This document shows, one piece after another, positions 1 through 64,000 of a stretch of 64,000 bases of DNA. Numbering within the stretch: the stretch's first letter is position 1; every line of letters begins with the position of its first letter. This stretch comes from Desulfuromonadales bacterium (lineage in GTDB: Bacteria; Desulfobacterota; Desulfuromonadia; Desulfuromonadales; BM103), in assembly GCA_014860225.1 (NCBI GenBank), contig JACZKE010000052.1, forward strand, positions 1 to 64,000. Direction: 5' to 3'. Under the pieces are notes generated by a model that was given only the letters and a program-made list of their open reading frames with translations, did no database searches and was not told the DNA's origin. The position numbers were made by a program, and so were the translations under genes.

Positions 1-160
1 CAACCGCCATGTTCTCATTAATTTTCCCCTGATAAGAACCCGTACCGGCAATACGATTAAAGTCTTTGTCGATGATGTCCACGTCAACATTGATCACCTG
101 GGATATGATGTTGGCATATTTGATGACGGTGTCCTGGATCTCCCTGAGTATGGATCTCAA
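1..160 (-). CDS. Partial regulator, N-terminal part only (sigma-54 activator-like)
   Basis: This is the first 53 codons of a gene that runs off the left edge. The reading frame is open from a TTG at 158-160, preceded by GGGGAGG (complement of 166-172) at 5 bases. The peptide contains the stretch VDVDIIDKDFNRIAGTG. I associate this with the N-terminal sensory segment of some sigma-54-dependent activators (PrdR-like proteins) in anaerobes, but that link is from memory and weak. It follows the dehydrogenase pair on the same strand and so may be their regulator. No AAA+ or HTH domain is visible within the window, so the class cannot be proven. Confidence 0.4.
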   Translation of the reverse strand, partial: MRSILREIQDTVIKYANIISQVINVDVDIIDKDFNRIAGTGSYQGKINENMAV

Positions 161-273
161 TAAAACCTCCCCGGGCGCCAACCCTTGCCCCCGACTGTTC
201 CGGGTCTGAAGCCAATACGAACATGCCCTCACCAGATGGTTGAACCAGTAGCAGACATCCAACGCCAAGTCAT

Positions 274-1440
274 CTACGAGGACTGAAGGATTCTCGCGAT
301 TGCGCGTCCTGTTTCTGTTGTAGTGCGTTCCAGTTCATGCGCGATTGCCAGGTCCTGTTCAACGGCGTGACGCAGATTATTCGCAGCGGCGGCGGCGTTG
401 CTATCCTCTTTTCCCATCCAGTCGAGCATATTTGCCGCAGTCAATATCATGGCGCGTGGATCGGCTTTGTCCTCTCCGGCAATATCCGGAGCACTGCCGT
501 GGGTCGGTTCAAACATGGCCGGCATGGTGCGGTCATCCGGGTTGATGTTGCAGGAGGAGGCAACCCCCATGCCTCCGGATAGAACTGCCGCAAGGTCGGT
601 CAGGATATCTCCTTGCAGGTTGCTGGCCACGACCACATCAAACTGCCAGGGGCACTGGACGAACTTCATGCAGGCAGCATCCACCAGTTCATGATGGAGA
701 CCAATGTCCGGGAACTCCAGCGCGACCTCGGCAAATACTTCGCTGTAGAGCTCGCCCCAATGCGGCAATGCGTTGCGTTTGGTCACAAGGCATACCTGGG
801 CTTGGGATTGGCCACCACGATCGTCAGGAAAGGCTCGAGTCGATCTCAGCCCCAGGCTCCGTTCTTCCAGTCTCTGCTGTGCCCGATGAAAGGCGTGGCG
901 TATCAATCGCTCGGTTCCGTGTCGGGAGAATACCTCCACCTGGGTGGCGATTTCGAAGGGCGTACCACAATGCAGTCGTCCCCCTTGGTTGACGTATTCC
1001 CCCTCACTGTTTTCCCGAATCACAAGCATATCGACCCCTTTAGCACGCGGATCGGCAAGATACTGGCGAGCACCCTCGAGCAGGCGGGCAGGTCTTTCAC
1101 AGGCCCACAGGTCAAATCCTTTGCGGATTTCAAGAAGTGGCGCCAGGGAAATGCCGTCCGTTACCACGTAGCGGTTGGGATCACTTTTCGGGCCGGGGTC
1201 CCCCAGGGCGCCGAGCAGAATCGCATCATACTGTCTGAGTTGCTGCAAGCCATCGGCCGGCATCATTTCGCCATATTTCTGGTGCCAGGCCGTGCTCGGC
1301 CAAGGGAGTTCATTGCAGGTCAAATCAACGGCTTTTTCCGCGCTCAAAACATCAAGTACCGTGAGGGTTGCTGCCATAACCTCGTGACCAATACCGTCCC
1401 CGGGAATGACCGCGATCTGCCATTTCTTTCCATTGCTCAT
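274..1440 (-). CDS. Tartrate/D-malate/isopropylmalate-type dehydrogenase
   Basis: 388 aa. NAD-dependent oxidative decarboxylase of the isocitrate/isopropylmalate dehydrogenase superfamily, soluble. It begins with the family motif VIPGDGIGHEV. The middle carries the substrate and metal region (RENSEGEY), followed by the Lys/Asp segments around KRNALPHW and ASNLQGDILTDLAA. The nucleotide-binding region is EPTHGSAPDIAG. The length and the RENSEGEY form favour tartrate or D-malate dehydrogenase over LeuB, but substrate cannot be read from sequence. The ATG at 1440 has GGAG upstream. The gene lies 74 bp downstream of the semialdehyde dehydrogenase on the same strand, probably in one transcript. 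Isocitrate or isopropylmalate remain possible substrates. Confidence 0.8.
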   Translation of the reverse strand: MSNGKKWQIAVIPGDGIGHEVMAATLTVLDVLSAEKAVDLTCNELPWPSTAWHQKYGEMMPADGLQQLRQYDAILLGALGDPGPKSDPNRYVVTDGISLAPLLEIRKGFDLWACERPARLLEGARQYLADPRAKGVDMLVIRENSEGEYVNQGGRLHCGTPFEIATQVEVFSRHGTERLIRHAFHRAQQRLEERSLGLRSTRAFPDDRGGQSQAQVCLVTKRNALPHWGELYSEVFAEVALEFPDIGLHHELVDAACMKFVQCPWQFDVVVASNLQGDILTDLAAVLSGGMGVASSCNINPDDRTMPAMFEPTHGSAPDIAGEDKADPRAMILTAANMLDWMGKEDSNAAAAANNLRHAVEQDLAIAHELERTTTETGRAIARILQSS

Positions 1441-1514
1441 TTAAAACTCCAGCTTGATCCTCTCGTTCCGAGGTTTGCTTCGGCATCAAGAAGTCAGTTT
1501 GATTTGTCGGCGGC

Positions 1515-2975
1515 TTATTCCGCCCCCATGCACAGGTATTTTATTTCCATGAATTCATCGAGACCGTATTTGGAGCCTTCTCGACCCAGACCAGATTCCT
1601 TGACTCCGCCAAACGGTGCGACAGCGTTAGAGATCAATCCTTCATTGATGCCGATCATGCCGGCCTCAATCCCTTCGGCCACCCGCCAGATCCGGTGGAT
1701 ATTGAGGCTATAGAGATAAGCGGCAAGCCCATAGGGAGTATCGTTTGCCAGCAGGATCGCCTCTTCCTCGGTCTTGAACCTCATAACGGCGGCCAGGGGT
1801 CCGAAAGTCTCATCTTGACACAACAGCATGTTCGGCTTGACGCCGGTTATCAACGTGGGCTGCACAAAGGATCCGCCGCGCGGATGAGGTTTACCACCGG
1901 TCACAATATGGGCGCCCTTGGCGACAGCATCCTGGACGTGGGCCGACACTTTTTCTGCGGCAGAGCGATTGATCAGTGCCGACTGGTCGATGCCGGGTTC
2001 GAATCCATCACCAACCTTTAGCTTGTCGATCGCGATTTTGAGCTTTGCCACAAAGGCATCGTGAACCGTCTCCTGCACTAGGAACCGGTTGACGCAGGCA
2101 CAGGTCTGACCCGTATTGCGAAACTTAGAGACCATGGCTCCTTCAACCGCTTTATCCAGATCGGCGTCATCAAAAACCAGAAATGGTGCATTTCCACCCA
2201 ACTCAAGGGAGACCTTCTGGAGGTGCTGGGCACACTGAGCCATTAATTTGCTGCCGATCTCGGTCGATCCGGTAAAGCTGATCTTGCGCACAATCTCACT
2301 GGTGGTAAGCGCGTCGGCGATGTCTCCGGCACTCCCGGTGATGACATTAAATACACCGGGCGGAAGTCCCGCTCTTTCCCCCAGTTCCGCCAGTGCTAAC
2401 GCCGAGAAAGGTGTCGCCGAGGCTGGTTTGACGATCATCGTACAACCGGCAGCCAGTGCTGCCCCCGCCTTGCGCGTAATCATTGAGGAGGGAAAATTCC
2501 AAGGAGTAATAGCCGCAGTGACACCGATAGGCTGCTTGATGACCAGAATATGCTGGCCAGGTTTTGCTCCGGGAATGGTGTCTCCATAAGCACGGCGGCT
2601 CTCCTCGGCAAACCACTTGATAAATGAAGCCGCATACAGAATTTCGCCTTTCGCTTCATCCAGGGGTTTTCCCTGCTCCAGGGTTAAGATGCTTCCCAGG
2701 TCTTCTTGATGGGCCAGCATGAGCTCGTACCAGCGATACAAGATGTTGCCACGCTCTTCGGCGGTCTTTTTGCGCCAGGGTCCAAACGCAGCGTTGGCGA
2801 CCAATATCGCTTTATTGGTTTCAGCCGTTCCCATTTTGGGAACGGTGCCAAGTAACTCCTGGTTGGATGGATTGTCGACGTGGATTGTTGCGCCCTGTTC
2901 GGCATTCATCCATTCGCCATTGATGTAACATTGCTCCCGGAACAATTGGCTGTCTTTAAGGTCTCGAATGGTCAT
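1515..2975 (-). CDS. gabD: NAD(P)-dependent succinate-semialdehyde dehydrogenase family
   Basis: 486 aa, the usual length for the class. Oxidises an aldehyde (succinate or glutarate semialdehyde are the common substrates) to the acid in the cytoplasm. Visible landmarks are the Rossmann region with ITPWNFPSSM and KPASATPFSA, the general base Glu in LELGGNAPF, and the catalytic Cys in NTGQTCACVNR. The double Cys (TCAC) at the active site is typical of GabD-like enzymes. The start at 2975 has AGGAG 6 bases upstream. It is the first gene of a minus-strand group with the tartrate/malate-type dehydrogenase. The pair could oxidise a hydroxyacid or semialdehyde intermediate, but no pathway partner in the window fixes the substrate. 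Confidence 0.8.
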   Translation of the reverse strand: MTIRDLKDSQLFREQCYINGEWMNAEQGATIHVDNPSNQELLGTVPKMGTAETNKAILVANAAFGPWRKKTAEERGNILYRWYELMLAHQEDLGSILTLEQGKPLDEAKGEILYAASFIKWFAEESRRAYGDTIPGAKPGQHILVIKQPIGVTAAITPWNFPSSMITRKAGAALAAGCTMIVKPASATPFSALALAELGERAGLPPGVFNVITGSAGDIADALTTSEIVRKISFTGSTEIGSKLMAQCAQHLQKVSLELGGNAPFLVFDDADLDKAVEGAMVSKFRNTGQTCACVNRFLVQETVHDAFVAKLKIAIDKLKVGDGFEPGIDQSALINRSAAEKVSAHVQDAVAKGAHIVTGGKPHPRGGSFVQPTLITGVKPNMLLCQDETFGPLAAVMRFKTEEEAILLANDTPYGLAAYLYSLNIHRIWRVAEGIEAGMIGINEGLISNAVAPFGGVKESGLGREGSKYGLDEFMEIKYLCMGAE

Positions 2976-3466
2976 ATCAAGCTCCTGTCGATGTTGTTCC
3001 TCCAGGGTTCAATTGAAAAATTATGATATATCGAAAAAATCTTTTGCTCAGTTGCTGGCAACCAAGGCAGAGCTTTTTTTCGTATGAGGATGATGTGTTC
3101 GAAATATTCTTAGTTCATCATATGATGTGTCATTGGATATTTACAAGATTCGCGCCAAGAAAATAATAGCAATAATGTCGGATACTTATGTTAAACGATC
3201 CATTAATCCCAGGTTTTTTGTCAGCCAGACACATATCAATTCGATAATTTGTCTCATTTTGATAGGTTCTCTATTTTCATGCGCCTGGAAACTTTCGCAG
3301 GATTCGACGTTGGTTTACTTCGTTGGACGTTGGGGTCGGACCTGAGTAACGTTGGGGTCGGACCTGAGTATGTGTCTGATTTAAAAATAGAATACCTAAA
3401 TATTGGCCCTTGAGAACGGCTTAGAACCGCCATTTTGACCATGAAATGAAAAGGAGGGGAGATACC
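2976..3466. other. Intergenic region with operator-like palindromes
   Basis: About 490 bp without a convincing gene. It is AT-rich near 3020-3280 and should hold the promoter of the semialdehyde dehydrogenase operon (reading left). Two small palindromes are visible: CATCATATGATG at 3116-3127 (perfect) and GTTGCTGGCAAC at 3051-3062 (5-2-5). Either could be a regulator site. A tandem 22-bp repeat (listed separately) occupies 3327-3370. I found no good sigma-54 -24/-12 match on the minus strand. Confidence 0.35.
3327..3370. repeat. Two tandem 22-bp repeats
   Basis: Two identical, directly abutting 22-bp units, 3327-3348 and 3349-3370, each containing GTTGGGGTCGGACCTGAG. Similar TTGGGGTC-GACC words are, as I recall, found next to REP-associated tyrosine transposases. 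A decayed RAYT-like fragment lies 1.5 kb away at about 4770-4930, which fits. Confidence 0.7.
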
Positions 3467-3562
3467 GTGAGTTCAACATTATTTTCAGCCAGGATATATC
3501 TGGCATATCACCCATCGATGACACAAACAGGAAAGGGCTACTTGACGAAAGTTCCCTTGTGA
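3467..3562 (+). other. Strong RBS followed by a 31-codon ORF (gene scar?)
   Basis: AAGGAGGGG at 3451-3459 is well placed before a GTG at 3467. The frame gives 31 residues (MSSTLFSARIYLAYHP...) and stops at 3562, antisense over the last 25 bases of the pirin gene. The peptide resembles nothing I know. It may be the surviving 5' end of a gene lost by rearrangement, or a chance ORF. Confidence 0.2.
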
Positions 3563-4440
3563 AACTCCTCGAAGGCTATGCGCAGCTCTTCGCGGGTGTT
3601 CATCACGATCGGCCCCTGCCAGGCAATCGGCCCCCCCAAGGGGCGGCCGCAGAGAAGCAGGAAACGCACTCCCTCACTGCCTGCCGTCACCCGGATCCCC
3701 TTGCCGTCGCGCTCATACAATACCGTCGTTTCCGGACCGAACGAGCAGGCTCGCTCCAGGTCAAACCAGCCACTGCCGGCATAATCGTAGCTGAACGGAT
3801 CGCGTCTCTCATCGAAGTAACCGTTGCCTGTCAGCACGTAGGCGACCATCGTGTGCCCATGTTTGGCCGTGTGTTCGAAGATGCCCGCCGCCGGCACGGA
3901 CACATCGAGCAACTCTGGGTCGATGACGATATCCTGCACCGGCCCCCTCACACCATCGATTACGCCGCTCACCACTTTAACGCGCGCTCCGGAATTACGA
4001 ATGGCTTCAGGAATAGTCGCCGCCGGGACGTCCCGGTAGCGGGGTGGCATCATTTTCCGATTGGCAGGCAGGTTGGCCCAATACTGGATTCCCCACATGG
4101 TGCCGGTAGGGCTTATCTGGGGCATCTCCTGGTGAATGATGCCGCTGCCTGCTGTCATCCACTGCACGCCGCCGGCACTGATCACCCCCTGGTTTCCCAT
4201 GCTGTCGCCATGCTCCACCAACCCTTCCAGGATGTAAGTGATCGTCTCGATCCCTCGGTGCGGGTGCCAGGGGAAACCGGCCAGGTACTCGGCAGGGTCG
4301 CTGGTATGAAAGTCGTCAAGCATCAGGAAGGGATCGAACAGCGGCACCTGGTGGTAGCCGAAGGCTCGCTTGAGGTGGACGCCTGCCCCCTCTCTGGTCG
4401 GGATGCTGCGGAACACCTTGGAGATTTTTCGCGTCGACAT
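3538..4440 (-). CDS. Pirin family protein
   Basis: 300 aa cupin-fold protein with the usual two domains. The N-terminal cupin carries the metal-binding motif HPHRGIETITYILEG followed by EHGDS and a later Glu, which matches the His/Glu Fe(II) site of pirins. The C-terminal pirin_C half (about residues 175-290) contains the conserved F-x-E-R-R and LLLCGRPLGGPI segments. Some pirins are quercetinases and others are regulators or stress proteins, so the function here is undetermined. It is a single gene transcribed leftwards, converging on the small ORF at 3467. Confidence 0.85.
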   Translation of the reverse strand: MSTRKISKVFRSIPTREGAGVHLKRAFGYHQVPLFDPFLMLDDFHTSDPAEYLAGFPWHPHRGIETITYILEGLVEHGDSMGNQGVISAGGVQWMTAGSGIIHQEMPQISPTGTMWGIQYWANLPANRKMMPPRYRDVPAATIPEAIRNSGARVKVVSGVIDGVRGPVQDIVIDPELLDVSVPAAGIFEHTAKHGHTMVAYVLTGNGYFDERRDPFSYDYAGSGWFDLERACSFGPETTVLYERDGKGIRVTAGSEGVRFLLLCGRPLGGPIAWQGPIVMNTREELRIAFEEFHKGTFVK

Positions 4441-4524
4441 GGTCTATGCTTTTCACTGTATGTGTGGAGAGGTAATCCTGACAATACTCACTTTATCAGA
4501 ATGCAACGCATGTGCATCTGAACC

Positions 4525-4917
4525 TCAACCTTTTTGATTGACCTGCAGCACCTCGCGGTAGAGGGAAAGGATCGCATTCAAAGCACGATTCTGCGTGGAG
4601 ACGGCAACATTACGTTTCTCGGCCAGCCAGTCCGGTAGGCTCCCACCTCGACTGCGCCCATCTCCATCGGCTGTCGCATGCCATGAAAAAGAATGAACTG
4701 ACGAATCCAGCAGGTGTGGGCCTGATCGGTGCGATGGCTGTAATAACGAACGCGGATCGCAGACCGGACCCGGTCCAGCAGGCGTGGTGTCTCCATAATC
4801 CATGGATAGTCGTCAGGACTTGCGACCATATCGACCAGTACCGGGTTGAGATGGATATCGCGGACCAGATCGAAAACGGTGCTTGTGTTATTCGGGGGGT
4901 CCGGATGGGCACGATCC
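4525..4917 (-). pseudogene. Remnant of RAYT transposase fused to integron-type integrase fragment
   Basis: Reading leftwards, one open frame from about 4917 to 4650 encodes a stretch with DIHLNPVLVDMV and SPDDYPW. These match the HLNPVRAGLV...YPWSS region of REP-associated tyrosine transposases. The frame then passes directly into METPRLLDRVRSAIRVRYYS and WIRQFILFHGMRQPMEMG, the N-terminal SAM-like domain of integron/phage-type tyrosine integrases. After about 4640 the homology continues in another frame (LAEKRNVAVSTQNRALNAIL then LYREVLQV) and ends at 4525. The catalytic domain is absent. It is therefore a frameshifted, truncated relic of two mobile-element genes. No intact copy is present. 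Confidence 0.65.
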
Positions 4918-4965
4918 AGAAAGATCTTAAATCACTGGTAGCGCCTTTTTTGCGCTATCAGAGGG

Positions 4966-7107
4966 TTAAGCGTTCAGGCCAAGGGCTGTCCTGATATGGA
5001 TACTGAAGTCGATTCGCGAGAAGGGTTTTTGAATGAAATGAATGCCCTTGTCCAGTATGCCGTGATGAGCAATAACGTTCTCCGTGTAACCTGACATATA
5101 CAGGCATTTGAGTTGAGGATGCATTAACTGCAATCGTCTGGCCAGCACCCGCCCGTTCATTTCCGGCATCACCACATCCGTGATAAGCAGATGAATTTCT
5201 CCCGGATAAACCTTGGCAAGGTCCAGAGCTTCAGAGGGTGAGTTGGCAGCCAGGACCTTGTAGCCAAAGTCACTGAGCATTTCACCGATTAATGTCAGGA
5301 TTGAGGCTTCATCCTCAACCACGAGCACCGTCTCACCATGTCCCTTGAGAAGTTCCCCACTGACAGCCTCGCACTCTTCAGCAATCTGACCCTTATGCCG
5401 GGGCAGGTAGATTCTAAAGGTCGTGCCTTCTCCCGGCTCGCTATAGACGTTGATAAAGCCGTTGTGTTGCTTGACAACACCATAAACCATCGACAGGCCC
5501 AATCCGGTGCCATCGCCAAGCCCTTTGGTCGTAAAAAATGGCTCGAAAATCTTGTCCAGGGTCTCCTTATCCATGCCGCAGCCATCGTCACTGACCGCGA
5601 GCATCACAAAATCACCGGGAATAAAACCCGTGTGGTCATGACAGTAAGCCTGATCAAGGCTCACCCTATCGGTTTCGATGGTCATCTTGCCGACATCGGC
5701 AATCGCGTCACGAGCGTTGATGCACAGGTTGGCTAGAATCTGGTCCATTTGCGACGGATCCATTTCGACCGGCCACAGGTTCTCTTTGGGCTGCCAGATG
5801 AGGTCGATATTTTCCCCCAGAAGCTGCTTAAGCATCGTGAGCATACTCTCCACGGTCTCGTTCAAATCGAGTACCCTGGGGGCTATGATCTGCTTGCGGG
5901 CAAAGGCCAGCAGTTTCTGGGTAATGTCCCGTGAGCGCATAGCCGCCTGAAGGATTTGATCAAGATCGTCGGGCAGGGATGCTGAATTAAGACTTCTCAT
6001 CTTGGCCAGTTCGGCGCGACCGATGATCACGCTGAGCATGTTGTTGTAGTCGTGGGCTATTCCACCAGCCAAGCGGCCCACTGACTCGATTTTCTGCGAC
6101 TGTTGAAGCTGGTTCTGAAGGTTCTCTTTCTCTGCCTCAGCACGTTTGCGATCGGTGATGTCATTTACCATCACCAGTTCTGCCTTGCGGTCGGCGAACC
6201 CGATAACATGCGACGTGATCTCTACGAGAATCGGCGTACCGTCTTTTTTCCGGTGGCACCATATCCCGGCGCGATCAAGTCCTGATGTCACTTTGGCGAC
6301 GTTTTCCAAAAGTGCCGGCACATCATTTTCTGAACGAATATCCTTGATTGTCATCTGGAGGAATTCCTCAGCTGAATATCCATAGTGATTCACTGCGGCA
6401 TTGTTCACGGCCAGAAACCGCAACGAGTCAAGATCATAAATCCACATAGGTTGAGGATTTGTTTCAAATAGGGTGCGATATTGCTTTTCGCTGTTTCGCA
6501 GAGCCTCTTCCATCTGCTTGCGCCTTGTGATGACCTCCGAGAAGAGAATGATTCCCCCAACTTCGCCGTCATTTTCATACCAGGGGTAAATTTCCCAGCG
6601 GGTCCAATCGATTTTCCCGTCCCTGCGCAGAAAGGAATCCTCTTCGCAGCTATTAACTGCACCGGTCAGGCAATGTCGGTGGATCTCCTTCCAGCGTTCT
6701 GGAATCCGGGGAAATATTTCATAATGACTGCGGCCTATAATGTCCTGCTCTTCAGTTAAATCATAATCTGTTATGAACCTCCTGCTGACAGACAGATAAC
6801 GCATCTGTTTGTCAAACATGGCAATGGCCGCAGGTGCGTGTTCAACAAACAAACTCAACTGATGTTCTCTTTGCTTCAGGGCCGTTTCGTGGGCGTATCG
6901 TTCAAGCAGAGCCCGACGGATCAGCCAGAAAAGAAGACCCGCAGTGAATAATACAAAACACAAACCCTTGAGCGTCTGTAATGTGGAGAATTGAGCGGTA
7001 TTGGAGGCGAGTCTTTCAATGACTTGATCGGAAAACAAAATCCAGAGGAAACTTAAAAAAGCATAAATCCCGGCTATCCTGATCGCACCCAAGGTCGATG
7101 ACGGCAT
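4966..7107 (-). CDS. Membrane hybrid sensor histidine kinase with PAS domains and receiver
   Basis: 713 aa. Order: two transmembrane helices (about residues 7-26 and 47-65), PAS (about 85-200), PAS (about 210-325), a HisKA dimerisation box with phospho-acceptor His352 in GGIAHDYNN, an HATPase with N, G1 (DDGCGMD) and G2 (GTGLGLSMV) boxes, and a C-terminal receiver with phospho-acceptor Asp644 in [11 protein letters not shown] and the conserved Lys in QKPFS. The start at 7107 (MPSSTLG) is chosen because AAAGGAG lies 8 bases upstream; a longer ORF with ATG at 7134 lacks such a site. No partner response regulator is adjacent, so phosphate may pass to a remote HPt or regulator. The ligand is unknown. 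Confidence 0.9.
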
Positions 7108-7756
7108 TCGAGCGGCTCCTTTTCCCATTTCCAATCAATTTACTATAATGGTCTTGATCAGCAGGTAAAATGGCACTCCCAATAAATGCAGTACCCGGAA
7201 AACAGGAAGATGACCATTTATTCGAAGAACCACTCACCGATCTGGACGTTGCTATCCCCTATTTCATAATTCGCCAGTCAAGGTCATTAATTTTTACATA
7301 TTAGACCACTTAATCCAATCACAAAAACCAGCGAATTCACACAAAATTTCGGCAATTGTCTTCAGAATGGGTCCGGATCGATTTCTAGGCAGCAACGGAT
7401 CTCTCAGCCCCCTGGCATATAGGATTATCCAGGCAGTCGGCGCACCATTGCAATCCATCTCAGTATTTATCTCACAACTACGCGCCCGCTCAAGTCGTGG
7501 ATTTCTTTACTGGATTTCCTTGATCTTGAAAAAACTATTCGTTCCCGGATCGAAAAAAGCATACGTGCCATCCGGAGTTTCCTGTTGAACGCGTGGAGTC
7601 TGTTGATGAGACGGGACTAAACGAAAACCCGGATCGTTGAGAGTTCACCTTCAGGACAGCAAATTCAGGAAATGGCTTGTATGCCAAGCATTATTTGTGG
7701 TACCACAATACCAGAATTGCGAGTTTAAAAATATTAATGATCAACGGGATATTGAT
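7108..7756. other. Intergenic region, no gene recognised
   Basis: About 650 bp between the kinase and the GNAT gene, which are divergently transcribed. It must hold both promoters. Short frames at 7367-7588 and 7490-7620 give peptides with no family features, and codon use does not look coding. It may contain the decayed remains of a gene, but I cannot name one. Confidence 0.3.
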
Positions 7757-8209
7757 ATGACAGAGCAAGTCACCATACGTAATGCCATGCCAACCGACTT
7801 TGACGCCGTGATAAAACTGGATCTCGTCGGCGACCCGCAAGAAAAACCTACCTATTGGCGAGGAATCTTTGACCGCTATGTAACGTCCGGGAGAGCAGGC
7901 TCGATTTTTCTCGTCGCCGAAACAAATGGTGAGGTTATCGGTTTCATCGTTGGTGAAGTGCGCGCCTGGGAATTCGGCTCACCTCCTTGTGGCTGGGTCT
8001 TTGCACTGAGCGTGTCGCCGAAGACCCGGGAGATGGGTGTCGGCCAACTCATGTTGGAAGAGATGTGCAAGCGACTGAAAAAGGCTGGAGTGACCACTGT
8101 GCGGACGATGGTGGACCGGGAAAATAAACTGACCTTGTCCTTTTTCCGTAGCCAGGGCATGCGAACAGGCCGCTATATCGAACTCGAAAAGCTGATAGAT
8201 GATATCTAG
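7757..8209 (+). CDS. GNAT family N-acetyltransferase
   Basis: 150 aa. Transfers an acyl group from acyl-CoA to an amine; the substrate is unknown. The GNAT fold is recognisable from the start IRNAMPTDFDAVIKL, the beta4 strand FALSVSPKTREMGVG, and the P-loop-like acetyl-CoA site (TREMGVGQLMLEEM), followed by the C-terminal FFRSQGMRTGRYIEL. I chose ATG 7757 because the acetyltransferase homology begins there; the 40 extra codons upstream look non-coding. Its stop codon lies inside the left terminal repeat of the element at 8206-8374, so the natural C-terminus may have been altered by that insertion. Confidence 0.75.
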   Translation: MTEQVTIRNAMPTDFDAVIKLDLVGDPQEKPTYWRGIFDRYVTSGRAGSIFLVAETNGEVIGFIVGEVRAWEFGSPPCGWVFALSVSPKTREMGVGQLMLEEMCKRLKKAGVTTVRTMVDRENKLTLSFFRSQGMRTGRYIELEKLIDDI

Positions 8210-8374
8210 CAGTCTGTCGGACTATCCATGAGCCGGCTGCAAATCCGGCTGTTTGGCCCATATTATAGCTCCTTTTTGGTCCATAGCTACGGCTATGAAC
8301 CTGCAAACGAGCTAAAATCTGTTCTCAAACATCCAAATTTTCGCTTCGGCCCGTATAGTCCGACTGACTGCTAG
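8206..8374. repeat. 169-bp MITE-like element with 20-bp terminal inverted repeats
   Basis: The left end 8206-8225 (CTAGCAGTCTGTCGGACTAT) and the right end 8355-8374 are inverted repeats with one mismatch in 20. There is no ORF inside. About 26 bp of the left end (8215-8240) recur at 26645-26670, and a shorter piece recurs at 9266-9283. The structure is that of a non-autonomous element mobilised in trans; the parental transposase is not in the window. Confidence 0.8.
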
Positions 8375-8401
8375 TCCCTCTCACACTCAGGATCACACCT
8401 T

Positions 8402-8821
8402 ATGAAAATACAGAAGGCGAGCCTTTTTGCTCTCTATGCGGTCCTGGAGCTGGCCAGCGATCCTGAGCGTCAACTTTCGGCCACCGACATCGCTGATAAA
8501 TACGGCATCTCCACACATCACCTCGCAAAAATATTGCGTACGCTGGTGCGCTCGAAACTGGTGCAGGCTGTGCGTGGCGCCGGCGGCGGATATCGATTTA
8601 CCGGGATCATCAATCGAACGACGCTGCTTGATGTCATCGAACTGTTTGAAACACTGGAATCCGAGCTTGATACTCCAAGTCCTGGAAACCACGCAGGTGG
8701 TGCAATTATAGAGGAACTGCAGAGCATTACCCGAGAAATTGACGATCTCACTAAAGCGGTTCTGGACACGATCACGCTGGAAACCGCCCTCAATAGCTCA
8801 CGCCAGCGTGCCAAGCTCTGA
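8402..8821 (+). CDS. Rrf2 family transcriptional regulator
   Basis: 139 aa. A winged-helix DNA-binding domain occupies the first 80 residues. It shows LFALYAVLELASDP, the recognition-helix region STHHLAKILRTLVRS and the wing VRGAGGGYRF typical of Rrf2 proteins. The protein contains no cysteine at all, so it cannot bind an Fe-S cluster in the IscR/NsrR manner. It must sense something else or act constitutively. The next gene, a small membrane protein, starts 35 bases downstream and is probably co-transcribed. Confidence 0.85.
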   Translation: MKIQKASLFALYAVLELASDPERQLSATDIADKYGISTHHLAKILRTLVRSKLVQAVRGAGGGYRFTGIINRTTLLDVIELFETLESELDTPSPGNHAGGAIIEELQSITREIDDLTKAVLDTITLETALNSSRQRAKL

Positions 8822-8856
8822 TAGCATCGCAAAAAATCGGGAAGAATAGGTGGCCA

Positions 8857-9261
8857 ATGCGGGATGAAACCGGAAATTGCAGCGGAAACAATGACAAAAT
8901 GGGGAGGATCGGCGATCGGCCCTACTGGGTTCTGAACATTTCCATTCTGATCAGAGCTGTGCATCAGGTCGGGGTTGCTGTGTTCCTCGCCGCTTACCTC
9001 CTCGATGCTATTCCCGGACCGCCGATGATCTACGTGATTATCGCATTTCTCAGCGGCGCCCTGCTGCTTGGCACCGAATGGTTGCGGCATCGCCAGATTT
9101 TCAGGGAGCTGGCAGGCATGATCTCCATTGTGAAGCTTCTTTTGCTGGGGGCAGCGTACCATGGCTTTCTGCCTCTGCCGGCAACGGTGCTACTGGCCTT
9201 TGTCATCGCCTCGCTCGGGGCCCACGCGCCCAAAAAGGTACGACACAGACTGCTGTTTTAA
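8857..9261 (+). CDS. Small integral membrane protein, unknown function
   Basis: 134 aa. About four hydrophobic segments are visible (residues about 25-48, 52-71, 88-105 and 106-124) separated by short charged loops, with a basic C-terminus (KKVRHRLLF). No family motif is recognised. It follows the Rrf2 regulator by 35 bases and may be its target. Confidence 0.6.
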   Translation: MRDETGNCSGNNDKMGRIGDRPYWVLNISILIRAVHQVGVAVFLAAYLLDAIPGPPMIYVIIAFLSGALLLGTEWLRHRQIFRELAGMISIVKLLLLGAAYHGFLPLPATVLLAFVIASLGAHAPKKVRHRLLF

Positions 9262-9265
9262 GCGA

Positions 9266-9283
9266 CTAGCAGCCTGTGGCCGG
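9266..9283. repeat. Fragment of the CTAGCAGCCTGT repeat family
   Basis: CTAGCAGCCTGTGGCCGG just after the membrane-protein gene shares its first 12 bases with the end of the repeat at 26635 and is similar to the end at 8206. It is probably a degenerate single end. Confidence 0.4.
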
Positions 9284-9337
9284 TGTTGTTCGGAGTTTCC
9301 GGTTGGACACTAATTACGAAAAAGGAGAGGCTTGCTA

Positions 9338-9994
9338 ATGATGGATCAGCGTTATCTACAGCCTGCCACATTCATTGACAGTGACAGCCCCTTGATTCAT
9401 GCTTTTGCCAGGGATTCCCTGACGGCCGGAGACACGGCGCTTGAACAGGCCGTCGATCTCTACTATCGGGTTCGCGACGGCATTCGTTATTCACCCTATA
9501 TCGACTACTCCGACCCGGAGATGCATCGTGCCAGCAGTGTGCTGGCAAACGGTTACGGTTTTTGTGGTTCGAAGGCTTCGCTGCTTGCCGCCTGTGGGCG
9601 GGCCCTGGGGATTCCTTCACGCGTCGGTTACGGTGACGTAAAGAACCACATGAACAGTCCGCGACTGCGTGAGATCAACAACGGTGATGTCATGCGCTGG
9701 CATGCTTTCACCGAGTTTTACCTTGAAGGACACTGGGTCAAGGCAACCCCCGCATTCAATCTTGAACTCTGCACCCGCTTCCGGGTCAAGCCGCTGGAGT
9801 TTAACGGTCGCGAGGATTCCATTTTCCACCCCTACGATACCGACCAGCGCCGCCACATGGAATACCTGGAAATGCGCGGTTCTTTTGCCGATGTCCCTCT
9901 CGATGAGATCATTGCCACATACCGCATCTACAGTCCGAAGCTGCTGGGAAACAACAGCACTGGTGACTTTGCCGCGGAAGCCGAAATCGTTTAG
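9338..9994 (+). CDS. Transglutaminase-like cysteine protease-fold protein
   Basis: 218 aa. The transglutaminase core is recognisable: the nucleophile Cys in YGFCGSKASLLAA, then LGIPSRVGYGDV, then the His in MRWHAFTEFYL. The third position, usually an Asp in W-V-x-x-D, reads WVKATPAFN, so a canonical Asp is not evident. The start at 9338 follows AAAGGAGAGG (9321-9330) by 7 bases. The CoA-transferase/GNAT gene begins 59 bases downstream. The substrate is unknown; such proteins can be proteases or amidases, or be catalytically modified. Confidence 0.7.
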   Translation: MMDQRYLQPATFIDSDSPLIHAFARDSLTAGDTALEQAVDLYYRVRDGIRYSPYIDYSDPEMHRASSVLANGYGFCGSKASLLAACGRALGIPSRVGYGDVKNHMNSPRLREINNGDVMRWHAFTEFYLEGHWVKATPAFNLELCTRFRVKPLEFNGREDSIFHPYDTDQRRHMEYLEMRGSFADVPLDEIIATYRIYSPKLLGNNSTGDFAAEAEIV

Positions 9995-10053
9995 CCGACG
10001 GGTTCGTCAGTGTCGGGCAGCCGTGCCTCATCGGTCACAAAGCGGAGAGCGTC

Positions 10054-11883
10054 ATGGAAGAACTCACGAGCCGTTCCTGGCAGAAATTCATCAAGAATGG
10101 CTACCGCATTTTTCTCGGTACAGGGGCCTCCTGCCCGCATACCCTGATTGACCTTTTCTTGCAATCTGCCAAACATTTTAACGATCTGGAGTTTATCTAT
10201 TTGCTCAGCCTGGGCAAATCCCCATGGATGGATCCTGCATACGAAGCGAATCTTCGGGTCAATACGTTCTTCCTCGATCAGGGAACCCGGGACGCGGTTC
10301 GTTCCGGCAAGGCCGACTATACCCCCTGTTTCCTCTCGGAAATTCCTGACCTGCTGAAGGACAACATCCTGCCCGTTGATATTGCCTTTATCCAGGTAAC
10401 TCCACCCGATGCCCAGGGGTATTGTTCACTTGGGGTTTCCGTTGACATAGTCAAGGCGGCGGCCAAATCAGCCAAGTACATCCTGGCCCAGATCAATGAT
10501 CAGATGCCCCGAACTTTCGGCCAATGCTATCTGCATCAAGACGAGATTGCCGCTTTCATCAAGGTCTCTGAACCGCTCCCGGAGGTGGCCCCTGCCGAGT
10601 TGGACGAAAACGCCCTGCAGATCGGCAAGTATGTCTCGTTGCTGATTGAAGACGGCTGCACCCTGCAGGTAGGCATCGGCAAAATCCCCGATGCGGTGCT
10701 CCACCAGTTGACCGGGCATAATGATCTCGGCGTGCATACCGAAATGTTCAGCGATGGCCTCCTGCAACTGTACAACAACGGCAACATCACCAACCGTCTG
10801 AAAGGCCTTCATGAAGGCAAGACGATTACCTCCTTCTGTTTCGGCAGCCGGAAACTTTATGAATTTGTTGATAACAACCCTCATGTTGAGTTCCATGGCA
10901 CGGACTATGTCAACAATCCCGCAGTGATTGCCCGCAATAACCAGATGATCTCCATCACCAGTGCTACGCAGGTCGATCTGACCGGGCAGATCGTCTCCGA
11001 TTCGGTCGGAGGGCAGTTTTACAGCGGCATCGGCGGCCAGGTGGATTTCATCAGGGGTGCGGGAATGAGCCGGGGGGGACGACCGATCATCGCCATGCCT
11101 TCCACGGCATGCAACGGAACGGTTTCACGGGTCGTGTCAGTGATCAGCCAGGGAGCCGGGGTTGTTGCTACCCGCGGTGATGTTCATTACGTGGTGACCG
11201 AATATGGGATTGCGACCATGCGCGGTCGCAGTATCCGTGAACGGGTTATGGAACTGATCCAGATTGCGCACCCGAAATTTCGTGAACAACTGCTGGAAGA
11301 TATGCTGCAATCCAGCAAGGTTCCCACTTACCAGCGGAGCACCCCGGTACCGGTCAAGGAGCTCGGAACGACCGAAGTCATCAAGCTGGACATGCAGGGC
11401 GAGGATTATTTCCTGCGTCCGCTGCATCCCTCCGATCAACTGCGCCTGCAGAGCTTTTTTTATTCCCACGACAAGGTGACATTGTTTCAACGCTATCGCA
11501 ATGAGCCGAAAAAAATGGGTACGGCACAGGCATATCGTCTGGTTAACACCGATCTGACAAAGGACATGGCGCTCTGTATCTTTGAACGGCAGGGACCGAG
11601 AGAGGTCATTCTTGCCGTTGGACGTTACTATACTCTCGACGGAGGCACCCGCGCGGAAGTTGCGTTTGTCGTGCACGAAAGCATGCGTGGCAGAGGTTTC
11701 GCCAGCCTGCTTCTTGAGAAGCTCATCGATATTGCACGCCAGCGACGGCTGAAATTTTTGACCGCCAATGTACGCAAAGACAACCCTTCGATGCGCCGGG
11801 TTTTTGAAAAATATCATTTTACCAGCGAACCTGCAGAAGACCCTTCGGAGTTGGAATATCTGCTTCCCCTCGAGGCGCCATGA
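10054..11883 (+). CDS. Acetyl-CoA hydrolase/CoA-transferase fused to a GNAT domain
   Basis: 609 aa, two domains. Residues about 1-430 are a class I CoA-transferase of the acetyl-CoA hydrolase/4-hydroxybutyrate CoA-transferase type, with the DLGVHTEMFSDG region that holds the catalytic Glu in the family and a C-terminal VVTEYGIATMRGRS motif. Residues about 445-609 are a GNAT acyltransferase domain with the acyl-CoA-binding loop MRGRGFASLLLEK. The architecture links acyl-CoA use to acylation of a protein or small molecule. Its stop overlaps the deacylase start (ATGA), so the two are translationally coupled. The fusion recalls lysine-acyltransferases of the Pat type, but the target is not shown by sequence. 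Confidence 0.85.
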   Translation: MEELTSRSWQKFIKNGYRIFLGTGASCPHTLIDLFLQSAKHFNDLEFIYLLSLGKSPWMDPAYEANLRVNTFFLDQGTRDAVRSGKADYTPCFLSEIPDLLKDNILPVDIAFIQVTPPDAQGYCSLGVSVDIVKAAAKSAKYILAQINDQMPRTFGQCYLHQDEIAAFIKVSEPLPEVAPAELDENALQIGKYVSLLIEDGCTLQVGIGKIPDAVLHQLTGHNDLGVHTEMFSDGLLQLYNNGNITNRLKGLHEGKTITSFCFGSRKLYEFVDNNPHVEFHGTDYVNNPAVIARNNQMISITSATQVDLTGQIVSDSVGGQFYSGIGGQVDFIRGAGMSRGGRPIIAMPSTACNGTVSRVVSVISQGAGVVATRGDVHYVVTEYGIATMRGRSIRERVMELIQIAHPKFREQLLEDMLQSSKVPTYQRSTPVPVKELGTTEVIKLDMQGEDYFLRPLHPSDQLRLQSFFYSHDKVTLFQRYRNEPKKMGTAQAYRLVNTDLTKDMALCIFERQGPREVILAVGRYYTLDGGTRAEVAFVVHESMRGRGFASLLLEKLIDIARQRRLKFLTANVRKDNPSMRRVFEKYHFTSEPAEDPSELEYLLPLEAP

Positions 11884-12872
11884 AGGACCTCTCCAGAAGA
11901 TTTCCCTATTGTAAAGAGAACTTCCAGATCTACTCCCACCCGGACTGCCTGCTGCACGAGGTCGGTGCAGACCACCCGGAAACTCCCGAGCGGCTCAGCA
12001 GTATCCTTCGCGGCTGTAGCGGACTTTCTGCAGATCTGCCGATTTCCTTCCAGATTCCGCCACCGGCCAGGGTCTCCCAGTTAGAGCGGGTCCACGAAAA
12101 AGATTACCTGATGCGGCTGAAGATTGCCTGCCTGCGGTCGAACCCATTCTTCATGTCGCCCGACAACCACATCAGTTCACAAACCTTTCGCGCCGTACTT
12201 GCTGCAGGAGGATGCTCCCTTGCTCTGGCGGCAACCCTGCTGGAGCGAGGTGCCGGCTTTGCGCTGGTACGCCCGCCCGGACACCACGCCGGTCGAAAAA
12301 ACGCCGAGGGGTTTTGCTTCATCAATCACGCCGCTCTGGTTATTGAAACCATTCGGCAGAATGAACCAGAGGCCGCTTTTATGGTGGTCGATTTTGACGT
12401 TCATCACGGCAATGGCATCAATTTTCTTTATTATGATGATCCCAGGGTTTTCTATTATTCCCTGCATGGTCCACCTGACCACATCTTTCCGAACACCGGC
12501 CATGTTAATGAAACAGGGCAAGGTGAAGGCACGGGATACACGCGCAATATCACTCTGCCCCTGGGCAGCTCAGGCGGCCAGTGGCTGCAGCAGTTTGACG
12601 TGAATTTATGCTGCTATGAAAGCAGGATTCAGCCGGATTACCTGCTGGTGAATGCGGGATTTGATGCTCACAAGGAAGATCCATTCGGCTTGATGAATGT
12701 GGAGGATCACCATTTCCTCGCAGCCGTAAGACACCTGCAAGCAATTGCCAGAGAAAAGTGCGGGGGGCGGATCGGCCTGTTTTTGGAGGGCGGCTATTCG
12801 CTAGCAGTTTTGGAGCGATTGGTCCCGGCAATCATTGCGGACCTGGCTGTGGAACACAGCAAAAAGATGTGA
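11880..12872 (+). CDS. HDAC-family deacylase (zinc-dependent)
   Basis: 330 aa, arginase/deacetylase fold. The active-site residues are visible: the His pair in RPPGHHAGRKNAEGFCF, the zinc ligands Asp/His in VVDFDVHHGNGIN, and the third ligand Asp in NAGFDAHKEDPFG, plus LEGGYSLAVLE near the end. Members remove acyl groups from lysines, polyamines or acetoin-related compounds. It overlaps the preceding CoA-transferase/GNAT fusion by 4 bases and converges on benzoate-CoA ligase 105 bases away. In Rhodopseudomonas palustris an HDAC-like enzyme (LdaA) reactivates acetylated benzoate-CoA ligase, so the same job is a good guess here. Confidence 0.85.
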   Translation: MKDLSRRFPYCKENFQIYSHPDCLLHEVGADHPETPERLSSILRGCSGLSADLPISFQIPPPARVSQLERVHEKDYLMRLKIACLRSNPFFMSPDNHISSQTFRAVLAAGGCSLALAATLLERGAGFALVRPPGHHAGRKNAEGFCFINHAALVIETIRQNEPEAAFMVVDFDVHHGNGINFLYYDDPRVFYYSLHGPPDHIFPNTGHVNETGQGEGTGYTRNITLPLGSSGGQWLQQFDVNLCCYESRIQPDYLLVNAGFDAHKEDPFGLMNVEDHHFLAAVRHLQAIAREKCGGRIGLFLEGGYSLAVLERLVPAIIADLAVEHSKKM

Positions 12873-12977
12873 TTACCCCTCACCAGCGGGTTCCTTCAGT
12901 TAGACATCAGGATCGGAATTGTCATAAAGTCAAGCAGGTGTCTGCCGACCGGGCCTGGGACGATTTTCCCCCGGCGG

Positions 12978-14576
12978 CTAATCGATGTGCTGGCACTCAA
13001 CACGTAACTTATAGCGCTGGATCTTGCCAGTTGCGGTTTTGGGCAACTCGGCGACATAGTGAAACTGGCGCGGATATTTATAGGGGGCCAAACCCTCTTT
13101 GCAATGCTTGCGCAATTCTTCGGTTATGGCGTCGAGTGACTCCGGCTGATTCTTCAAAACAATGTAGGCTTCGGGTTTGATCAGACCGACGGCATCAGCT
13201 CTGCCGACAACCGCCACCTCCAGAACTTCGTAATGTTCGATCAGTTTGGCTTCGATCTCAAACGGAGAGCACCAGATTCCGCCGACTTTCATCATGTCGT
13301 CGTTGCGTCCGCAATAGTAAAAATAACCGTCTTCATCCTGAAAGTAAGTATCTCCGGTGTCAAGCCAACTATCGACCATGGTTTGTTTGCTCTTCTCCGG
13401 ATTATTCCAATAGCAGCGTGCTGTCGAATCCCCGCGAATCCATAACCGTCCTGGTTCGCCGGTTGGCACGCCCTGTCCCGAATCATCGCGGATTTGCAGT
13501 TGGTAGCCGGGAACCACTCGGCCACTGGAACCAGGCATGTAATCGTCCACACGATTGGAAATAAAGATATGCAACGCCTCGGTGGAGCCGATACCATCGA
13601 GGATGGTCAAGCCGGTTTCCTCTCGCCAACGGTTGAAAATGTCGGCCGGTAACGCCTCGCCGGCTGAAACACAAAGCCTTACGGAGGACAGATCCGGCTG
13701 TTGTGTCGCCAGTGTTTGTAACTGGGCGGCATAAAGGGTTGGAACGCCGAAGTACAGGGTCGGCTTGAATCTTTCGATGGTCTCGAAGGTCGATTGCGGA
13801 GTTGGACGGCCATCATGTAGCACGGTACTCGCACCGACCCAGAGCGGGAATGTCATACCGTTGCCAAGTCCGTAGGCGAAAAAAAGTTTTGCTGCGGAAA
13901 AACAGACATCATCCTCACGAATACCGAGAATCTCGATGCCATAAAACTGACTTGATACGACCATGTCCCGATGGCGGTGTACCGCCCCTTTAGGGCTGCC
14001 GGTCGATCCCGACGAGTAGAGCCAGAAACAGTCGTCCCCGGCAGCCGCTGCCACTGGCTCGAGCTTGGCGGACGACTTGGATATCAAGGTCCGAAGACTG
14101 TTATTGCCACCTTCGACACAGATGCTGTGTGCCAGGCGCGGTTCAAGTTGCGCCAGAGCCTCCTGCACCTCGATGGTATATTCCGGAGAGTAGATCATCG
14201 CTTTGCATCCGGAGTCGGCAAGAATGTAGGCATAGTCCTTGGCACGCAGCAAGGTATTGATCGGCACCGGGATCAGGCCGGCCTTGATCGCGCCCCAGAA
14301 AACGTAAAAAAATTCTGCACAGTCCTTGACAATCAGAATGACACGGTCACCCCGTACAAGGCCGAGAGCCAGCAACGCATTCCCGCAACGGTTCACGTTC
14401 TCCGCGAGAAGGCGGTAACTGACTTCATCGCCCTGGTTGGTGCGGATTGCCACCTTTTCTGCACGGCCTTCACTACAGTGACGGTCAATAAAGGGAACCG
14501 CGACATTAAATACCGGTGCGAAATGCAACGCTAACGTCTCTTCGTCTCTGTCTACAATAACTGTGTGGTCTTTCAT
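12978..14576 (-). CDS. badA: Benzoate-CoA ligase (AMP-forming)
   Basis: 532 aa, the length of the benzoate-CoA ligase family. Converts benzoate, ATP and CoA to benzoyl-CoA, the entry step of the operon. Motifs are the P-loop YSSGSTGSPKGAVHRHRD, the A5-like GIGSTEALH, the A7 Asp in LDTGDTYFQDEDGYFYYCGR, and the C-terminal PKTATGKIQR with catalytic Lys518, the lysine acetylated in homologues. It is the last gene of the minus-strand operon, 2 bases after the amidohydrolase. Hydroxybenzoates or related aryl acids could also be accepted. Confidence 0.88.
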   Translation of the reverse strand: MKDHTVIVDRDEETLALHFAPVFNVAVPFIDRHCSEGRAEKVAIRTNQGDEVSYRLLAENVNRCGNALLALGLVRGDRVILIVKDCAEFFYVFWGAIKAGLIPVPINTLLRAKDYAYILADSGCKAMIYSPEYTIEVQEALAQLEPRLAHSICVEGGNNSLRTLISKSSAKLEPVAAAAGDDCFWLYSSGSTGSPKGAVHRHRDMVVSSQFYGIEILGIREDDVCFSAAKLFFAYGLGNGMTFPLWVGASTVLHDGRPTPQSTFETIERFKPTLYFGVPTLYAAQLQTLATQQPDLSSVRLCVSAGEALPADIFNRWREETGLTILDGIGSTEALHIFISNRVDDYMPGSSGRVVPGYQLQIRDDSGQGVPTGEPGRLWIRGDSTARCYWNNPEKSKQTMVDSWLDTGDTYFQDEDGYFYYCGRNDDMMKVGGIWCSPFEIEAKLIEHYEVLEVAVVGRADAVGLIKPEAYIVLKNQPESLDAITEELRKHCKEGLAPYKYPRQFHYVAELPKTATGKIQRYKLRVECQHID

Positions 14577-14578
14577 CT

Positions 14579-15445
14579 CTATACCCCTTGCCCCAGTCCC
14601 AGGAACCGGCGTGGGTTTCCTGCAAGCACCCTGGCTTCAAGCTCATCCGGCATCTTCAGCGACTTCACCAGTTCGATGTATTCAAGAACGATCTCTGGCT
14701 GGTAGAGAAGGGCGTCAGAGCCGAAACAGACCCGATCCGGATAGTAACCGATAAAATCACGATAGCTCTCGGGGTTGTTGCGGATGTGTGGCGCCATGAA
14801 TGCGATATCGGTGTAGACGTTGTCATTACGGTCGAGAACCTTGCGGAACGCTTTGCGGCCGATGCCGAAATGGGGGAAGTTGATGCGCAAGCGGGGAAAA
14901 TCATCGAGGATGGCCTGCATCACATCGCAGTAACGGCTGGCATCCATGTGGTACACGACCGGCAGGTCGTTGGCTTCGGCAAAAGCGAAGATCTGCCACT
15001 CGCGCTGCTGATACTGCTGCAGGCTGATGCCGAAGGTCTCCGGGATGCTGGCGACATTCAGGTCGTTGCCGTCATCGGCCAGGTAGAGCCCCTTGATGCC
15101 CCGGAAACCGAGCTTGACATAATGCTGCAGCAGGCCCGGCACGTCACCATCCAGGCAGCGCGTATCAACCATGGGAAACAGCATGCCGGCACTCTCCCGG
15201 TTAAACTTCAGGAGATCGTCAGCCTCATAGAAAAGCGGATCGCCGAGGTTGTCAAATCCCTCTGGAATGAGCTTTCCGATATCCTGAACACCGAGGCCGG
15301 TATTCACCAGCCCCATAACAGCCATGTGGCGGACGCCGGCCTGGCGCAACCTGGCAAGACCGGATGAAACCAGATCTGTCTGTCCCGGCCCGGCAAAGCA
15401 GTGGCAGTGAACGTCTATAATCTCCTGGCTGTCAGTTTTGTTCAT
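14579..15445 (-). CDS. Amidohydrolase-2 family metal-dependent hydrolase
   Basis: 288 aa TIM-barrel hydrolase. Metal-site motifs are visible: the HxH in IIDVHCHC, a His in VVYHMDAS, a His in NFPHFGIG and the Asp in CFGSDALLY. The group includes decarboxylases (ACMS- or resorcylate-type) and C-C or C-N hydrolases. It sits between benzoate-CoA ligase (2 bases) and dienoyl-CoA hydratase (6 bases), so it is expressed with the benzoate pathway, yet no step of the known pathway needs it. It may prepare a substituted aromatic acid for the pathway, hydrolyse a dead-end product, or do something undescribed. Confidence 0.75.
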   Translation of the reverse strand: MNKTDSQEIIDVHCHCFAGPGQTDLVSSGLARLRQAGVRHMAVMGLVNTGLGVQDIGKLIPEGFDNLGDPLFYEADDLLKFNRESAGMLFPMVDTRCLDGDVPGLLQHYVKLGFRGIKGLYLADDGNDLNVASIPETFGISLQQYQQREWQIFAFAEANDLPVVYHMDASRYCDVMQAILDDFPRLRINFPHFGIGRKAFRKVLDRNDNVYTDIAFMAPHIRNNPESYRDFIGYYPDRVCFGSDALLYQPEIVLEYIELVKSLKMPDELEARVLAGNPRRFLGLGQGV

Positions 15446-15451
15446 CGCACC

Positions 15452-16222
15452 TCAACGATTCTCCCAGCTGGCCGGCCGTTTTTCCAGAAAAGCCGTCAAG
15501 CCTTCAACGGCGTCGTGGGTCGTCATCAATTCCGACAGGTAAAGGTCTTCCACCCGCTCAAGCTTGGCGATGACGCGCTGTCGATACTCCTGGCGTGCGG
15601 CCAGGACCGCAAAGCGCAGGGTGCTGGCACTGCTGGTCGCCAGATTCTGGTCGAAATAGACCAGGGCCGCCGCTTCCGGATCTTCGCTGACGCTGTCGAC
15701 CAGGCCTGTTGCCAGGGCCTCTTCGGCGCCCATGCTGCGCCCGGAGAGCAACAGGTCTTCGGCTCTGGCCTGGCCGATCCGTTCGGGGAGCAGGCAGCTG
15801 GCCGCCGGCGCAAAGACCGCCAGCTTGATTTCCGGTTGGCCGAGCTTGGCATCCGCTGCGGCAAACAGCATGCTGCCGGCGGCTGCAACTTCCAAACCGC
15901 CGCCGAGGCACTGCCCTTTGATTGCCACCAGTAACGGTAGCGGGAAGTTGAGCATGCTGCGCACCAGGGCGTGCAACGCCTTGAGCATCTCAGCACATTG
16001 ACCGGGCAGATGTTCATCGACGCTGGCGCCAAAACTGAAATGCGGACCCTCATGGTCAAGCAGGACTGCACGCAGCTCTCTGGTCTCCCGGTATTCGGCC
16101 AAAGCGGCGTCGAGGGCGGCGATCATGGCGGCGTCGACGATGTTGGCCTTGGGTCGCGCCAGGCGCAGACGCAGCAGGGTACCATCACGATCGAGCCAGA
16201 CTTTCAGTGGACTCTCACTCAT
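15452..16222 (-). CDS. dch: Cyclohexa-1,5-diene-1-carbonyl-CoA hydratase
   Basis: 256 aa crotonase-fold enzyme. Adds water to the cyclic dienoyl-CoA made by benzoyl-CoA reductase, giving 6-hydroxycyclohex-1-ene-1-carbonyl-CoA. The crotonase landmarks are FSFGASVDEHLP (oxyanion hole region), IKGQCLGGGLEVAAAGS and the LGQPEIKLAVFAPAAS loop. The FGASVDEHLP form is typical of Dch/BamR. It lies one base from the ring hydrolase gene in the benzoate operon, which strongly supports the assignment. Confidence 0.88.
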   Translation of the reverse strand: MSESPLKVWLDRDGTLLRLRLARPKANIVDAAMIAALDAALAEYRETRELRAVLLDHEGPHFSFGASVDEHLPGQCAEMLKALHALVRSMLNFPLPLLVAIKGQCLGGGLEVAAAGSMLFAAADAKLGQPEIKLAVFAPAASCLLPERIGQARAEDLLLSGRSMGAEEALATGLVDSVSEDPEAAALVYFDQNLATSSASTLRFAVLAARQEYRQRVIAKLERVEDLYLSELMTTHDAVEGLTAFLEKRPASWENR

Positions 16223-16223
16223 C

Positions 16224-17369
16224 TCAAGCCTCCTTGCCCGGCATCAGGCTGTCGATCAATTCCTCGGTCCAGGGCACGCCCTTGGCCAGACCCTGGCGCA
16301 GCTTAACGAAATCGATTTCGCGGCCGGTCTCCTTGTTGCCTTCGTTGAAAGCCCGGAAACCGGTGCGTGCTTCGTTCATCATGTTGAGCGCCAGCCAGGC
16401 GCGAGAATTCTCTTTGTTTTTATTCCATGCTTCAAGCTTCGGCTTGCGCAATTCTTCGAGGCTTTTGGTCATGCATTCGGGGAAGGTCTCGATCAGCTTG
16501 GCACAGAGTTCCTCGACTTTTTCGTCAAGCATGCTCAGATCGATCTCACCGTCCTTAAGCCGGTCGCGGCCTTCCTTGAAGGCTTCGCCGGTTTTGAAAT
16601 CTCCGTGAATGATCCGGCCGTATTCGTCGAACATGCGATCAGTGATTACGGTCGGGTTGGCAACAAACTTGCCATCGATCTTCAGGGCCGGAACCACGTC
16701 GGCGATGATGCCGAGACGGGCGGCCTTATGGGCCGAAAAGGGCTCGCAGAGAGTCCCGGAGATCATCGCCTGCTCGCAGCCGATCATCACCGGCAGGAAA
16801 TCTGTAGCACCGCCGATCGCCGCTGAGCCGTGCTTGGGGCCGGCCTGGCCGAAGTTGGCGAGATCCTGGGCGATGGTGAAATCGCAGGCCATGCCGATCT
16901 CCTGGCCGCCACCGATGCGCATGCCGTTCACCCGGCAGACCACCGGCTTGTCGCAGCCGAGGATCGCCGATACCATGTCGTTGAACAAACGCATGTACTG
17001 GCGGTACTCCTGCGGATTGCCAGCATAGTACTCGGCATACTCCTTGGTGTTGCCGCCGGTACAGAAGGCCTTCTCACCCACCGCAGTAAAGACTACGGCG
17101 TTGACTGCACGATCAACCGAAGCGCGGCGGAAGGCGAGGATGGTTGCCTTGACCATGTCAGTCGTATAGGAGTTGAACTGTTTGGGATTATTGAAAATAA
17201 TCCAGGCGTTATAGAGCCCTTCAGCCACGGAACCGTCACGACGTCTGGCCGGACGCTTTTCATATTGAACCATGCCGTCACAGAGGCTTTCGACGTCCTT
17301 GTCGATCAGATTATGATCGATAAGATGGGCAGGGGCGGTTGCGGTAAAAATCTGTTCGGTTGTCGCCAT
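16224..17369 (-). CDS. oah: 6-oxocyclohex-1-ene-1-carbonyl-CoA hydrolase (ring opening)
   Basis: 381 aa, exactly the length class of BamA/Oah and longer than ordinary crotonases. Adds two waters to the cyclic 6-oxo-enoyl-CoA and opens the ring to 3-hydroxypimeloyl-CoA. Recognisable pieces are YNAWIIFNNPKQFNSYTTDM, VGEKAFCTGGNTKEYAEYYAG, NGMRIGGGQEIGMACDF and FGQAGPKHGSAAIGGATDFL, which are highly conserved in BamA and used as diagnostic marker sequences. It is followed by dch one base downstream and preceded by a repeat-containing gap after had. This is the strongest functional marker of anaerobic aromatic degradation in the window. Confidence 0.95.
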   Translation of the reverse strand: MATTEQIFTATAPAHLIDHNLIDKDVESLCDGMVQYEKRPARRRDGSVAEGLYNAWIIFNNPKQFNSYTTDMVKATILAFRRASVDRAVNAVVFTAVGEKAFCTGGNTKEYAEYYAGNPQEYRQYMRLFNDMVSAILGCDKPVVCRVNGMRIGGGQEIGMACDFTIAQDLANFGQAGPKHGSAAIGGATDFLPVMIGCEQAMISGTLCEPFSAHKAARLGIIADVVPALKIDGKFVANPTVITDRMFDEYGRIIHGDFKTGEAFKEGRDRLKDGEIDLSMLDEKVEELCAKLIETFPECMTKSLEELRKPKLEAWNKNKENSRAWLALNMMNEARTGFRAFNEGNKETGREIDFVKLRQGLAKGVPWTEELIDSLMPGKEA

Positions 17370-17412
17370 GGGTAAGTCTCCTATATGAGTGAAAAGTGAA
17401 ACGTTAAAAGTT

Positions 17413-17542
17413 CAAGCGCAACGCTAAGACATAAAGAAAGACGCAAAGTTTTTTGGTTTTTTAAAAACCAGGCAATCGGTTTTCTTCGCGTCTTGCCCGG
17501 CTTTCCTTTGCGTCTTGAGTGAGCGTCAGCGAACGGGCGTTA
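17413..17542. repeat. Dispersed palindromic repeat, copy A
   Basis: Lies in the 229-bp gap between had and oah. It contains GACGCAAAG (17440-17448) and its inverse CTTTGCGTC (17506-17514), followed by the conserved tail CTTGAGTGAGCG..AGCGAACGGGCGTT (17514-17541). The outer ends AACGC (17420) and GCGTT (17537) are also inverted. Copies B (35241) and C (49373) share the layout. If transcribed it would fold into a long stem inside the benzoate operon and may affect expression of oah relative to had. Confidence 0.75.
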
Positions 17543-17598
17543 ATCTTGAATCTTGAGTCTTGAATCTCCAATCTTCTGCACATCAACCCTGCAAGGAA

Positions 17599-18669
17599 TC
17601 AAGCGCCGGGAACCAAGATGGCGCGCCGCGTCATTTTGTGGTCATGGACGGCCGCGAACACACTGTTGATCTCGCTGAGAGGCTTCTTCTCTACAAAATC
17701 TTTGAGATCAACCTTGCCGTCCAGCACCAGATCAAGCGCAGCCGGATAGTACTCCGGCAGGCAGCCCCAGTTGCCCAGAGCGCGCGCATGGAAGGCCATC
17801 AGATTGGAGAGACGGATTTCCACCTTGTCCATAGTGAAGCCGACCACGCTCAGGGTGGCGCCATGCACCATCAGGCCGTAAGCGGATTCCTGGCCAGGCT
17901 TGCTGCCGGAACATTCGAAGATGAACCACTCGGTACTCGGCAGACCATGCTCTTTAGCGAAAGCGCTGATAGCTTTTTTCAGGTCACGACCGCTGATTTC
18001 CCGGGCATTGAAGGTAATGGCTGCGCCATGCTCGGAGATGGCATCCAGCTTGGCTTGATCAATATCGATGGCCACCACAGTGGCTCCAAAGGCCTTGGCC
18101 ATCTGCACACAATAACCGCCGACGCCGCCGACGCCAATGACAATGGCCAGGCTGCCCGGGGTGACACCGGCTTGATAGACCGCCTGGTAGGGAGTGGTCA
18201 CTGCATCAGCCACCACCGAGACATCGGCAAGCTCCAGCCCGGCAGCTGCCAAGCGTTGTTCATCAACCGGGCAAAGACCACGGGACGGCACGACGATATG
18301 ACTGGCAAAACCACCCTGAATGTCGTTGCCCGGCATCTTCTGGTTGCGACAGATGGTGCCCTTGCCGCGCTTGCAGAGATCGCACTCTCCGCAGGGGATC
18401 ACCGCCGGGATGATCACTGCCCTGCCGAGCCAGTCATCGTCACCCGTTCCGGTGTCAACCACCCGGCCGCTGATCTCATGTCCCAGGGCGAGAGGCAGTG
18501 GCGAATTGGTGCGGACGCCATCGTAATAGAAACCCAGGTCGGTATGGCAAACGCCGCATCCAGCGACCTCGACCACAACCTCGTCCGCAGCCGGCTCAGC
18601 GACAAACTCCTGGCGCGTCATCGGCTCATTGACGCCATTCATCATCCAACGGTAAGCATTTAAGGACAT
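17599..18669 (-). CDS. had: 6-hydroxycyclohex-1-ene-1-carbonyl-CoA dehydrogenase
   Basis: 356 aa zinc alcohol dehydrogenase. Oxidises the 6-hydroxy intermediate made by Dch to the 6-oxo compound used by Oah. The catalytic zinc region is [10 protein letters not shown] with ALGHEISG, and the structural zinc loop is [15 protein letters not shown]. The NAD fold shows [16 protein letters not shown]. Order and strand between the thioesterase (10-bp overlap) and oah fit the Had/BamQ role. Confidence 0.9.
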
Positions 18670-19136
18670 AACATTTTCTCCTTTGAATCAGATTCAGGTC
18701 TGTTCTTTTCAGGGCCTTTAAATGTGGTCTGTTCAGCAATCTCAAGAAAAGTTGCACGCAGGCTCTCCGGCATACTGCAGGGTCGCCGCGATTCGCGATG
18801 GACCCAGAGATGCCTGGTGTAACCTGTTGTCAGAAGCTGGTCGTCGCGCGTGACCCGATAACCGAATTGCAGACTGCGGCTCGCTACCCAGTCGAGCCAG
18901 CAAGCAACTCTGACCGTATCACCGTAGTGCGCAGCCAGGCGGTAATCCTGCTGTGCCTGGGTAATGATCATGAAATAGCCGAGCGCCTCAATCTGTGGAT
19001 AGGGTTTACCCGCCTCGGTACAGAAGCGGGTGCGGGCCAGTTCGAACCAGATCAGATAGTTGGCGTGATGGACGATCCCCATCTGGTCGGTTTCGGCGTA
19101 GCGAACTTCAAATTCGACCTCGGCGCGCTGTTTCAT
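18660..19136 (-). CDS. Acyl-CoA thioesterase, 4HBT/YbgC hot-dog family
   Basis: 158 aa. Hot-dog fold thioesterase with the signature [20 protein letters not shown], in which the Asp of TDQMG is the catalytic residue in this class. Its position in the operon suggests hydrolysis of aromatic or cyclic acyl-CoAs to release trapped CoA when the pathway backs up. The start overlaps no gene and the thiolase ends 9 bases upstream. The stop overlaps the had start by 10 bases. Confidence 0.82.
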
Positions 19137-19145
19137 GTTCGGTCT

Positions 19146-20291
19146 TTATAACCTCTCGATCAGGGTCGCCATCCCCTGTCCATGGCCGATGCAGAGAGAG
19201 GCGATTCCGTACCTGCCCCCAGCGGTCTCAAGACCGTTGAGCAGGGTTGTAATCAGGCGGGTTCCGGTACACCCCAGCGGATGACCGAGAGCGATAGCTC
19301 CTCCCCAGGGATTGACCTTCTCATGCGGCAGACGCAATTCGTTGACACAGGCGACAGCCTGACTGGCAAAAGCTTCGTTTAATTCAAACAGGTCGATGTC
19401 GGCTACCGTGAGATGGGTCTTCCGCAGCAGCTGGCGAATCGCCGGAACCGGCCCCATACCCATCTGGCATGGATCGAGTCCAACAACGGCAAAATCAACC
19501 ACCCTGGCTCGGCGTTGCAGCGCAAAGCGCTCGCAGGCGGCCGCAGAGGCAAGCAGGGTCAGGCTGGCACCGTCATTCAAAGGCGAACTGTTCCCCGCCG
19601 TAACGGTTCCGTTTTCCATGAAGATCGTTTTCAGGTCACCGAGGCTGGCAAGGCTGGTGCCGGGGCGCGGTGACTGGTCATGCTCAGCGAGCGAGTCGCC
19701 GGCTGGAATCGGCAGGATCTCCCTGGCAAAATGACCCGCCTGCTGAGCGGCCACCACGCGGCGATGGCTCTCTACGGCGAACTCGTCCTGCACGATACGG
19801 CTGATCCCGTAGTTCTTCGCGACCTTTTCCGCGGTCAAGCCCATGTTGGTGAAAGGGAACTCATAGCGATCGAGCAGCATCTGGTTGTAATTGAGAGCGG
19901 CCGTCATCGGCACATGGCTCATGTGCTCGACACCGCCGGCCAGCAACAGGTCGGCGTTGCCGGCGGCAATTGTGGAGGCGGCAAAATTAAAGGCCTGCAG
20001 GCTGGAAGCGCAGAGGCGATTAATGGTTGTCCCGGGAACTTCTGCAGGCAGACCGGCCAGCAGCGCAGAGAGCCGGGCGATATTCTTGCCCTGTTCCAGA
20101 TGCTGACCGACGCAGCCGATATAGATATCATCGATGGCCGCGGTGAGCGCTTCGCCCGTCGCCAGTCCTCCGAGCAGTCCGTTCATCAAAGCTGCAAGCA
20201 TTTCGTCTGCGCGCACTGCGCTGAACAGCCCTTTCTCGGGATGGGCCCTGCCGATGGCAGTCCGTTTGGCTTCGACCAGATAAGCGTTCAT
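19146..20291 (-). CDS. Thiolase (acetyl-CoA C-acyltransferase)
   Basis: 381 aa. Cleaves a 3-oxoacyl-CoA with CoA. The active-site residues are visible: nucleophile Cys in NRLCASSLQAFNFAA, His in GHPLGCTGTRLITTL, and Cys in LCIGHGQGMA. The likely substrate is 3-oxopimeloyl-CoA, giving glutaryl-CoA and acetyl-CoA, or the following acetoacetyl-CoA. There are two thiolases in this operon, so the jobs may be split. The upstream gap to the SDR holds a perfect 24-base palindrome. Confidence 0.9.
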   Translation of the reverse strand: MNAYLVEAKRTAIGRAHPEKGLFSAVRADEMLAALMNGLLGGLATGEALTAAIDDIYIGCVGQHLEQGKNIARLSALLAGLPAEVPGTTINRLCASSLQAFNFAASTIAAGNADLLLAGGVEHMSHVPMTAALNYNQMLLDRYEFPFTNMGLTAEKVAKNYGISRIVQDEFAVESHRRVVAAQQAGHFAREILPIPAGDSLAEHDQSPRPGTSLASLGDLKTIFMENGTVTAGNSSPLNDGASLTLLASAAACERFALQRRARVVDFAVVGLDPCQMGMGPVPAIRQLLRKTHLTVADIDLFELNEAFASQAVACVNELRLPHEKVNPWGGAIALGHPLGCTGTRLITTLLNGLETAGGRYGIASLCIGHGQGMATLIERL

Positions 20292-20320
20292 TGTTCCTCT
20301 TTAGTAAAATTAAACAACGT

Positions 20321-20344
20321 AGGGGCACGGCGTGCCGTGCCCCT
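20321..20344. repeat. Perfect 24-nt palindrome between SDR and thiolase genes
   Basis: AGGGGCACGGC (20321-20331) followed, after GT... overlap at the centre, by its exact inverse ending at 20344. The transcript would form a very stable GC hairpin just upstream of the thiolase start (20291). There is no T-run, so it is a REP-like or mRNA-stabilising element rather than a classical terminator. Confidence 0.7.
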
Positions 20345-20352
20345 GTAATGGA

Positions 20353-21120
20353 TTACAACGAGAGCAGGCCGCAGCTCTTGCCGCCGTCGACATGCAAGAC
20401 CTGGCCGGTAATAAATTCGGCATCGTCCGAAGCCAGAAAGGCCACTGCAGCCGCAATATCTTCGACCTTGCCCATCTTGCCGGTCGGCTGCATGCGGATC
20501 AGTCGCTCGCGGCCCTCGGCTGACATCCCCTGGGTCATCGGTGAATCGATTGCCCCCGGCGCAACCGCATTGACGTTGATCTGGAAACGCGCGAATTCGA
20601 GAGCCAGGGAACGGGTCAGACTGACCAGTCCCCCCTTGCTGGCGGTATAATTGGCCTGGCCGATGCTGCCGAGCCAGGCACGTGAGACAATATTGACGAT
20701 TTTCCCCGACCGTTGACTTTTCAGCGTCGGAAAGACTGCCTGGCAGCAGAGAAAAGCTCCTTTCAGATTGACATCCAGAACCTGATCCCAGTCCTGCTCG
20801 GAAATGTTGCTGATCAGATTGTCACGGATGATGCCGGCGTTGTTGACCAGCACATCAATGCCGCCAAACGCTTCCTTGACCTGTTCAAACAGCCGGAGCA
20901 CCTGCTCTTTGCTGGCAACGTCGGCGATGATCGGTAAAATCTCGCAGCCTGTGCCTTCGAGACTGGCTGCCAGTTGGCGCAAATGCTCAGCGTTGACATC
21001 AACCAGGGCCAACCTTGCTCCCTGACAGGCGAAGCGCCTGGTGATGGCGGCACCGATCCCTTGCCCTGCACCGGTAATCACGATCACCCGATTCCGGGTC
21101 TCCTGCGCCGCTTTATCCAT
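20353..21120 (-). CDS. SDR family 3-hydroxyacyl-CoA/3-oxoacyl dehydrogenase
   Basis: 255 aa classical short-chain dehydrogenase. It shows the cofactor motif TGAGQGIGAA, NNAG, and the catalytic set Ser (NIVSRAWLG), Tyr and Lys (YTASKGG), and ends with the FabG-like GQVLHVDGGKS. In this operon it may oxidise 3-hydroxypimeloyl-CoA or a related alcohol alongside the HAD-ECH fusion, or reduce an aromatic side-chain ketone. Its start overlaps the thiolase stop by one base. Confidence 0.85.
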   Translation of the reverse strand: MDKAAQETRNRVIVITGAGQGIGAAITRRFACQGARLALVDVNAEHLRQLAASLEGTGCEILPIIADVASKEQVLRLFEQVKEAFGGIDVLVNNAGIIRDNLISNISEQDWDQVLDVNLKGAFLCCQAVFPTLKSQRSGKIVNIVSRAWLGSIGQANYTASKGGLVSLTRSLALEFARFQINVNAVAPGAIDSPMTQGMSAEGRERLIRMQPTGKMGKVEDIAAAVAFLASDDAEFITGQVLHVDGGKSCGLLSL

Positions 21121-22385
21121 TAGCAGGCCTCCACAACCATGGCAATCCCTTGCCCGCCACCGATACAGGCGGAGGCGATTCCCAATTGTTTGTTGTCGCG
21201 TTGCAGAGTTTTCAGGCAGGTCAGGGCCAGGCGCACGCCGGTGGCGCCGAGGGGGTGGCCGATGGCGATGGCACCGCCGTTGATATTAAGTTTGTCCTGA
21301 TCGAGGTCCAGTTCTCTGGCAACGGCGAGGCACTGGGCTGAAAAGGCTTCATTGATTTCAAAGCAATCAATATCGTTGTTGCCTAGTCCCATCCGGGCAA
21401 GCAGCAGACGGATTGACGGAACCGGGCCGATCCCCATGATGTCAGGTTGTACCCCGGCAGAAGCGAAGCCGCGGAGTTTACCGAGAGGTTTGAGACCGTT
21501 TGCGCGGACGTAGTCACCCGAGGCAACCATCATGGCGGCTGCGCCATCGACGATACCCGATGCGCTGCCGGCCGTGGTCGGACCCTCTTTACTGAAAACA
21601 TAGGGCAGCTTGGCCATCTGTTCCATGGTCGCTTGTCGCGGATGTTCATCGGCTGCTACGGACTCACGGCTGTTCAGACGATATTTGCGTGGCTTGTAAT
21701 CAGCCATCTCCAGAATGCCCTTGGCGGCGACCGGAACGATCTCCTGTTCGAAAAAGCCGGCTTCCCGGGCATTGGCATAGCGCAGTTGGCTGCGCATGGC
21801 AAAAGCGTCTACTTCCTCCCGTGAGAGCTTGTATTGTTTGGCCAGGTTGTCGGCCGTGTTGCCCATGGGGACTGCGGCAGTATCGTTGAGGGCTTCCCAG
21901 AGCAGGTCGATAAACTCGGGCCGGCCCAGCTGAAAGCCCTGACGGGCGGAGTAGGAGGCGAGAGGGAAGCGGCTCATAACGTCGGTGCCGCAGCCAAGGA
22001 CCAGGTTAGCCTTACCGAGGGCGATCTGCTCGGCCGCCTGTCCCAGCAACTCCATTCCCGAGCCACAGATACGCTGGGTCAACAGGGCAGTGCTTGCCAG
22101 CGGCGCACCGCTGTAGAGTGCGATATGCCGGGGGAGAAAAAAGCAATCGGCGCTGGCTTGGCCGATATTGGCAGTGATGGTCTGATCAATATCGCTGGCC
22201 GGCACGCCGGAGGCTTCAATCGCCGCACGGCTGGCGAGAATCCCCAGGTCTGTCGGTGAAACCGTCGAGAGGCTGCCGGTGTATTTACCGAACGGGGTGC
22301 GTTTCCCTTCGAGCAGGTAGATATCTTCAAAAAGGGCACCGCTACCGAGTTGTTTATCGTGAAACCCTTTTACGCTTGCTTTCAT
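21120..22385 (-). CDS. Thiolase, FadI-like
   Basis: 421 aa. The nucleophile Cys is in QRICGSGMELLGQAAEQI, the His in GHPLGATGVRLALTC, and the second Cys in ACIGGGQGIA. The longer N-terminus and loop resemble FadI/long-chain 3-ketoacyl-CoA thiolases. A beta-oxidation role on C7 dicarboxyl-CoA or phenylpropenoyl-derived 3-oxoacyl-CoA fits the operon. It lies 11 bases after the HAD-ECH fusion. Confidence 0.9.
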   Translation of the reverse strand: MKASVKGFHDKQLGSGALFEDIYLLEGKRTPFGKYTGSLSTVSPTDLGILASRAAIEASGVPASDIDQTITANIGQASADCFFLPRHIALYSGAPLASTALLTQRICGSGMELLGQAAEQIALGKANLVLGCGTDVMSRFPLASYSARQGFQLGRPEFIDLLWEALNDTAAVPMGNTADNLAKQYKLSREEVDAFAMRSQLRYANAREAGFFEQEIVPVAAKGILEMADYKPRKYRLNSRESVAADEHPRQATMEQMAKLPYVFSKEGPTTAGSASGIVDGAAAMMVASGDYVRANGLKPLGKLRGFASAGVQPDIMGIGPVPSIRLLLARMGLGNNDIDCFEINEAFSAQCLAVARELDLDQDKLNINGGAIAIGHPLGATGVRLALTCLKTLQRDNKQLGIASACIGGGQGIAMVVEAC

Positions 22386-22396
22386 GATTGACTCCT

Positions 22397-24412
22397 TTAT
22401 TTACCGGTATAGTTCGGTTTCTGGCCGCTGAGAATGCTGGATAACCCAGTCTGGGCGTCCTGGGTGGCGAAGATAATTTTCAAGGCATTTAGTTCCAACT
22501 GCAGGCCGTCCTGAAGGTCCATAGCAAATCCCTGGTCGATCAGGTCCATTGCGGTTTTTAACGCAACCGGCGCCTTTCGACTTAAGGTTTTGGCAAGTTT
22601 CTCAGAGCCTTCGCGGCTCAGCAACGGGTGGCTGAGCTCGCCGTTAAATTCTGCAAAGGCAAGTTCTTCGGCGGTTTCTGCTTCGCGACCGGCCTGGGCT
22701 TTGTCAAGGGACACTTCTGCCAATTCGCGCCAGTCTAAAACCGGTTCGATGATGGCATCGATCAGGCCGTAGGCGTAGGCTCGTTTCGCATTGATAAACT
22801 GACCGGTGGCGATCAGCTGTTTGGCGCGGGCAATACCGATCAGGCGACTGGTGCGTTGGGTGCCACCGAGGCCCGGGTAAATGCCGATGCCGGTCTCCGG
22901 GAAGGCCAGAGTCGATTTGCGCGTACCGATGCGATAATCGCAGGCCAGGGCCAACTCCAGGCCGCCGCCTAGCGCCAGGCCATCGAGATAGGCGTAGGTG
23001 ACCTTGTCGGAAGCGCTGATCTTGTTCAGCACCTGCTGGCCGAACTCGGTAAAGGTCTGGATGCGTTGCAGGTCGTCAGAGGCCATGGCATCGACGAAGA
23101 ACTTGATGTCGGCACCGGCAATAAAGGCTTTGCCCTTGCCGTGAATAAAGATTTTCCTGATGTCGGTGCGGGCGTTGAGTTCATCAACGCAGTGATCGAG
23201 CTGGTTCATCACCTGCTCGCCGAGAGGGTTCATACGGTCAGGGAGATTGAAAATGATAAAGCCGGTTTCGCCGATGATTTCAGTAGTCACCCAATCGAGA
23301 CGCAGCTTTTGCGCTTGGGATGCATCCGCCAGGCAGGCCGGCAACGGCAGACCCCAGGCGGAGAAAACGCTCTCAACCATCGCTTTGACCTTCGCAGCCC
23401 CGAGCTTTTCAAGCAGCTCGAAGGGGCCCATCGGCCAGCGCAAGCCAGCGCGAGCGCCCAGGTCAGTCGCTGTTGCATCGACCACTCCTTCGCTGACCAT
23501 CTGCGCAGCAACCCCGAGGCTGGCACCGACCAGGCGTCTGGTGACGACGTCAGTCTGATCAGAACCGTTGTTCAGGTGTCCGATATCTTTAACGTCCCAG
23601 TCCTGCTTGCTCTCAACCTGCCGGCAAAGAATCTTTGCCGGGGCGTAAAAGTCGCCGAGTTCACTGGCCAGGCCTTCAGCGGCATGCATGGCGATTGGCA
23701 CACCGGTGGCGTTCATCAAGGCGAAAGGCCCCATGCCGACACCGAAAACCTCGCAGGCGACCTGGTCGATAAAGGCGATGCTGCCGCAACCTTCCTCATA
23801 GAGGCGGGCCGCTTCATTCAACCAGGGGACGAAGAAGCGGTTGACGGCAAACCCCGGAGCATCTTTAACCACAATCGGGGTCTTGTCATAATAGGTGTAG
23901 AAATTTTCCAGAGCAGTGACGATCTCGGGTGCTGATTTTTTGCCGGGAATCAGCTCGACCAGTTTGTTCTTGGCTGCATGGTAGAAATAGTGAACACCGA
24001 CAACCCGCTCAGGGGTCTTCAGCCCGGCTGCGATTTCGCTGATCAGGAAAGAGGATGTGTTGCTGGCAAGAATGCATTCAGCACTCACCAACTTCTCCAA
24101 CTCAGCGAACAGGCCTTTTTTGACCTCAAGGTTTTCGAAAATCGCTTCGACCACCAAGTCGGCCCTGGCCAGTTCTGCTTTCTCGGTAGTGCAGTGCAAA
24201 CGGCCAAGGATCTGGTCAAAGGCCTGTTGATCGATCAATCCGCGCTGCAATGCCTCGCCCAAAGACTCGCGTATATAGCCGAGTCCCCTGTCCAGAAATT
24301 CCTGCTTCTGGTCAACAAGAATGACAGACAGACCCTTCATGGCAAAGTGCTGGGCAATTGCTGAGCCCATGGTACCGGCGCCGACGACGCCTACAGTTGT
24401 AATCGGTTTCAT
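22397..24412 (-). CDS. 3-hydroxyacyl-CoA dehydrogenase/enoyl-CoA hydratase fusion
   Basis: 671 aa. N-terminal NAD-binding 3-hydroxyacyl-CoA dehydrogenase (VVGAGTMGSAIAQHFAMKG at residue 8, catalytic His region VGVHYFYHA), a helical dimerisation part, then from about residue 395 an enoyl-CoA hydratase with GLALGGGLELALACDYRI and FPETGIGIYPGLGGTQRTS carrying the two catalytic Glu. The order HAD then ECH is opposite to E. coli FadB/FadJ and is common in archaea and Geobacter-type bacteria. It would oxidise 3-hydroxypimeloyl-CoA and handle crotonyl-CoA. First gene of the minus-strand benzoate operon; the IclR operator at 24530 lies about 120 bases upstream. Confidence 0.92.
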   Translation of the reverse strand: MKPITTVGVVGAGTMGSAIAQHFAMKGLSVILVDQKQEFLDRGLGYIRESLGEALQRGLIDQQAFDQILGRLHCTTEKAELARADLVVEAIFENLEVKKGLFAELEKLVSAECILASNTSSFLISEIAAGLKTPERVVGVHYFYHAAKNKLVELIPGKKSAPEIVTALENFYTYYDKTPIVVKDAPGFAVNRFFVPWLNEAARLYEEGCGSIAFIDQVACEVFGVGMGPFALMNATGVPIAMHAAEGLASELGDFYAPAKILCRQVESKQDWDVKDIGHLNNGSDQTDVVTRRLVGASLGVAAQMVSEGVVDATATDLGARAGLRWPMGPFELLEKLGAAKVKAMVESVFSAWGLPLPACLADASQAQKLRLDWVTTEIIGETGFIIFNLPDRMNPLGEQVMNQLDHCVDELNARTDIRKIFIHGKGKAFIAGADIKFFVDAMASDDLQRIQTFTEFGQQVLNKISASDKVTYAYLDGLALGGGLELALACDYRIGTRKSTLAFPETGIGIYPGLGGTQRTSRLIGIARAKQLIATGQFINAKRAYAYGLIDAIIEPVLDWRELAEVSLDKAQAGREAETAEELAFAEFNGELSHPLLSREGSEKLAKTLSRKAPVALKTAMDLIDQGFAMDLQDGLQLELNALKIIFATQDAQTGLSSILSGQKPNYTGK

Positions 24413-24529
24413 TCGCTTGTCCTCTTTTATAAAGTGTTGTCAAAAGCTGTGCGTTCCGGAGAGCATTTATGCAATGCACGCAAGAGCTGTTTAAGCCTGC
24501 TCTAACAATGTTCTGTTGCTTGTTTGGTA

Positions 24530-24544
24530 TTTCGCATTGCGAAA
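24530..24544. promoter_or_regulatory. Operator candidate 1 (perfect 15-nt palindrome)
   Basis: TTTCGCATTGCGAAA, a perfect palindrome around a central T, in the 490-bp divergent region. It lies about 120 bases upstream of the benzoate-operon start. The partner at 24738 has the same half-site, so the pair is very likely bound by the adjacent IclR-type regulator. Confidence 0.7.
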
Positions 24545-24737
24545 CCTGTTTTCGTTTTGTAAATCCTATCTGACAACGCGCCGTTTGTAAATATTTTTCT
24601 TCGGAAAACTTGGCCATGCTTATTTCAATACTCATAATATAAGTATATATAATGCTTTATGGGTTCATCCCCCTATTTATGTGGGTACGTAAATAATACT
24701 TACGGGCCATATCTCATGAAGGACTTGCTTGCCTATG

Positions 24738-24752
24738 TTTCGCAATGCGGAA
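24738..24752. promoter_or_regulatory. Operator candidate 2 (15-nt near-palindrome)
   Basis: TTTCGCAATGCGGAA, the same site as at 24530 with one mismatch between arms; the flanking bases G and C extend the symmetry to 17. It lies about 30 bases upstream of the -35 candidate for the IclR gene, a position suited to autoregulation. Confidence 0.65.
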
Positions 24753-24782
24753 CTTGCTTTCAAGGAAACGTTGTTTTATGAC

Positions 24783-24809
24783 TTGACAAAACGCCCCACT
24801 TTCTATAGA
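24783..24809 (+). promoter_or_regulatory. Candidate sigma-70 promoter for the IclR gene
   Basis: TTGACA at 24783-24788 and TATAGA at 24804-24809, spaced 15 bases. The -35 is perfect and the spacing short, as in activator-dependent promoters. It lies about 100 bases before the start codon. Confidence 0.4.
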
Positions 24810-24911
24810 GATTAAAAGCAAGAGCAGCCCTCACCTGCAAGAACCTGTAAACGGGCTGAATCTTTTGGGCGCAGTTTTCGTTGGCCCTGTCCAGTCTGGA
24901 GAATGAAGTTT

Positions 24912-25760
24912 ATGAGTGAAAATGCGGCATTAAATTATAAAGGCAGCAAGGCAGCGCTGATCGCGATGGACGGACTCGATCTCCTGGAAGACAACAAGGA
25001 CCGTCAATTTGTGACTGCCCTGGCCCGTGGTCTGGAAGTGCTGCGCTGCTTTAAACCCAGAGATCGTCACCTGGGTAATCAGGATATCGCCGAGCGCACC
25101 GGGTTGCCGAAACCGACCGTTTCCCGACTGACATACACCCTGACCCGTATGGGCTACCTCTATCATGATGAAAAGCTCGGAAAATATCAGCTTGGCACCG
25201 GGGTTCTCTCCCTCGGGTTTTCGTTGCTCACTAACATGGATGTGCTAAAGATCGCCCGTCCCCTGATGCAGGAACTGGCTAATTATTCGCACACCGTGGT
25301 TTCGGTCGCCACCCGCGATCGTCTCGGCATGATCTACCTTGATGGGCGGCATAGTACTGATGCTACCGTCTCCTTGCGCCGTGAGCCGGGCACCCGGATG
25401 CCTATCGCTACAACCGCTATGGGTAGAGCCATGCTTTGTGGACTGCCGGTAAGTGAACGGGAAAAGCTTATGGAAAACATCCGCCAAAAGGATCCAGCCC
25501 ACTGGCCGAAGCATAAAGCCGGTATCGAACAGGCTTTGCGAGACTATCGCGATCGCGGTTTCTGCCTGTCGATTGGCGACTGGCGCAGCGATGTTAACGC
25601 AGTTGGCGTTCCGATGTTGCCGATCGCCGGCAGTCGGCTGTTGACTTTCAACTGTGCTGCGCCGTCGTTCGTGCTGCGCCAGCACATGCTTGAAGACGAC
25701 ATAGGGCCCCGGCTGGTCAATCTGGTCAGAACGATTGAAGCGGAAACATCCCGGTACTGA
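24912..25760 (+). CDS. IclR family transcriptional regulator
   Basis: 282 aa. An N-terminal winged helix (about residues 32-95) with ALARGLEVLRCF and the recognition segment GLPKPTVSRLTYTL is followed by the IclR effector domain (about 105-275), including IYLDGRHSTDATVS and MPIATTAMGRAML. It is closest in style to the PcaU/PobR-type aromatic-acid sensors. ATG 24912 is preferred over 24903 because GGAG at 24898-24901 is then 10 bases away. It sits between the divergent benzoate and aryl-oxoacid gene sets, so it probably controls both in response to an aromatic acid or its CoA ester. Confidence 0.9.
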   Translation: MSENAALNYKGSKAALIAMDGLDLLEDNKDRQFVTALARGLEVLRCFKPRDRHLGNQDIAERTGLPKPTVSRLTYTLTRMGYLYHDEKLGKYQLGTGVLSLGFSLLTNMDVLKIARPLMQELANYSHTVVSVATRDRLGMIYLDGRHSTDATVSLRREPGTRMPIATTAMGRAMLCGLPVSEREKLMENIRQKDPAHWPKHKAGIEQALRDYRDRGFCLSIGDWRSDVNAVGVPMLPIAGSRLLTFNCAAPSFVLRQHMLEDDIGPRLVNLVRTIEAETSRY

Positions 25761-25818
25761 AAACTTAACGGCAGGGGCTCAGACATGTCCCGCTCACCCG
25801 ATGGAAACTGAGGAAAGC

Positions 25819-26628
25819 ATGGCACAGCCGGTATATGTTGGACTTGACATGGGAGCATCTCGCACCAAGGTGGCGGTTATCGACCGGCACGGAGCGCTGC
25901 TTGGCCATGCTGTCAAAAAATCGGGAATCGATTTTGCCGCGACTGCAGCTCTCTGTCTGGATGACTCGCTGCAACAGGCAGGGGCAAGTCGGAGTGACAT
26001 CGTCGATGCCGTCGCCACCGGTTACGGCCGCAACAACGTCGCCTTTGTTACTGATAAATGCAAAACCGAAATCGGCTGCCATGCTAAAGGCTGTCACTTC
26101 AGCTTTACCGGAGCGATCACCATTATCGACATCGGCGGTCAGGACAACAAGATAATCAAGATTGATGCTGAGGGGCGCCGCGACAGCTTTAAGATGAATC
26201 GCAAATGTGCTGCAGGTACCGGAGCTTTTCTCGAGGAGATGTCGGCCCGCCTCGATATCCCGCTTGAAGAAATGAACAATCTGGCCCGGCAGGCAACAGA
26301 GACGATCAAGCTCGGCAGTTACTGCACGGTTTTCTCGGCCACTGAGGTTTTAGAAAACATCCGTCACGGCAAACCGGTTGCTGACATCATCAAGGGGATC
26401 TTCTACTCGATGATCCAGCGGGTGCTGGAGATGGATTCTTTGACCGAAAAAGTGGTCTTGAGTGGTGGTGTGGTTGCCCATAACCCTTACCTGGTGGAGA
26501 TGGCCGCGGAACTGATTGGCCGTCCGGTGCTGCTTCCGGAGTTTCCCCAGTTCACCGGCGCCCATGGCGCAGCCCTCTACGCACTGGAAGCGGCAAACGC
26601 CGTCCTGGTAAGCGAAAAGGACATTTGA
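25819..26628 (+). CDS. ATP-dependent activator, BcrA/BcrD/HgdC (BadF/BadG) family
   Basis: 269 aa ASKHA-fold ATPase that binds a [4Fe-4S] cluster at the dimer interface and injects low-potential electrons into a partner dehydratase or reductase at the cost of ATP. The cluster ligands are Cys130 (KCAAGTGAF) and Cys169 (GSYCTVFS), matching the HgdC pattern. The nucleotide motifs are GLDMGASRTKVAV, IDIGGQDNKII and LSGGVVAHNPYL. The start at 25819 has GAGG 5 bases upstream; longer versions to 25801 or 25735 lack support. Only one activator gene is present, unlike the BcrA plus BcrD pair of class I benzoyl-CoA reductases. Confidence 0.88.
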   Translation: MAQPVYVGLDMGASRTKVAVIDRHGALLGHAVKKSGIDFAATAALCLDDSLQQAGASRSDIVDAVATGYGRNNVAFVTDKCKTEIGCHAKGCHFSFTGAITIIDIGGQDNKIIKIDAEGRRDSFKMNRKCAAGTGAFLEEMSARLDIPLEEMNNLARQATETIKLGSYCTVFSATEVLENIRHGKPVADIIKGIFYSMIQRVLEMDSLTEKVVLSGGVVAHNPYLVEMAAELIGRPVLLPEFPQFTGAHGAALYALEAANAVLVSEKDI

Positions 26629-26634
26629 GACCGA

Positions 26635-26672
26635 CTAGCAGCCTGTCGGACTATCCATGAGCCGGCTGCTAG
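26635..26672. repeat. 38-bp palindromic repeat (short form of the 8206 element)
   Basis: CTAGCAGCC at 26635-26643 and the inverse GGCTGCTAG at 26664-26672 bracket 20 bases. The middle matches 8215-8240 of the MITE-like element. It lies between the activator stop and the RBS of the next gene, so it is transcribed and could form a hairpin inside the operon. Confidence 0.7.
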
Positions 26673-26694
26673 ACAAGATGTTCAAGGAGTTAAC

Positions 26695-27942
26695 ATGGCA
26701 CAAGCGCAACAACCGCAAAGAAAGAAGATCGAATCAACCGGACAGATGATGAAAATCATGTCCGACTACTTCTATGATTTGAATGACGCGGCTAAATCGG
26801 AAACCCGCAAGGTCGCCTGGTGCACCAGTGTCGGACCGGCAGAACTGCTCAGGGCGATGGGTTTTGCCGTACACTTTCCGGAGAATCATGCAGCCATGCT
26901 CGGCGCGACACGCATGGCCACCGAATTGATCCCCGAGGCCAATACCATCGGCTATTCACCTGATATCTGCTCATACCTGACCGCCGATATCGGCGCGTAC
27001 CTGAAAAAAGTCTCGCCCCTGTCCAAGGCCTACCCGGGGATCGACGCTCCGCCCCGTCCCGACGTACTGGTGTACAACACCAACCAATGTCGTGACGTCC
27101 AGGACTGGTTCTCATGGTACGCAAGGGAACTGAAAGTCCCCTGCATCGGTATCACTTCGCCAAAGAATTTCACCGACGTTACCGAAATCCTGATAGACGA
27201 CGTCACCCGGCAGATCGAAGCACTGATCCCCACCCTGGAAGAAATTTCCGGGCAGAAACTGGATCTGCAACGACTGCGTGAAACCGTAGCTCTCTCGCGG
27301 GAATGCACCGAACTCTGGCGTCAGGTACTGGAGACCGCGACGGCTGCCCCGGCTCCTCTCACCTTCTTCGACGGCACCATTCACATGGGGCCGGCGGTTG
27401 TGTTGCGCGGGACCCGGCAAGCGGTCGATTATTACCAGCAACTGCTCGAGGAACTCAGGCAGAGGATGGCCGACAAGGTGGGTGCGGTTGATAATGAAAA
27501 GTATCGTATCTACTGGGAAGGAATGCCGGTATGGGGTCGCCTGCGCCAACATTCCGAGTTGTTCGCCGATCTGCAGGCCAGCGTCCTGGTTTCCACCTAC
27601 TGCAGCAGCTGGATCTTCCCCGACTTCGATGCCGAGGATCCGATCCGCAGCATGGCCAAAGCCTATCTTGGACTATTTATCGTCCGCTCCGACACCTACA
27701 AAGAACAGTACATTAAAGCGATGCTGGAGAAATTCCACATCGACGGCATCATCTATCACGACGCCAAAACCTGCCCCTGCAATTCCAACAGTCGCTACGG
27801 CATGCCACAGCGCCTGGAGCAGGAGACCGGTATCCCGAGTCTGGTAATCTCCGGAGATCTCAACGATTTGCGTTGTGTCTCCGATGAACAGACCCGGACC
27901 AACGTAGAAGCCTTTATTGAGCAACTTGAGGAGAGAAAATAA
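26695..27942 (+). CDS. 2-hydroxyacyl-CoA dehydratase/benzoyl-CoA reductase subunit (HgdB/BcrB-like)
   Basis: 415 aa. Member of the BcrB/BcrC/HgdAB/FldBC family, which holds a [4Fe-4S] or double-cubane cluster and receives electrons from the ATP-dependent activator. Candidate cluster ligands are Cys92 (PDICSYLTADIG), Cys132 (NTNQCRDVQDWF) and Cys360 (DAKTCPCNS), in positions that, from memory, correspond to BcrB. Further Cys are at 43, 150, 303, 362 and 394. The start has AAGGAG upstream. No second subunit gene is present, so it should act as a homodimer or with a distant partner. Possible functions are 2-hydroxyacyl-CoA dehydration, a double-cubane reductase, or part of an unusual benzoyl-CoA reductase. 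Confidence 0.8.
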   Translation: MAQAQQPQRKKIESTGQMMKIMSDYFYDLNDAAKSETRKVAWCTSVGPAELLRAMGFAVHFPENHAAMLGATRMATELIPEANTIGYSPDICSYLTADIGAYLKKVSPLSKAYPGIDAPPRPDVLVYNTNQCRDVQDWFSWYARELKVPCIGITSPKNFTDVTEILIDDVTRQIEALIPTLEEISGQKLDLQRLRETVALSRECTELWRQVLETATAAPAPLTFFDGTIHMGPAVVLRGTRQAVDYYQQLLEELRQRMADKVGAVDNEKYRIYWEGMPVWGRLRQHSELFADLQASVLVSTYCSSWIFPDFDAEDPIRSMAKAYLGLFIVRSDTYKEQYIKAMLEKFHIDGIIYHDAKTCPCNSNSRYGMPQRLEQETGIPSLVISGDLNDLRCVSDEQTRTNVEAFIEQLEERK

Positions 27943-27943
27943 G

Positions 27944-30043
27944 ATGTTGGACGCCCTGTTCAAGCCAAAAGCGGTTGCCCTGATCGGTGCCTCGACCAAA
28001 GAGCTCTCCATCGGCAATGTCATCATCAGAAACCTGCAGACCTACGGCTACAAGGGGGAGATCTATCCCGTCAACGCCAAGGCCGACGAGGTCTGCGGAC
28101 TCAAATCCTATCCGACCATTGCGGACATCCCCGGCGAAGTCGATCTGGCGCACATCATAATCCCCAGCCAGTTTGTCCCCCAGGCAATTGAGGAGTGCGG
28201 CCAAAAAGGGGTCAAGGCAGTCATTATCAACTCTGCCGGTTTCAGTGAAATGGGTGATGAGGGTATCAGGCTGCAGGAAGAGTTCCTGGCCAATGCCCGC
28301 AAATACGGTATTCGGGTGTTCGGACCCAACTGTCAGGGGATCATCAACTCCGACCCGGAATTGAACGCCTACTGCAACTTCACATTCACCTTCCCCAAGC
28401 CGGGCAGCATTTCGGTCGTGGCTTTAAGCGGCGGCGTCGGTGCGCTGATCATGCAGGTCCTTGACGATCTTGATATCGGTCAGCGCCTCTACGCATCCAA
28501 TGGCAACGCCTGCGATGTATCGATTCCGGAAATCATCCAGTATTATGGCGAGGATGAGAAAACCAAAGCGATCATTCTCTATACCGAAGGCTTCGACAAG
28601 CCGCGCGAATTCCTTGAGGTGGCCCGCGAGGTGACGGCGAAAAAACCGATTCTGGCCATGAAAGCCGGCCGCACGGAAGAGGGCGCCAAGGCAGCCTCAT
28701 CACATACCGGTTCACTGGCCGGGGTCGATATCGCTACTGAGCTGATTTTCGAGAAGATCGGTGTCCTGCCGTTCCATGACGAAGGCGAGATGGTGCGCGC
28801 GGCGATGGCTTTTTCCAGTCAACCGATCCCGAGCGGCAACCGGGTCGGTATCATCACCAACACCGGTGGACCGGCGGTTATCGCCACTGACGTGCTGATC
28901 GATTTCAATCTTGAGGTGCCGAAACTTTGCGAGGCGTCGATCGCCCGCCTGCGTGAAACCCAGTTTCCCCAGGCAGCCCTGGAAAACCCTATCGACGTGG
29001 TTGCCACTGCCGGCGGCCCGCAATTCCGCGCTGCCCTCGATGTCATGTTGGATGACGAACAGATCGACTGCATCTACATCAACTTTGTCACTGCGCCTTT
29101 TACCGATACCGATGCTGTCGCCCGGGAAATAGTTGCTGTCAGCCGCCAGCGGCGCAAGCCGCTGGTCTGCAACTTCATGACTAATCTCAAGCTGGAGCGC
29201 TACCGGAAGACTATGGCGATTCTCAAAGAGGGCGAGGTGCCCTACTATGCCAACCCCGGCGATGCCGCTCGAGCCCTCGGCGCCCTGGTTGAGTACGGAC
29301 GTATTCTGAAAAGGAATATCGGCCAGCCGCAAACCTTCAGTGGCGTTGACGCGAATCAAGCCAGGGCAATCCTTGAACAAGCCCGGCAAGCTGGGCGTGA
29401 AGTCCTTTCAGCCTACGAAGTCTACAGGATCTTCGAAGCCTACGGCATCCCGATTGCCCCCTGGCAGGTTGTTAAAAATGCCGAGCAGGCGGTCGCCGCA
29501 GCCACTGAGATCGGTTATCCGGTGGTGGTCAAAGTCGACTGCGCCGAGATCGACCACAAAAGCGATATGGGCGGGGTCGTCATCAACCTCAAGGACGCGG
29601 CATCAGTGCGCAGCGCTGTTTTGGAGATGCAGGAGCACCTTGGTCACTTTGGTGAACTTGGTTATCTGGTGCAAAAATTTCTCCCCGGCGGGCGTGAGCT
29701 GATTATCGGCGCAAGTGCCGAACGCGAACTGGGACATCTGGTCATGTTCGGTCTCGGCGGCATCTACGTTGAAGTCCTCAAGGACGTGATCTTCAAAGTT
29801 GCTCCCGTGACCCGGGTCGAGGCCGAAGAGATGCTCGCTGGGATTAAAACTGCTGCATTGCTCGACGGTGTTCGCGGCGAAGCGGGAATCGACAAACAGG
29901 CAGTGGTCGAACTGATTCAACGAGTCTCGCAACTGCTGGGTGATCTGCCGATGATTCAGGAGATGGACCTGAATCCGATCATGGCCTTTGCCGATAAAGC
30001 CTTTGCCGTCGACGGTAGAATCCGCATTCAACTTGGAAACTAA
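27944..30043 (+). CDS. Acyl-CoA synthetase (ADP-forming), fused alpha-beta
   Basis: 699 aa. Converts an acyl-CoA plus ADP and phosphate to the acid plus ATP and CoA, or the reverse. Order: CoA-binding Rossmann domain (from FKPKAVALIGAST), a ligase flavodoxin-like domain with the phosphorylatable His in SSHTGSLAG, and a C-terminal ATP-grasp domain (from about residue 475) with KVDCAEIDHKSDMGGV and MDLNPIMAF. The start at 27944, two bases after the previous stop, is preferred over an upstream TTG. Next to IorAB it could harvest ATP from arylacetyl-CoA; archaeal homologues do this. Confidence 0.88.
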   Translation: MLDALFKPKAVALIGASTKELSIGNVIIRNLQTYGYKGEIYPVNAKADEVCGLKSYPTIADIPGEVDLAHIIIPSQFVPQAIEECGQKGVKAVIINSAGFSEMGDEGIRLQEEFLANARKYGIRVFGPNCQGIINSDPELNAYCNFTFTFPKPGSISVVALSGGVGALIMQVLDDLDIGQRLYASNGNACDVSIPEIIQYYGEDEKTKAIILYTEGFDKPREFLEVAREVTAKKPILAMKAGRTEEGAKAASSHTGSLAGVDIATELIFEKIGVLPFHDEGEMVRAAMAFSSQPIPSGNRVGIITNTGGPAVIATDVLIDFNLEVPKLCEASIARLRETQFPQAALENPIDVVATAGGPQFRAALDVMLDDEQIDCIYINFVTAPFTDTDAVAREIVAVSRQRRKPLVCNFMTNLKLERYRKTMAILKEGEVPYYANPGDAARALGALVEYGRILKRNIGQPQTFSGVDANQARAILEQARQAGREVLSAYEVYRIFEAYGIPIAPWQVVKNAEQAVAAATEIGYPVVVKVDCAEIDHKSDMGGVVINLKDAASVRSAVLEMQEHLGHFGELGYLVQKFLPGGRELIIGASAERELGHLVMFGLGGIYVEVLKDVIFKVAPVTRVEAEEMLAGIKTAALLDGVRGEAGIDKQAVVELIQRVSQLLGDLPMIQEMDLNPIMAFADKAFAVDGRIRIQLGN

Positions 30044-30055
30044 GGGATAAATATA

Positions 30056-31393
30056 ATGCTTATACAAAAAGAAGAAACCGGGACCACCTGGCAAGAGACT
30101 TTTCGCTCACGGACCACAACCCCGGATGAGGCCGTCAAGGCGATCAAATCTGGAGATCGGGTCTTTCTGACCGGTAATGCTTCGGTGCCGCTGCCGTTGC
30201 TCAATGCCCTGGTCAAACGGGCGCCAGAGCTGCAGGGTGTTGAGATCTGCCATCCGCTGACAATCTGTCCGACCGACTATGTCGCACCTGAAATGGAGGG
30301 ACATCTGCGCATCAACTCGATGTTTATCAGCGCCAACGTCCGTCAGGCCGTCAACCAGGGGCGTGCTGATTTCACCCCGGTAATGCTCTCGGAATTCCCT
30401 TTGCTGTTCAAAAACGGACATCTTCCCCTGGATGTGGCACTGATTCATGTTTCAACTCCGGACGAAAATGGTTTCTGTTCCATGGGTGCAGAATCGGGCC
30501 TCACCATTTCAGCCGCAGAGGTCGCCAGAATCGTCATTGCACAGGTGAACGAACAGATGCCAAGGACTCTGGGCGATACAGCAATGCATATCGACAAGAT
30601 GCATTACATCGTACCTTCCGATTCACCGCTGTTTGAAATGCCGATGGGAGATGATGCGGATCAGGGGGTGGTCGAAAAGATCGCAGCTCATATTGCCGGG
30701 CTGATCCCCGACGGGGCAACCATGCAGCTGGGTATCGGGGCACTCCCCAACGCCGTCCTGAAATTCCTGTTTGAGAAAAAAGACCTCGGCATTCATTCCG
30801 AGCTAATCTCGGACGGAGTAATCGACCTGGTCGAAGCAGGCGTCGTCAATGGTGCGCGTAAAAGTCTGCATGCCAACAAGATCATCTGCGGTTTCCTCCT
30901 GGGAACAAGACGGCTCTATGATTGGGTGGACAACAATCCACTGGTCGAACTGCACCGCACCGAATATGTCAACGACCCCTTTGTTGTGGCGCAGAATGAC
31001 CGTATGGTGGCGATCAACTCGGCAATCGAAGTCGATTTCACCGGTCAGGTCTGTGCCGACAGCATCGGCACGAAGATGCATTCGGCGGTCGGCGGCCAGT
31101 TGGACTTCATCTATGGCTCCTCACGTTCCAAGGGCGGCGTGCCGATTATTGCTCTGCCCAGCACATCCCGACTGCGGGACGGCACCGTGGTCAGCAAAAT
31201 CGCGCCGATGCTCAAGCCGGGCGCGGGCGTTGTCACCAGCCGTAATCATGTTCACTACATTGTCACCGAATTCGGCGTAGCGGCACTTTACGGCAAGACT
31301 ATCCGCCAACGTACCCAGGCACTGATCAACATTGCCCACCCGCAGTTCCGCGATGAATTCACCGAGAAAGCCAGGGAGCTGCACTACCTGTAG
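30056..31393 (+). CDS. Acetyl-CoA hydrolase/4-hydroxybutyrate-type CoA-transferase
   Basis: 445 aa class I CoA-transferase, a paralogue of the N-terminal domain at 10054. Motifs are GIGALPNAVLKFL, the catalytic region DLGIHSELISDG, and the C-terminal YIVTEFGVAALYGKT. It moves CoA between acetyl-CoA (or another donor) and an organic acid. Within this gene set it could activate an aryl-2-hydroxy acid or an arylacetate. It starts 12 bases after the acyl-CoA synthetase stop, with AAGGGA upstream. Confidence 0.85.
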   Translation: MLIQKEETGTTWQETFRSRTTTPDEAVKAIKSGDRVFLTGNASVPLPLLNALVKRAPELQGVEICHPLTICPTDYVAPEMEGHLRINSMFISANVRQAVNQGRADFTPVMLSEFPLLFKNGHLPLDVALIHVSTPDENGFCSMGAESGLTISAAEVARIVIAQVNEQMPRTLGDTAMHIDKMHYIVPSDSPLFEMPMGDDADQGVVEKIAAHIAGLIPDGATMQLGIGALPNAVLKFLFEKKDLGIHSELISDGVIDLVEAGVVNGARKSLHANKIICGFLLGTRRLYDWVDNNPLVELHRTEYVNDPFVVAQNDRMVAINSAIEVDFTGQVCADSIGTKMHSAVGGQLDFIYGSSRSKGGVPIIALPSTSRLRDGTVVSKIAPMLKPGAGVVTSRNHVHYIVTEFGVAALYGKTIRQRTQALINIAHPQFRDEFTEKARELHYL

Positions 31394-31466
31394 TCCTGGA
31401 ACCGGTAAAGACATTTATTATTCTTACTTTTTTAATGTTGGTGAAGACAAAGGAAGAGGTGAAACG

Positions 31467-32810
31467 ATGGTCTGGAATAAAGAAGAGACATGTAGACGCA
31501 GCGAGATGCAGGCCATTCAACTCGGTCGACTGCAGAAGACTGTCAGTTACGTCTATGAAAAAAATCCACATTACCGGAAGAAACTCGACGAGTTGGGGGT
31601 TCAGCCGAAGGATATCAAGTCGCTGGACGACATCCGCAGGCTGCCCTTCACCACCAAACAGGACATTCGCGACAACTACCCGTTCAAGCTCTTCACGGCT
31701 CCTCAGGAGCAGATCGTCGAATACCACGCCACTTCAGGCACAACCGGCAAGCCGGTGGTGGTCGGCTATACCCGCCAGGATCTGGAAAGCTGGAAGGAAG
31801 TCATGGCGAGGGCCTTTACTGCCGCCGGCATCACCAGCAAAGACGTGGTGCAGAATATCTACGGTTACGGCCTGTTTACCGGCGGCCTGGGGGCCCACTA
31901 CGGAGCGATCCGGGTCGGTGCGGCAGTGATCCCGATCTCCGGTGGCAATACCCAGAGACAGCTGATGTTGATGGAGGACTTCGGCACCACCGTGCTCACC
32001 TCTACCCCCTCGTTCCTGATGCATCTGCATGAAGCGGGTGAGGAGCAGGGCATTAACTTCCACAAGCTCAAACTCCGCGTCGGCGTGCTTGGCGCCGAAC
32101 CATGGAGCGAGACGATGCGCCGCCAGATTCAGGACAAGTTTGGCATCAAAGCCTGCGACATCTACGGGCTCTCTGAGATTATCGGTCCCGGAGTTGCCTT
32201 CGAGTGCCTTGAATCACAACGTGGATTGCACATCAACGAAGACTACTTCTATCCAGAGATCATCGATCCGGAGACTTGCGAAGTGCTCCCCGCCGGCGAG
32301 CTCGGCGAACTGGTCTTTACCACCATTGCCAATCAGGGGCAGCCGCTGTTACGCTTCCGCACCAGGGACATCACCCGCCTCCGTTACGGCACCTGCATCT
32401 GCGGCAGGAACATGGTCAAGATGGACCGGATCTCCGGACGCAGCGACGATATGATGATTATCCGTGGTGTTAACGTCTTCCCATCGCAGATCGAATCGAT
32501 TATTCTCAAGCGCGAAGGGGTCTCACCCCACTACATGATCATTCTTGAACGCAAAGGCGTGATGGACTCCCTGCGGCTAAAGATTGAGGTGACTGAGGAA
32601 TTTATGGTCAAGGCGGCAGCCGATATCCTCAAGGGTGATGAATTTGACATCCTTGAAGACGTCGCGACCGTGCGCAGCAAAAAGCGCAACCTGCAACAGG
32701 ACATCAAAGACGTGATCGGCATCTCTGTTGACGTCAACCTGGTCCCACCCGGCAGCATTGCGCGCAGCGAAGGCAAGGCCAAGCGGGTGGAAGACCGTCG
32801 GCCCAAATAA
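31467..32810 (+). CDS. paaK: Phenylacetate-CoA ligase family (AMP-forming)
   Basis: 447 aa, the normal PaaK length. Makes arylacetyl-CoA from an arylacetate, ATP and CoA. Motifs are the P-loop HATSGTTGKPVVVGYT, YGLSEIIGPGVAFEC, FRTRDITRLRYG and the C-terminal IRGVNVFPSQIE. The Cys-rich turn TCICGRNM is typical of this family. I chose ATG 31467 with AGGAAGAGG upstream. PaaK next to IorAB is common in anaerobes; the specific aryl acid (phenylacetate, indoleacetate or hydroxyphenylacetate) is not decided. Confidence 0.88.
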   Translation: MVWNKEETCRRSEMQAIQLGRLQKTVSYVYEKNPHYRKKLDELGVQPKDIKSLDDIRRLPFTTKQDIRDNYPFKLFTAPQEQIVEYHATSGTTGKPVVVGYTRQDLESWKEVMARAFTAAGITSKDVVQNIYGYGLFTGGLGAHYGAIRVGAAVIPISGGNTQRQLMLMEDFGTTVLTSTPSFLMHLHEAGEEQGINFHKLKLRVGVLGAEPWSETMRRQIQDKFGIKACDIYGLSEIIGPGVAFECLESQRGLHINEDYFYPEIIDPETCEVLPAGELGELVFTTIANQGQPLLRFRTRDITRLRYGTCICGRNMVKMDRISGRSDDMMIIRGVNVFPSQIESIILKREGVSPHYMIILERKGVMDSLRLKIEVTEEFMVKAAADILKGDEFDILEDVATVRSKKRNLQQDIKDVIGISVDVNLVPPGSIARSEGKAKRVEDRRPK

Positions 32811-32878
32811 GTTGGATTGTGCACGTAACTCTTAATCCGGCTCCTCCACGGCAGCCATCCGACAAAGGAAGATTTTAG

Positions 32879-34645
32879 ATGAAAAAGATAATTTCCGGCA
32901 ATGAAGCCATCGCCCTGGGTTTCGGCGATTCCGGTGGTGTCTTCGCCTCCGGCTACCCCGGCACACCCAGCACCGAAACCCTTGAAGAGGTTGCCCGACT
33001 GGGTGAAGTCTACTGCGAGTGGGCCCCGAATGAAAAAGTTGCCCTCGAATCTGTGATCGGCGCTTCGATCGCAGGCGGGCGCGCTCTCTCGACGATGAAG
33101 CATGTCGGCGTCAATGTTGCCGCAGATGCTTTGCTGACGCTGACTTACACCGGCGTCAACGCCGGGTTGATCCTGATGGTCGCCGACGATCCGGGGATGC
33201 ACTCCTCACAAAATGAGCAGGATAGCCGCAACTACGCCAAGTTTGCCAAGGTGCCGATGCTTGACCCCGCTGACTCACAAGAGGCCTACGACATGGTCCG
33301 GGCCGGTTTTGAGATTTCTGAACAGTTTGATACACCGCTGATGCTGCGTACCACCACGCGCATCTCGCATGCCAAAGGGGCAGTCGTCCCGCAGCAGAAA
33401 ATCACCCCGCAGATTGGCGAGTGGGTCAAGGATGTCCCCAAATACGTGATGCTGCCCAACTTCGGCAAGCTCAAGCATATTGAGGTCGAGGCCCGCCTGC
33501 TCAAACTGCAGGAATTTGCCGAAACCACTCCGTTGAACAGGATTGAGATGCGAGATGCCGAGTTGGGCATTATCACCTCCGGAGTTGCTTACCAGCATGT
33601 TCGTGAGGCCTGTCCTGATGCATCGGTCCTGAAACTGGGCATGATACATCCGCTGCCGGAGCGCAAGATTCGTGAGTTCGCCGGCAGTGTCAAGCGCCTG
33701 GTGATCGTCGAGGAGATGGATGCCATCTTTGAGGAGCAGATCAGGGCTATGGGCATCGACGTTGAGATCGGCAAGAACAAGCTGCCGCTCTGCGGTGAGA
33801 TTAATGCAGACATCCTGCGCGCAGCTCTCGGCGGAACCGGTGCCGTGACTCCAAGTCCGGTGGCCGGGCTGCCGCAGCGCCCGCCGGTGTTCTGCCCGAG
33901 TTGCGCGCACCGCGGCCTGTTCACCATCCTCAGCAAACTCAAGGTTTTCGTGTCCGGGGATATCGGCTGTTACACCCTGGGGGCTCTGCCACCGATGAGC
34001 GCCATGCATTCGGTTATCGACATGGGCGCCAGCATCAGCGCCGCCCACGGCATGGCCAAGGTCAACGCCATCGCCGGTCGTGACGAGAAACCGGTTGCCG
34101 TGATCGGCGACTCGACCTTTTTCCATTCAGGGATGACCGGCCTGATGAGCATGGCCTACAACGGCGGCAACGCCCTGGTCATCATCATGGATAACCGCAC
34201 CACCGGCATGACCGGCGGCCAGGAAAACCCCGGCACCGGCAAGACCCTGCAGGGATTCCCGGCACGCCAGGTCGAAATGGTGCCGTTGGTCAAGGCGCTG
34301 GGCATCGACAATGTCGTGGAACTCAATGCCTACGATCTCAAAGAGACAGAAGCTGCGATTAAAAAAGGACTTGCAACTCCCGGGCCTTACGTGCTGATCG
34401 ACAGGAACCCCTGCATCCTGCGTTACAAGATCCGCAAGCCGGCCATGATCGTCGATCAGGACAAATGCACCGGTTGTCGGGCCTGTCTCAAGGTCGCCTG
34501 TATGGCCCTCGGTCTGACCGCAACCGGCGAGAAACAAAAGGTGCGAGTCGACCCCAACGTCTGTAATGGCTGCGGTGTCTGCAAGCAGATGTGTAAATTC
34601 GACGCGATGCACGAGCTTGAGGGAGAAAACAATGCAAATCTTTAA
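32879..34645 (+). CDS. iorA: Indolepyruvate ferredoxin oxidoreductase, alpha subunit
   Basis: 588 aa. With IorB it converts arylpyruvates (indole-, phenyl- or hydroxyphenylpyruvate) and CoA to arylacetyl-CoA, CO2 and reduced ferredoxin. The N-terminal pyrimidine-binding part (SGYPGTPSTETLEEV) is followed by a TPP-binding part with GDSTFFHSGMTGLM and MDNRTTGMTGGQ. A C-terminal two-cluster ferredoxin domain carries CTGCRACLKVAC and CNGCGVCKQMC. The last 14 bases overlap iorB, so the subunits are coupled. Confidence 0.93.
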   Translation: MKKIISGNEAIALGFGDSGGVFASGYPGTPSTETLEEVARLGEVYCEWAPNEKVALESVIGASIAGGRALSTMKHVGVNVAADALLTLTYTGVNAGLILMVADDPGMHSSQNEQDSRNYAKFAKVPMLDPADSQEAYDMVRAGFEISEQFDTPLMLRTTTRISHAKGAVVPQQKITPQIGEWVKDVPKYVMLPNFGKLKHIEVEARLLKLQEFAETTPLNRIEMRDAELGIITSGVAYQHVREACPDASVLKLGMIHPLPERKIREFAGSVKRLVIVEEMDAIFEEQIRAMGIDVEIGKNKLPLCGEINADILRAALGGTGAVTPSPVAGLPQRPPVFCPSCAHRGLFTILSKLKVFVSGDIGCYTLGALPPMSAMHSVIDMGASISAAHGMAKVNAIAGRDEKPVAVIGDSTFFHSGMTGLMSMAYNGGNALVIIMDNRTTGMTGGQENPGTGKTLQGFPARQVEMVPLVKALGIDNVVELNAYDLKETEAAIKKGLATPGPYVLIDRNPCILRYKIRKPAMIVDQDKCTGCRACLKVACMALGLTATGEKQKVRVDPNVCNGCGVCKQMCKFDAMHELEGENNANL

Positions 34646-35204
34646 TATTGTTATTGCCGGAGTCGGTGGACAGGGTGTCCTGATGGCGTCCAAGGTCTTG
34701 GCAGAAAGCGCTCTGGCCAGCGGCATGGACGTCAAGCAGAACGAAGTGCATGGCATGGCCCAGCGCGGCGGAAGCGTAATCAGCTTTGTGCGCATCGGCG
34801 ACCAGGTCAATTCACCGGTAGTCATGCCCGGAACTGCCGATCTGTTGATCTCATTCGAGCCCCTTGAAGCCTTGCGCTACATTCACTATCTGAAACCTGG
34901 AGGCCGTCTGGTCTACAACAAGGTCTCCATCAACCCAAGCACCGTTGCCGCCGGATTGGCAGTCTATCCACAGGATGTGGAGCAGCAGATTGCCGCAGCC
35001 TGCACCAATGCTCAAGGGATCGAAGCCCTTTCCATTGCACGGGAAGCCGGCAATGGCAAGGCAGTCAACATGGTGATGGTCGGCACGGTGATGAAAGATC
35101 TGCCTTTAAAGGAAGAGGTTATTACCGAAGTCGTCAAACAGCTCTCGCAGGGCAAAGGGGTCGAGGTCAACCTGAAGGCACTGGCCGGCGGTGCGGCGGC
35201 GTAA
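34632..35204 (+). CDS. iorB: Indolepyruvate ferredoxin oxidoreductase, beta subunit
   Basis: 190 aa gamma-type oxidoreductase domain. It starts with IVIAGVGGQGVLMASKVLA and has the conserved NEVHGMAQRGGSVISFVRIG. ATG 34632 lies inside the iorA end and is preceded by GGGAG at 34621-34624, a good site. Forms the IorAB heterodimer or tetramer. Confidence 0.92.
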   Translation: MQIFNIVIAGVGGQGVLMASKVLAESALASGMDVKQNEVHGMAQRGGSVISFVRIGDQVNSPVVMPGTADLLISFEPLEALRYIHYLKPGGRLVYNKVSINPSTVAAGLAVYPQDVEQQIAAACTNAQGIEALSIAREAGNGKAVNMVMVGTVMKDLPLKEEVITEVVKQLSQGKGVEVNLKALAGGAAA

Positions 35205-35240
35205 CTTTTGCTGACAGGACGGTAAAAACTATAAGATAAA

Positions 35241-35347
35241 GCGAAACGCAAAGGCGCAAAGTTTGAAAGAAAGACGCAAAGTTTTTGATTTTACAATAAA
35301 GCCTGTTTCTCTTTGCGTCTTGAGTGAGCGCAGCGAACGGGCGTTAA
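35241..35347. repeat. Dispersed palindromic repeat, copy B
   Basis: In the 220-bp gap between iorB and the first ACT gene. GACGCAAAG (35273-35281) is inverted as CTTTGCGTC (35311-35319), followed by the conserved tail ending in GAACGGGCGTT (35345). Same family as copies at 17413 and 49373. The rest of this gap holds only a short run before the ACT RBS. Confidence 0.75.
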
Positions 35348-35424
35348 GATTCTAATCTTCAGGTTTGGTCCACCATATTGGTTCACATAGTCGTTAAACC
35401 GGAACAAAGTAAAGGATGTCCATC

Positions 35425-35874
35425 ATGAAACAGACATTGAAGCAGATATCGATATTTCTGGAAAATGCGCCGGGCCGGCTCTATGAAGCCACCCAGGCCT
35501 TTGGCGACGCAGGCCTCAACCTGAGGTCACTCTCAATCTGCGACGTTTCCGGCTTCGGTGTGCTGAGAATCCTGATTTCAGATGTTGCCAGGGCGCGCAG
35601 GATCGTTATGGAAAAACAGCTCCCGGCGCGGGTGGACGATGTGGTTGCCGCAGAGATTAGCGATACTCCCGGCAGCCTGGCTAAAATTCTCAAGGTGCTG
35701 ATGCAGAATAAAGTTAATGTCGACTACATGTACGCCCTGGCAGGAACCTCTTCAGGGAAAGCCGTCATGGTGTTCAGCTTCAGCGATAATGACCTGGCAA
35801 TCAGGTTGCTGCAGGAGAACGAAATCAAAATCCTTGATGCCGAATCCTTCGGGATTCTCGAGAGTCCAGCCTAG
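35425..35874 (+). CDS. ACT domain protein (tandem ACT), copy 1
   Basis: 149 aa made of two ACT domains (about 1-70 and 71-145): LKQISIFLENAPGRLYEATQ and then VVAAEISDTPGSLAKILKVL. ACT domains bind amino acids and regulate enzymes allosterically. Its place after IorAB suggests it senses an aromatic amino acid. ATG 35425 is chosen because AAAGGA lies 8 bases upstream; ATG 35416 would overlap that site. Paralogue of the protein at 36928. Confidence 0.85.
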   Translation: MKQTLKQISIFLENAPGRLYEATQAFGDAGLNLRSLSICDVSGFGVLRILISDVARARRIVMEKQLPARVDDVVAAEISDTPGSLAKILKVLMQNKVNVDYMYALAGTSSGKAVMVFSFSDNDLAIRLLQENEIKILDAESFGILESPA

Positions 35875-35919
35875 TACCCTGCCTGAAGTCCGGGCTGACC
35901 ACTCAAGGAGAGAATTGAA

Positions 35920-36861
35920 ATGGGTGAAACCAACTACTGTCCGAAAAAATTTGCCGTCATTGGTGCTGGTCCCGTCGGAGGAATCGTTGCGGCCTTCCTT
36001 GCCAGGGGAGGGTACGACGTCACACTATGCGATATTGTCCCGGAGCTGCTTGCTCCTGCCCTGGACCCGGGGATTATCCTTGAGGGTGCCGACAACATGC
36101 AGGTCAAAGTGACGCGCACGACAACTCGTCTTGATGAGCTGCTTATCGACCCTCCCGATGTCATTTTTATTACCGTCAAAGCCACGGCTCTGCCGCTGAT
36201 CGCCTCGGCTCTGGAGGGCTTTGTCGGCGAAGGGCGCTACGTGATCAGCTGGCAGAATGGCATCGACACCGAGCTGGAACTGGCCCAGCATCTTGGCAAC
36301 AAGACGGTTATGCGCGGGGTGGTTAATTTTGGCTGCGTCCCTCTGGGTCCGGCACACATCCGTCTGGCCTTTCATCATCGCCCTCACTACCTGCAGGAAC
36401 TCGACCCGGAGTCGAAAACTGCGGCCATCGGCATCTGTAAGGTTTTGACGGAGTGCGGTCTTGATACCCAGCACAGCGATCAGATCGCGAATATGGTCTG
36501 GCGAAAAACGGTCCTCAACGCCTGCATGAATCCGATCTGCGCAGTGACCGGCATGACCATGGTTGAGATTATCAACGACCCGATCACTTTCAATCTGGTC
36601 GATACACTGATCAAGGAGGGGATCGCGGTTGCGCGGACCAACGAGTTCTCGCTGGGGTCGAACTATTACCCCTACGCCATCAACTATATAAAAAATGCTG
36701 GTAATCACAAACCTTCGATGCTGCAGGACATTGAGGCGAAGCGCCGCACCGAGGTTGATTACATCAATGGCAAAATTATCAAATACGGTGCGCAGGCCGG
36801 TATACCCACCCCCTACAACAACATGATCCGGGGATTGGTCAAGGCTCTTGAGCCAAAGTAG
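35920..36861 (+). CDS. Ketopantoate reductase family 2-oxo acid reductase, copy 1
   Basis: 313 aa. NADPH-type Rossmann domain (FAVIGAGPVGGIVAAFLARGG) and a C-terminal ketopantoate-reductase helical domain with the active-site Lys in VWRKTVLNACMNP and the substrate loop KPSMLQDIEAKRRTEVDYI. The fold also includes D-2-hydroxyacid dehydrogenases such as D-mandelate dehydrogenase. Because it is duplicated and sits with IorAB and ACT genes, reduction of an arylpyruvate to an aryl-lactate is more likely than pantothenate synthesis. Paralogue at 37404. Confidence 0.78.
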   Translation: MGETNYCPKKFAVIGAGPVGGIVAAFLARGGYDVTLCDIVPELLAPALDPGIILEGADNMQVKVTRTTTRLDELLIDPPDVIFITVKATALPLIASALEGFVGEGRYVISWQNGIDTELELAQHLGNKTVMRGVVNFGCVPLGPAHIRLAFHHRPHYLQELDPESKTAAIGICKVLTECGLDTQHSDQIANMVWRKTVLNACMNPICAVTGMTMVEIINDPITFNLVDTLIKEGIAVARTNEFSLGSNYYPYAINYIKNAGNHKPSMLQDIEAKRRTEVDYINGKIIKYGAQAGIPTPYNNMIRGLVKALEPK

Positions 36862-36927
36862 CTTTCGTCCGGACACGAAGTAACTCGAACAGTTCTCTGT
36901 GAATTATTCAGAGCAAGGAACTTTGCC

Positions 36928-37374
36928 ATGAAGTTAAAACAGTTGTCGATTCCCCTTGAAAATTCTCCGGGCCGACTGCACGACGTCACCAGGGCGCTTG
37001 GTGATGCAGGAATCAATCTCAGGGCCCACTGTATCTGCGATTCGACCCATGACTTCGGCGTGCTGCGGATCCTGGTCTCTGACCTGGCCAAAGCCCGGGG
37101 CGTCATCATGGAAAAGTATATCCCGGCCCGTGTCGATGATGTCGTGGCCGTTGAGATAGAAGATACCCCCGGTAGCCTGGCCGAAATTCTTGGTTTGTTT
37201 CTCGGGACCAAGGTCAACGTCGAGTACATGTATGCAGTCGCAGGCGCAAATCTGGAAAAAGCGGTCATGGTTTTTCATTTCAACGCCATCGATCAGGCCA
37301 TTACAATCCTCGAGAAAAGCGGCGCAAAGCTCCTCGACGCAAAATCGTTCGGCATTCTGGTGGGGCAAGAATAA
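36928..37374 (+). CDS. ACT domain protein (tandem ACT), copy 2
   Basis: 148 aa, same two-ACT layout as copy 1 (LKQLSIPLENSPGRLHDVTR, then VVAVEIEDTPGSLAEILGLF). By eye the two copies are about half identical. Each is followed by its own ketopantoate-reductase-like gene, so the ACT protein may regulate that partner. AAGGAA lies just upstream of the ATG. Confidence 0.85.
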   Translation: MKLKQLSIPLENSPGRLHDVTRALGDAGINLRAHCICDSTHDFGVLRILVSDLAKARGVIMEKYIPARVDDVVAVEIEDTPGSLAEILGLFLGTKVNVEYMYAVAGANLEKAVMVFHFNAIDQAITILEKSGAKLLDAKSFGILVGQE

Positions 37375-37403
37375 CCCCCGCTTGATGCTCAGGGAGTCCA
37401 GGT

Positions 37404-38345
37404 ATGCAGGAAGACAATAATTACAGACCAAAGAAATTCGCTGTGGTCGGCGCCGGACCGGTCGGTTGCATCGTTGCCGCATTCCTTTCCAGGGGCGGTT
37501 GCGAGGTCACCCTCTGCGATGTCCAGCAGAGCCTTCTTGAGGCGGCCATGGATCCGGGAATCTTCATTTCGGGCACAGATAACTTTCAGGCGCGGGTGGT
37601 TAAGACCACGACCCGGATCGATGAGCTGGCTTCTGATCCCCCGGATGTCGTAATCGTCACGGTAAAGGCGACAGCCCTGCCGATCATTACCTCGGCACTG
37701 GAAGGTATTGTTGACGAAGGCCGCTACGTTGTCAGCTGGCAGAACGGCATCGACACCGAGCTGGTCCTGGCCGAACGGCTGGGGAGAAAACAGGTGATGC
37801 GCGCGGTGGTCAATTACGGTTGCATTCTGGAGGGGCCGGCAAAGGTCAAGATGGTCTTCCATCATCGCCCCCATTATCTGCAGGAGCTGGATCCGGGCTC
37901 AAAACAGGCCGCACAGGGAATCTGCCAGGTCCTGACCGACTGCGGCCTCGACACGCATCATACTGATCAGATCCGCAACATGGTCTGGAGTAAGACAGTC
38001 AATAACTCCTGTATGAATGCGGTCTGCGCCGTTACCGGCAAGACCATGTTCGAGGTCATCAACGACCCGATTGTTTCTGGCCTGGTCGACTCTTTGCTGA
38101 AAGAGGGAGTCAAGGTGGCACGGGCCAACGAACTCATGCTCGGACCGGATTACTATCTCGATTGTCTCAACTATATCCGGGACGCCGGGCACCACAAACC
38201 CTCCATGTTGCAGGATATTGAGGCAAAGCGTCAAACCGAAATTGATTACATCAATGGCAAGATCATTGAATATGGTGAACGGGCGGGGGTGGCCACACCA
38301 TACAACTCGACCTTGCGAAGTCTGGTCAAGGCGCTTGAAGCCTGA
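37404..38345 (+). CDS. Ketopantoate reductase family 2-oxo acid reductase, copy 2
   Basis: 313 aa, the same length as copy 1 and strikingly similar (shared FHHRPHYLQELDP, SWQNGIDTEL and HKPSMLQDIEAKR). The Rossmann motif is FAVVGAGPVGCIVAAFLSRGG and the active-site Lys is in VWSKTVNNSCMNAVC. It is the downstream half of a tandem ACT/reductase duplication. Distinct substrates (for example phenyl- and indolepyruvate) are possible. Confidence 0.78.
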   Translation: MQEDNNYRPKKFAVVGAGPVGCIVAAFLSRGGCEVTLCDVQQSLLEAAMDPGIFISGTDNFQARVVKTTTRIDELASDPPDVVIVTVKATALPIITSALEGIVDEGRYVVSWQNGIDTELVLAERLGRKQVMRAVVNYGCILEGPAKVKMVFHHRPHYLQELDPGSKQAAQGICQVLTDCGLDTHHTDQIRNMVWSKTVNNSCMNAVCAVTGKTMFEVINDPIVSGLVDSLLKEGVKVARANELMLGPDYYLDCLNYIRDAGHHKPSMLQDIEAKRQTEIDYINGKIIEYGERAGVATPYNSTLRSLVKALEA

Positions 38346-38636
38346 ACGGTGGCGAGAGAATCGACTGACCGAGTGGAATGCAAATGACTTTGATTTAAAA
38401 TAACAGTATTATATTGGTGTGCTTAATGAAAAAACAATCAAAGGGAAGTGCCCGTTAAAAAGGCTTAAAAATGGCAAAACCTTGTTATTTTTTAACGCCG
38501 GTCTTTCTTGACTGAAACGCTTGGCAAAGCTATTCTGATTGTGAGTCAAGCTTGTTGGTATACGAATCGTTGTTGATCACACAAAGCCTTGTGCCAAATA
38601 AGTGGCGCAGGTTAACCACCCGTTAGGAGGTCCGAA
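38346..38636. other. Intergenic region before the TRAP operon
   Basis: 290 bp with no gene. AT-rich; it contains the promoter candidate at 38508-38536 and a strong RBS, GTTAGGAGG, just before the dctP start. Short frames such as the 10-codon one near 38427 are not convincing. Confidence 0.5.
38508..38536 (+). promoter_or_regulatory. Candidate sigma-70 promoter for the TRAP operon
   Basis: TTGACT (38508-38513), 17-base spacer, TATTCT (38531-38536). It precedes dctP by about 100 bases and suggests that the transporter set can be transcribed separately from the IorAB set. Confidence 0.45.
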
Positions 38637-39686
38637 ATGAAAAGATTCTTTGTCGTGTTTCCTCTGCTTGCCCTGATGACTCTCAGTCTGATGGCTGGCC
38701 CCCTGTTCGCTGCCGAAGAGAAAAAAGATCCACTGGCCAACTGGGCGACCAAGTTCGACTATTCCAAGGCCGAGTACACTTACATTTTGTCGAATATCTC
38801 TCACCCGGTTATTCAAGGCGTTGCGAATGGCTATAACATTCGCGACTCTCTCTGGGAAAAATCCAACGGTCGCATCTATGTCGATTACCGCCCTCTGGCG
38901 CAGCTCGGTGGCGAGAAAGATGTCATCTCCAAGTTGAAAATCGGTGCGGTCCAGGGTATGCTGTCCTCTTCAGTGGCCTCGGCCAATATTGCCGACGAAC
39001 TTGGCATCGTCAACCTGCCTTATGTTGTCGACACCTATGACAAGCTTGACCAGTTCCGCGGTGACCCGGAGCTCTGGGGCCCCTACAGCAACAGTGTGCA
39101 ATCCGCCGGTCTGATGGTTGCCGACATCGTCAATTACGGCCAATATGGCTGGGCCACCACGACTCCGGTGCGTAACCTCGCAGACGCCAAAACCGTTAAC
39201 TTCCGTATCGCGGAAGCCCCGGTCAACATCGACGTGTACAATGCATGGGGTCTGAAATTCACCGTAATGCCTTGGCCGGACGTCCCGCAGGCACTGCAGA
39301 CCGGTGTCATCAACGGTCTCGATCATACGGCGATTGTCTGCAATATCACCAAAAAGTTCACCATCGCCAAATACTTTACCGAGCTCAATTACGCTCAAGG
39401 GCTCTTCGTCCACCTGGTCAACAAGAAATGGTTCAACAAACTCCCGGAAGACCTGCAGAAAATTTTCATCGAGGTCATCGAGGAAGAGAGTGCCAAGACC
39501 CGTATGCTGACCAGACAACAGCATGATGATCAGATCGCCAAAGCCAAGGAAGACGGCGTTGAATTCATCTCCATATCAGCAGAAGACAAGGCGCAGCTGA
39601 TCAAGGACGCCAAGCCGGTTTACGACAGCTGGGGAGAGAAGATCGGAATGGATTACCTGAATAAAGTTCGCGCCACACTTAAGTAG
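38637..39686 (+). CDS. dctP: TRAP transporter substrate-binding protein (DctP family)
   Basis: 349 aa exported binding protein. A Sec signal peptide ends around ...MAGPLFAAEE (residues 1-25). The mature part has DctP features, including GRIYVDYRPLAQLGGEKDVI near residue 80 and VNFRIAEAPVNIDVYNAWG with the conserved Arg near residue 190 that contacts a carboxylate in this family. It captures an organic acid in the periplasm for the DctQM permease. Given the neighbours, an aromatic acid or oxoacid is the likely ligand. It is separated from dctQ by a GC hairpin. Confidence 0.9.
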   Translation: MKRFFVVFPLLALMTLSLMAGPLFAAEEKKDPLANWATKFDYSKAEYTYILSNISHPVIQGVANGYNIRDSLWEKSNGRIYVDYRPLAQLGGEKDVISKLKIGAVQGMLSSSVASANIADELGIVNLPYVVDTYDKLDQFRGDPELWGPYSNSVQSAGLMVADIVNYGQYGWATTTPVRNLADAKTVNFRIAEAPVNIDVYNAWGLKFTVMPWPDVPQALQTGVINGLDHTAIVCNITKKFTIAKYFTELNYAQGLFVHLVNKKWFNKLPEDLQKIFIEVIEEESAKTRMLTRQQHDDQIAKAKEDGVEFISISAEDKAQLIKDAKPVYDSWGEKIGMDYLNKVRATLK

Positions 39687-39706
39687 AGGTCAATTATATT
39701 TATTGC

Positions 39707-39729
39707 GCCGGGGAGCCTCGCTCCCCGGC
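39707..39729 (+). promoter_or_regulatory. GC hairpin between dctP and dctQ
   Basis: GCCGGGGAG, 5-base loop, CTCCCCGGC: a perfect 9-bp stem 20 bases after the dctP stop, without a T-run. Such hairpins after binding-protein genes typically stabilise the upstream message or partly stop transcription so that the binding protein exceeds the permease. Confidence 0.6.
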
Positions 39730-39753
39730 AAACTTTTGGTCGGAAGGTAATGC

Positions 39754-40251
39754 ATGTTGAGAAGAGTCTTTGATAAAGTTGATCGTACCTTTACCTTGTT
39801 CGAGGACTGGACGCTGATGCTCGCTGTCTGTGTCGCTCTGGTGGTCGCCATGGCCAATGTGCTGCTGCGCAAGTTGACGTCTGATGTCAACATCTACTGG
39901 TCGGACGAGGTGGTGCGAAAGACCATCTACATCACCACCTACATCGGCTGCGTGGTAGCGGTTCGCAACCGTTCGCTTATCTGTATTGATGCCCTTCCGC
40001 AGATGCTGCCGGGGCTTAAAAAGCCCCTGGCCTTCTTCTCCAACCTGGTTGTGCTGCTATTCTCCGTCATCATGATCTATCTGGGCGGAACGATGACGCA
40101 AATGATGTACCTGGACACCTACGCCCGCACTCCCAGTCTGCAGATTCCCGAATGGTACTTTTATACTGTGCTGCCCTTGATGGGAGTCATGATGTTCCTG
40201 CGCACCTTGATGGTGATGTATGACGACTGGAAGGAGGGGGCAAACAGCTGA
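39754..40251 (+). CDS. dctQ: TRAP transporter small permease
   Basis: 165 aa. Four transmembrane helices are apparent (about residues 20-40, 52-75, 90-112 and 130-150), with the DctQ-type WSDEVVRKTIYITTYIGC segment. It partners DctM in the inner membrane. GGAAGGT lies 7 bases before the ATG. Confidence 0.88.
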   Translation: MLRRVFDKVDRTFTLFEDWTLMLAVCVALVVAMANVLLRKLTSDVNIYWSDEVVRKTIYITTYIGCVVAVRNRSLICIDALPQMLPGLKKPLAFFSNLVVLLFSVIMIYLGGTMTQMMYLDTYARTPSLQIPEWYFYTVLPLMGVMMFLRTLMVMYDDWKEGANS

Positions 40252-40292
40252 AACGGATGGCTTGCCACTCCGTTTGACTTGCCCGGACTTCT

Positions 40293-41579
40293 ATGGACAC
40301 CAATTACCTGATTATCCTGTTATTACTGCTTGGCCTGATGGCGACGACGGTACCTGTTTTCATGGCTCTGTTCTTCACCGGAACAGTCGGCCTGGTCTTC
40401 ATGATCGGTATCGATGCGCAGATCGTCATTGAAGTACTCTACCGCAGCATGGACAAGTTCGCCCTGGTGGTGGTGCTGTTCTTCATTCTCTGCGGCAATA
40501 TCATGACCACCGGTACCATCGTGCAGAAACTGATCAAAACCGCCAACGTCATGGTCGGCTTCCTGCCCGGCGGACTGGCCATGGCCGGGGTACTCGCCTG
40601 TGGTTTCTTCGGCGCAATCTCCGGTTCGACAGTAGCTACTGTGGTCGCCATCGGCGGGTTCATGATCCCGGCATTGATCGAAAATGGCTACGATGAAAAG
40701 TTCTCGGTCGGCATCATGACCACCGCACCCAATCTGGGCATCATCATTCCGCCTTCGATAGCCATGATTCTCTATGCCATGGTCAGCAATGACCCGATTG
40801 AAGCCCTGTTCCTGACCGGCTTCATCCCGGGAATCATGATCATGGTGGCGATGAGTGTGTACGCTTACTTCTATTGCAAACGCAAAAACTACAAAACCAT
40901 GCCACGCCCGGATTTTAAAAGCGTGGTCGCGGTCCTCAGAGAGAGTATCTGGGCACTGTGTCTGCCACTGCTGATTTTCGGCGGTATCTATACCGGCATG
41001 TTTACCGCTAATGAGGCGGCCGTGGTTGCTTGCTTCTATGCCTTCTTTGTCGAGATGTTTATCCACAAAGACATGAAATTCCAGGACATCAAGAAGATTA
41101 TCGTTAGCTCTGCTGCCACCTCGGCAACCCTGCTGGTGATCGTTGCCGGCGCTTCGGTTTTCGGTGAATACCTGACTTTTGAACAGATCCCGAACAAGAT
41201 CGCAACGGCTGTTGTCAGCCAGATCCAGTCACCCTGGGTCTTTTTGATGGCGGTTAATATCATGCTGCTGATTGTCGGCATGTTCATGGATATCATTTCC
41301 GCAACCCTGATTTTGACACCGATCTTCCTGCCACTGCTCGCTTCATTCGGTATCGACACCATGCATTTCGGTCTGCTGATGACGATTAACCTCGGTATCG
41401 GCTACTGCACACCACCGCTCGGGGTCAGCCTGTATATCTCCGGCGCTGCCGTCAACCGCAATCTGGTCTATGTGTCGAAAGCGGTGCTGCCGTTTGTGTT
41501 CATACAGATCGCAGTTCTGCTGGTCCTGACTTACTGGGCTGATCTGGTCCTCTGGCTGCCGCGCCTGGTTTACGGCTGA
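40293..41579 (+). CDS. dctM: TRAP transporter large permease
   Basis: 428 aa, about 12 hydrophobic helices. DctM landmarks include GFFGAISGSTVATVVAIGG, APNLGIIIPPSIAMILYA and MFMDIISATLILTPIFLPLL, and the C-terminal IGYCTPPLGVSLYISGA. It is the Na+-coupled translocator of the system. The RBS is weak, so it may depend on coupling with dctQ 41 bases upstream. Confidence 0.92.
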   Translation: MDTNYLIILLLLLGLMATTVPVFMALFFTGTVGLVFMIGIDAQIVIEVLYRSMDKFALVVVLFFILCGNIMTTGTIVQKLIKTANVMVGFLPGGLAMAGVLACGFFGAISGSTVATVVAIGGFMIPALIENGYDEKFSVGIMTTAPNLGIIIPPSIAMILYAMVSNDPIEALFLTGFIPGIMIMVAMSVYAYFYCKRKNYKTMPRPDFKSVVAVLRESIWALCLPLLIFGGIYTGMFTANEAAVVACFYAFFVEMFIHKDMKFQDIKKIIVSSAATSATLLVIVAGASVFGEYLTFEQIPNKIATAVVSQIQSPWVFLMAVNIMLLIVGMFMDIISATLILTPIFLPLLASFGIDTMHFGLLMTINLGIGYCTPPLGVSLYISGAAVNRNLVYVSKAVLPFVFIQIAVLLVLTYWADLVLWLPRLVYG

Positions 41580-41611
41580 AATATCGAAGACTAAAGTTCC
41601 AGGAGACTGAC

Positions 41612-42037
41612 ATGACCCCACGGATATTGATCCCCCTAGACGAGTCGGCGACGGCACAGCATACGATAGACGCAGTCATTGCAAACAAGGATCTGTTGCC
41701 GCGAGAAGTTTTCTTGCTGCATGTCGTCGATGTACACCTGGTCCAGCGGCTGATCCCCGATATCCAGAAAAACATGACCTACGAGGCTGCTGAAAAATCG
41801 GGAAAGCGTATCCTTGAAAAACTGGCCAAACCATTTCGTGACGCAGGCTTTGAGCCGAAGCTGCTGCTTGAACTGGGCACCCCTGGCGCCGCGATTTTGA
41901 AAGTCGTCGAGGATCAGGATATTCAGCTGGTGATCATGGGACGTCATCCCGGCAGCGGCGGTTTCCGTGATATCATGTACGGGTCTGTGACAAACCAGGT
42001 CATTCGTACCGTCAAGTGTCCGACATTGCTGTTCTGA
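41612..42037 (+). CDS. Universal stress protein, UspA family
   Basis: 141 aa. It begins ILIPLDESATAQHTID and ends with the ATP-binding-type loop GRHPGSGGFRDIMYGSVTNQVIRT, then CPTLLF. Usp proteins are frequently encoded with TRAP transporters and may gate or sense energy state for them. 32 bases downstream of dctM. Confidence 0.88.
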   Translation: MTPRILIPLDESATAQHTIDAVIANKDLLPREVFLLHVVDVHLVQRLIPDIQKNMTYEAAEKSGKRILEKLAKPFRDAGFEPKLLLELGTPGAAILKVVEDQDIQLVIMGRHPGSGGFRDIMYGSVTNQVIRTVKCPTLLF

Positions 42038-42213
42038 ATCATCCCCTGATCGGATCCGCCATTAATGCGTATTTGACGAACGCGCAGTTTCTGCAAGATG
42101 CCGGAGTGATCGGTTTTGTCAATGTCTTCTTCATGGCAATGACCACTACCTGCAAGAATGACAGTCAACAGGTTCCTGACCAGCCGATCTCAATAATCAT
42201 GTAGTGAGGAAAA

Positions 42214-44538
42214 ATGAATATCAGACAACGGGTTACGCAGCTTTTGCAGAGGATGCATCAAGCACCTCAATACCCGAGCCAGGGCGCAGTACTCTTTGTT
42301 GACCTCGAACAACGCAGCTGCCAACGTGGCTACCTGCCACTTGCTGCGGTCCGACACTTTCTGGCCGGCCGCGGCGGTAACATGTACCTGCTTTACAACC
42401 TGCTGCAGGAAGAAAAGGACGCACTCGATCCCGAGGTCCCCTTGATTTTCGGTTCCGGAGTTCTGACCAGCAACATGCCGGGTGCTACCCGTGGCAACGT
42501 CACCAGTCGTTCACCGGAGAGCCGGGCGATTCTTGACAGCAATGCCGGTGACTATTTCCCTGCGTATCTCAAGCGCCACGGTTACGATCATCTGGTCCTC
42601 TACGGACGCAATCCTGAGTGGACACTACTCAAAATCCAGCAGGAGCAGATCGACTTTATCGATGCCACACCCTATCGCGGTATGGACAACATTGCTTTTA
42701 CTGAGGCGATTGAGGGTGATTTCGACTGTTGCGAGCGCAAAGATATGGCCATGGCGCGCATCAGCAGCGCTGGCGAGAACCAGGTCCTGTGCAGCGGCAT
42801 CATGGCGGGGGAGAAATCGATCTGGGCCCGCGGTGGCGGCGGTGCCAAGATGGGATCGTTGCATCTGAAGGCGGTTCTCATCCAGGGCAAACCTCCTGCC
42901 TTCGATCTCAGCGAGGATTTCAAACAGAAAAACCGGGATATCGGCAAAAAAATCCTCGCGGCGAGTGTGGTCCAGAACGCGCTCAAAAAAGTCGGCACCC
43001 CCTTCCTCTACAAACCGAGTCGGGTGCTCGGCGCCATGGGTACCAAAAATAACCAGGAGACCACCTGGTTCGACAGCCTCGATGCCGACAACTTCGATCC
43101 CTATCGACCGGGGATGAGCCGCTGCTACCAGTGCCCGGTCGGTTGCCGTGCCAACAACGACATGCTCCCCGGCGGCAAAGGTGGCTGGGGCGCCAGTGCC
43201 CTGACCGGTCTTAACGGCAATGCCAGCTACGATAAAGCGCAGAGTGCCCTGGAACATCACAAACGACGCAGCTACAACGGCATCAACAACGATGGCAAGT
43301 TTGATCAGTACGACAAGGGGGAAGGGCCGGAATACATCATCGTCGGCAAGTTCGGTCCCAATATCGGCATTAAAGAGCCGGAGCAGGTCCTGCGACTGAA
43401 CAATATTCTCAACGATCTGGCTCTCGATGCTTCGAGTACCGGCAGCGCCATCGCCTGGGCCATGGAACTTTACCAGCGCGGCATCATCGACCGGAAGACT
43501 ACAGGTGGGCTGGAACTGACCTGGGGCAACTACCCGATCATCGAGCAGTTACTGTTCATGACCGCCAAACGCGAAGGTTTCGGTGACACCATCGCCGCCT
43601 CCAGCCGTGCTGTCGAACAGGGCAAATACCCGTCCGCGGCCCTGGACTACTGCATGGCTTCCAAGGGACTGTTTCAGTCCGACCCCCATGACGCCCGAAT
43701 TCTCAAAGCCTTTGCCCTGGGGTTGGCGGTTGCCACCCGAGGTATGGATCACCTGCGCAATCGGGCCACCCTGGAGATCAACGCCCGTATCAACGATGAC
43801 GCCGACTTCAAGACCGCCCTCTACGGCGGCGTGGTCTCCCCCGAACCGACCTCCTATTTGGGCAAAGAGTACGCGGTCCGGCGCTGTGAAAACACCTTTG
43901 CTGTGGGTGATGCGATCGGCATGTGCCGCTTCAATACCAAGCTGTTCAATTCGCCGAACACGCCTGATCTGGAGGATTTTGCCGCCCAGCTCAATGAATT
44001 GACGCACCTGTCTTTCGATGTCGCGCAACTGGATGAAATCGGCCGCAACATTACCGGACTGGAACGCATGCTCAACTTCCGTCTCGGTCTGCGCGGTGAT
44101 GATGACACTTTGCCGGAGCGCTGGTTCGAAGAATCGATCAAGGTGGGGCCTTTCACTGGCGAAAAGATCGATCGGCAACAGTTTGCCGACCTCAAACAGC
44201 GCTTCTACAAGTTGACCGGACTCAATAGCGAAGGTGTTCCCGCTCTCGACTGGCACACCAGGCTCTCGAAGCTCGTTACCGGTTACAGCATCAGGGTCAA
44301 GTTCCCCTGTGTGGTTCCTGGTGCACCGGAACAGTACCTCATAATCGACGAACAGGTCGCGAATCTGAGCGAGTTGCGCCAGCTTTTGTGGCGAAGACTG
44401 CCCGAGGCGCACTCGATTCTGAATGATCCGAACCTCAATTTCGTTATCAACGGCAAGATGATTCTTGCAGGTGAAAAGCAGACCGAAATCCCTGACGGCA
44501 GCGAGGTTGGTCTGATCTCCTACGTATCGGGAGGGTAA
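42214..44538 (+). CDS. aor: Aldehyde:ferredoxin oxidoreductase with C-terminal MoaD-like domain
   Basis: 774 aa, about 100-150 longer than common AOR proteins. Residues 1 to about 680 are a tungsten/molybdopterin aldehyde oxidoreductase oxidising aldehydes to acids with ferredoxin. The [4Fe-4S] ligands are Cys304, Cys307, Cys311 and Cys571 (SRCYQCPVGC; GMCRFN), and the pterin-binding region includes ARGGGGAKMGSLHLKA. From about 690 a ubiquitin-like MoaD/ThiS domain follows and the protein ends in Gly773-Gly774, as free MoaD does. The likely substrates here are arylacetaldehydes formed from arylpyruvates. Confidence 0.88.
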   Translation: MNIRQRVTQLLQRMHQAPQYPSQGAVLFVDLEQRSCQRGYLPLAAVRHFLAGRGGNMYLLYNLLQEEKDALDPEVPLIFGSGVLTSNMPGATRGNVTSRSPESRAILDSNAGDYFPAYLKRHGYDHLVLYGRNPEWTLLKIQQEQIDFIDATPYRGMDNIAFTEAIEGDFDCCERKDMAMARISSAGENQVLCSGIMAGEKSIWARGGGGAKMGSLHLKAVLIQGKPPAFDLSEDFKQKNRDIGKKILAASVVQNALKKVGTPFLYKPSRVLGAMGTKNNQETTWFDSLDADNFDPYRPGMSRCYQCPVGCRANNDMLPGGKGGWGASALTGLNGNASYDKAQSALEHHKRRSYNGINNDGKFDQYDKGEGPEYIIVGKFGPNIGIKEPEQVLRLNNILNDLALDASSTGSAIAWAMELYQRGIIDRKTTGGLELTWGNYPIIEQLLFMTAKREGFGDTIAASSRAVEQGKYPSAALDYCMASKGLFQSDPHDARILKAFALGLAVATRGMDHLRNRATLEINARINDDADFKTALYGGVVSPEPTSYLGKEYAVRRCENTFAVGDAIGMCRFNTKLFNSPNTPDLEDFAAQLNELTHLSFDVAQLDEIGRNITGLERMLNFRLGLRGDDDTLPERWFEESIKVGPFTGEKIDRQQFADLKQRFYKLTGLNSEGVPALDWHTRLSKLVTGYSIRVKFPCVVPGAPEQYLIIDEQVANLSELRQLLWRRLPEAHSILNDPNLNFVINGKMILAGEKQTEIPDGSEVGLISYVSGG

Positions 44539-44546
44539 AGCAGCGA

Positions 44547-45395
44547 GTGCATGAAGCGCACGGTTTTTTTAATATTAATGGGGAACAACTTGAGTACCAG
44601 TTGATAATCCCTGCCGAAAGCGTTGCACCGACGCTGATTTTTCTGCATGAAGGGTTGGGTTGCCTGGCCATGTGGAAAGACTTCCCGCGACAGGTCGCCC
44701 GGATGACCGGTTGCCGGACCCTGATTTACAGCCGGGCAGGTTACGGCGGCTCGGCCCCTTGCTCTCTGCCAAGACCGCTTACTTTCATGCATGATGAAGC
44801 GCTGAACATCCTGCCGAAAATCCTTGAGGCTGCCGAAATACAAAAAGCCGTGCTGGTGGGGCACAGTGACGGCGCTTCCATCGCGCTGATCAAGGCCGGC
44901 GGGATTGCCGACGAGCGAATCCAGGGATTGGTCCTGATAGCCCCTCACGTGTTTGTCGAACAGCTCACTCTTGCCAGCATTCGTGCAGCCAGAAGCGCCT
45001 ACGAAAATACCGACCTGCGCGAGCGTCTGGCCCATTATCATGGTGACAATGTCGACTGTGCTTTTTGGGGATGGAACAGGGCCTGGTTGGATGAGGGCTT
45101 TCTGGATTGGAATCTGGAAGCTTACCTGCCAAAGATCGAGGTCCCGGTTCTGCTGATCCAGGGCAAGGATGATAACTACGGAACGATCAGGCAGCTGGAA
45201 ACCATCAAGGAGCACCTGCCGAGGGGAGCCGAACAGGTCCTTCTGGAGAATTGCGGACACTCGCCTTTCCGGGACCGACCTACCGAGACACTGCAGGCGA
45301 TTGCAGGATTTTTGCGGAATTCCCGGAAGAACCTTTCGGACATAACCAAGCCAGAGGTTAGCCACCAGGTCTCCAAGGCACCAGGCATACCTTGA
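44547..45395 (+). CDS. Alpha/beta hydrolase
   Basis: 282 aa. The catalytic triad is visible: Ser in LVGHSDGAS, Asp in IQGKDDNYG and His in ENCGHSPFRD. It begins at a GTG (44547), with GGGAGGG 11 bases upstream; ATG 44551 is in another frame. It lies 8 bases after aor and is probably co-expressed. It could cleave an ester, thioester or C-C bond of an aryl compound; the substrate is unknown. The last 30 residues look like a non-conserved tail. Confidence 0.82.
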   Translation: MHEAHGFFNINGEQLEYQLIIPAESVAPTLIFLHEGLGCLAMWKDFPRQVARMTGCRTLIYSRAGYGGSAPCSLPRPLTFMHDEALNILPKILEAAEIQKAVLVGHSDGASIALIKAGGIADERIQGLVLIAPHVFVEQLTLASIRAARSAYENTDLRERLAHYHGDNVDCAFWGWNRAWLDEGFLDWNLEAYLPKIEVPVLLIQGKDDNYGTIRQLETIKEHLPRGAEQVLLENCGHSPFRDRPTETLQAIAGFLRNSRKNLSDITKPEVSHQVSKAPGIP

Positions 45396-45502
45396 TATTT
45401 AAGGTCGCCTCAATGTGCCGATATTGAAAATGTCATCATTAATTCTGTTGCTGCACTTCTTTGTGTCGTGGATAGCGATTGCATCGATTGCAACGTCGAT
45501 CC

Positions 45503-45958
45503 TTATTGACCGAATAACTCCACCAGGCGACGAGCCCGGTAGTCGAATATCTCTTCCAGCATCTTTTTCACCCTGAATCTGTGGACCAGCCTGCCGATCA
45601 CTCCGTAGGGCAGTTCGTAGAAGACCCGGTCGATCATCCTGGTCTGTTTGCTCTCGAAGCGCTCGATCCGGTGCTGATGGTACCAGAATTTGTACGGTCC
45701 GAGGCGTTGTTCGTCGACAAAGAAAATCCCTTCCTGGATGTGTTTGATCTCGGTCAGCCAGCGGCGCTTGCCAAAAATGGGAATCTGTATCGCATACAGG
45801 ATCGTCAGGCCGTTGAACATTTTGCCGGGAACGTCGGACAGAACCTGAAAGTGGAGATCAGGCGGGGTCAGCTGGTTGAGGTTGACGGGGGTGGAGAGAA
45901 ACTCCCAGACAGTGTCCGGCTTGGCGTCAAGTATGATTTCCCGTTCGAGAAGGTGCAT
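45503..45958 (-). CDS. SRPBCC (START-like) family protein
   Basis: 151 aa. Polyketide cyclase/dehydrase-type fold: it begins LLEREIILDAKPDTVWEFLS and contains PPDLHFQVLSDVPGKMFNGL. These proteins bind hydrophobic ligands. It belongs to the minus-strand trio with lipocalin and UvsE, 11 bases after the lipocalin gene. In many bacteria this family clusters with photolyase and SDR-DUF2867 genes, as here. Confidence 0.82.
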   Translation of the reverse strand: MHLLEREIILDAKPDTVWEFLSTPVNLNQLTPPDLHFQVLSDVPGKMFNGLTILYAIQIPIFGKRRWLTEIKHIQEGIFFVDEQRLGPYKFWYHQHRIERFESKQTRMIDRVFYELPYGVIGRLVHRFRVKKMLEEIFDYRARRLVELFGQ

Positions 45959-45969
45959 CGTGACAATTC

Positions 45970-46482
45970 CTATTGGTCAACGAAAATCAGCTGACTGGTA
46001 TCAAAGCCGAGTCTCTCAGCTTTCTCGGTCAGTTGCTGCAAGACAGACTCATCAAGCTGCCGGGTTCTGGCCAGAATCCATAGGTAGTTTCGGTTGGGGC
46101 CACAAACCAATGCATTGGCATAGTGCTCCCGGTCGAGCGCGATGACGTTGTAACCTCCGTAAAAAGGCCAGAAAAAGGTGACCTTCAAGCGCGCGACATC
46201 CGGGCCGCTAATAAAATAGGCGCGACCTTTCGCTTCCTTCCACTTTCCGGTTTTGTTGTCCAGTCCGCGGTTCAGAACATCAATCCCGCTGTCCGGGCGT
46301 TTACTGTAGGTCGCAGTAATTTGGCTGAGGCCTCGCTCGAAGCGGTGGTCGAGTCGCGCAATTTCATACCAGGTGCCGAGGTAGCGATCAATGTCGAAGT
46401 TCTCAAGCGGGGTTATCCCGTTCGGGGTGACAGTACAGCCAGCCAGCAAAAAGGCACCAAGCAACAGCACTAAGAATTTCAT
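45970..46482 (-). CDS. blc: Outer-membrane lipocalin (Blc type)
   Basis: 170 aa lipoprotein. Signal MKFLVLLLGAFLLAGC ends in a lipobox (LAGC). The mature part has the lipocalin motif RYLGTWYEIARLDHRFERGL, then KVTFFWPFYGGYNVIALD and the C-terminal ARTRQLDESVLQQL. It binds fatty acids or lysolipids under stress. The start at 46482 has GGGGAGAG upstream; longer ORF starts would bury the signal sequence. Confidence 0.92.
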   Translation of the reverse strand: MKFLVLLLGAFLLAGCTVTPNGITPLENFDIDRYLGTWYEIARLDHRFERGLSQITATYSKRPDSGIDVLNRGLDNKTGKWKEAKGRAYFISGPDVARLKVTFFWPFYGGYNVIALDREHYANALVCGPNRNYLWILARTRQLDESVLQQLTEKAERLGFDTSQLIFVDQ

Positions 46483-46523
46483 AGCCTCTCCCCGGGGTCT
46501 TCTTATCGATTCCGTTGCCTTCT

Positions 46524-47435
46524 CTATTGCCAAGAAGGCAGTGCCAACTCTTCCATAAGCTTCAGAATCGCCACTTCCTTCGCCTTGGCCTCAATATCGA
46601 TGGTGGCATTGAGTTTTTTCCATTCTATCGGAAAATCTGCGCTATCAATAAAATCGGCGTGGGACCTCGGTTTACCCTGCCATCCGAATTTCGGAGATGA
46701 AAGATGAAAGTAGGGTTCGCGTCCGAGTTCTTGCCAACTCTGCAGACAGGCTGCCGTGGCTTCCGCGACCGTCAACCCGTCCGGATTGCAGCGGTGGTGA
46801 TGGACATCGTAAATCAGTGGAATGGAGAGCTTTTCACAAACCGGCAAAAGATCCTTGACGGTATAGCTGTGATCGTCATTTTCCAGGGTCAGGCGGCTGC
46901 GGACCAGTTCGGGCAGGACAGAGATTTGTTGCAGCAACCGCAACAGGGCGCTGCTTTTATCACCATAGACTCCGCCACCGTGGATATTAATCACATCAGC
47001 TCCGATCAGGACGGCCAGCTTTGCCTGATACTCAAGTTCCCTGAGAGAGGCGGTAGTCACCTCGGGGCGGGGGCTGGAGAGAAGCGTGAATTGATCCGGG
47101 TGAAAGCTGAGACGGATCCGATGTTTGTCCTTGAGCACTCTGACTGAGCTCAGCATTGCCGTGATCTCATCGCCATTAGGCAGCTCTTCAAGACAATAGC
47201 CGACCTCGGGGTGGGTATACAGAGGCAATAGCGGCGAAGAAACCCGGAAGGCGCCGATTCCCAACCTGTGCACTTCTTCGACGGCGGCAACCAGGGCACA
47301 GGCATTGTCGAGGCAGAGCTCACCGAGTCGGATCAGCTGTCCGGGTCGATCCAGCTTCTTGATTACCTTGGCCGTTGCGGCTCTGAAACGGATTTGTGCC
47401 TGATTGAACAGGCAGCAGAGTCCTAATCGCAGCAT
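46524..47435 (-). CDS. uvsE: UV DNA damage endonuclease
   Basis: 303 aa TIM-barrel nuclease that nicks DNA next to UV lesions. It shows RLGLCCLF at the start, HPDQFTLLSSP, NIHGGGVYGDK, LENDDHSYTV, YDVHHHRCNPDG and SSPKFGWQGKPRSHADF, all characteristic of UvdE/UvsE, with the metal-binding His and Glu. In front of the lipocalin gene (41 bases). Confidence 0.93.
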   Translation of the reverse strand: MLRLGLCCLFNQAQIRFRAATAKVIKKLDRPGQLIRLGELCLDNACALVAAVEEVHRLGIGAFRVSSPLLPLYTHPEVGYCLEELPNGDEITAMLSSVRVLKDKHRIRLSFHPDQFTLLSSPRPEVTTASLRELEYQAKLAVLIGADVINIHGGGVYGDKSSALLRLLQQISVLPELVRSRLTLENDDHSYTVKDLLPVCEKLSIPLIYDVHHHRCNPDGLTVAEATAACLQSWQELGREPYFHLSSPKFGWQGKPRSHADFIDSADFPIEWKKLNATIDIEAKAKEVAILKLMEELALPSWQ

Positions 47436-47520
47436 TAAAAGTTATTCCGATCTGTTAACGATGTCTTGGCACTCAACATCTACTCTCATATGATAAGCTA
47501 TCTGCGAGTCAAACAAAACC

Positions 47521-47656
47521 GGTAACTATTCAGCAGATAAGCGAGTGCATGTGGGCTGCAGCCATTGCCTGCGTTCAACGTTGTCACTTAACTTCCCGCA
47601 AGCAACGGCTGCAGCCCACATGCTGTGCCGTTGAGTAAGGGAGCTGAATAGTTACC
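47521..47656. repeat. 136-bp palindromic element
   Basis: The ends are GGTAACTATTCAGC (47521-47534) and its exact inverse (47643-47656). Inside, a perfect 17-bp inverted repeat lies at 47547-47563 and 47607-47623 (GCATGTGGGCTGCAGCC). The rest is partly symmetrical about 47580. No ORF is present. It is a MITE-like or large REP element between the divergent uvsE and SDR genes. Confidence 0.8.
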
Positions 47657-47720
47657 AAATCCGCAACTTTATTGTCGGTCACGTTGTAAAAACCGAACCT
47701 TTTTCTGGATAAACGATCTC

Positions 47721-49238
47721 ATGACGACAGCAAAAGATCCGAAACCCATCTTTGTCGCAGGCGCGACCGGCTATATCGGAGCTCGCCTTGTGCCTCTTCT
47801 GCTTGACGCCGGCTACCATGTGCGAGCCCTTGCGCGTGCTCCGGAAAAGCTGCGGAATCGCCCCTGGGCAGAGCATCCTCACCTGGAGATTGTTAAAGGC
47901 GATGTCCTTGACAAGACCTCTCTGCGAAAGGGTCTCAACCAATGCCGTGCAGCCTACTACCTGGTTCACTCCATGAATCCCGGGGTCAGCGACTTTGCCT
48001 CTACTGATCGACAGGCTGCCGGCAACATGGCAGAAGCTGCCGCCGCTGAAAATCTGCAACAGATTGTCTATTTGAGCGGCCTGGGTGACGATCAAGTCCG
48101 TCTCAGTCATCATCTGCAATCCAGAACAGAAGTTGGTGAAATTCTACGTCAGGGACCTGTTCCTGTCACCATTCTGCGTGCAGCCATGATCATCGGCTCG
48201 GGAAGCGCGTCTTTTGAAATCCTGCGTTACCTGGTTGACCGTCTGCCGGTGATGATCACTCCGCGCTGGATCGACACTCCCTGTCAGCCGATCGGGGTCA
48301 GAAATGTTCTCCACTATCTGGTTGGTTGTATTGAAAAACCGGAAACCATTGGTGGCACCTTCGATATCGGCCAGCCAGAGGTGACCAACTACCGGAAATT
48401 GATGGAAATCTATGCTGAAGAAGCCGGTTTACCTCGCCGTTGGGTGCTTCCGGTGCCGGTGCTCACGCCACGGCTAAGTTCCTATTGGATCCATCTGGTG
48501 ACACCGGTTCCGGCCTCAATTGCCCGTCCCTTGGCCGAAGGATTGAGCAACCCTGTGATCTGCAAGGAAAACCGCATTGCCGAACTCCTTCCTCAAGAAC
48601 TTTTCGATGCCCGCAAAGCGATCCGCCTGGCCCTTGATCGTCTTCGAGAACACCAGGTGGAAACCTCTTGGACAGATTCCGGGAAAATCCACCCTGCTGA
48701 ATGGAGTGTGCCGGGAGATCCAGGTTGGGCGGGCGGAAGTATCTACGATGATTCCAGAAGAATTATTCTACAGGCAAGTCCGGAAGAGATCTGGCCGGCA
48801 GTCAGTTCAATCGGCGGCGGAATCGGTTACTACTATGCCGACTGGCTCTGGAGAGTTCGGGGGCTTCTCGATCGCCTCTCTGGTGGAGTAGGACTGTGCC
48901 GAGGGCGACGCAGCCAGACTGAACTGTACCCTGGCGACGCCATCGATTTCTGGCGGGTCGTTGATGTGCACAAGCCCGACTATCTGATGCTATATGCCGA
49001 AATGAAGCTTCCCGGTGAAGCGGTTCTTGCTTTCCGGTTGCAATCATTGGCGGGTGGCCAGACGGAACTTCAGCAGGTTGCGAGTTTCCTGCCGCGGGGG
49101 TTGTTCGGAATTCTCTACTGGTACGCTGTTCTGCCTTTTCACCATTATGTTTTCAACGGCATGCTGCTCGGCATTGCAAAGGCTTCCGGGAAAACCATCC
49201 ACCGCGGTCCGGAACGGCTCCAGGCACATACGGATTAA
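47721..49238 (+). CDS. SDR family oxidoreductase with DUF2867 domain
   Basis: 505 aa. N-terminal NAD(P)-binding atypical SDR (FVAGATGYIGARLVPLLL, YLSGLGDD) to about residue 300, then a SRPBCC-like DUF2867 half (about 345-495) with SIYDDSRRIILQASPEEIWP. Substrate unknown. The family is often encoded near photolyases and lipocalins; here it is divergent from uvsE and separated by the palindromic element. Confidence 0.85.
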   Translation: MTTAKDPKPIFVAGATGYIGARLVPLLLDAGYHVRALARAPEKLRNRPWAEHPHLEIVKGDVLDKTSLRKGLNQCRAAYYLVHSMNPGVSDFASTDRQAAGNMAEAAAAENLQQIVYLSGLGDDQVRLSHHLQSRTEVGEILRQGPVPVTILRAAMIIGSGSASFEILRYLVDRLPVMITPRWIDTPCQPIGVRNVLHYLVGCIEKPETIGGTFDIGQPEVTNYRKLMEIYAEEAGLPRRWVLPVPVLTPRLSSYWIHLVTPVPASIARPLAEGLSNPVICKENRIAELLPQELFDARKAIRLALDRLREHQVETSWTDSGKIHPAEWSVPGDPGWAGGSIYDDSRRIILQASPEEIWPAVSSIGGGIGYYYADWLWRVRGLLDRLSGGVGLCRGRRSQTELYPGDAIDFWRVVDVHKPDYLMLYAEMKLPGEAVLAFRLQSLAGGQTELQQVASFLPRGLFGILYWYAVLPFHHYVFNGMLLGIAKASGKTIHRGPERLQAHTD

Positions 49239-49372
49239 CTGAACACATGTACTACAGAACCCCGGATCTCCCTGGTGTGCGTAAAATAATCTGCTATATT
49301 TCATAAAAATCAAACTGGTTATCTACTTTACTCAGGTTGAGACCTTAGTTGCGGTCATATAAATATTTGATT

Positions 49373-49469
49373 AACGCAGGCGCAAAGAGGAGCTTTTTTA
49401 AGAAAACATGTTTTTTTTGCGTCTAGCTTGACCTCTTTGCGCCTTGAGTGAGCGAAGCGAACGGGCGTT
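49373..49469. repeat. Dispersed palindromic repeat, copy C
   Basis: In the gap before the peroxiredoxin gene. A perfect 12-bp inverted repeat GGCGCAAAGAGG (49379-49390) with CCTCTTTGCGCC (49432-49443), then the conserved tail CTTGAGTGAGCG.. ending GAACGGGCGTT at 49469. Same family as copies A and B. Confidence 0.78.
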
Positions 49470-49527
49470 GAGGTTAATGGTTGTGATTTCACAGTGGTCA
49501 GCCACGAAAAAGCAAAAGGAGGTTCCG

Positions 49528-50007
49528 ATGAAACGACTCATCCGCGCCGGCGCGGTCGTCGCGGCAACGCTGCTGGCTTCGAATGCCGCGGCTCTGCAGA
49601 TTGGCGATGCGGCTCCTGATTTCAGAGTAATCTCAACAGATGGAGAGATAACTCTCAGCCGGGTCCTGGAGAAGGGGCCGGCAGTTCTGGCACTTTATTA
49701 TGCCGATTTCACTTCCGGGTGAACCAGTGAAATGCAGGCTTTTCAAAACGACTTTGTGCGTTTTGAAAAGCGCAACGCCCAGGTTCTGGGCGTAAGCGGC
49801 GATACTCTGGAAACTCACAAGGACTTTGCCAGGGAACTCGGTTTGAGCTTCCCGCTGCTTGTTGATGATGGTTCAATCCGTAAGATGTATGGCAGCGGCC
49901 GGATTACCTACCTCATCGACCAGTCCGGCACCATTCGTTACGTCCATAAGGGGATGCCGGATAACGACAGGCTGATTCAGGAAATAGACAACCTGCAGTC
50001 TTATTGA
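49528..50007 (+). CDS. Exported selenocysteine peroxiredoxin (in-frame UGA read as Sec65)
   Basis: 159 aa including Sec65. ATG 49528 follows AAAGGAGG by 5 bases. Residues 1-22 are a signal peptide (MKRLIRAGAVVAATLLASNA). The mature part is a BCP/AhpC-type thioredoxin fold (IGDAAPDF, then YYADFTSG-U-TSEMQAF), with TGA (49720-49722) exactly at the peroxidatic Cys of the T-x-x-C-T-x-E motif. The frame continues after TGA with full homology (GVSGDTLETHKDFARELGLS, VDDGSIRKMYG) to TGA-independent TAA/TGA stop at 50007. There is no Cys elsewhere, so it is a 1-Sec enzyme needing an external reductant. A normal stop-codon mutation is unlikely given the SECIS at 49739. It would reduce peroxides in the periplasm. 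Confidence 0.9.
49739..49770 (+). promoter_or_regulatory. Bacterial SECIS hairpin for the peroxiredoxin
   Basis: A perfect 12-bp stem, CTTTTCAAAACG with CGTTTTGAAAAG, around the 8-base loop ACTTTGTG. It starts 16 bases after the UGA, placing the apical loop about 30 bases downstream, within the range known for bSECIS. The loop contains GUG. SelB would bind here. Confidence 0.85.
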
Positions 50008-50072
50008 GGTCGGTAGCGCCATTGCAGCTTGTACGCAGGCGGACAGGTTTTACGCTGTCGATTGTCTCTATC

Positions 50073-53000
50073 TCAAGAATCCATGGCCAAAAGCGCGGCC
50101 GGAAAGTTGGCGAGGATATCCCGAACCGGCAGTTCCGGCCCTGTCGCTCCCTGCCTGACGCAGAGCTGCTCCGCTGTGAACACGTTCCGGAACCGTTTCA
50201 GCGGCATGTCCTTTGGCAGCACGATCGCTGTTTCTCCCCAGATGTTTCCCAGCGGCAATCCCTCAGAAGGGAAGCCGAGAAGCTGTGCCATCATTCGCGG
50301 GACAACGATCAGACAAGCATCATCCTTGCTCATACGGGCGAAGGCGATCAGGTGACTCGCATGTTCACCGGTCGTGTCTAGTGGCACATATCGTCCCTCT
50401 CGAAACAGCGACTGCCGCAGATTGCGAAAGGCCAGGGTCTGGCAGAGAGTATAGAACTTTGTCCTGCCGTCTTCGAGGTTGGCAAGCAGATGCTTGATTT
50501 CTGCGAGCCGGTCACTTCCCTGAGGAGGAAAGCGATCTGCCATCTCCTTAAGAAGTTCCTGGCGTAAGGTGTAATCAACGGGCCGCCGATTGTCCGGATC
50601 GACGAGATCGAAGCGCCAGAGTTCGTCTCCCTGGTAGATGTCCGGCACACCGGGAACCGTAAGCCTGAGAACAAGTTGCGAGAGACTGTTGAAAAGCCCG
50701 AAACGCGCTACCTGTCGCTGGAAGGGTAAAAAATCAGCAAGGAACTGGTTGTTTCCGCCACCCTGGAGCAGCCCGCCGACAAAGTCCGCAGTCGCTTTTT
50801 CATATTCCTGATTGATATTGATCCAACTACTGTGGACCTTCGCCTCCCTGACCGCTTTAATTGCATACTGGCGGATACGCCCGGTGAAATTTTCCAGCGC
50901 CGTCTCGTCAAGGCTTTGCAGGGGCCAGGCACCGAGCAGGATTTGATACAGCCCGTATTCGTCGTTTTTAGAAGGCGCATTTGCCTTGCCAAGCCGAGTT
51001 TTCATGGATTGGTTCAATCGATTCCAGCGGCGTACCCGCTGGCTCCACATCCTGGGGATTTCCGAGAGTACAGCGATGCGGCAACGCACGTCTTCGCTGC
51101 GTTTGCTGTCATGTGTGGACGTGCCGAGCATGCTGTGGGGCCACTGCTCTGCCCGTTCTTGATTGGCCTGATGGAAGGTCGCAACCGTGGTGCCAAAGTG
51201 TCGCGGGTCGCCCCCTACTTCATTGAGTGTCAGCAAGCGGTTGTAGATGTAAAAGCTTGTATCTTCGAGGCCTTTAGCCATGACCGGCGCGGTGTACTGC
51301 TGGAATTTCATGGCAAAGGCGAGGATCCTGCGGTGATAGCTGCCCGGCTCCCGGCCCTGGCAGGTAACAAGGAGAACATCGCGAATGAAGCCGAAGATGC
51401 TGGTATCCGCAGCCCTGCTTCGCTTTTCTGCCTCTCTGGTCGCCCACTCGACATAGCGGCGGTCATCTGCTTCGATGCCTTCTGCCGTGACATAGGTACG
51501 ATATACCGGGAAACAGGCAACTATCTCCTTGAGGGCGTCGCGGATCGTATTCAGGGTATAGTCGCGGGTGCTCCAGTTCGCTTCCGCGATCCGCCTGAGT
51601 TCATTGGCGAGTACGGTGAATTCACTGGACAGGGACACCCTGATAATGAGTTTCTTGGAGTCGTAGAGGAGCTCATCGAAAACAATCCGCCGGCCGATGA
51701 AGCGCGTATAGATGGTGGTCATCTCCTGTTCGGCCCGGCAATCCACGAAAAGCCCCCCCACCAGATTGGCAAATTCGTAACCGGTGGTACCGTGAACCGG
51801 CCAACTATCGCGCAGTCGTTCATGGTTGGCGAGAATTTTTTCCACCACCACATAGATGCTGGCCGGGACGTCCGATTCACCGGAGGCCGCCGTTGCGTAA
51901 CCTGGCCCGGTGGCATATACACTCCTGCCACAGGCGGCCTCATAGAGCCACTGATAGTACTGACCGGGATCATAGAGTCCGTCCGGGTGGTCAATCCGCA
52001 GTCCGACAATCTTGTCGGACGCGATGAGATCGAGCACAAAATGGTGGGTTTTTTCAAAGACCCTGCGATTCTCCATGCGCAGGGCGGCGAGATCGTTGAT
52101 GTCAAAGAAACGCCGATAGTTGATCTCGTCGGATGCCACCCGCCAGTAGGCAAGATGAAATGCCTGCCGTTCGAGCAGTTGATGCAGGAGTTGATAACTC
52201 TGTGCCTCGCCCGGTGAGCCATTCAAGAGCATCACGTTTTCGGTTATAAAACGATCAATTTCGTCATGCTCCCGGCAGAGACGGGCGAGAAGCCGTTTCT
52301 GCACCTCCTTGTCGCGTTGGCGGGCTTTTCGGCTTTCCGCAGCCGTCGTATGGTGTCCCGGCAGGTTGCCGAAGGCAGTAACCAGACTGCGTAGATCCAG
52401 GTAGACAAGATCCTCCGGGTGGAGGCGCCCTTCCAGGCGCTCGATGCCGTGGCCGAGGATCATGGCATAGGTTGTCGGGTCGATGGGAAAACAATGCTCG
52501 TGATAATTGAGCGAGAACTCCCCGTGATCAGCGTCGAAGCGCAGCACAAGCAGGCCTTTTTCCAGCACGGCGCCGTACTGGTCTTCAAGTATGGGCAGGA
52601 GCACCTTGCCGCGCAATGTTTCCTGGATGGGCCTCCAGTCGATGTCAAAAAAGCCGGCGAAATCCGAGGACTCACCATTCTCGAGGACGTCCAGCCACCA
52701 GCGGTTATTGCTGCCGATTCCTATGTGGTTGGGGACCATATCCAGTATGAGCCCCATGGATTCGGCACGAAGCGTGTCCGTGAAGCGATCGAAAGAGTCA
52801 AGATCGCCTATCTCCGGATTGAGAGCATTATGGTCAATGATGTCGTAGCCATGCAGGCTGCCGGGACGTGCCTTGAGAAAAGGGGAGGCATAACAATGGC
52901 TGATTCCGAGGCAGCGCAGATAAGAGACAAGCTCCGTAGCCTGTTCGAAGGTAAAAGCGCGGTTAAACTGGAATCGATAGGTAGCCACGGGTATATGGGA

Positions 53001-55259
53001 CCCGGCTTTCCCGGCCATCCATGTCGCCCCCCGTTCCAGAGGGGTGGTGCCTCGTCCACGTTCCCACTCGATCGCTTCGGCATGCAGGGTGATGCGTTCT
53101 TCATCCGACCATTCTTCCAACTCCAGGGGAAGCTTGCGTTGCCAGTTGGGGTGCACGTCAACGGTTCCAGGCAGATTGACCTGTTCGGCCTGGCCGAGTA
53201 CATCCTCCATCTGAAACAGAAAGAGCTTGGACCTGGTGCGGGCGAGTAATGTGTGTACGGCACGGGCGAGATCGGGCCGCATTTCGGGATATCGGACCGG
53301 GTCGAGGCTCGCTCCCTCCGGCAAAAGACCGTTGCGCTCAAGCAGGAGAAGAAGCCGCGCCCGGTCCCCGGCCCGGTTGATAATCTGGCTATTGCGCAGG
53401 GCAGGGTCAGGAAAGAGCCCAAGCTGGTTGCGCAGCGCCAGATCCCGGCCCTGCCAATAGCCAACGAGTGTCGGAAGATCGTGAGTAGTGGCGGCAACCA
53501 ATGCCTGTGCCGGGTAATCTGGCAGGTCCTTGAATTCGCCCTTATCATTTTTCTCAAAGTACAAGAGACGATAGGAAAGGACCTCCTGGGGGAGGAGAGT
53601 CTCACGAACATTGTCCGGTACGGTGCCGAGATCTTCTCCCACCACCAGGCACCGGTTGCGTTGACTCTCCAGCGCCAGGATCGCCACCAGATCCTCGAAG
53701 GGATAACGGACATAGGCCCCATCGGCAGGCTCCTTGCCCGGCGGCACCCAGAAGAGGCGCATGAGGCCCATCACATGATCGATGCGGAGTGCCCCGGCAT
53801 GCCGCATGTTGGCGCGCAAAGTAGCAATAAAGGGGGCATAGGCGACCTCCTGCAGCCTTGTCGGGATCAGCGGTGGCAGGCCCCAGTCCTGGCCCTTGAG
53901 ATTGAAATCGTCCGGTGGCGCTCCGATTCTCGCTGATTGAGCATAAACATTCTGATAAATCCAGGTCTCCGCACCGGCACCATCGACGCTCACCGGCAGA
54001 TCTGCATACATGCCCACATTGAGGCCCAGCTCGAAGGAGCGGCGACCCACGGCACCGAGCTGCAGGCTGGTATGCCATTGCAGGTACTGGAAGTATTCAA
54101 GACGTATCCTGTGTTCTTCGGCAAAGCCAAGAACTGCAGGCGAGTCTGGAGAACGGAATGGCTCGGGCCAGACAGGCCAGCCCCACACTGAAGAATCTTC
54201 ATTATGCAGGTGTTCCTGCAGTGCCTCGAAAAGTCCATAGAGCTTCAGGGGTTTCCCGCCTTTCTCCTGAAAGTCTCGAAAGGCCCTGCCGCGGTCGCTC
54301 CCCGGGTCAAGATGATGATCACGGAAATGCTGGTAGACAATCTCCAGTATGACCTTCTTTGCGGCTGCAACGCCAGGATAGTCGACTAACTCTGTTTCTC
54401 TCAGATTGGCAAGCCTCACCTGAAATTGCGTGTCTTGAACAGCCTCCTGCGCCTTTCTGCTTTCCAGGAAATCGGGCATGGCCTCGATGTCGAGATAGAG
54501 CGGATTGAGAAAGAGACGGCTGGATGGGCTGTAGGGGCTTTTGTGCTGAGGATTGTGGGCGAAGGCGGCGTTGACCGGATTGATCCCGATCACGCCGGCG
54601 CCAAGCCCTGCAAAGAATTCGAAAAGATGATTGAGGTCGGTGAAGTCGCCTATGCCCCAGTTTCGGTGTGAACGCAGGGCATAGAGTTGGAGTGCCGGTC
54701 CCCAGACCCGGCCCTCCCCCTGCAGACCGGCCGGCACATAACAGGAGCGCGGCGCAACAATTAGCTGAAGATCCCCGGTGAGAGGATCGTTCTGGTCAAG
54801 TTCACGGAGGCTGAGATGGTGGTAGCCCTCAGCAAGAGCAGCGTCAACGGCAATCTCGAGCTCGCGCCGCACGATGGGCGTCCCGTCTACTACCCTTCTT
54901 TCCGTGAAGTTAAGGGCTTCTGCAAGGAATTCCCCGTGCTGTGTCCGCCCACCTTCCTCGCGAAGTTCCCAGGAGAAACGACTGCTGCTGCGGGTTTGCG
55001 GAACATGAATGAAGAGGCGCAGGGGCGATGCCGGCGTCCGTGTCACCAGAACCGGCGCCACGAGTCGACGCCATGGCCGGCTTTGCTCTGCCGCAAGAGC
55101 TGCCGCCAGCGTTTCCTTATTGGTCGTGTCCACACCCATGGCAGTCAGAAGTGAGTGTTTTGTAGCCGAAGAGGTGTGATGGCGTTTGCCCCAGATATCA
55201 TGGTAGCTCTGCTCGATAGAGTAAAGAGCGGCCAGTTGATCGATAACGGCAGTGCTCAT
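50073..55259 (-). CDS. Fused 4-alpha-glucanotransferase and maltooligosyltrehalose synthase (MalQ-TreY)
   Basis: 1728 aa. Residues 1 to about 735 are a bacterial MalQ (GH77) with RSHRNWGIGDFTDL, RIDHVMGLMRLFWVPPGKE (nucleophile Asp), VVGEDLGTVPDNV (acid Glu) and TTHDLPTLVGYW. From about residue 753 a complete TreY (GH13) follows: PVATYRFQFNRAFTFEQAT, YASPFLKARPGSLHGYDIID, GLRIDHPDGLYDPGQYYQWL and GTSTHDSKRSEDVRCRI. MalQ lengthens glucan chains and TreY turns their reducing end into a trehalose unit, so the fusion channels product to TreZ. Last gene of the minus-strand glucan operon; its start overlaps treZ by 4 bases. Confidence 0.92.
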   Translation of the reverse strand: MSTAVIDQLAALYSIEQSYHDIWGKRHHTSSATKHSLLTAMGVDTTNKETLAAALAAEQSRPWRRLVAPVLVTRTPASPLRLFIHVPQTRSSSRFSWELREEGGRTQHGEFLAEALNFTERRVVDGTPIVRRELEIAVDAALAEGYHHLSLRELDQNDPLTGDLQLIVAPRSCYVPAGLQGEGRVWGPALQLYALRSHRNWGIGDFTDLNHLFEFFAGLGAGVIGINPVNAAFAHNPQHKSPYSPSSRLFLNPLYLDIEAMPDFLESRKAQEAVQDTQFQVRLANLRETELVDYPGVAAAKKVILEIVYQHFRDHHLDPGSDRGRAFRDFQEKGGKPLKLYGLFEALQEHLHNEDSSVWGWPVWPEPFRSPDSPAVLGFAEEHRIRLEYFQYLQWHTSLQLGAVGRRSFELGLNVGMYADLPVSVDGAGAETWIYQNVYAQSARIGAPPDDFNLKGQDWGLPPLIPTRLQEVAYAPFIATLRANMRHAGALRIDHVMGLMRLFWVPPGKEPADGAYVRYPFEDLVAILALESQRNRCLVVGEDLGTVPDNVRETLLPQEVLSYRLLYFEKNDKGEFKDLPDYPAQALVAATTHDLPTLVGYWQGRDLALRNQLGLFPDPALRNSQIINRAGDRARLLLLLERNGLLPEGASLDPVRYPEMRPDLARAVHTLLARTRSKLFLFQMEDVLGQAEQVNLPGTVDVHPNWQRKLPLELEEWSDEERITLHAEAIEWERGRGTTPLERGATWMAGKAGSHIPVATYRFQFNRAFTFEQATELVSYLRCLGISHCYASPFLKARPGSLHGYDIIDHNALNPEIGDLDSFDRFTDTLRAESMGLILDMVPNHIGIGSNNRWWLDVLENGESSDFAGFFDIDWRPIQETLRGKVLLPILEDQYGAVLEKGLLVLRFDADHGEFSLNYHEHCFPIDPTTYAMILGHGIERLEGRLHPEDLVYLDLRSLVTAFGNLPGHHTTAAESRKARQRDKEVQKRLLARLCREHDEIDRFITENVMLLNGSPGEAQSYQLLHQLLERQAFHLAYWRVASDEINYRRFFDINDLAALRMENRRVFEKTHHFVLDLIASDKIVGLRIDHPDGLYDPGQYYQWLYEAACGRSVYATGPGYATAASGESDVPASIYVVVEKILANHERLRDSWPVHGTTGYEFANLVGGLFVDCRAEQEMTTIYTRFIGRRIVFDELLYDSKKLIIRVSLSSEFTVLANELRRIAEANWSTRDYTLNTIRDALKEIVACFPVYRTYVTAEGIEADDRRYVEWATREAEKRSRAADTSIFGFIRDVLLVTCQGREPGSYHRRILAFAMKFQQYTAPVMAKGLEDTSFYIYNRLLTLNEVGGDPRHFGTTVATFHQANQERAEQWPHSMLGTSTHDSKRSEDVRCRIAVLSEIPRMWSQRVRRWNRLNQSMKTRLGKANAPSKNDEYGLYQILLGAWPLQSLDETALENFTGRIRQYAIKAVREAKVHSSWININQEYEKATADFVGGLLQGGGNNQFLADFLPFQRQVARFGLFNSLSQLVLRLTVPGVPDIYQGDELWRFDLVDPDNRRPVDYTLRQELLKEMADRFPPQGSDRLAEIKHLLANLEDGRTKFYTLCQTLAFRNLRQSLFREGRYVPLDTTGEHASHLIAFARMSKDDACLIVVPRMMAQLLGFPSEGLPLGNIWGETAIVLPKDMPLKRFRNVFTAEQLCVRQGATGPELPVRDILANFPAALLAMDS

Positions 55260-57124
55260 GAGGTACTCCCTTCGCCGGGCTCAAGGAACCAGGCCACTGA
55301 CCAGGGGGGGACATTGCCATGCCGCAGCCGGCTCGCAAGGCCGGGTTCGCTTTCATAGAAAACCGTGCCCCGAATTTCGGCAATGGCCGAGAGGGCTTCT
55401 CCTCCGGCATTGGCCACCAAGCGAAGCAAGGAGCCGTCGTTCAACCGCCATTCGACCAGAAGTGCCCGCTTGCCAATCAGATAATGCCGCGAGCCATCGC
55501 CTGGCATCCCGACAAGCCGGGGGACAACAAATCGATGACGGAGACGGAGCAGACCCTCATAAAACCTCCTCCAGGCAAGTCCCCGTTGTGAGGTCGCTTC
55601 TGTCCAGCGAATCTTGGCGGACAAATAGGTGTCAACAGCCATCGGGTCCGGAATCCGCGCACGGGCGTCGGCATGACTAAAGGCCGAAAACCTTGAGAAC
55701 TCTCGACGCCGGCCTGCAGTCACCGCTTCTTGCAGGTCGGGTCCGAAATCGCAGAAGAAGAGAAACGGCGTGCGCGTCCCGAATTCCTCGCCCATGAAGA
55801 GCAGCGGCGGAGAAGGGGCGAGCAGTGTAACGGCGGCCATGACCTGGAGACTCTTTTCATCGGCGAGCATGGTGAGCCGATCTCCGAAGGCCCTGTTGCC
55901 TATCTGGTCGTGATTCTGCAGAAAGGAGACAAAAGCGGTGGCGGGCAGGTGCGCGCTCGGTTCCCCCCGGTGTTTGCCTTTTTGGTATTCGGAGCGCTCC
56001 CCCTGATAGGCAAAGCCTTCGGCCAGACAGCGGCCGAGGGACGCTGCGGGGGCTTTTCGGTAATCGGCATAATAGCCTTCCTCTTCGCCGGTAAGAAGCA
56101 CATGAAAACAGTGATGGATATCATCGTTCCATTGTGCCGTGTACCAGCGTGGACAGCCCTCCTGACGCTCGAGATAACGGGCCTGGTTGGCATCGTTTTC
56201 GAGGATGAGGTGCACATGTCGCTGCCGGCCCGGTCCGTTCCTGATGGCTTCGGCGAGTTCGATCAGAATGTCCGGCTGCGAATCGTCGTGGATGGCATGA
56301 ACGGCATCGAGTCTGAGGCCGTCCAGGCGGTATTCTTCAAGCCAGTAAAGCGCATTATGGATGAAGAAATCGCGTACCACCCGACTCTGCGGACCATCAT
56401 AATTGATCGCAGCCCCCCACGGCGTATGGTGGCGCTCGGTGAAGAACGGCGCGCTATAGAGATGGAGGTAGTTGCCTTCGGGGCCGAAGTGGTTGTAGAC
56501 CACGTCGAGAAAGACCATGAGACCATGGGCATGCGCCGCCGCCACGAGCCGTTTGAGATCCTCCGGTCGGCCATAGCTGCAATCCGGGGCAAAGGGCAGG
56601 ACTCCATCGTAGCCCCAGTTCCTGGTTCCGGGAAAATCAGCCACCGGCATAAGCTCAATGGCGGTTACTCCGAGCTCGTTGAGATAGCCGAGCCGCTCCT
56701 CCACCGCCCTGAAGGTCCCCTCCGGGGAGAAGGCACCGACATGCAGCTCGTAGAGCACAGCCTCTTCCCACGGTCTCCCCCGCCAGCCATCGTCCGGCCA
56801 TGGATATGCGGCCGGGTCGATCACCTCGCTCGGACCGTGGACGTCTTCGACCTGAAATCGGGAGGCCGGGTCGGGAACGCGAACCTCGCCGTTGATCCTG
56901 AACCGGTAATAACTGCCGGGTCCGGCTTCGGCATGATGATGTCGATACCAGCCGTTTTCCGCGGTCTGCATGGGAATTTCCGGGTCACCCTCCCGGCCAC
57001 TTTCGAGGCAGAGGTCCACCTTCTCGGCGGTGGGTGCCCAGAGTCGAAACAAGACGCCACCCTGCGGGTCCACCTCGGCGCCGAAGGGCATCGTGTGATG
57101 GTAGTGGCGCGCGTCTTCAGTCAT
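55256..57124 (-). CDS. treZ: Maltooligosyltrehalose trehalohydrolase
   Basis: 622 aa GH13 enzyme releasing trehalose from maltooligosyltrehalose made by TreY. An N-terminal CBM48-like domain ([15 protein letters not shown]) precedes the barrel, with [20 protein letters not shown], the nucleophile in [15 protein letters not shown], the acid Glu in [13 protein letters not shown] and [14 protein letters not shown]. It overlaps glgB by 8 bases and the MalQ-TreY gene by 4. Confidence 0.94.
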
Positions 57125-59030
57125 TTGTTTTCGACCTGAATACGATTATCGCCAGCGGTGGCAGGGTGAGATTGAGGGAGTGGTAATGGCCGTGCGCGGC
57201 AACCGGTGTCGCCTGCACCGCACCGCAATTGCCCATGCCGCTGCCTCCATAGAGAGGTGCGTCGCTGTTCAGGAGCTCTTCCCAGAGGCCGCCCCGGGAG
57301 ACCCCGATTCGATAGTTGTGTCGAGGAACAGGGGTAAAATTGGCAACACAGACGAGGTCCTCACCCTCCTGCCGGGAGCGTCGGAGGTAGGCGAGCACCG
57401 ACTGCTGGTGATCCTGGCAGTCGATCCAGGAAAAACCCTCCGCGTCGAAATCGACAGCGTGCAGAGCCGGTTGCCCGCGAAGAACCGTGTTCAGGTCCCG
57501 GACCCAGCGCTGCAGTCCCTTGTGCGCAGGGTCGTTGAGCAGATGCCAGTCAAGGCTCCTGTCGTGGCTCCATTCTGCCCGCTGGCCGAATTCGCAGCCC
57601 ATGAAGAGCAGCTTCTTGCCTGGATGCGTATACATGTAGCCATAGAGGAGCCTGAGATTGGCGAATTTCTGCCATTCGTCGCCGGGCATCTTGCCGAGCA
57701 TGGACCCCTTACCGTGCACCACCTCGTCATGGGAGAAAGGCAGGAGGAAGTTTTCCTGGAAGGCATAAAGCAGGCTGAAGGTGATGTTGTGTTGATGGTA
57801 CTTGCGATAAAACGGATCCTGTTGCAGATAAACGAGGGTGTCGTGCATCCAGCCCATATTCCACTTGAGGCCGAAGCCGAGTCCGCCGAGATAGGTTGGC
57901 CGGGAGACCATGGGCCAGGCGGTCGATTCTTCGGCAATGGTTATGGTGTCCGGGTGTTCACGGTAGATGAGCTCATTAAAGCGTTTGATGAAATCCACTG
58001 CTTCGAGGTTTTCACGGCCGCCAAATCGGTTAGGAACCCATTCCCCTTCCTTGCGGGAGTAATCAAGATAGAGCATGGAGGCTACGGCGTCGACCCGCAG
58101 TCCGTCGAGATGGTACATCTCAAGCCAGAAGAGCGCATTGCTAAGCAGGAAGTTACTGACTTCCTGTCGGCCGTAATTAAAAACGAATGTGCCCCAGTCG
58201 CGCTGTTCGCTCTGTCGGGGGTCGGCGTGCTCATAAAGATGAGTACCGTCGAAATAACCGAGTCCATGCGCGTCGCGGGGGAAGTGGCCCGGCACCCAGT
58301 CGAGGATGACGCCGATACCGTTTCTATGCAGAGTGTCGACAAAGTACATGAAATCCTGGGGCGTGCCGAAACGGCTGGTAGGCGCATAATAGCCGACCGT
58401 CTGATAGCCCCAGGAGGCATCCAGAGGGTGCTCGCTGACCGGCAGCAGCTCTATGTGGGTAAAGCCCATCTCCTTGACATAATCGGCGAGTCTGGGCGCC
58501 AGTTCCCGATAGGTGAGCCAGCGGTCATCCTCCTCGACCACCCGCATCCAGGAACCGAGATGCACCTCATAGACCGCAATGGGGGCGTCGAGCCGGTGCC
58601 GCCCGCCGCGACTCGCCAGCCACTCTTCATCTTGCCATTGATAGCCGGAAATATCCCAGACCATGGAGGCGGTGGCCGGCCTGATCTCGCAGGCGAAGCC
58701 GAACGGATCGGTCTTTTCCGCGGTGTATCCGGCGTTTTTTGAACGGATCGCGTACTTGTAGAGCGACCCGTTTCCGACGCCCGGCACAAACACTTCCCAG
58801 ATACCGGAGTCACCACGACTTTCAAGTGGATGGCGCGACTCGCTCCAGTCGTTGAAATCGGCGATCAGCGCTACCCGCTCGGCATTGGGTGCCCATACAG
58901 CAAACCAGGTGCCCGGCTCGCCGTCCTTCTCGCCGATATGGGCACCGAGCTTTTCCCAGGACCGATAATGGGTCCCTTCAATCAGGAGATGCAGGTCATA
59001 GTCGGTTAAGCGTGTGTGTGCGGTGGTCAT
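57117..59030 (-). CDS. glgB: 1,4-alpha-glucan branching enzyme
   Basis: 637 aa. N-terminal E-set/CBM48 region ([20 protein letters not shown]), GH13 barrel with the nucleophile in [18 protein letters not shown], the acid Glu in [28 protein letters not shown] and [20 protein letters not shown]. It introduces alpha-1,6 branches in the glucan made by GlgE. One-base overlap with the TreS-maltokinase gene (TAATG). Confidence 0.95.
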
Positions 59031-62000
59031 TATAATCTCTCCCTGAGCGAACCGTGATTCCGATACTTGATAAAACCGATGATCCCGGCGAGCGGGATAT
59101 GCAGCCAGTCGGGGCGGTTATTGAATTCATATTGCAGCTCGTAAAAGACCTTATCAAGAAGGAAGGCATCCAGCAGTACACTTCTCCCGGGATCGGCAGG
59201 CAGAAAAGTACCGCCTTCAGCCGTCTTCAGGTAAGCAGCGAGAAAGGTGGCTGCGGCCCAGGCCTCCCAGGCTCGCACCTGCTGTTCGATCGCGGCTGAT
59301 TCCGCGGCCGCAATCTCCGGGCCGGCAGCGATGAGCGTCGTGTGCGCCGCGTAGCTGAAGGAACGGAGCATTCCGGCCACGTCCTTCAGTGGTGACTGTT
59401 TACGTCGTCGCTCGGCCAGCGACCGGATCGGCTCCCCCTCGAAATCGATAAGGATGAAATCGTCGTCGGTGCGCAACACCTGGCCCAGATGATAATCGCC
59501 GTGACAGCGAATGCGGCTGCCACCGATGCCGCTCAACTCCCGCAGGGCCTGGAAACGCCGCAGGAGGTCAGGGCCTGCTGCGATGACCGCGTTCGCCTGC
59601 TCTTGCACCTCCTCGCTCAGACTGGCCGATCGACTGGTCAGCATGCCGAGGCTCAGCTGTGCCTGGGATGTAAAAGCATCAGCAAGACTAACGAGATATG
59701 TCGGTGTAATGGGCTCGGGCGTAAAATTCCTGTCGCGTTTCTCACGGGAGAGCGCCAGGTGAAATTCAGCGGTGCGGACGCCGAGCTGCTCGATCGCTGC
59801 CAGATAGTCGCCGAGGCTCTCTTCGAGGGCGGCCGGCCGAGCCTGCTCGGCAAGCTTCAAGAGCGCTGCCGTGTTGGTTGAAGGCGACCCGCGAAGAGAG
59901 AGTGGGAAGGTTTGCCGGTTCTGCAGGAAGTCGGCAAGATGCTTCATGGTGAATCCCCAACCGTCGCCTTGATTCTTCTCAAAGACCTGGAGCATGGCCA
60001 CTGTGGAACTCGAACGGTCAGGCTGTTGATAGTCAATGGCACCCAGAACCGGAGCCATATTGGCAAAGCTGGTGCTCTCGGTAAGATACCGTCCGATCTC
60101 CATATCCGGGCTCGGTCCTTTCTCGACCCGGCGGAAGCTCTTGATAATAAAGGTGTCGTTGAGGATGATGGAGGTGTTGCTTTGTTCAACGGAGAGACGG
60201 CGCACCTCATCGCATTCCGCTTCCCGTTCTTTGTCCTTTTGGAAGGCATCGCTCCGGTAGGCTATGAGACGGCCCTTGGCGGTAGTGGCAAAGCTCCGGC
60301 CGTTGGCTATGATGGTGAAGAGATCGCAGCAGGCGGTTCGGTCCGACAGGGCATCGAAGAGGACGCCATTTTCCTTGGAGGTTGACACCCGGCAGAGAAG
60401 GCTTTCCGGGATTTCTGCCATCAGGGTGTCGACCAGCTCTCCCTTGGCGATTTTGAGGGGCAGCGAATAGCTCTCTTCGTCGCCGTCTTCATAAATGACC
60501 GATGCGAAGATGACAAAGAACCCTGCTCCCAATTTTGTCCAGTCAGTGATGTGCAGCGATGAGATTGCACGCCCCTTTCCCCTGAACCAGCGTTGCCGTG
60601 GCATGTAGGTGAGGAGCACGTCCTGCTCAAGCTGGTAGCGGTATTCCTGTCGTAGAAAATTATCCCAGCCGCCGGCCAGGTCAAGTGAAGGGAGGTTTAA
60701 ATCCGCTCCCCCCGAGCCGCCAGGAACTTTGATGGGCTTCGTCTGCGGCTCGAGCTTGAACCATACGAAGCTGTGCGGACCCATGGTCAGGAAATAGGGC
60801 AGATCGCCGATCATCGGGAAATCGGTGTGGCCGATAAGCTCAACAGGTGTCCAGCCGCGAAATTCGGAGAGATCGAGTTCTACCGGCTGGACAAAGCGCG
60901 ACAGATTGGCCACCGCCAGGATCACCTCTCCCTTGTAGCGGCGGATATAGGGGAGCACCGTTCGATTTTCCGGTCTCAGGAATTCAATGGTCCCCTTTCC
61001 GAACGCCTTATATTGGCGGCGTAGTGAGATAAGGCGTTTCATGAAATGAAGGAGCGAGGAAGGATTGCGTTCCTGGGCATCGACATTCAACCCCTGGTAA
61101 CTGTAGACGGGGTCCATGATCACCGGCAGATAGAGCCTGGCCGGATCTGACCTGGAAAAGCCGGCATTTCTGTCTGTTGACCATTGCATGGGGGTCCGCA
61201 CCCCGTTGCGGTCGCCGAGAAAGATATTGTCTCCCATGCCGATTTCGTCTCCATAATAGACTACAGGAGTACCGGGAAAGGAGAAAAGCAGGCTGTTGAG
61301 CAACTCGATTCGGCGCATGCTGTTGTTGACCAGGGGCGCCAGACGCCTGCGGATGCCGACATTGAGACGCATGCGGGCGTCCAGAGCATATTCACGGTAC
61401 ATGTAGTCGCGTTCCTCGTCGGTCACCATCTCCAGGGTGAGTTCGTCGTGATTACGCAGAAACATGGCCCATTGGCAGTTATCGGGAATGGCCGGGGTGC
61501 GTTTGAGGATCTCGGTGATCGGATGGCGGTCTTCCTGAGCGATGGCCATAAAGATTCGTGGCATAAGCGGAAAATGGAAGGCCATATGGCATTCGTCACC
61601 GTCACCGAAATAGGGCCGTACATCTTCCGGCCACTGGTTGGCCTCAGCCAGCAACAAACGATTGTCAAAATGCAGGTCAAGCTGGCGACGGAATTCTTTG
61701 AGCACCGCGTGCGTTTCCGGCAGATTCTCATTGTTCGTGCCTTCGCGGACGCAGAGATAGGGCACCGCATCAAGCCGCATGCCGTCTATGCCCATGTCAA
61801 ACCAGAAGCGCATGACCCGACAGACGGCTTCGACAACCCGGGGATTGTTGAGGTTGAGGTCGGGCTGGTGGGAGAAGAAACGATGCCAGTAATAGGCTCC
61901 GGCCACCGGATCCCAGGCCCAGTTGGAGGATTCGCTGTCAGTGAAGATAATCCGGGTTTCGGGAAACTTCGTATCCGTGTCGCTCCAGACATAGAAGTTG

Positions 62001-62383
62001 CGACGGGCTGATCCGGCTTTGGCGCGGCGCGCCGCCTGGAACCAGGGGTGCTGGTCCGAGGTGTGATTAACGACGAGTTCGGTGATTACTTTCATTCCCC
62101 GTTGATGGGCCTCTCGAATAAAATTGCGGAAGTCCCGCAAGGTGCCGTAATCAGGATGGATACCGCGATAGTCAGAGATGTCGTAGCCATCGTCACGAAG
62201 AGGGGACGGATAAAAGGGCAGCAGCCAGATGGCGGTTATGCCGAGGTCCTGAAGATAGTCGAGTTTTTGTATGAGCCCGCGGAAGTCCCCCAAGCCGTCG
62301 CCATTGCTGTCAAAGAAGGCTTTGACATGAAGCTCGTAGATGATCGCGTCCTTATACCAGAGACTGTCCTTTTTCTTGGCCAT
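59030..62383 (-). CDS. treS: Trehalose synthase fused to maltokinase (TreS-Pep2)
   Basis: 1117 aa. Residues 1 to about 550 are TreS (GH13): [20 protein letters not shown], the nucleophile in [17 protein letters not shown], acid Glu in [13 protein letters not shown] and [13 protein letters not shown]. From about 575 ([14 protein letters not shown]) a maltokinase follows, with kinase motifs [14 protein letters not shown] and [13 protein letters not shown]. Together they convert trehalose to maltose and then to maltose-1-phosphate, the GlgE substrate. I use ATG 62383; an upstream TTG would directly abut the RBS. The fusion of TreS with Pep2 is known in actinobacteria and proteobacteria. Confidence 0.93.
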
Positions 62384-62401
62384 AACAGTAATCAACCTCT
62401 C

Positions 62402-64000
62402 TTACATGAAATATTCAAAGTCCCGCTCGGTTCGGACCCGGCGGCGGAGACGGTAGATTTGCGCCGGGCTCTCGGCCGGGTCGAGACGTACGTAGTTGCG
62501 CCGCCCCTGCCAGAGGTAGCGCCCTTCGCCGATCAGGTCGTGGACCTGGTAAACTTCACTCGCGCCGATTCTCAACTTTTCAAGGGGCAACTCAACCCAG
62601 CCGTCATGCACATGATGTGGGTCGAGATTGATCACTACCAGGATGATGTTGTCGAGGCTCGACGTCATCTTGCCGAAAAAGAGGAGCTGTTCGTTGTCAA
62701 CCGGGTAGAAGTCGAGGCCATCGTTGCTGTGAAGTGCCGGGTTCTCACGGCGGACCCGGTTAACCAGAGTGATGTACTCCCGCAGGCTTTCCGGCCGATT
62801 CCAGTCCCGATGGCGGATCTGGTATTTTTCGGACTGGTGGTATTCTTCGGTGCCCGGTGTCGCCTCGTTTTCGCAGAGTTCATATCCGCTGTAGATGCCA
62901 TAGCTCGCTCCCAGGGTAGCGGCCAACACCAGCCTGGAAAGGAAAGCCGGGCGGCCGCCGAACTGGAGGAACTCCGGCAGAATGTCCGGTGTGTTGGCGA
63001 AAAAGTTGGGACGGAAGAATTCACGGACTCCGCTACGGGTGAGCGTGGTCACATATTCGATGATTTCGCGTTTTGTGTTTCGCCAGGTGAAGTAGGTGTA
63101 CGACTGGCTGAAGCCCACCTTGGCCAAAGCATGCATGATTTTCGGCCGGGTGAAGGCTTCAGAGAGAAAGACCGTGTCCGGAAAGCTTCTTCGCACTTCA
63201 TCTATGGTCCAGCCCCAAAAGTTAAGCGGCTTGGTGTGAGGATTGTCCACACGGAAGATGCGCACTCCCCTTGAGGCCCAGAAGACGATAACATCCTTGA
63301 GCTCAGACCAGAGGCTTTCCCAGGCCGGATTTTCAAAATTGAGAGGGTAGATGTCCTGGTATTTCTTCGGCGGGTTTTCCGCATACTTGATGCTGCCATC
63401 CGGGCGGTGGCGAAACCATTCCGGATGTTCCTTGACGTAGGGATGGTCCGGCGAGCATTGAAAGGCGATGTCGAGGGCCACTTCGAGGCCGAGGTGGGAT
63501 GCGGTCTCAACAAAAAAATCAAAATCGTCCATGGTACCGAGTTCCGGATGAATCGCCTTGTGACCCCCCTCTGGTCCGCCGATGGCCCAAGGACTCCCGG
63601 GGTCGTCCGGTCCGGCTACGAGGGTGTTGTTCGGTCCCTTGCGGTAGGTGTGCCCGATGGGGTGGATGGGCGGCAGGTAGACGACGTCAAAGCCCATTCC
63701 TGCCACATAGGACAGCTGCTTCGCCGCATCCCGGAAGGTACCGCTCTGTGACGGGGAGCTGCCGGTCGAGCGGGGAAACATCTCGTACCAGGCGCCATAT
63801 CTGGCGCGGATACGTTCCACATTGATCTGCAGGGCCTGGTGGTAACGGGAGCTCTGCGAGCGGTCCGGATAACGGTTCATGAGAGCGGTAAGGTCCGCTG
63901 ACAGTCCGCGCTCCACGCGCTCGGCCTGGGCCTTTTTTGACTTGAGCAGCAGTGCGATTTTTGTCAGCCAGCTGCGATCGGGCTCTAACGCCCGCTCCGC
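62402..64000 (-). CDS. glgE: Alpha-1,4-glucan:maltose-1-phosphate maltosyltransferase, 5' end missing
   Basis: 532 codons are visible; the frame is open through the right edge (RSWLTKIALLLKSKKAQ before 63914), so perhaps 120-160 N-terminal residues lie outside. GlgE extends alpha-1,4-glucan from maltose-1-phosphate. GH13_3 motifs are visible: PIHPIGHTYRKGPNNTL, the nucleophile in GVRIFRVDNPHTKPLNFW, the acid Glu in DTVFLSEAFTRPKIM, and YGIYSGYELCENEATPG. It is first of the five visible genes and lies 18 bases before the TreS-maltokinase start. The GTG at 63914 is only an internal codon. Confidence 0.93.
   Translation of the reverse strand, partial: AERALEPDRSWLTKIALLLKSKKAQAERVERGLSADLTALMNRYPDRSQSSRYHQALQINVERIRARYGAWYEMFPRSTGSSPSQSGTFRDAAKQLSYVAGMGFDVVYLPPIHPIGHTYRKGPNNTLVAGPDDPGSPWAIGGPEGGHKAIHPELGTMDDFDFFVETASHLGLEVALDIAFQCSPDHPYVKEHPEWFRHRPDGSIKYAENPPKKYQDIYPLNFENPAWESLWSELKDVIVFWASRGVRIFRVDNPHTKPLNFWGWTIDEVRRSFPDTVFLSEAFTRPKIMHALAKVGFSQSYTYFTWRNTKREIIEYVTTLTRSGVREFFRPNFFANTPDILPEFLQFGGRPAFLSRLVLAATLGASYGIYSGYELCENEATPGTEEYHQSEKYQIRHRDWNRPESLREYITLVNRVRRENPALHSNDGLDFYPVDNEQLLFFGKMTSSLDNIILVVINLDPHHVHDGWVELPLEKLRIGASEVYQVHDLIGEGRYLWQGRRNYVRLDPAESPAQIYRLRRRVRTERDFEYFM

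Follow-up and report, generated by a model that had tools for sequence, protein, structure and literature searches.

A predicted exported, cysteine-free selenoperoxiredoxin from a Desulfuromonadales bacterium and its sampled Sec-containing relatives

A reading frame for a peroxiredoxin-like protein in a Desulfuromonadales genome is interrupted by a TGA codon at the position of the peroxidatic Cys. This raises the question of whether the codon is read as selenocysteine (Sec) and, if so, where in the cell the enzyme would act and what would reduce it. The window that we analysed is a 64,000-nucleotide stretch of this genome, in which the frame runs from an ATG at 49528 through the in-frame TGA at 49720-49722 to a TGA stop at 50005-50007 (Table 1); a mechanical list of open reading frames breaks the gene into two at the first TGA. 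The AhpC/TSA profile PF00578 matches residues 25-139 of the product with 96.3 bits (cut-off 26). There is no Cys anywhere in the 159-residue precursor, which carries the first-pass annotation's claim of a Cys-free mature protein over to the complete chain.

A promoter scan found no sigma-70-like match and gave weak terminator-like matches, comparison with a plasmid collection and a distant DNA search returned no match, and PHROGs gave a single family of unknown function at 42 bits. Rfam at gathering scores and ARAGORN found nothing on the 64-kb window. Two other features of the window were recorded. Upstream of the gene lies an intergenic inverted repeat with perfect 13-nt arms 41 nt apart (49378-49390 and 49432-49444), which may be mobile or regulatory. 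An aldehyde ferredoxin oxidoreductase (AFOR_N, AFOR_C; 42214-44538, plus strand) carries a ThiS-like C-terminal stretch (24.2 bits, residues 710-774), as if a sulfur/ubiquitin-like carrier had been fused onto it.

Table 1. Features of the selenoperoxiredoxin locus (window coordinates)
Feature	Position	Strand	Details
Shine-Dalgarno-like AGGAGG	49517..49522	+	upstream of ATG, 6/6 match
Selenoperoxiredoxin gene	49528..50007	+	159 residues + stop, TGA codon 65 as Sec; Pfam AhpC-TSA
Putative signal peptide, residues 1-22	49528..49593	+	KR near start, hydropathy, A.A motif
Tyr58	49699..49701	+	Pro position of PxxxTxxC motif
Thr62 of TxxU	49711..49713	+	sequence, alignment
Sec codon TGA	49720..49722	+	residue 65, peroxidatic position
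SECIS hairpin	49738..49771	+	12-13-bp stem, 8-10 nt loop
Arg125	49900..49902	+	conserved in alignments A2 and A3

The in-frame TGA is conserved among close relatives. When 195 genomes (own genome included) were searched with Sec written as Cys, all 55 best places, at E <= 8e-32 and from 41 genomes, carried it; below them the next match, at 2.2e-19, is without TGA, and weaker matches are mixed. A TAA also recorded in five of the 55 is their C-terminal stop. Among the matches listed in an alignment search of 395 phylum genomes, the nine at E <= 5e-58 (own genome included) all had the TGA, and the next match stood at 6e-33. As a measure of coding constraint, differences between the window gene and 23 homologues were counted at codon positions 1, 2 and 3, giving 206/194/550 for the part that precedes the TGA, starting at residue 24, and 442/296/906 for the part that follows. 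Residue 65 lies opposite Cys in all six Cys homologues placed in alignment A2. The first-pass annotation had held that the TGA replaces the peroxidatic Cys and that homology continues in frame beyond it; the conserved codon and the aligned Cys residues bear out the one, and the persisting third-position bias, with an AhpC/TSA frame that runs to 50007, bears out the other. It had also proposed checking that homologues have Cys or Sec at residue 65, as they do, and looking in the genome for selA, selB, selC and selD, all of which are present.

Within this machinery, selA, selB and selD are consecutive (C41:6016-10103); ARAGORN found no tRNA at these loci, and the tRNA-Sec gene selC lies elsewhere, at C56:147259-147350. 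The selD gene itself has an in-frame TGA, at SGU, and is a second Sec-decoding gene of the genome. Across genomes, selA was found in 46 of the 47 that encode a protein of the clade described below (it is absent in G004, which is 59% complete, and G095 has only a weak 34-bit partial match). Of 33 chosen genomes that lack such a protein, 28 also have selA, and its co-occurrence with the clade protein is uninformative.

A hairpin just past the TGA, described by the first-pass annotation as perfect over 12 bp, was recovered as such: the inverted repeat is perfect over 13 bp (49738-49750 with 49759-49771), or 12 bp with the top G-C open, and begins 15 nt after the TGA, which places the loop 27-28 nt from the UGA. 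Within the window, both strands counted, a perfect stem of at least 12 bp with its loop 16-37 nt downstream follows only 2 of 2276 TGA triplets, and these two, the Sec TGA and an overlapping triplet at 49728, share this one hairpin. By folding energy alone it stands out only modestly (z -2.78; equalled by 3 of 200 shuffles). Covariation was scored in 50 sequences (48 distinct, the window gene included) out of 59 Sec sequences, a set without the distant L097-L102 and L104-L106. The stem was that of the window gene, a choice that gives it an advantage over slid versions. The score was 0.333 against 0.219 +/- 0.010 in shuffles, none of 500 reaching it, and at most 0.186 when the stem was slid; double-change cells numbered 38 against 12.6 expected (0 of 500 shuffles), and standard pairs filled 91.0% of pair cells against 85.0% in shuffles. 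Two of the five measures are weak. Pairs changed on both sides number 5 against 3.5 in shuffles, 70 of 500 of which reach 5, and a shift of the stem by -1 gives 7. For further pair types the figures are 18 against 15.1 (10 of 500 shuffles), and the shifted stem again gives 18. From the 50-row alignment, RNAalifold retained eight pairs at -1.22 kcal/mol, a weaker result than the per-pair count.

Where the hairpin departs from expectation is in its loop. Its stem, spacing and energy (-19.0 kcal/mol) fall within the model in Fig. 2 of PMC13188914 (4-16 bp, 16-37 nt and <= -7.5 kcal/mol). The rule given in that part of the review also asks for a loop of 3-9 nt in which G is first or second; minimum-energy folds conform in 7 of 50 sequences, and that of the window gene does not. 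The window-gene loop is either the 8-nt ACTTTGTG, which starts with A, or, when the top G-C stays unpaired, a loop of 10 nt that opens with G. This G (column 31) is invariant in all 50 sequences, in part because it is the first base of an Asp, Glu or Gly codon, and could pair with the C of column 40 in 38 of them to leave an 8-nt loop. A passage of the same review states that certain true bacterial SECIS elements fail the model. The hairpin is in our view a real SECIS that departs from the published loop consensus, and the label "textbook SECIS" attached to it earlier was too strong. Taking together the conservation of the TGA, the coding constraint, the hairpin and the presence of selA, selB, selC and selD, we regard it as virtually certain, on sequence evidence, that the gene at 49528-50007 encodes a selenoprotein whose UGA at residue 65 would be decoded by SelB through the SECIS.

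The protein itself has a peroxiredoxin fold, on the Bcp/PrxQ-AhpE side of the family. The AlphaFold2 model, built from 25 sequences, is that of a peroxiredoxin (mean pLDDT 89.1, pTM 0.81), with residues 1-20 below 50. With this predicted model as the query, the nearest solved chain was BcpB (5epf; Z 23.4, rmsd 1.2, 137 aligned residues), followed by Bcp1 (3drn, Z 23.2), and 1-Cys AhpE structures were a little lower, at Z about 22. The AhpE (1xvw, 4x0x) and Bcp/PrxQ (5epf, 3drn) structures thus share the fold, at Z 21-23 over about 137 residues; they differ in having Cys rather than Sec, at 28-32% identity over the aligned part, and the comparison carries no link to export or to selenium. The 159-residue chain has no resolving Cys, as in the 1-Cys/1-Sec class, and Arg125 is presumably the conserved active-site Arg of peroxiredoxins. 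The residues TSGU at 62-65 fit the T/SxxU motif as worded in the passage of PMC1794560 that was found. The Pro at -7 of the PxxxTxxU motif, as quoted from PMC13188914, is replaced by Tyr58 in the window gene.

The N-terminus is signal-like by rules, as the first-pass annotation had supposed: KR, a hydrophobic stretch (best 11-residue hydropathy 2.17) and an A.A motif, with cleavage estimated to fall after A20-A-A22. This call, like those for the clade, was made by simple hydropathy and motif rules. Read as a signal peptide, this N-terminus predicts that the enzyme acts outside the cytoplasm, and on these rules export seems very probable. Among 58 clade N-termini a strict RR motif occurs in 7, a loose twin-basic one in 38 and A.A in 32; TatC is present in the own genome. 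The first-pass annotation had called an exported, resolving-Cys-free selenoperoxiredoxin unusual, noting that the Sec protein must cross the Sec or Tat system; for Sec proteins beyond the cytoplasm there are precedents. FdnG of E. coli is a Sec protein outside the cytoplasm. So is the large subunit of the periplasmic [NiFeSe] hydrogenase of Desulfovibrio vulgaris, named in a passage of PMC1914089, although this metalloenzyme is unrelated to the selenoperoxiredoxin, and a passage of PMC2398784 describes predicted secreted-protease selenoproteins.

To place the gene among its relatives, we used a tree comprising 94 proteins, 68 with Sec and 26 with Cys. One group (support 99/98) unites 63 of the Sec rows and contains none of the Cys rows; the other five Sec rows fall elsewhere. 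Fourteen of 108 proteins had been left out: L027, L029, L110, L123 and L131 as near-copies, and L061-L066 and L092-L094 (Cys) because they were distant or their starts were in doubt, which leaves the Cys side under-sampled. Loci L052-L057 were set aside because their contigs are shared with other loci, and the counts over 63 rows take in L045 and L086, whose start codons could not be placed. "Sec-only" is limited to the sampled proteins, because sampling began from matches to the selenoperoxiredoxin and Cys relatives are fewer.

Most of the clade shares what is unusual in the window gene. An exported-looking N-terminus is found in 58 of the 63 members (57 with a clear hydrophobic N-extension, and L032 with a weak one that matches its neighbours). 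The N-extension is absent in L071 and L073-L076, which group together inside the clade (100/95), and their placement suggests, from the sequences, that the signal may have been lost once within it. The mature part has no Cys in 57 members; in the other six a Cys follows the N-extension or lies in a cytosolic-looking protein (L045, whose frame is broken downstream, L069, and cytosolic-looking L073-L076). Position -3 is Thr in 60 rows and Ser in 3, and the Arg pattern is present in 62, the exception being L045 with its broken frame. Position -7 is Tyr in 32 rows, Pro in 16, Phe in 14 and Ile in one, so that 47 are without the motif Pro, which is present in every one of the 31 Cys homologues whose motif could be located (36 examined; the motif was missed in L063 and misplaced in L060, L117, L122 and L128, and these five are outside the count). 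The earlier judgement that export combined with the absence of Cys is unusual needs adjusting: a signal-like N-terminus without Cys is usual across the Sec-only clade. Because the clade shares these features they are more solid, and the single gene is less special.

Several observations concern individual Sec peroxiredoxins. Common to the signal-less paralogues L073-L076 is Cys127 (MICEGM), which may be a recently acquired resolving residue. A distant, predicted exported relative, L099, has by eye a lipobox-like LLLLAC at its N-terminus and may be a lipoprotein. At six loci of distant predicted exported Sec peroxiredoxins (L097, L098, L099, L102, L104 and L106) a conserved small lipoprotein-like gene lies directly 3', and its product is a possible partner of theirs. 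Elsewhere in the own genome, an AhpC-type protein with an in-frame TGA at TFVU and no obvious signal (L142, G000:C11:85601-86002) is likely, from its sequence, another Sec peroxiredoxin, and a short AhpC-like fragment carrying FTFVU, with a frame that continues into unrelated methyltransferase-like sequence (L148, G000:C29:102321-102419), looks like a remnant of one.

Selenoperoxiredoxins of the TxxU type have been in print since 2005. In the passages found, PMC1088965 reports 43 sequences, PMC1794560 reports 12 peroxiredoxin selenoproteins and five Cys-to-Sec events (with one from Geobacter metallireducens in its Table 3) and PMC2398784 reports 253 TxxU peroxiredoxin sequences; a figure legend in PMC1914089 names TXXU and has Geobacter rows, the reviews PMC9312934 (with WP_011365628.1 as its Prx example) and PMC13188914 cover Sec peroxiredoxin, and the passages of PMC8318568 hold nothing on peroxiredoxin. 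The surveyed proteins (TxxU; COG1225/PF00578) share PF00578, TxxU and a bacterial SECIS with ours. Compared by description, they differ in that neither a signal peptide nor export comes up in the passages found, and in the PxxxTxxU motif of PMC13188914 against Tyr in the window gene. The literature searched, which comprised titles, abstracts and passages, with subscription papers and supplements largely outside it, describes no exported Sec peroxiredoxin, which is weak evidence that none has been reported. In the same phylum, two-Cys PrxQ-like proteins (L117, L119, L120, L132 and L133) combine the AhpC/TSA fold with a signal-like N-terminus (L117 by eye). They differ in carrying Cys, followed five residues later by another (CTKxAC/CTRxAC), in having the motif Pro, and in falling within a Cys group of their own in the tree. 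Selenoperoxiredoxins as a type are thus known, and their Cys-free, predicted exported branch seems little described.

On the reading that we prefer, the gene product is a Sec-containing, predicted exported peroxidase, which we consider likely without naming its reductant; that it acts as a peroxidase at all, taken alone, is rated slightly higher. The selenolate of Sec65, held by Thr62 and Arg125, would attack H2O2 or an organic hydroperoxide, and oxidised Sec65 would be a selenenic acid without a partner Cys. As there is no resolving Cys, its reduction would need another molecule. In the own genome, a CcdA-like membrane protein adjoins a CPPC thioredoxin-like protein in two places (C40:4517-5637 and C6:218966-220080), and the CPPC proteins, which from their sequences we read as ResA-like, could serve, by the CcdA route, as candidate reductants. 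We put a CcdA/ResA-like reductant forward tentatively, as a candidate that is somewhat less likely than not. An operon partner was rejected as the reductant: no conserved gene neighbour links one to the selenoperoxiredoxin, no neighbour occurs in more than six of the compared loci, and the neighbours that are shared come from near relatives.

Observations that weigh against an exported Sec peroxidase are the five signal-less clade members (L071, L073-L076), the Tyr in place of the motif Pro, the SECIS loop that is off the rule, the two weak covariation measures and the lack of a conserved neighbour that would point to a reductant. Were the UGA a true stop, leaving a pseudogene or a 64-residue fragment beside a chance hairpin, the split in the plain ORF list, the modest fold z-score and the lack of an Rfam match in the window at gathering scores would all fit; the same-codon TGA in every one of the 55 close places, the third-position bias beyond it, the covarying hairpin and the complete Sec machinery make this hardly credible, and the pseudogene or plain-stop reading was rejected on conservation, covariation and coding constraint. 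The signal-less members bear on location: a Sec peroxidase kept in, or anchored on, the cytoplasmic side by an uncleaved hydrophobic tail would accord with them, with signal calls made by rules only, and with the absence of strict RR in the window gene and the patchy A.A motif. Yet the N-extension is retained in 58 of 63 members despite widely varying letters, the window gene has KR, a hydrophobic stretch and A.A, and the members without a signal cluster as if through one loss, and we think a cytoplasmic-side enzyme quite improbable.

The Tyr at -7 invites a different view of the chemistry, in which peroxidase activity would not be the main function: an active site with Tyr or Phe for Pro would make the protein a selenol oxidoreductase, or a redox partner, acting on some other substrate. 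The 47 non-Pro members, set against Pro in all 31 located Cys homologues, speak for it; Thr or Ser at -3 in all 63 members, the Arg pattern in 62, a fold nearest to peroxidases and the 16 members that keep Pro speak against it, and we hold it unlikely. The remaining alternative keeps the exported Sec peroxidase and replaces CcdA/ResA-like proteins by c-type cytochromes or small thiols as the electron source. No neighbour connects the selenoperoxiredoxin to CcdA/ResA, and metal-reducing relatives are rich in multihaem cytochromes, which counts for this alternative; known 1-Cys peroxiredoxins take thiol donors, which counts against it, as do the two CcdA/CPPC pairs of the own genome. We judge this source doubtful, if less so than the oxidoreductase.

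Should the preferred reading be right, this one protein would open two questions to experiment: by what means a selenoenzyme that lacks Cys is reduced again beyond the cytoplasm, and whether the use of Sec allows a peroxidase to do without the peroxiredoxin Pro. A wider proposal, which we find about as plausible as its opposite, is that Desulfuromonadales and relatives harbour a Sec-obligate, ancestrally exported 1-Sec peroxidase branch that gave up the resolving Cys and mostly the active-site Pro and draws its electrons from outside the cytoplasm, with one sub-branch returned to the cytosol, where four of its five members gained Cys. Because plain ORF finding readily breaks genes of this kind at the TGA, annotations may under-represent the clade. 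If the proposal is true, the clade would represent a general way to place selenium chemistry in the periplasm of anaerobes.
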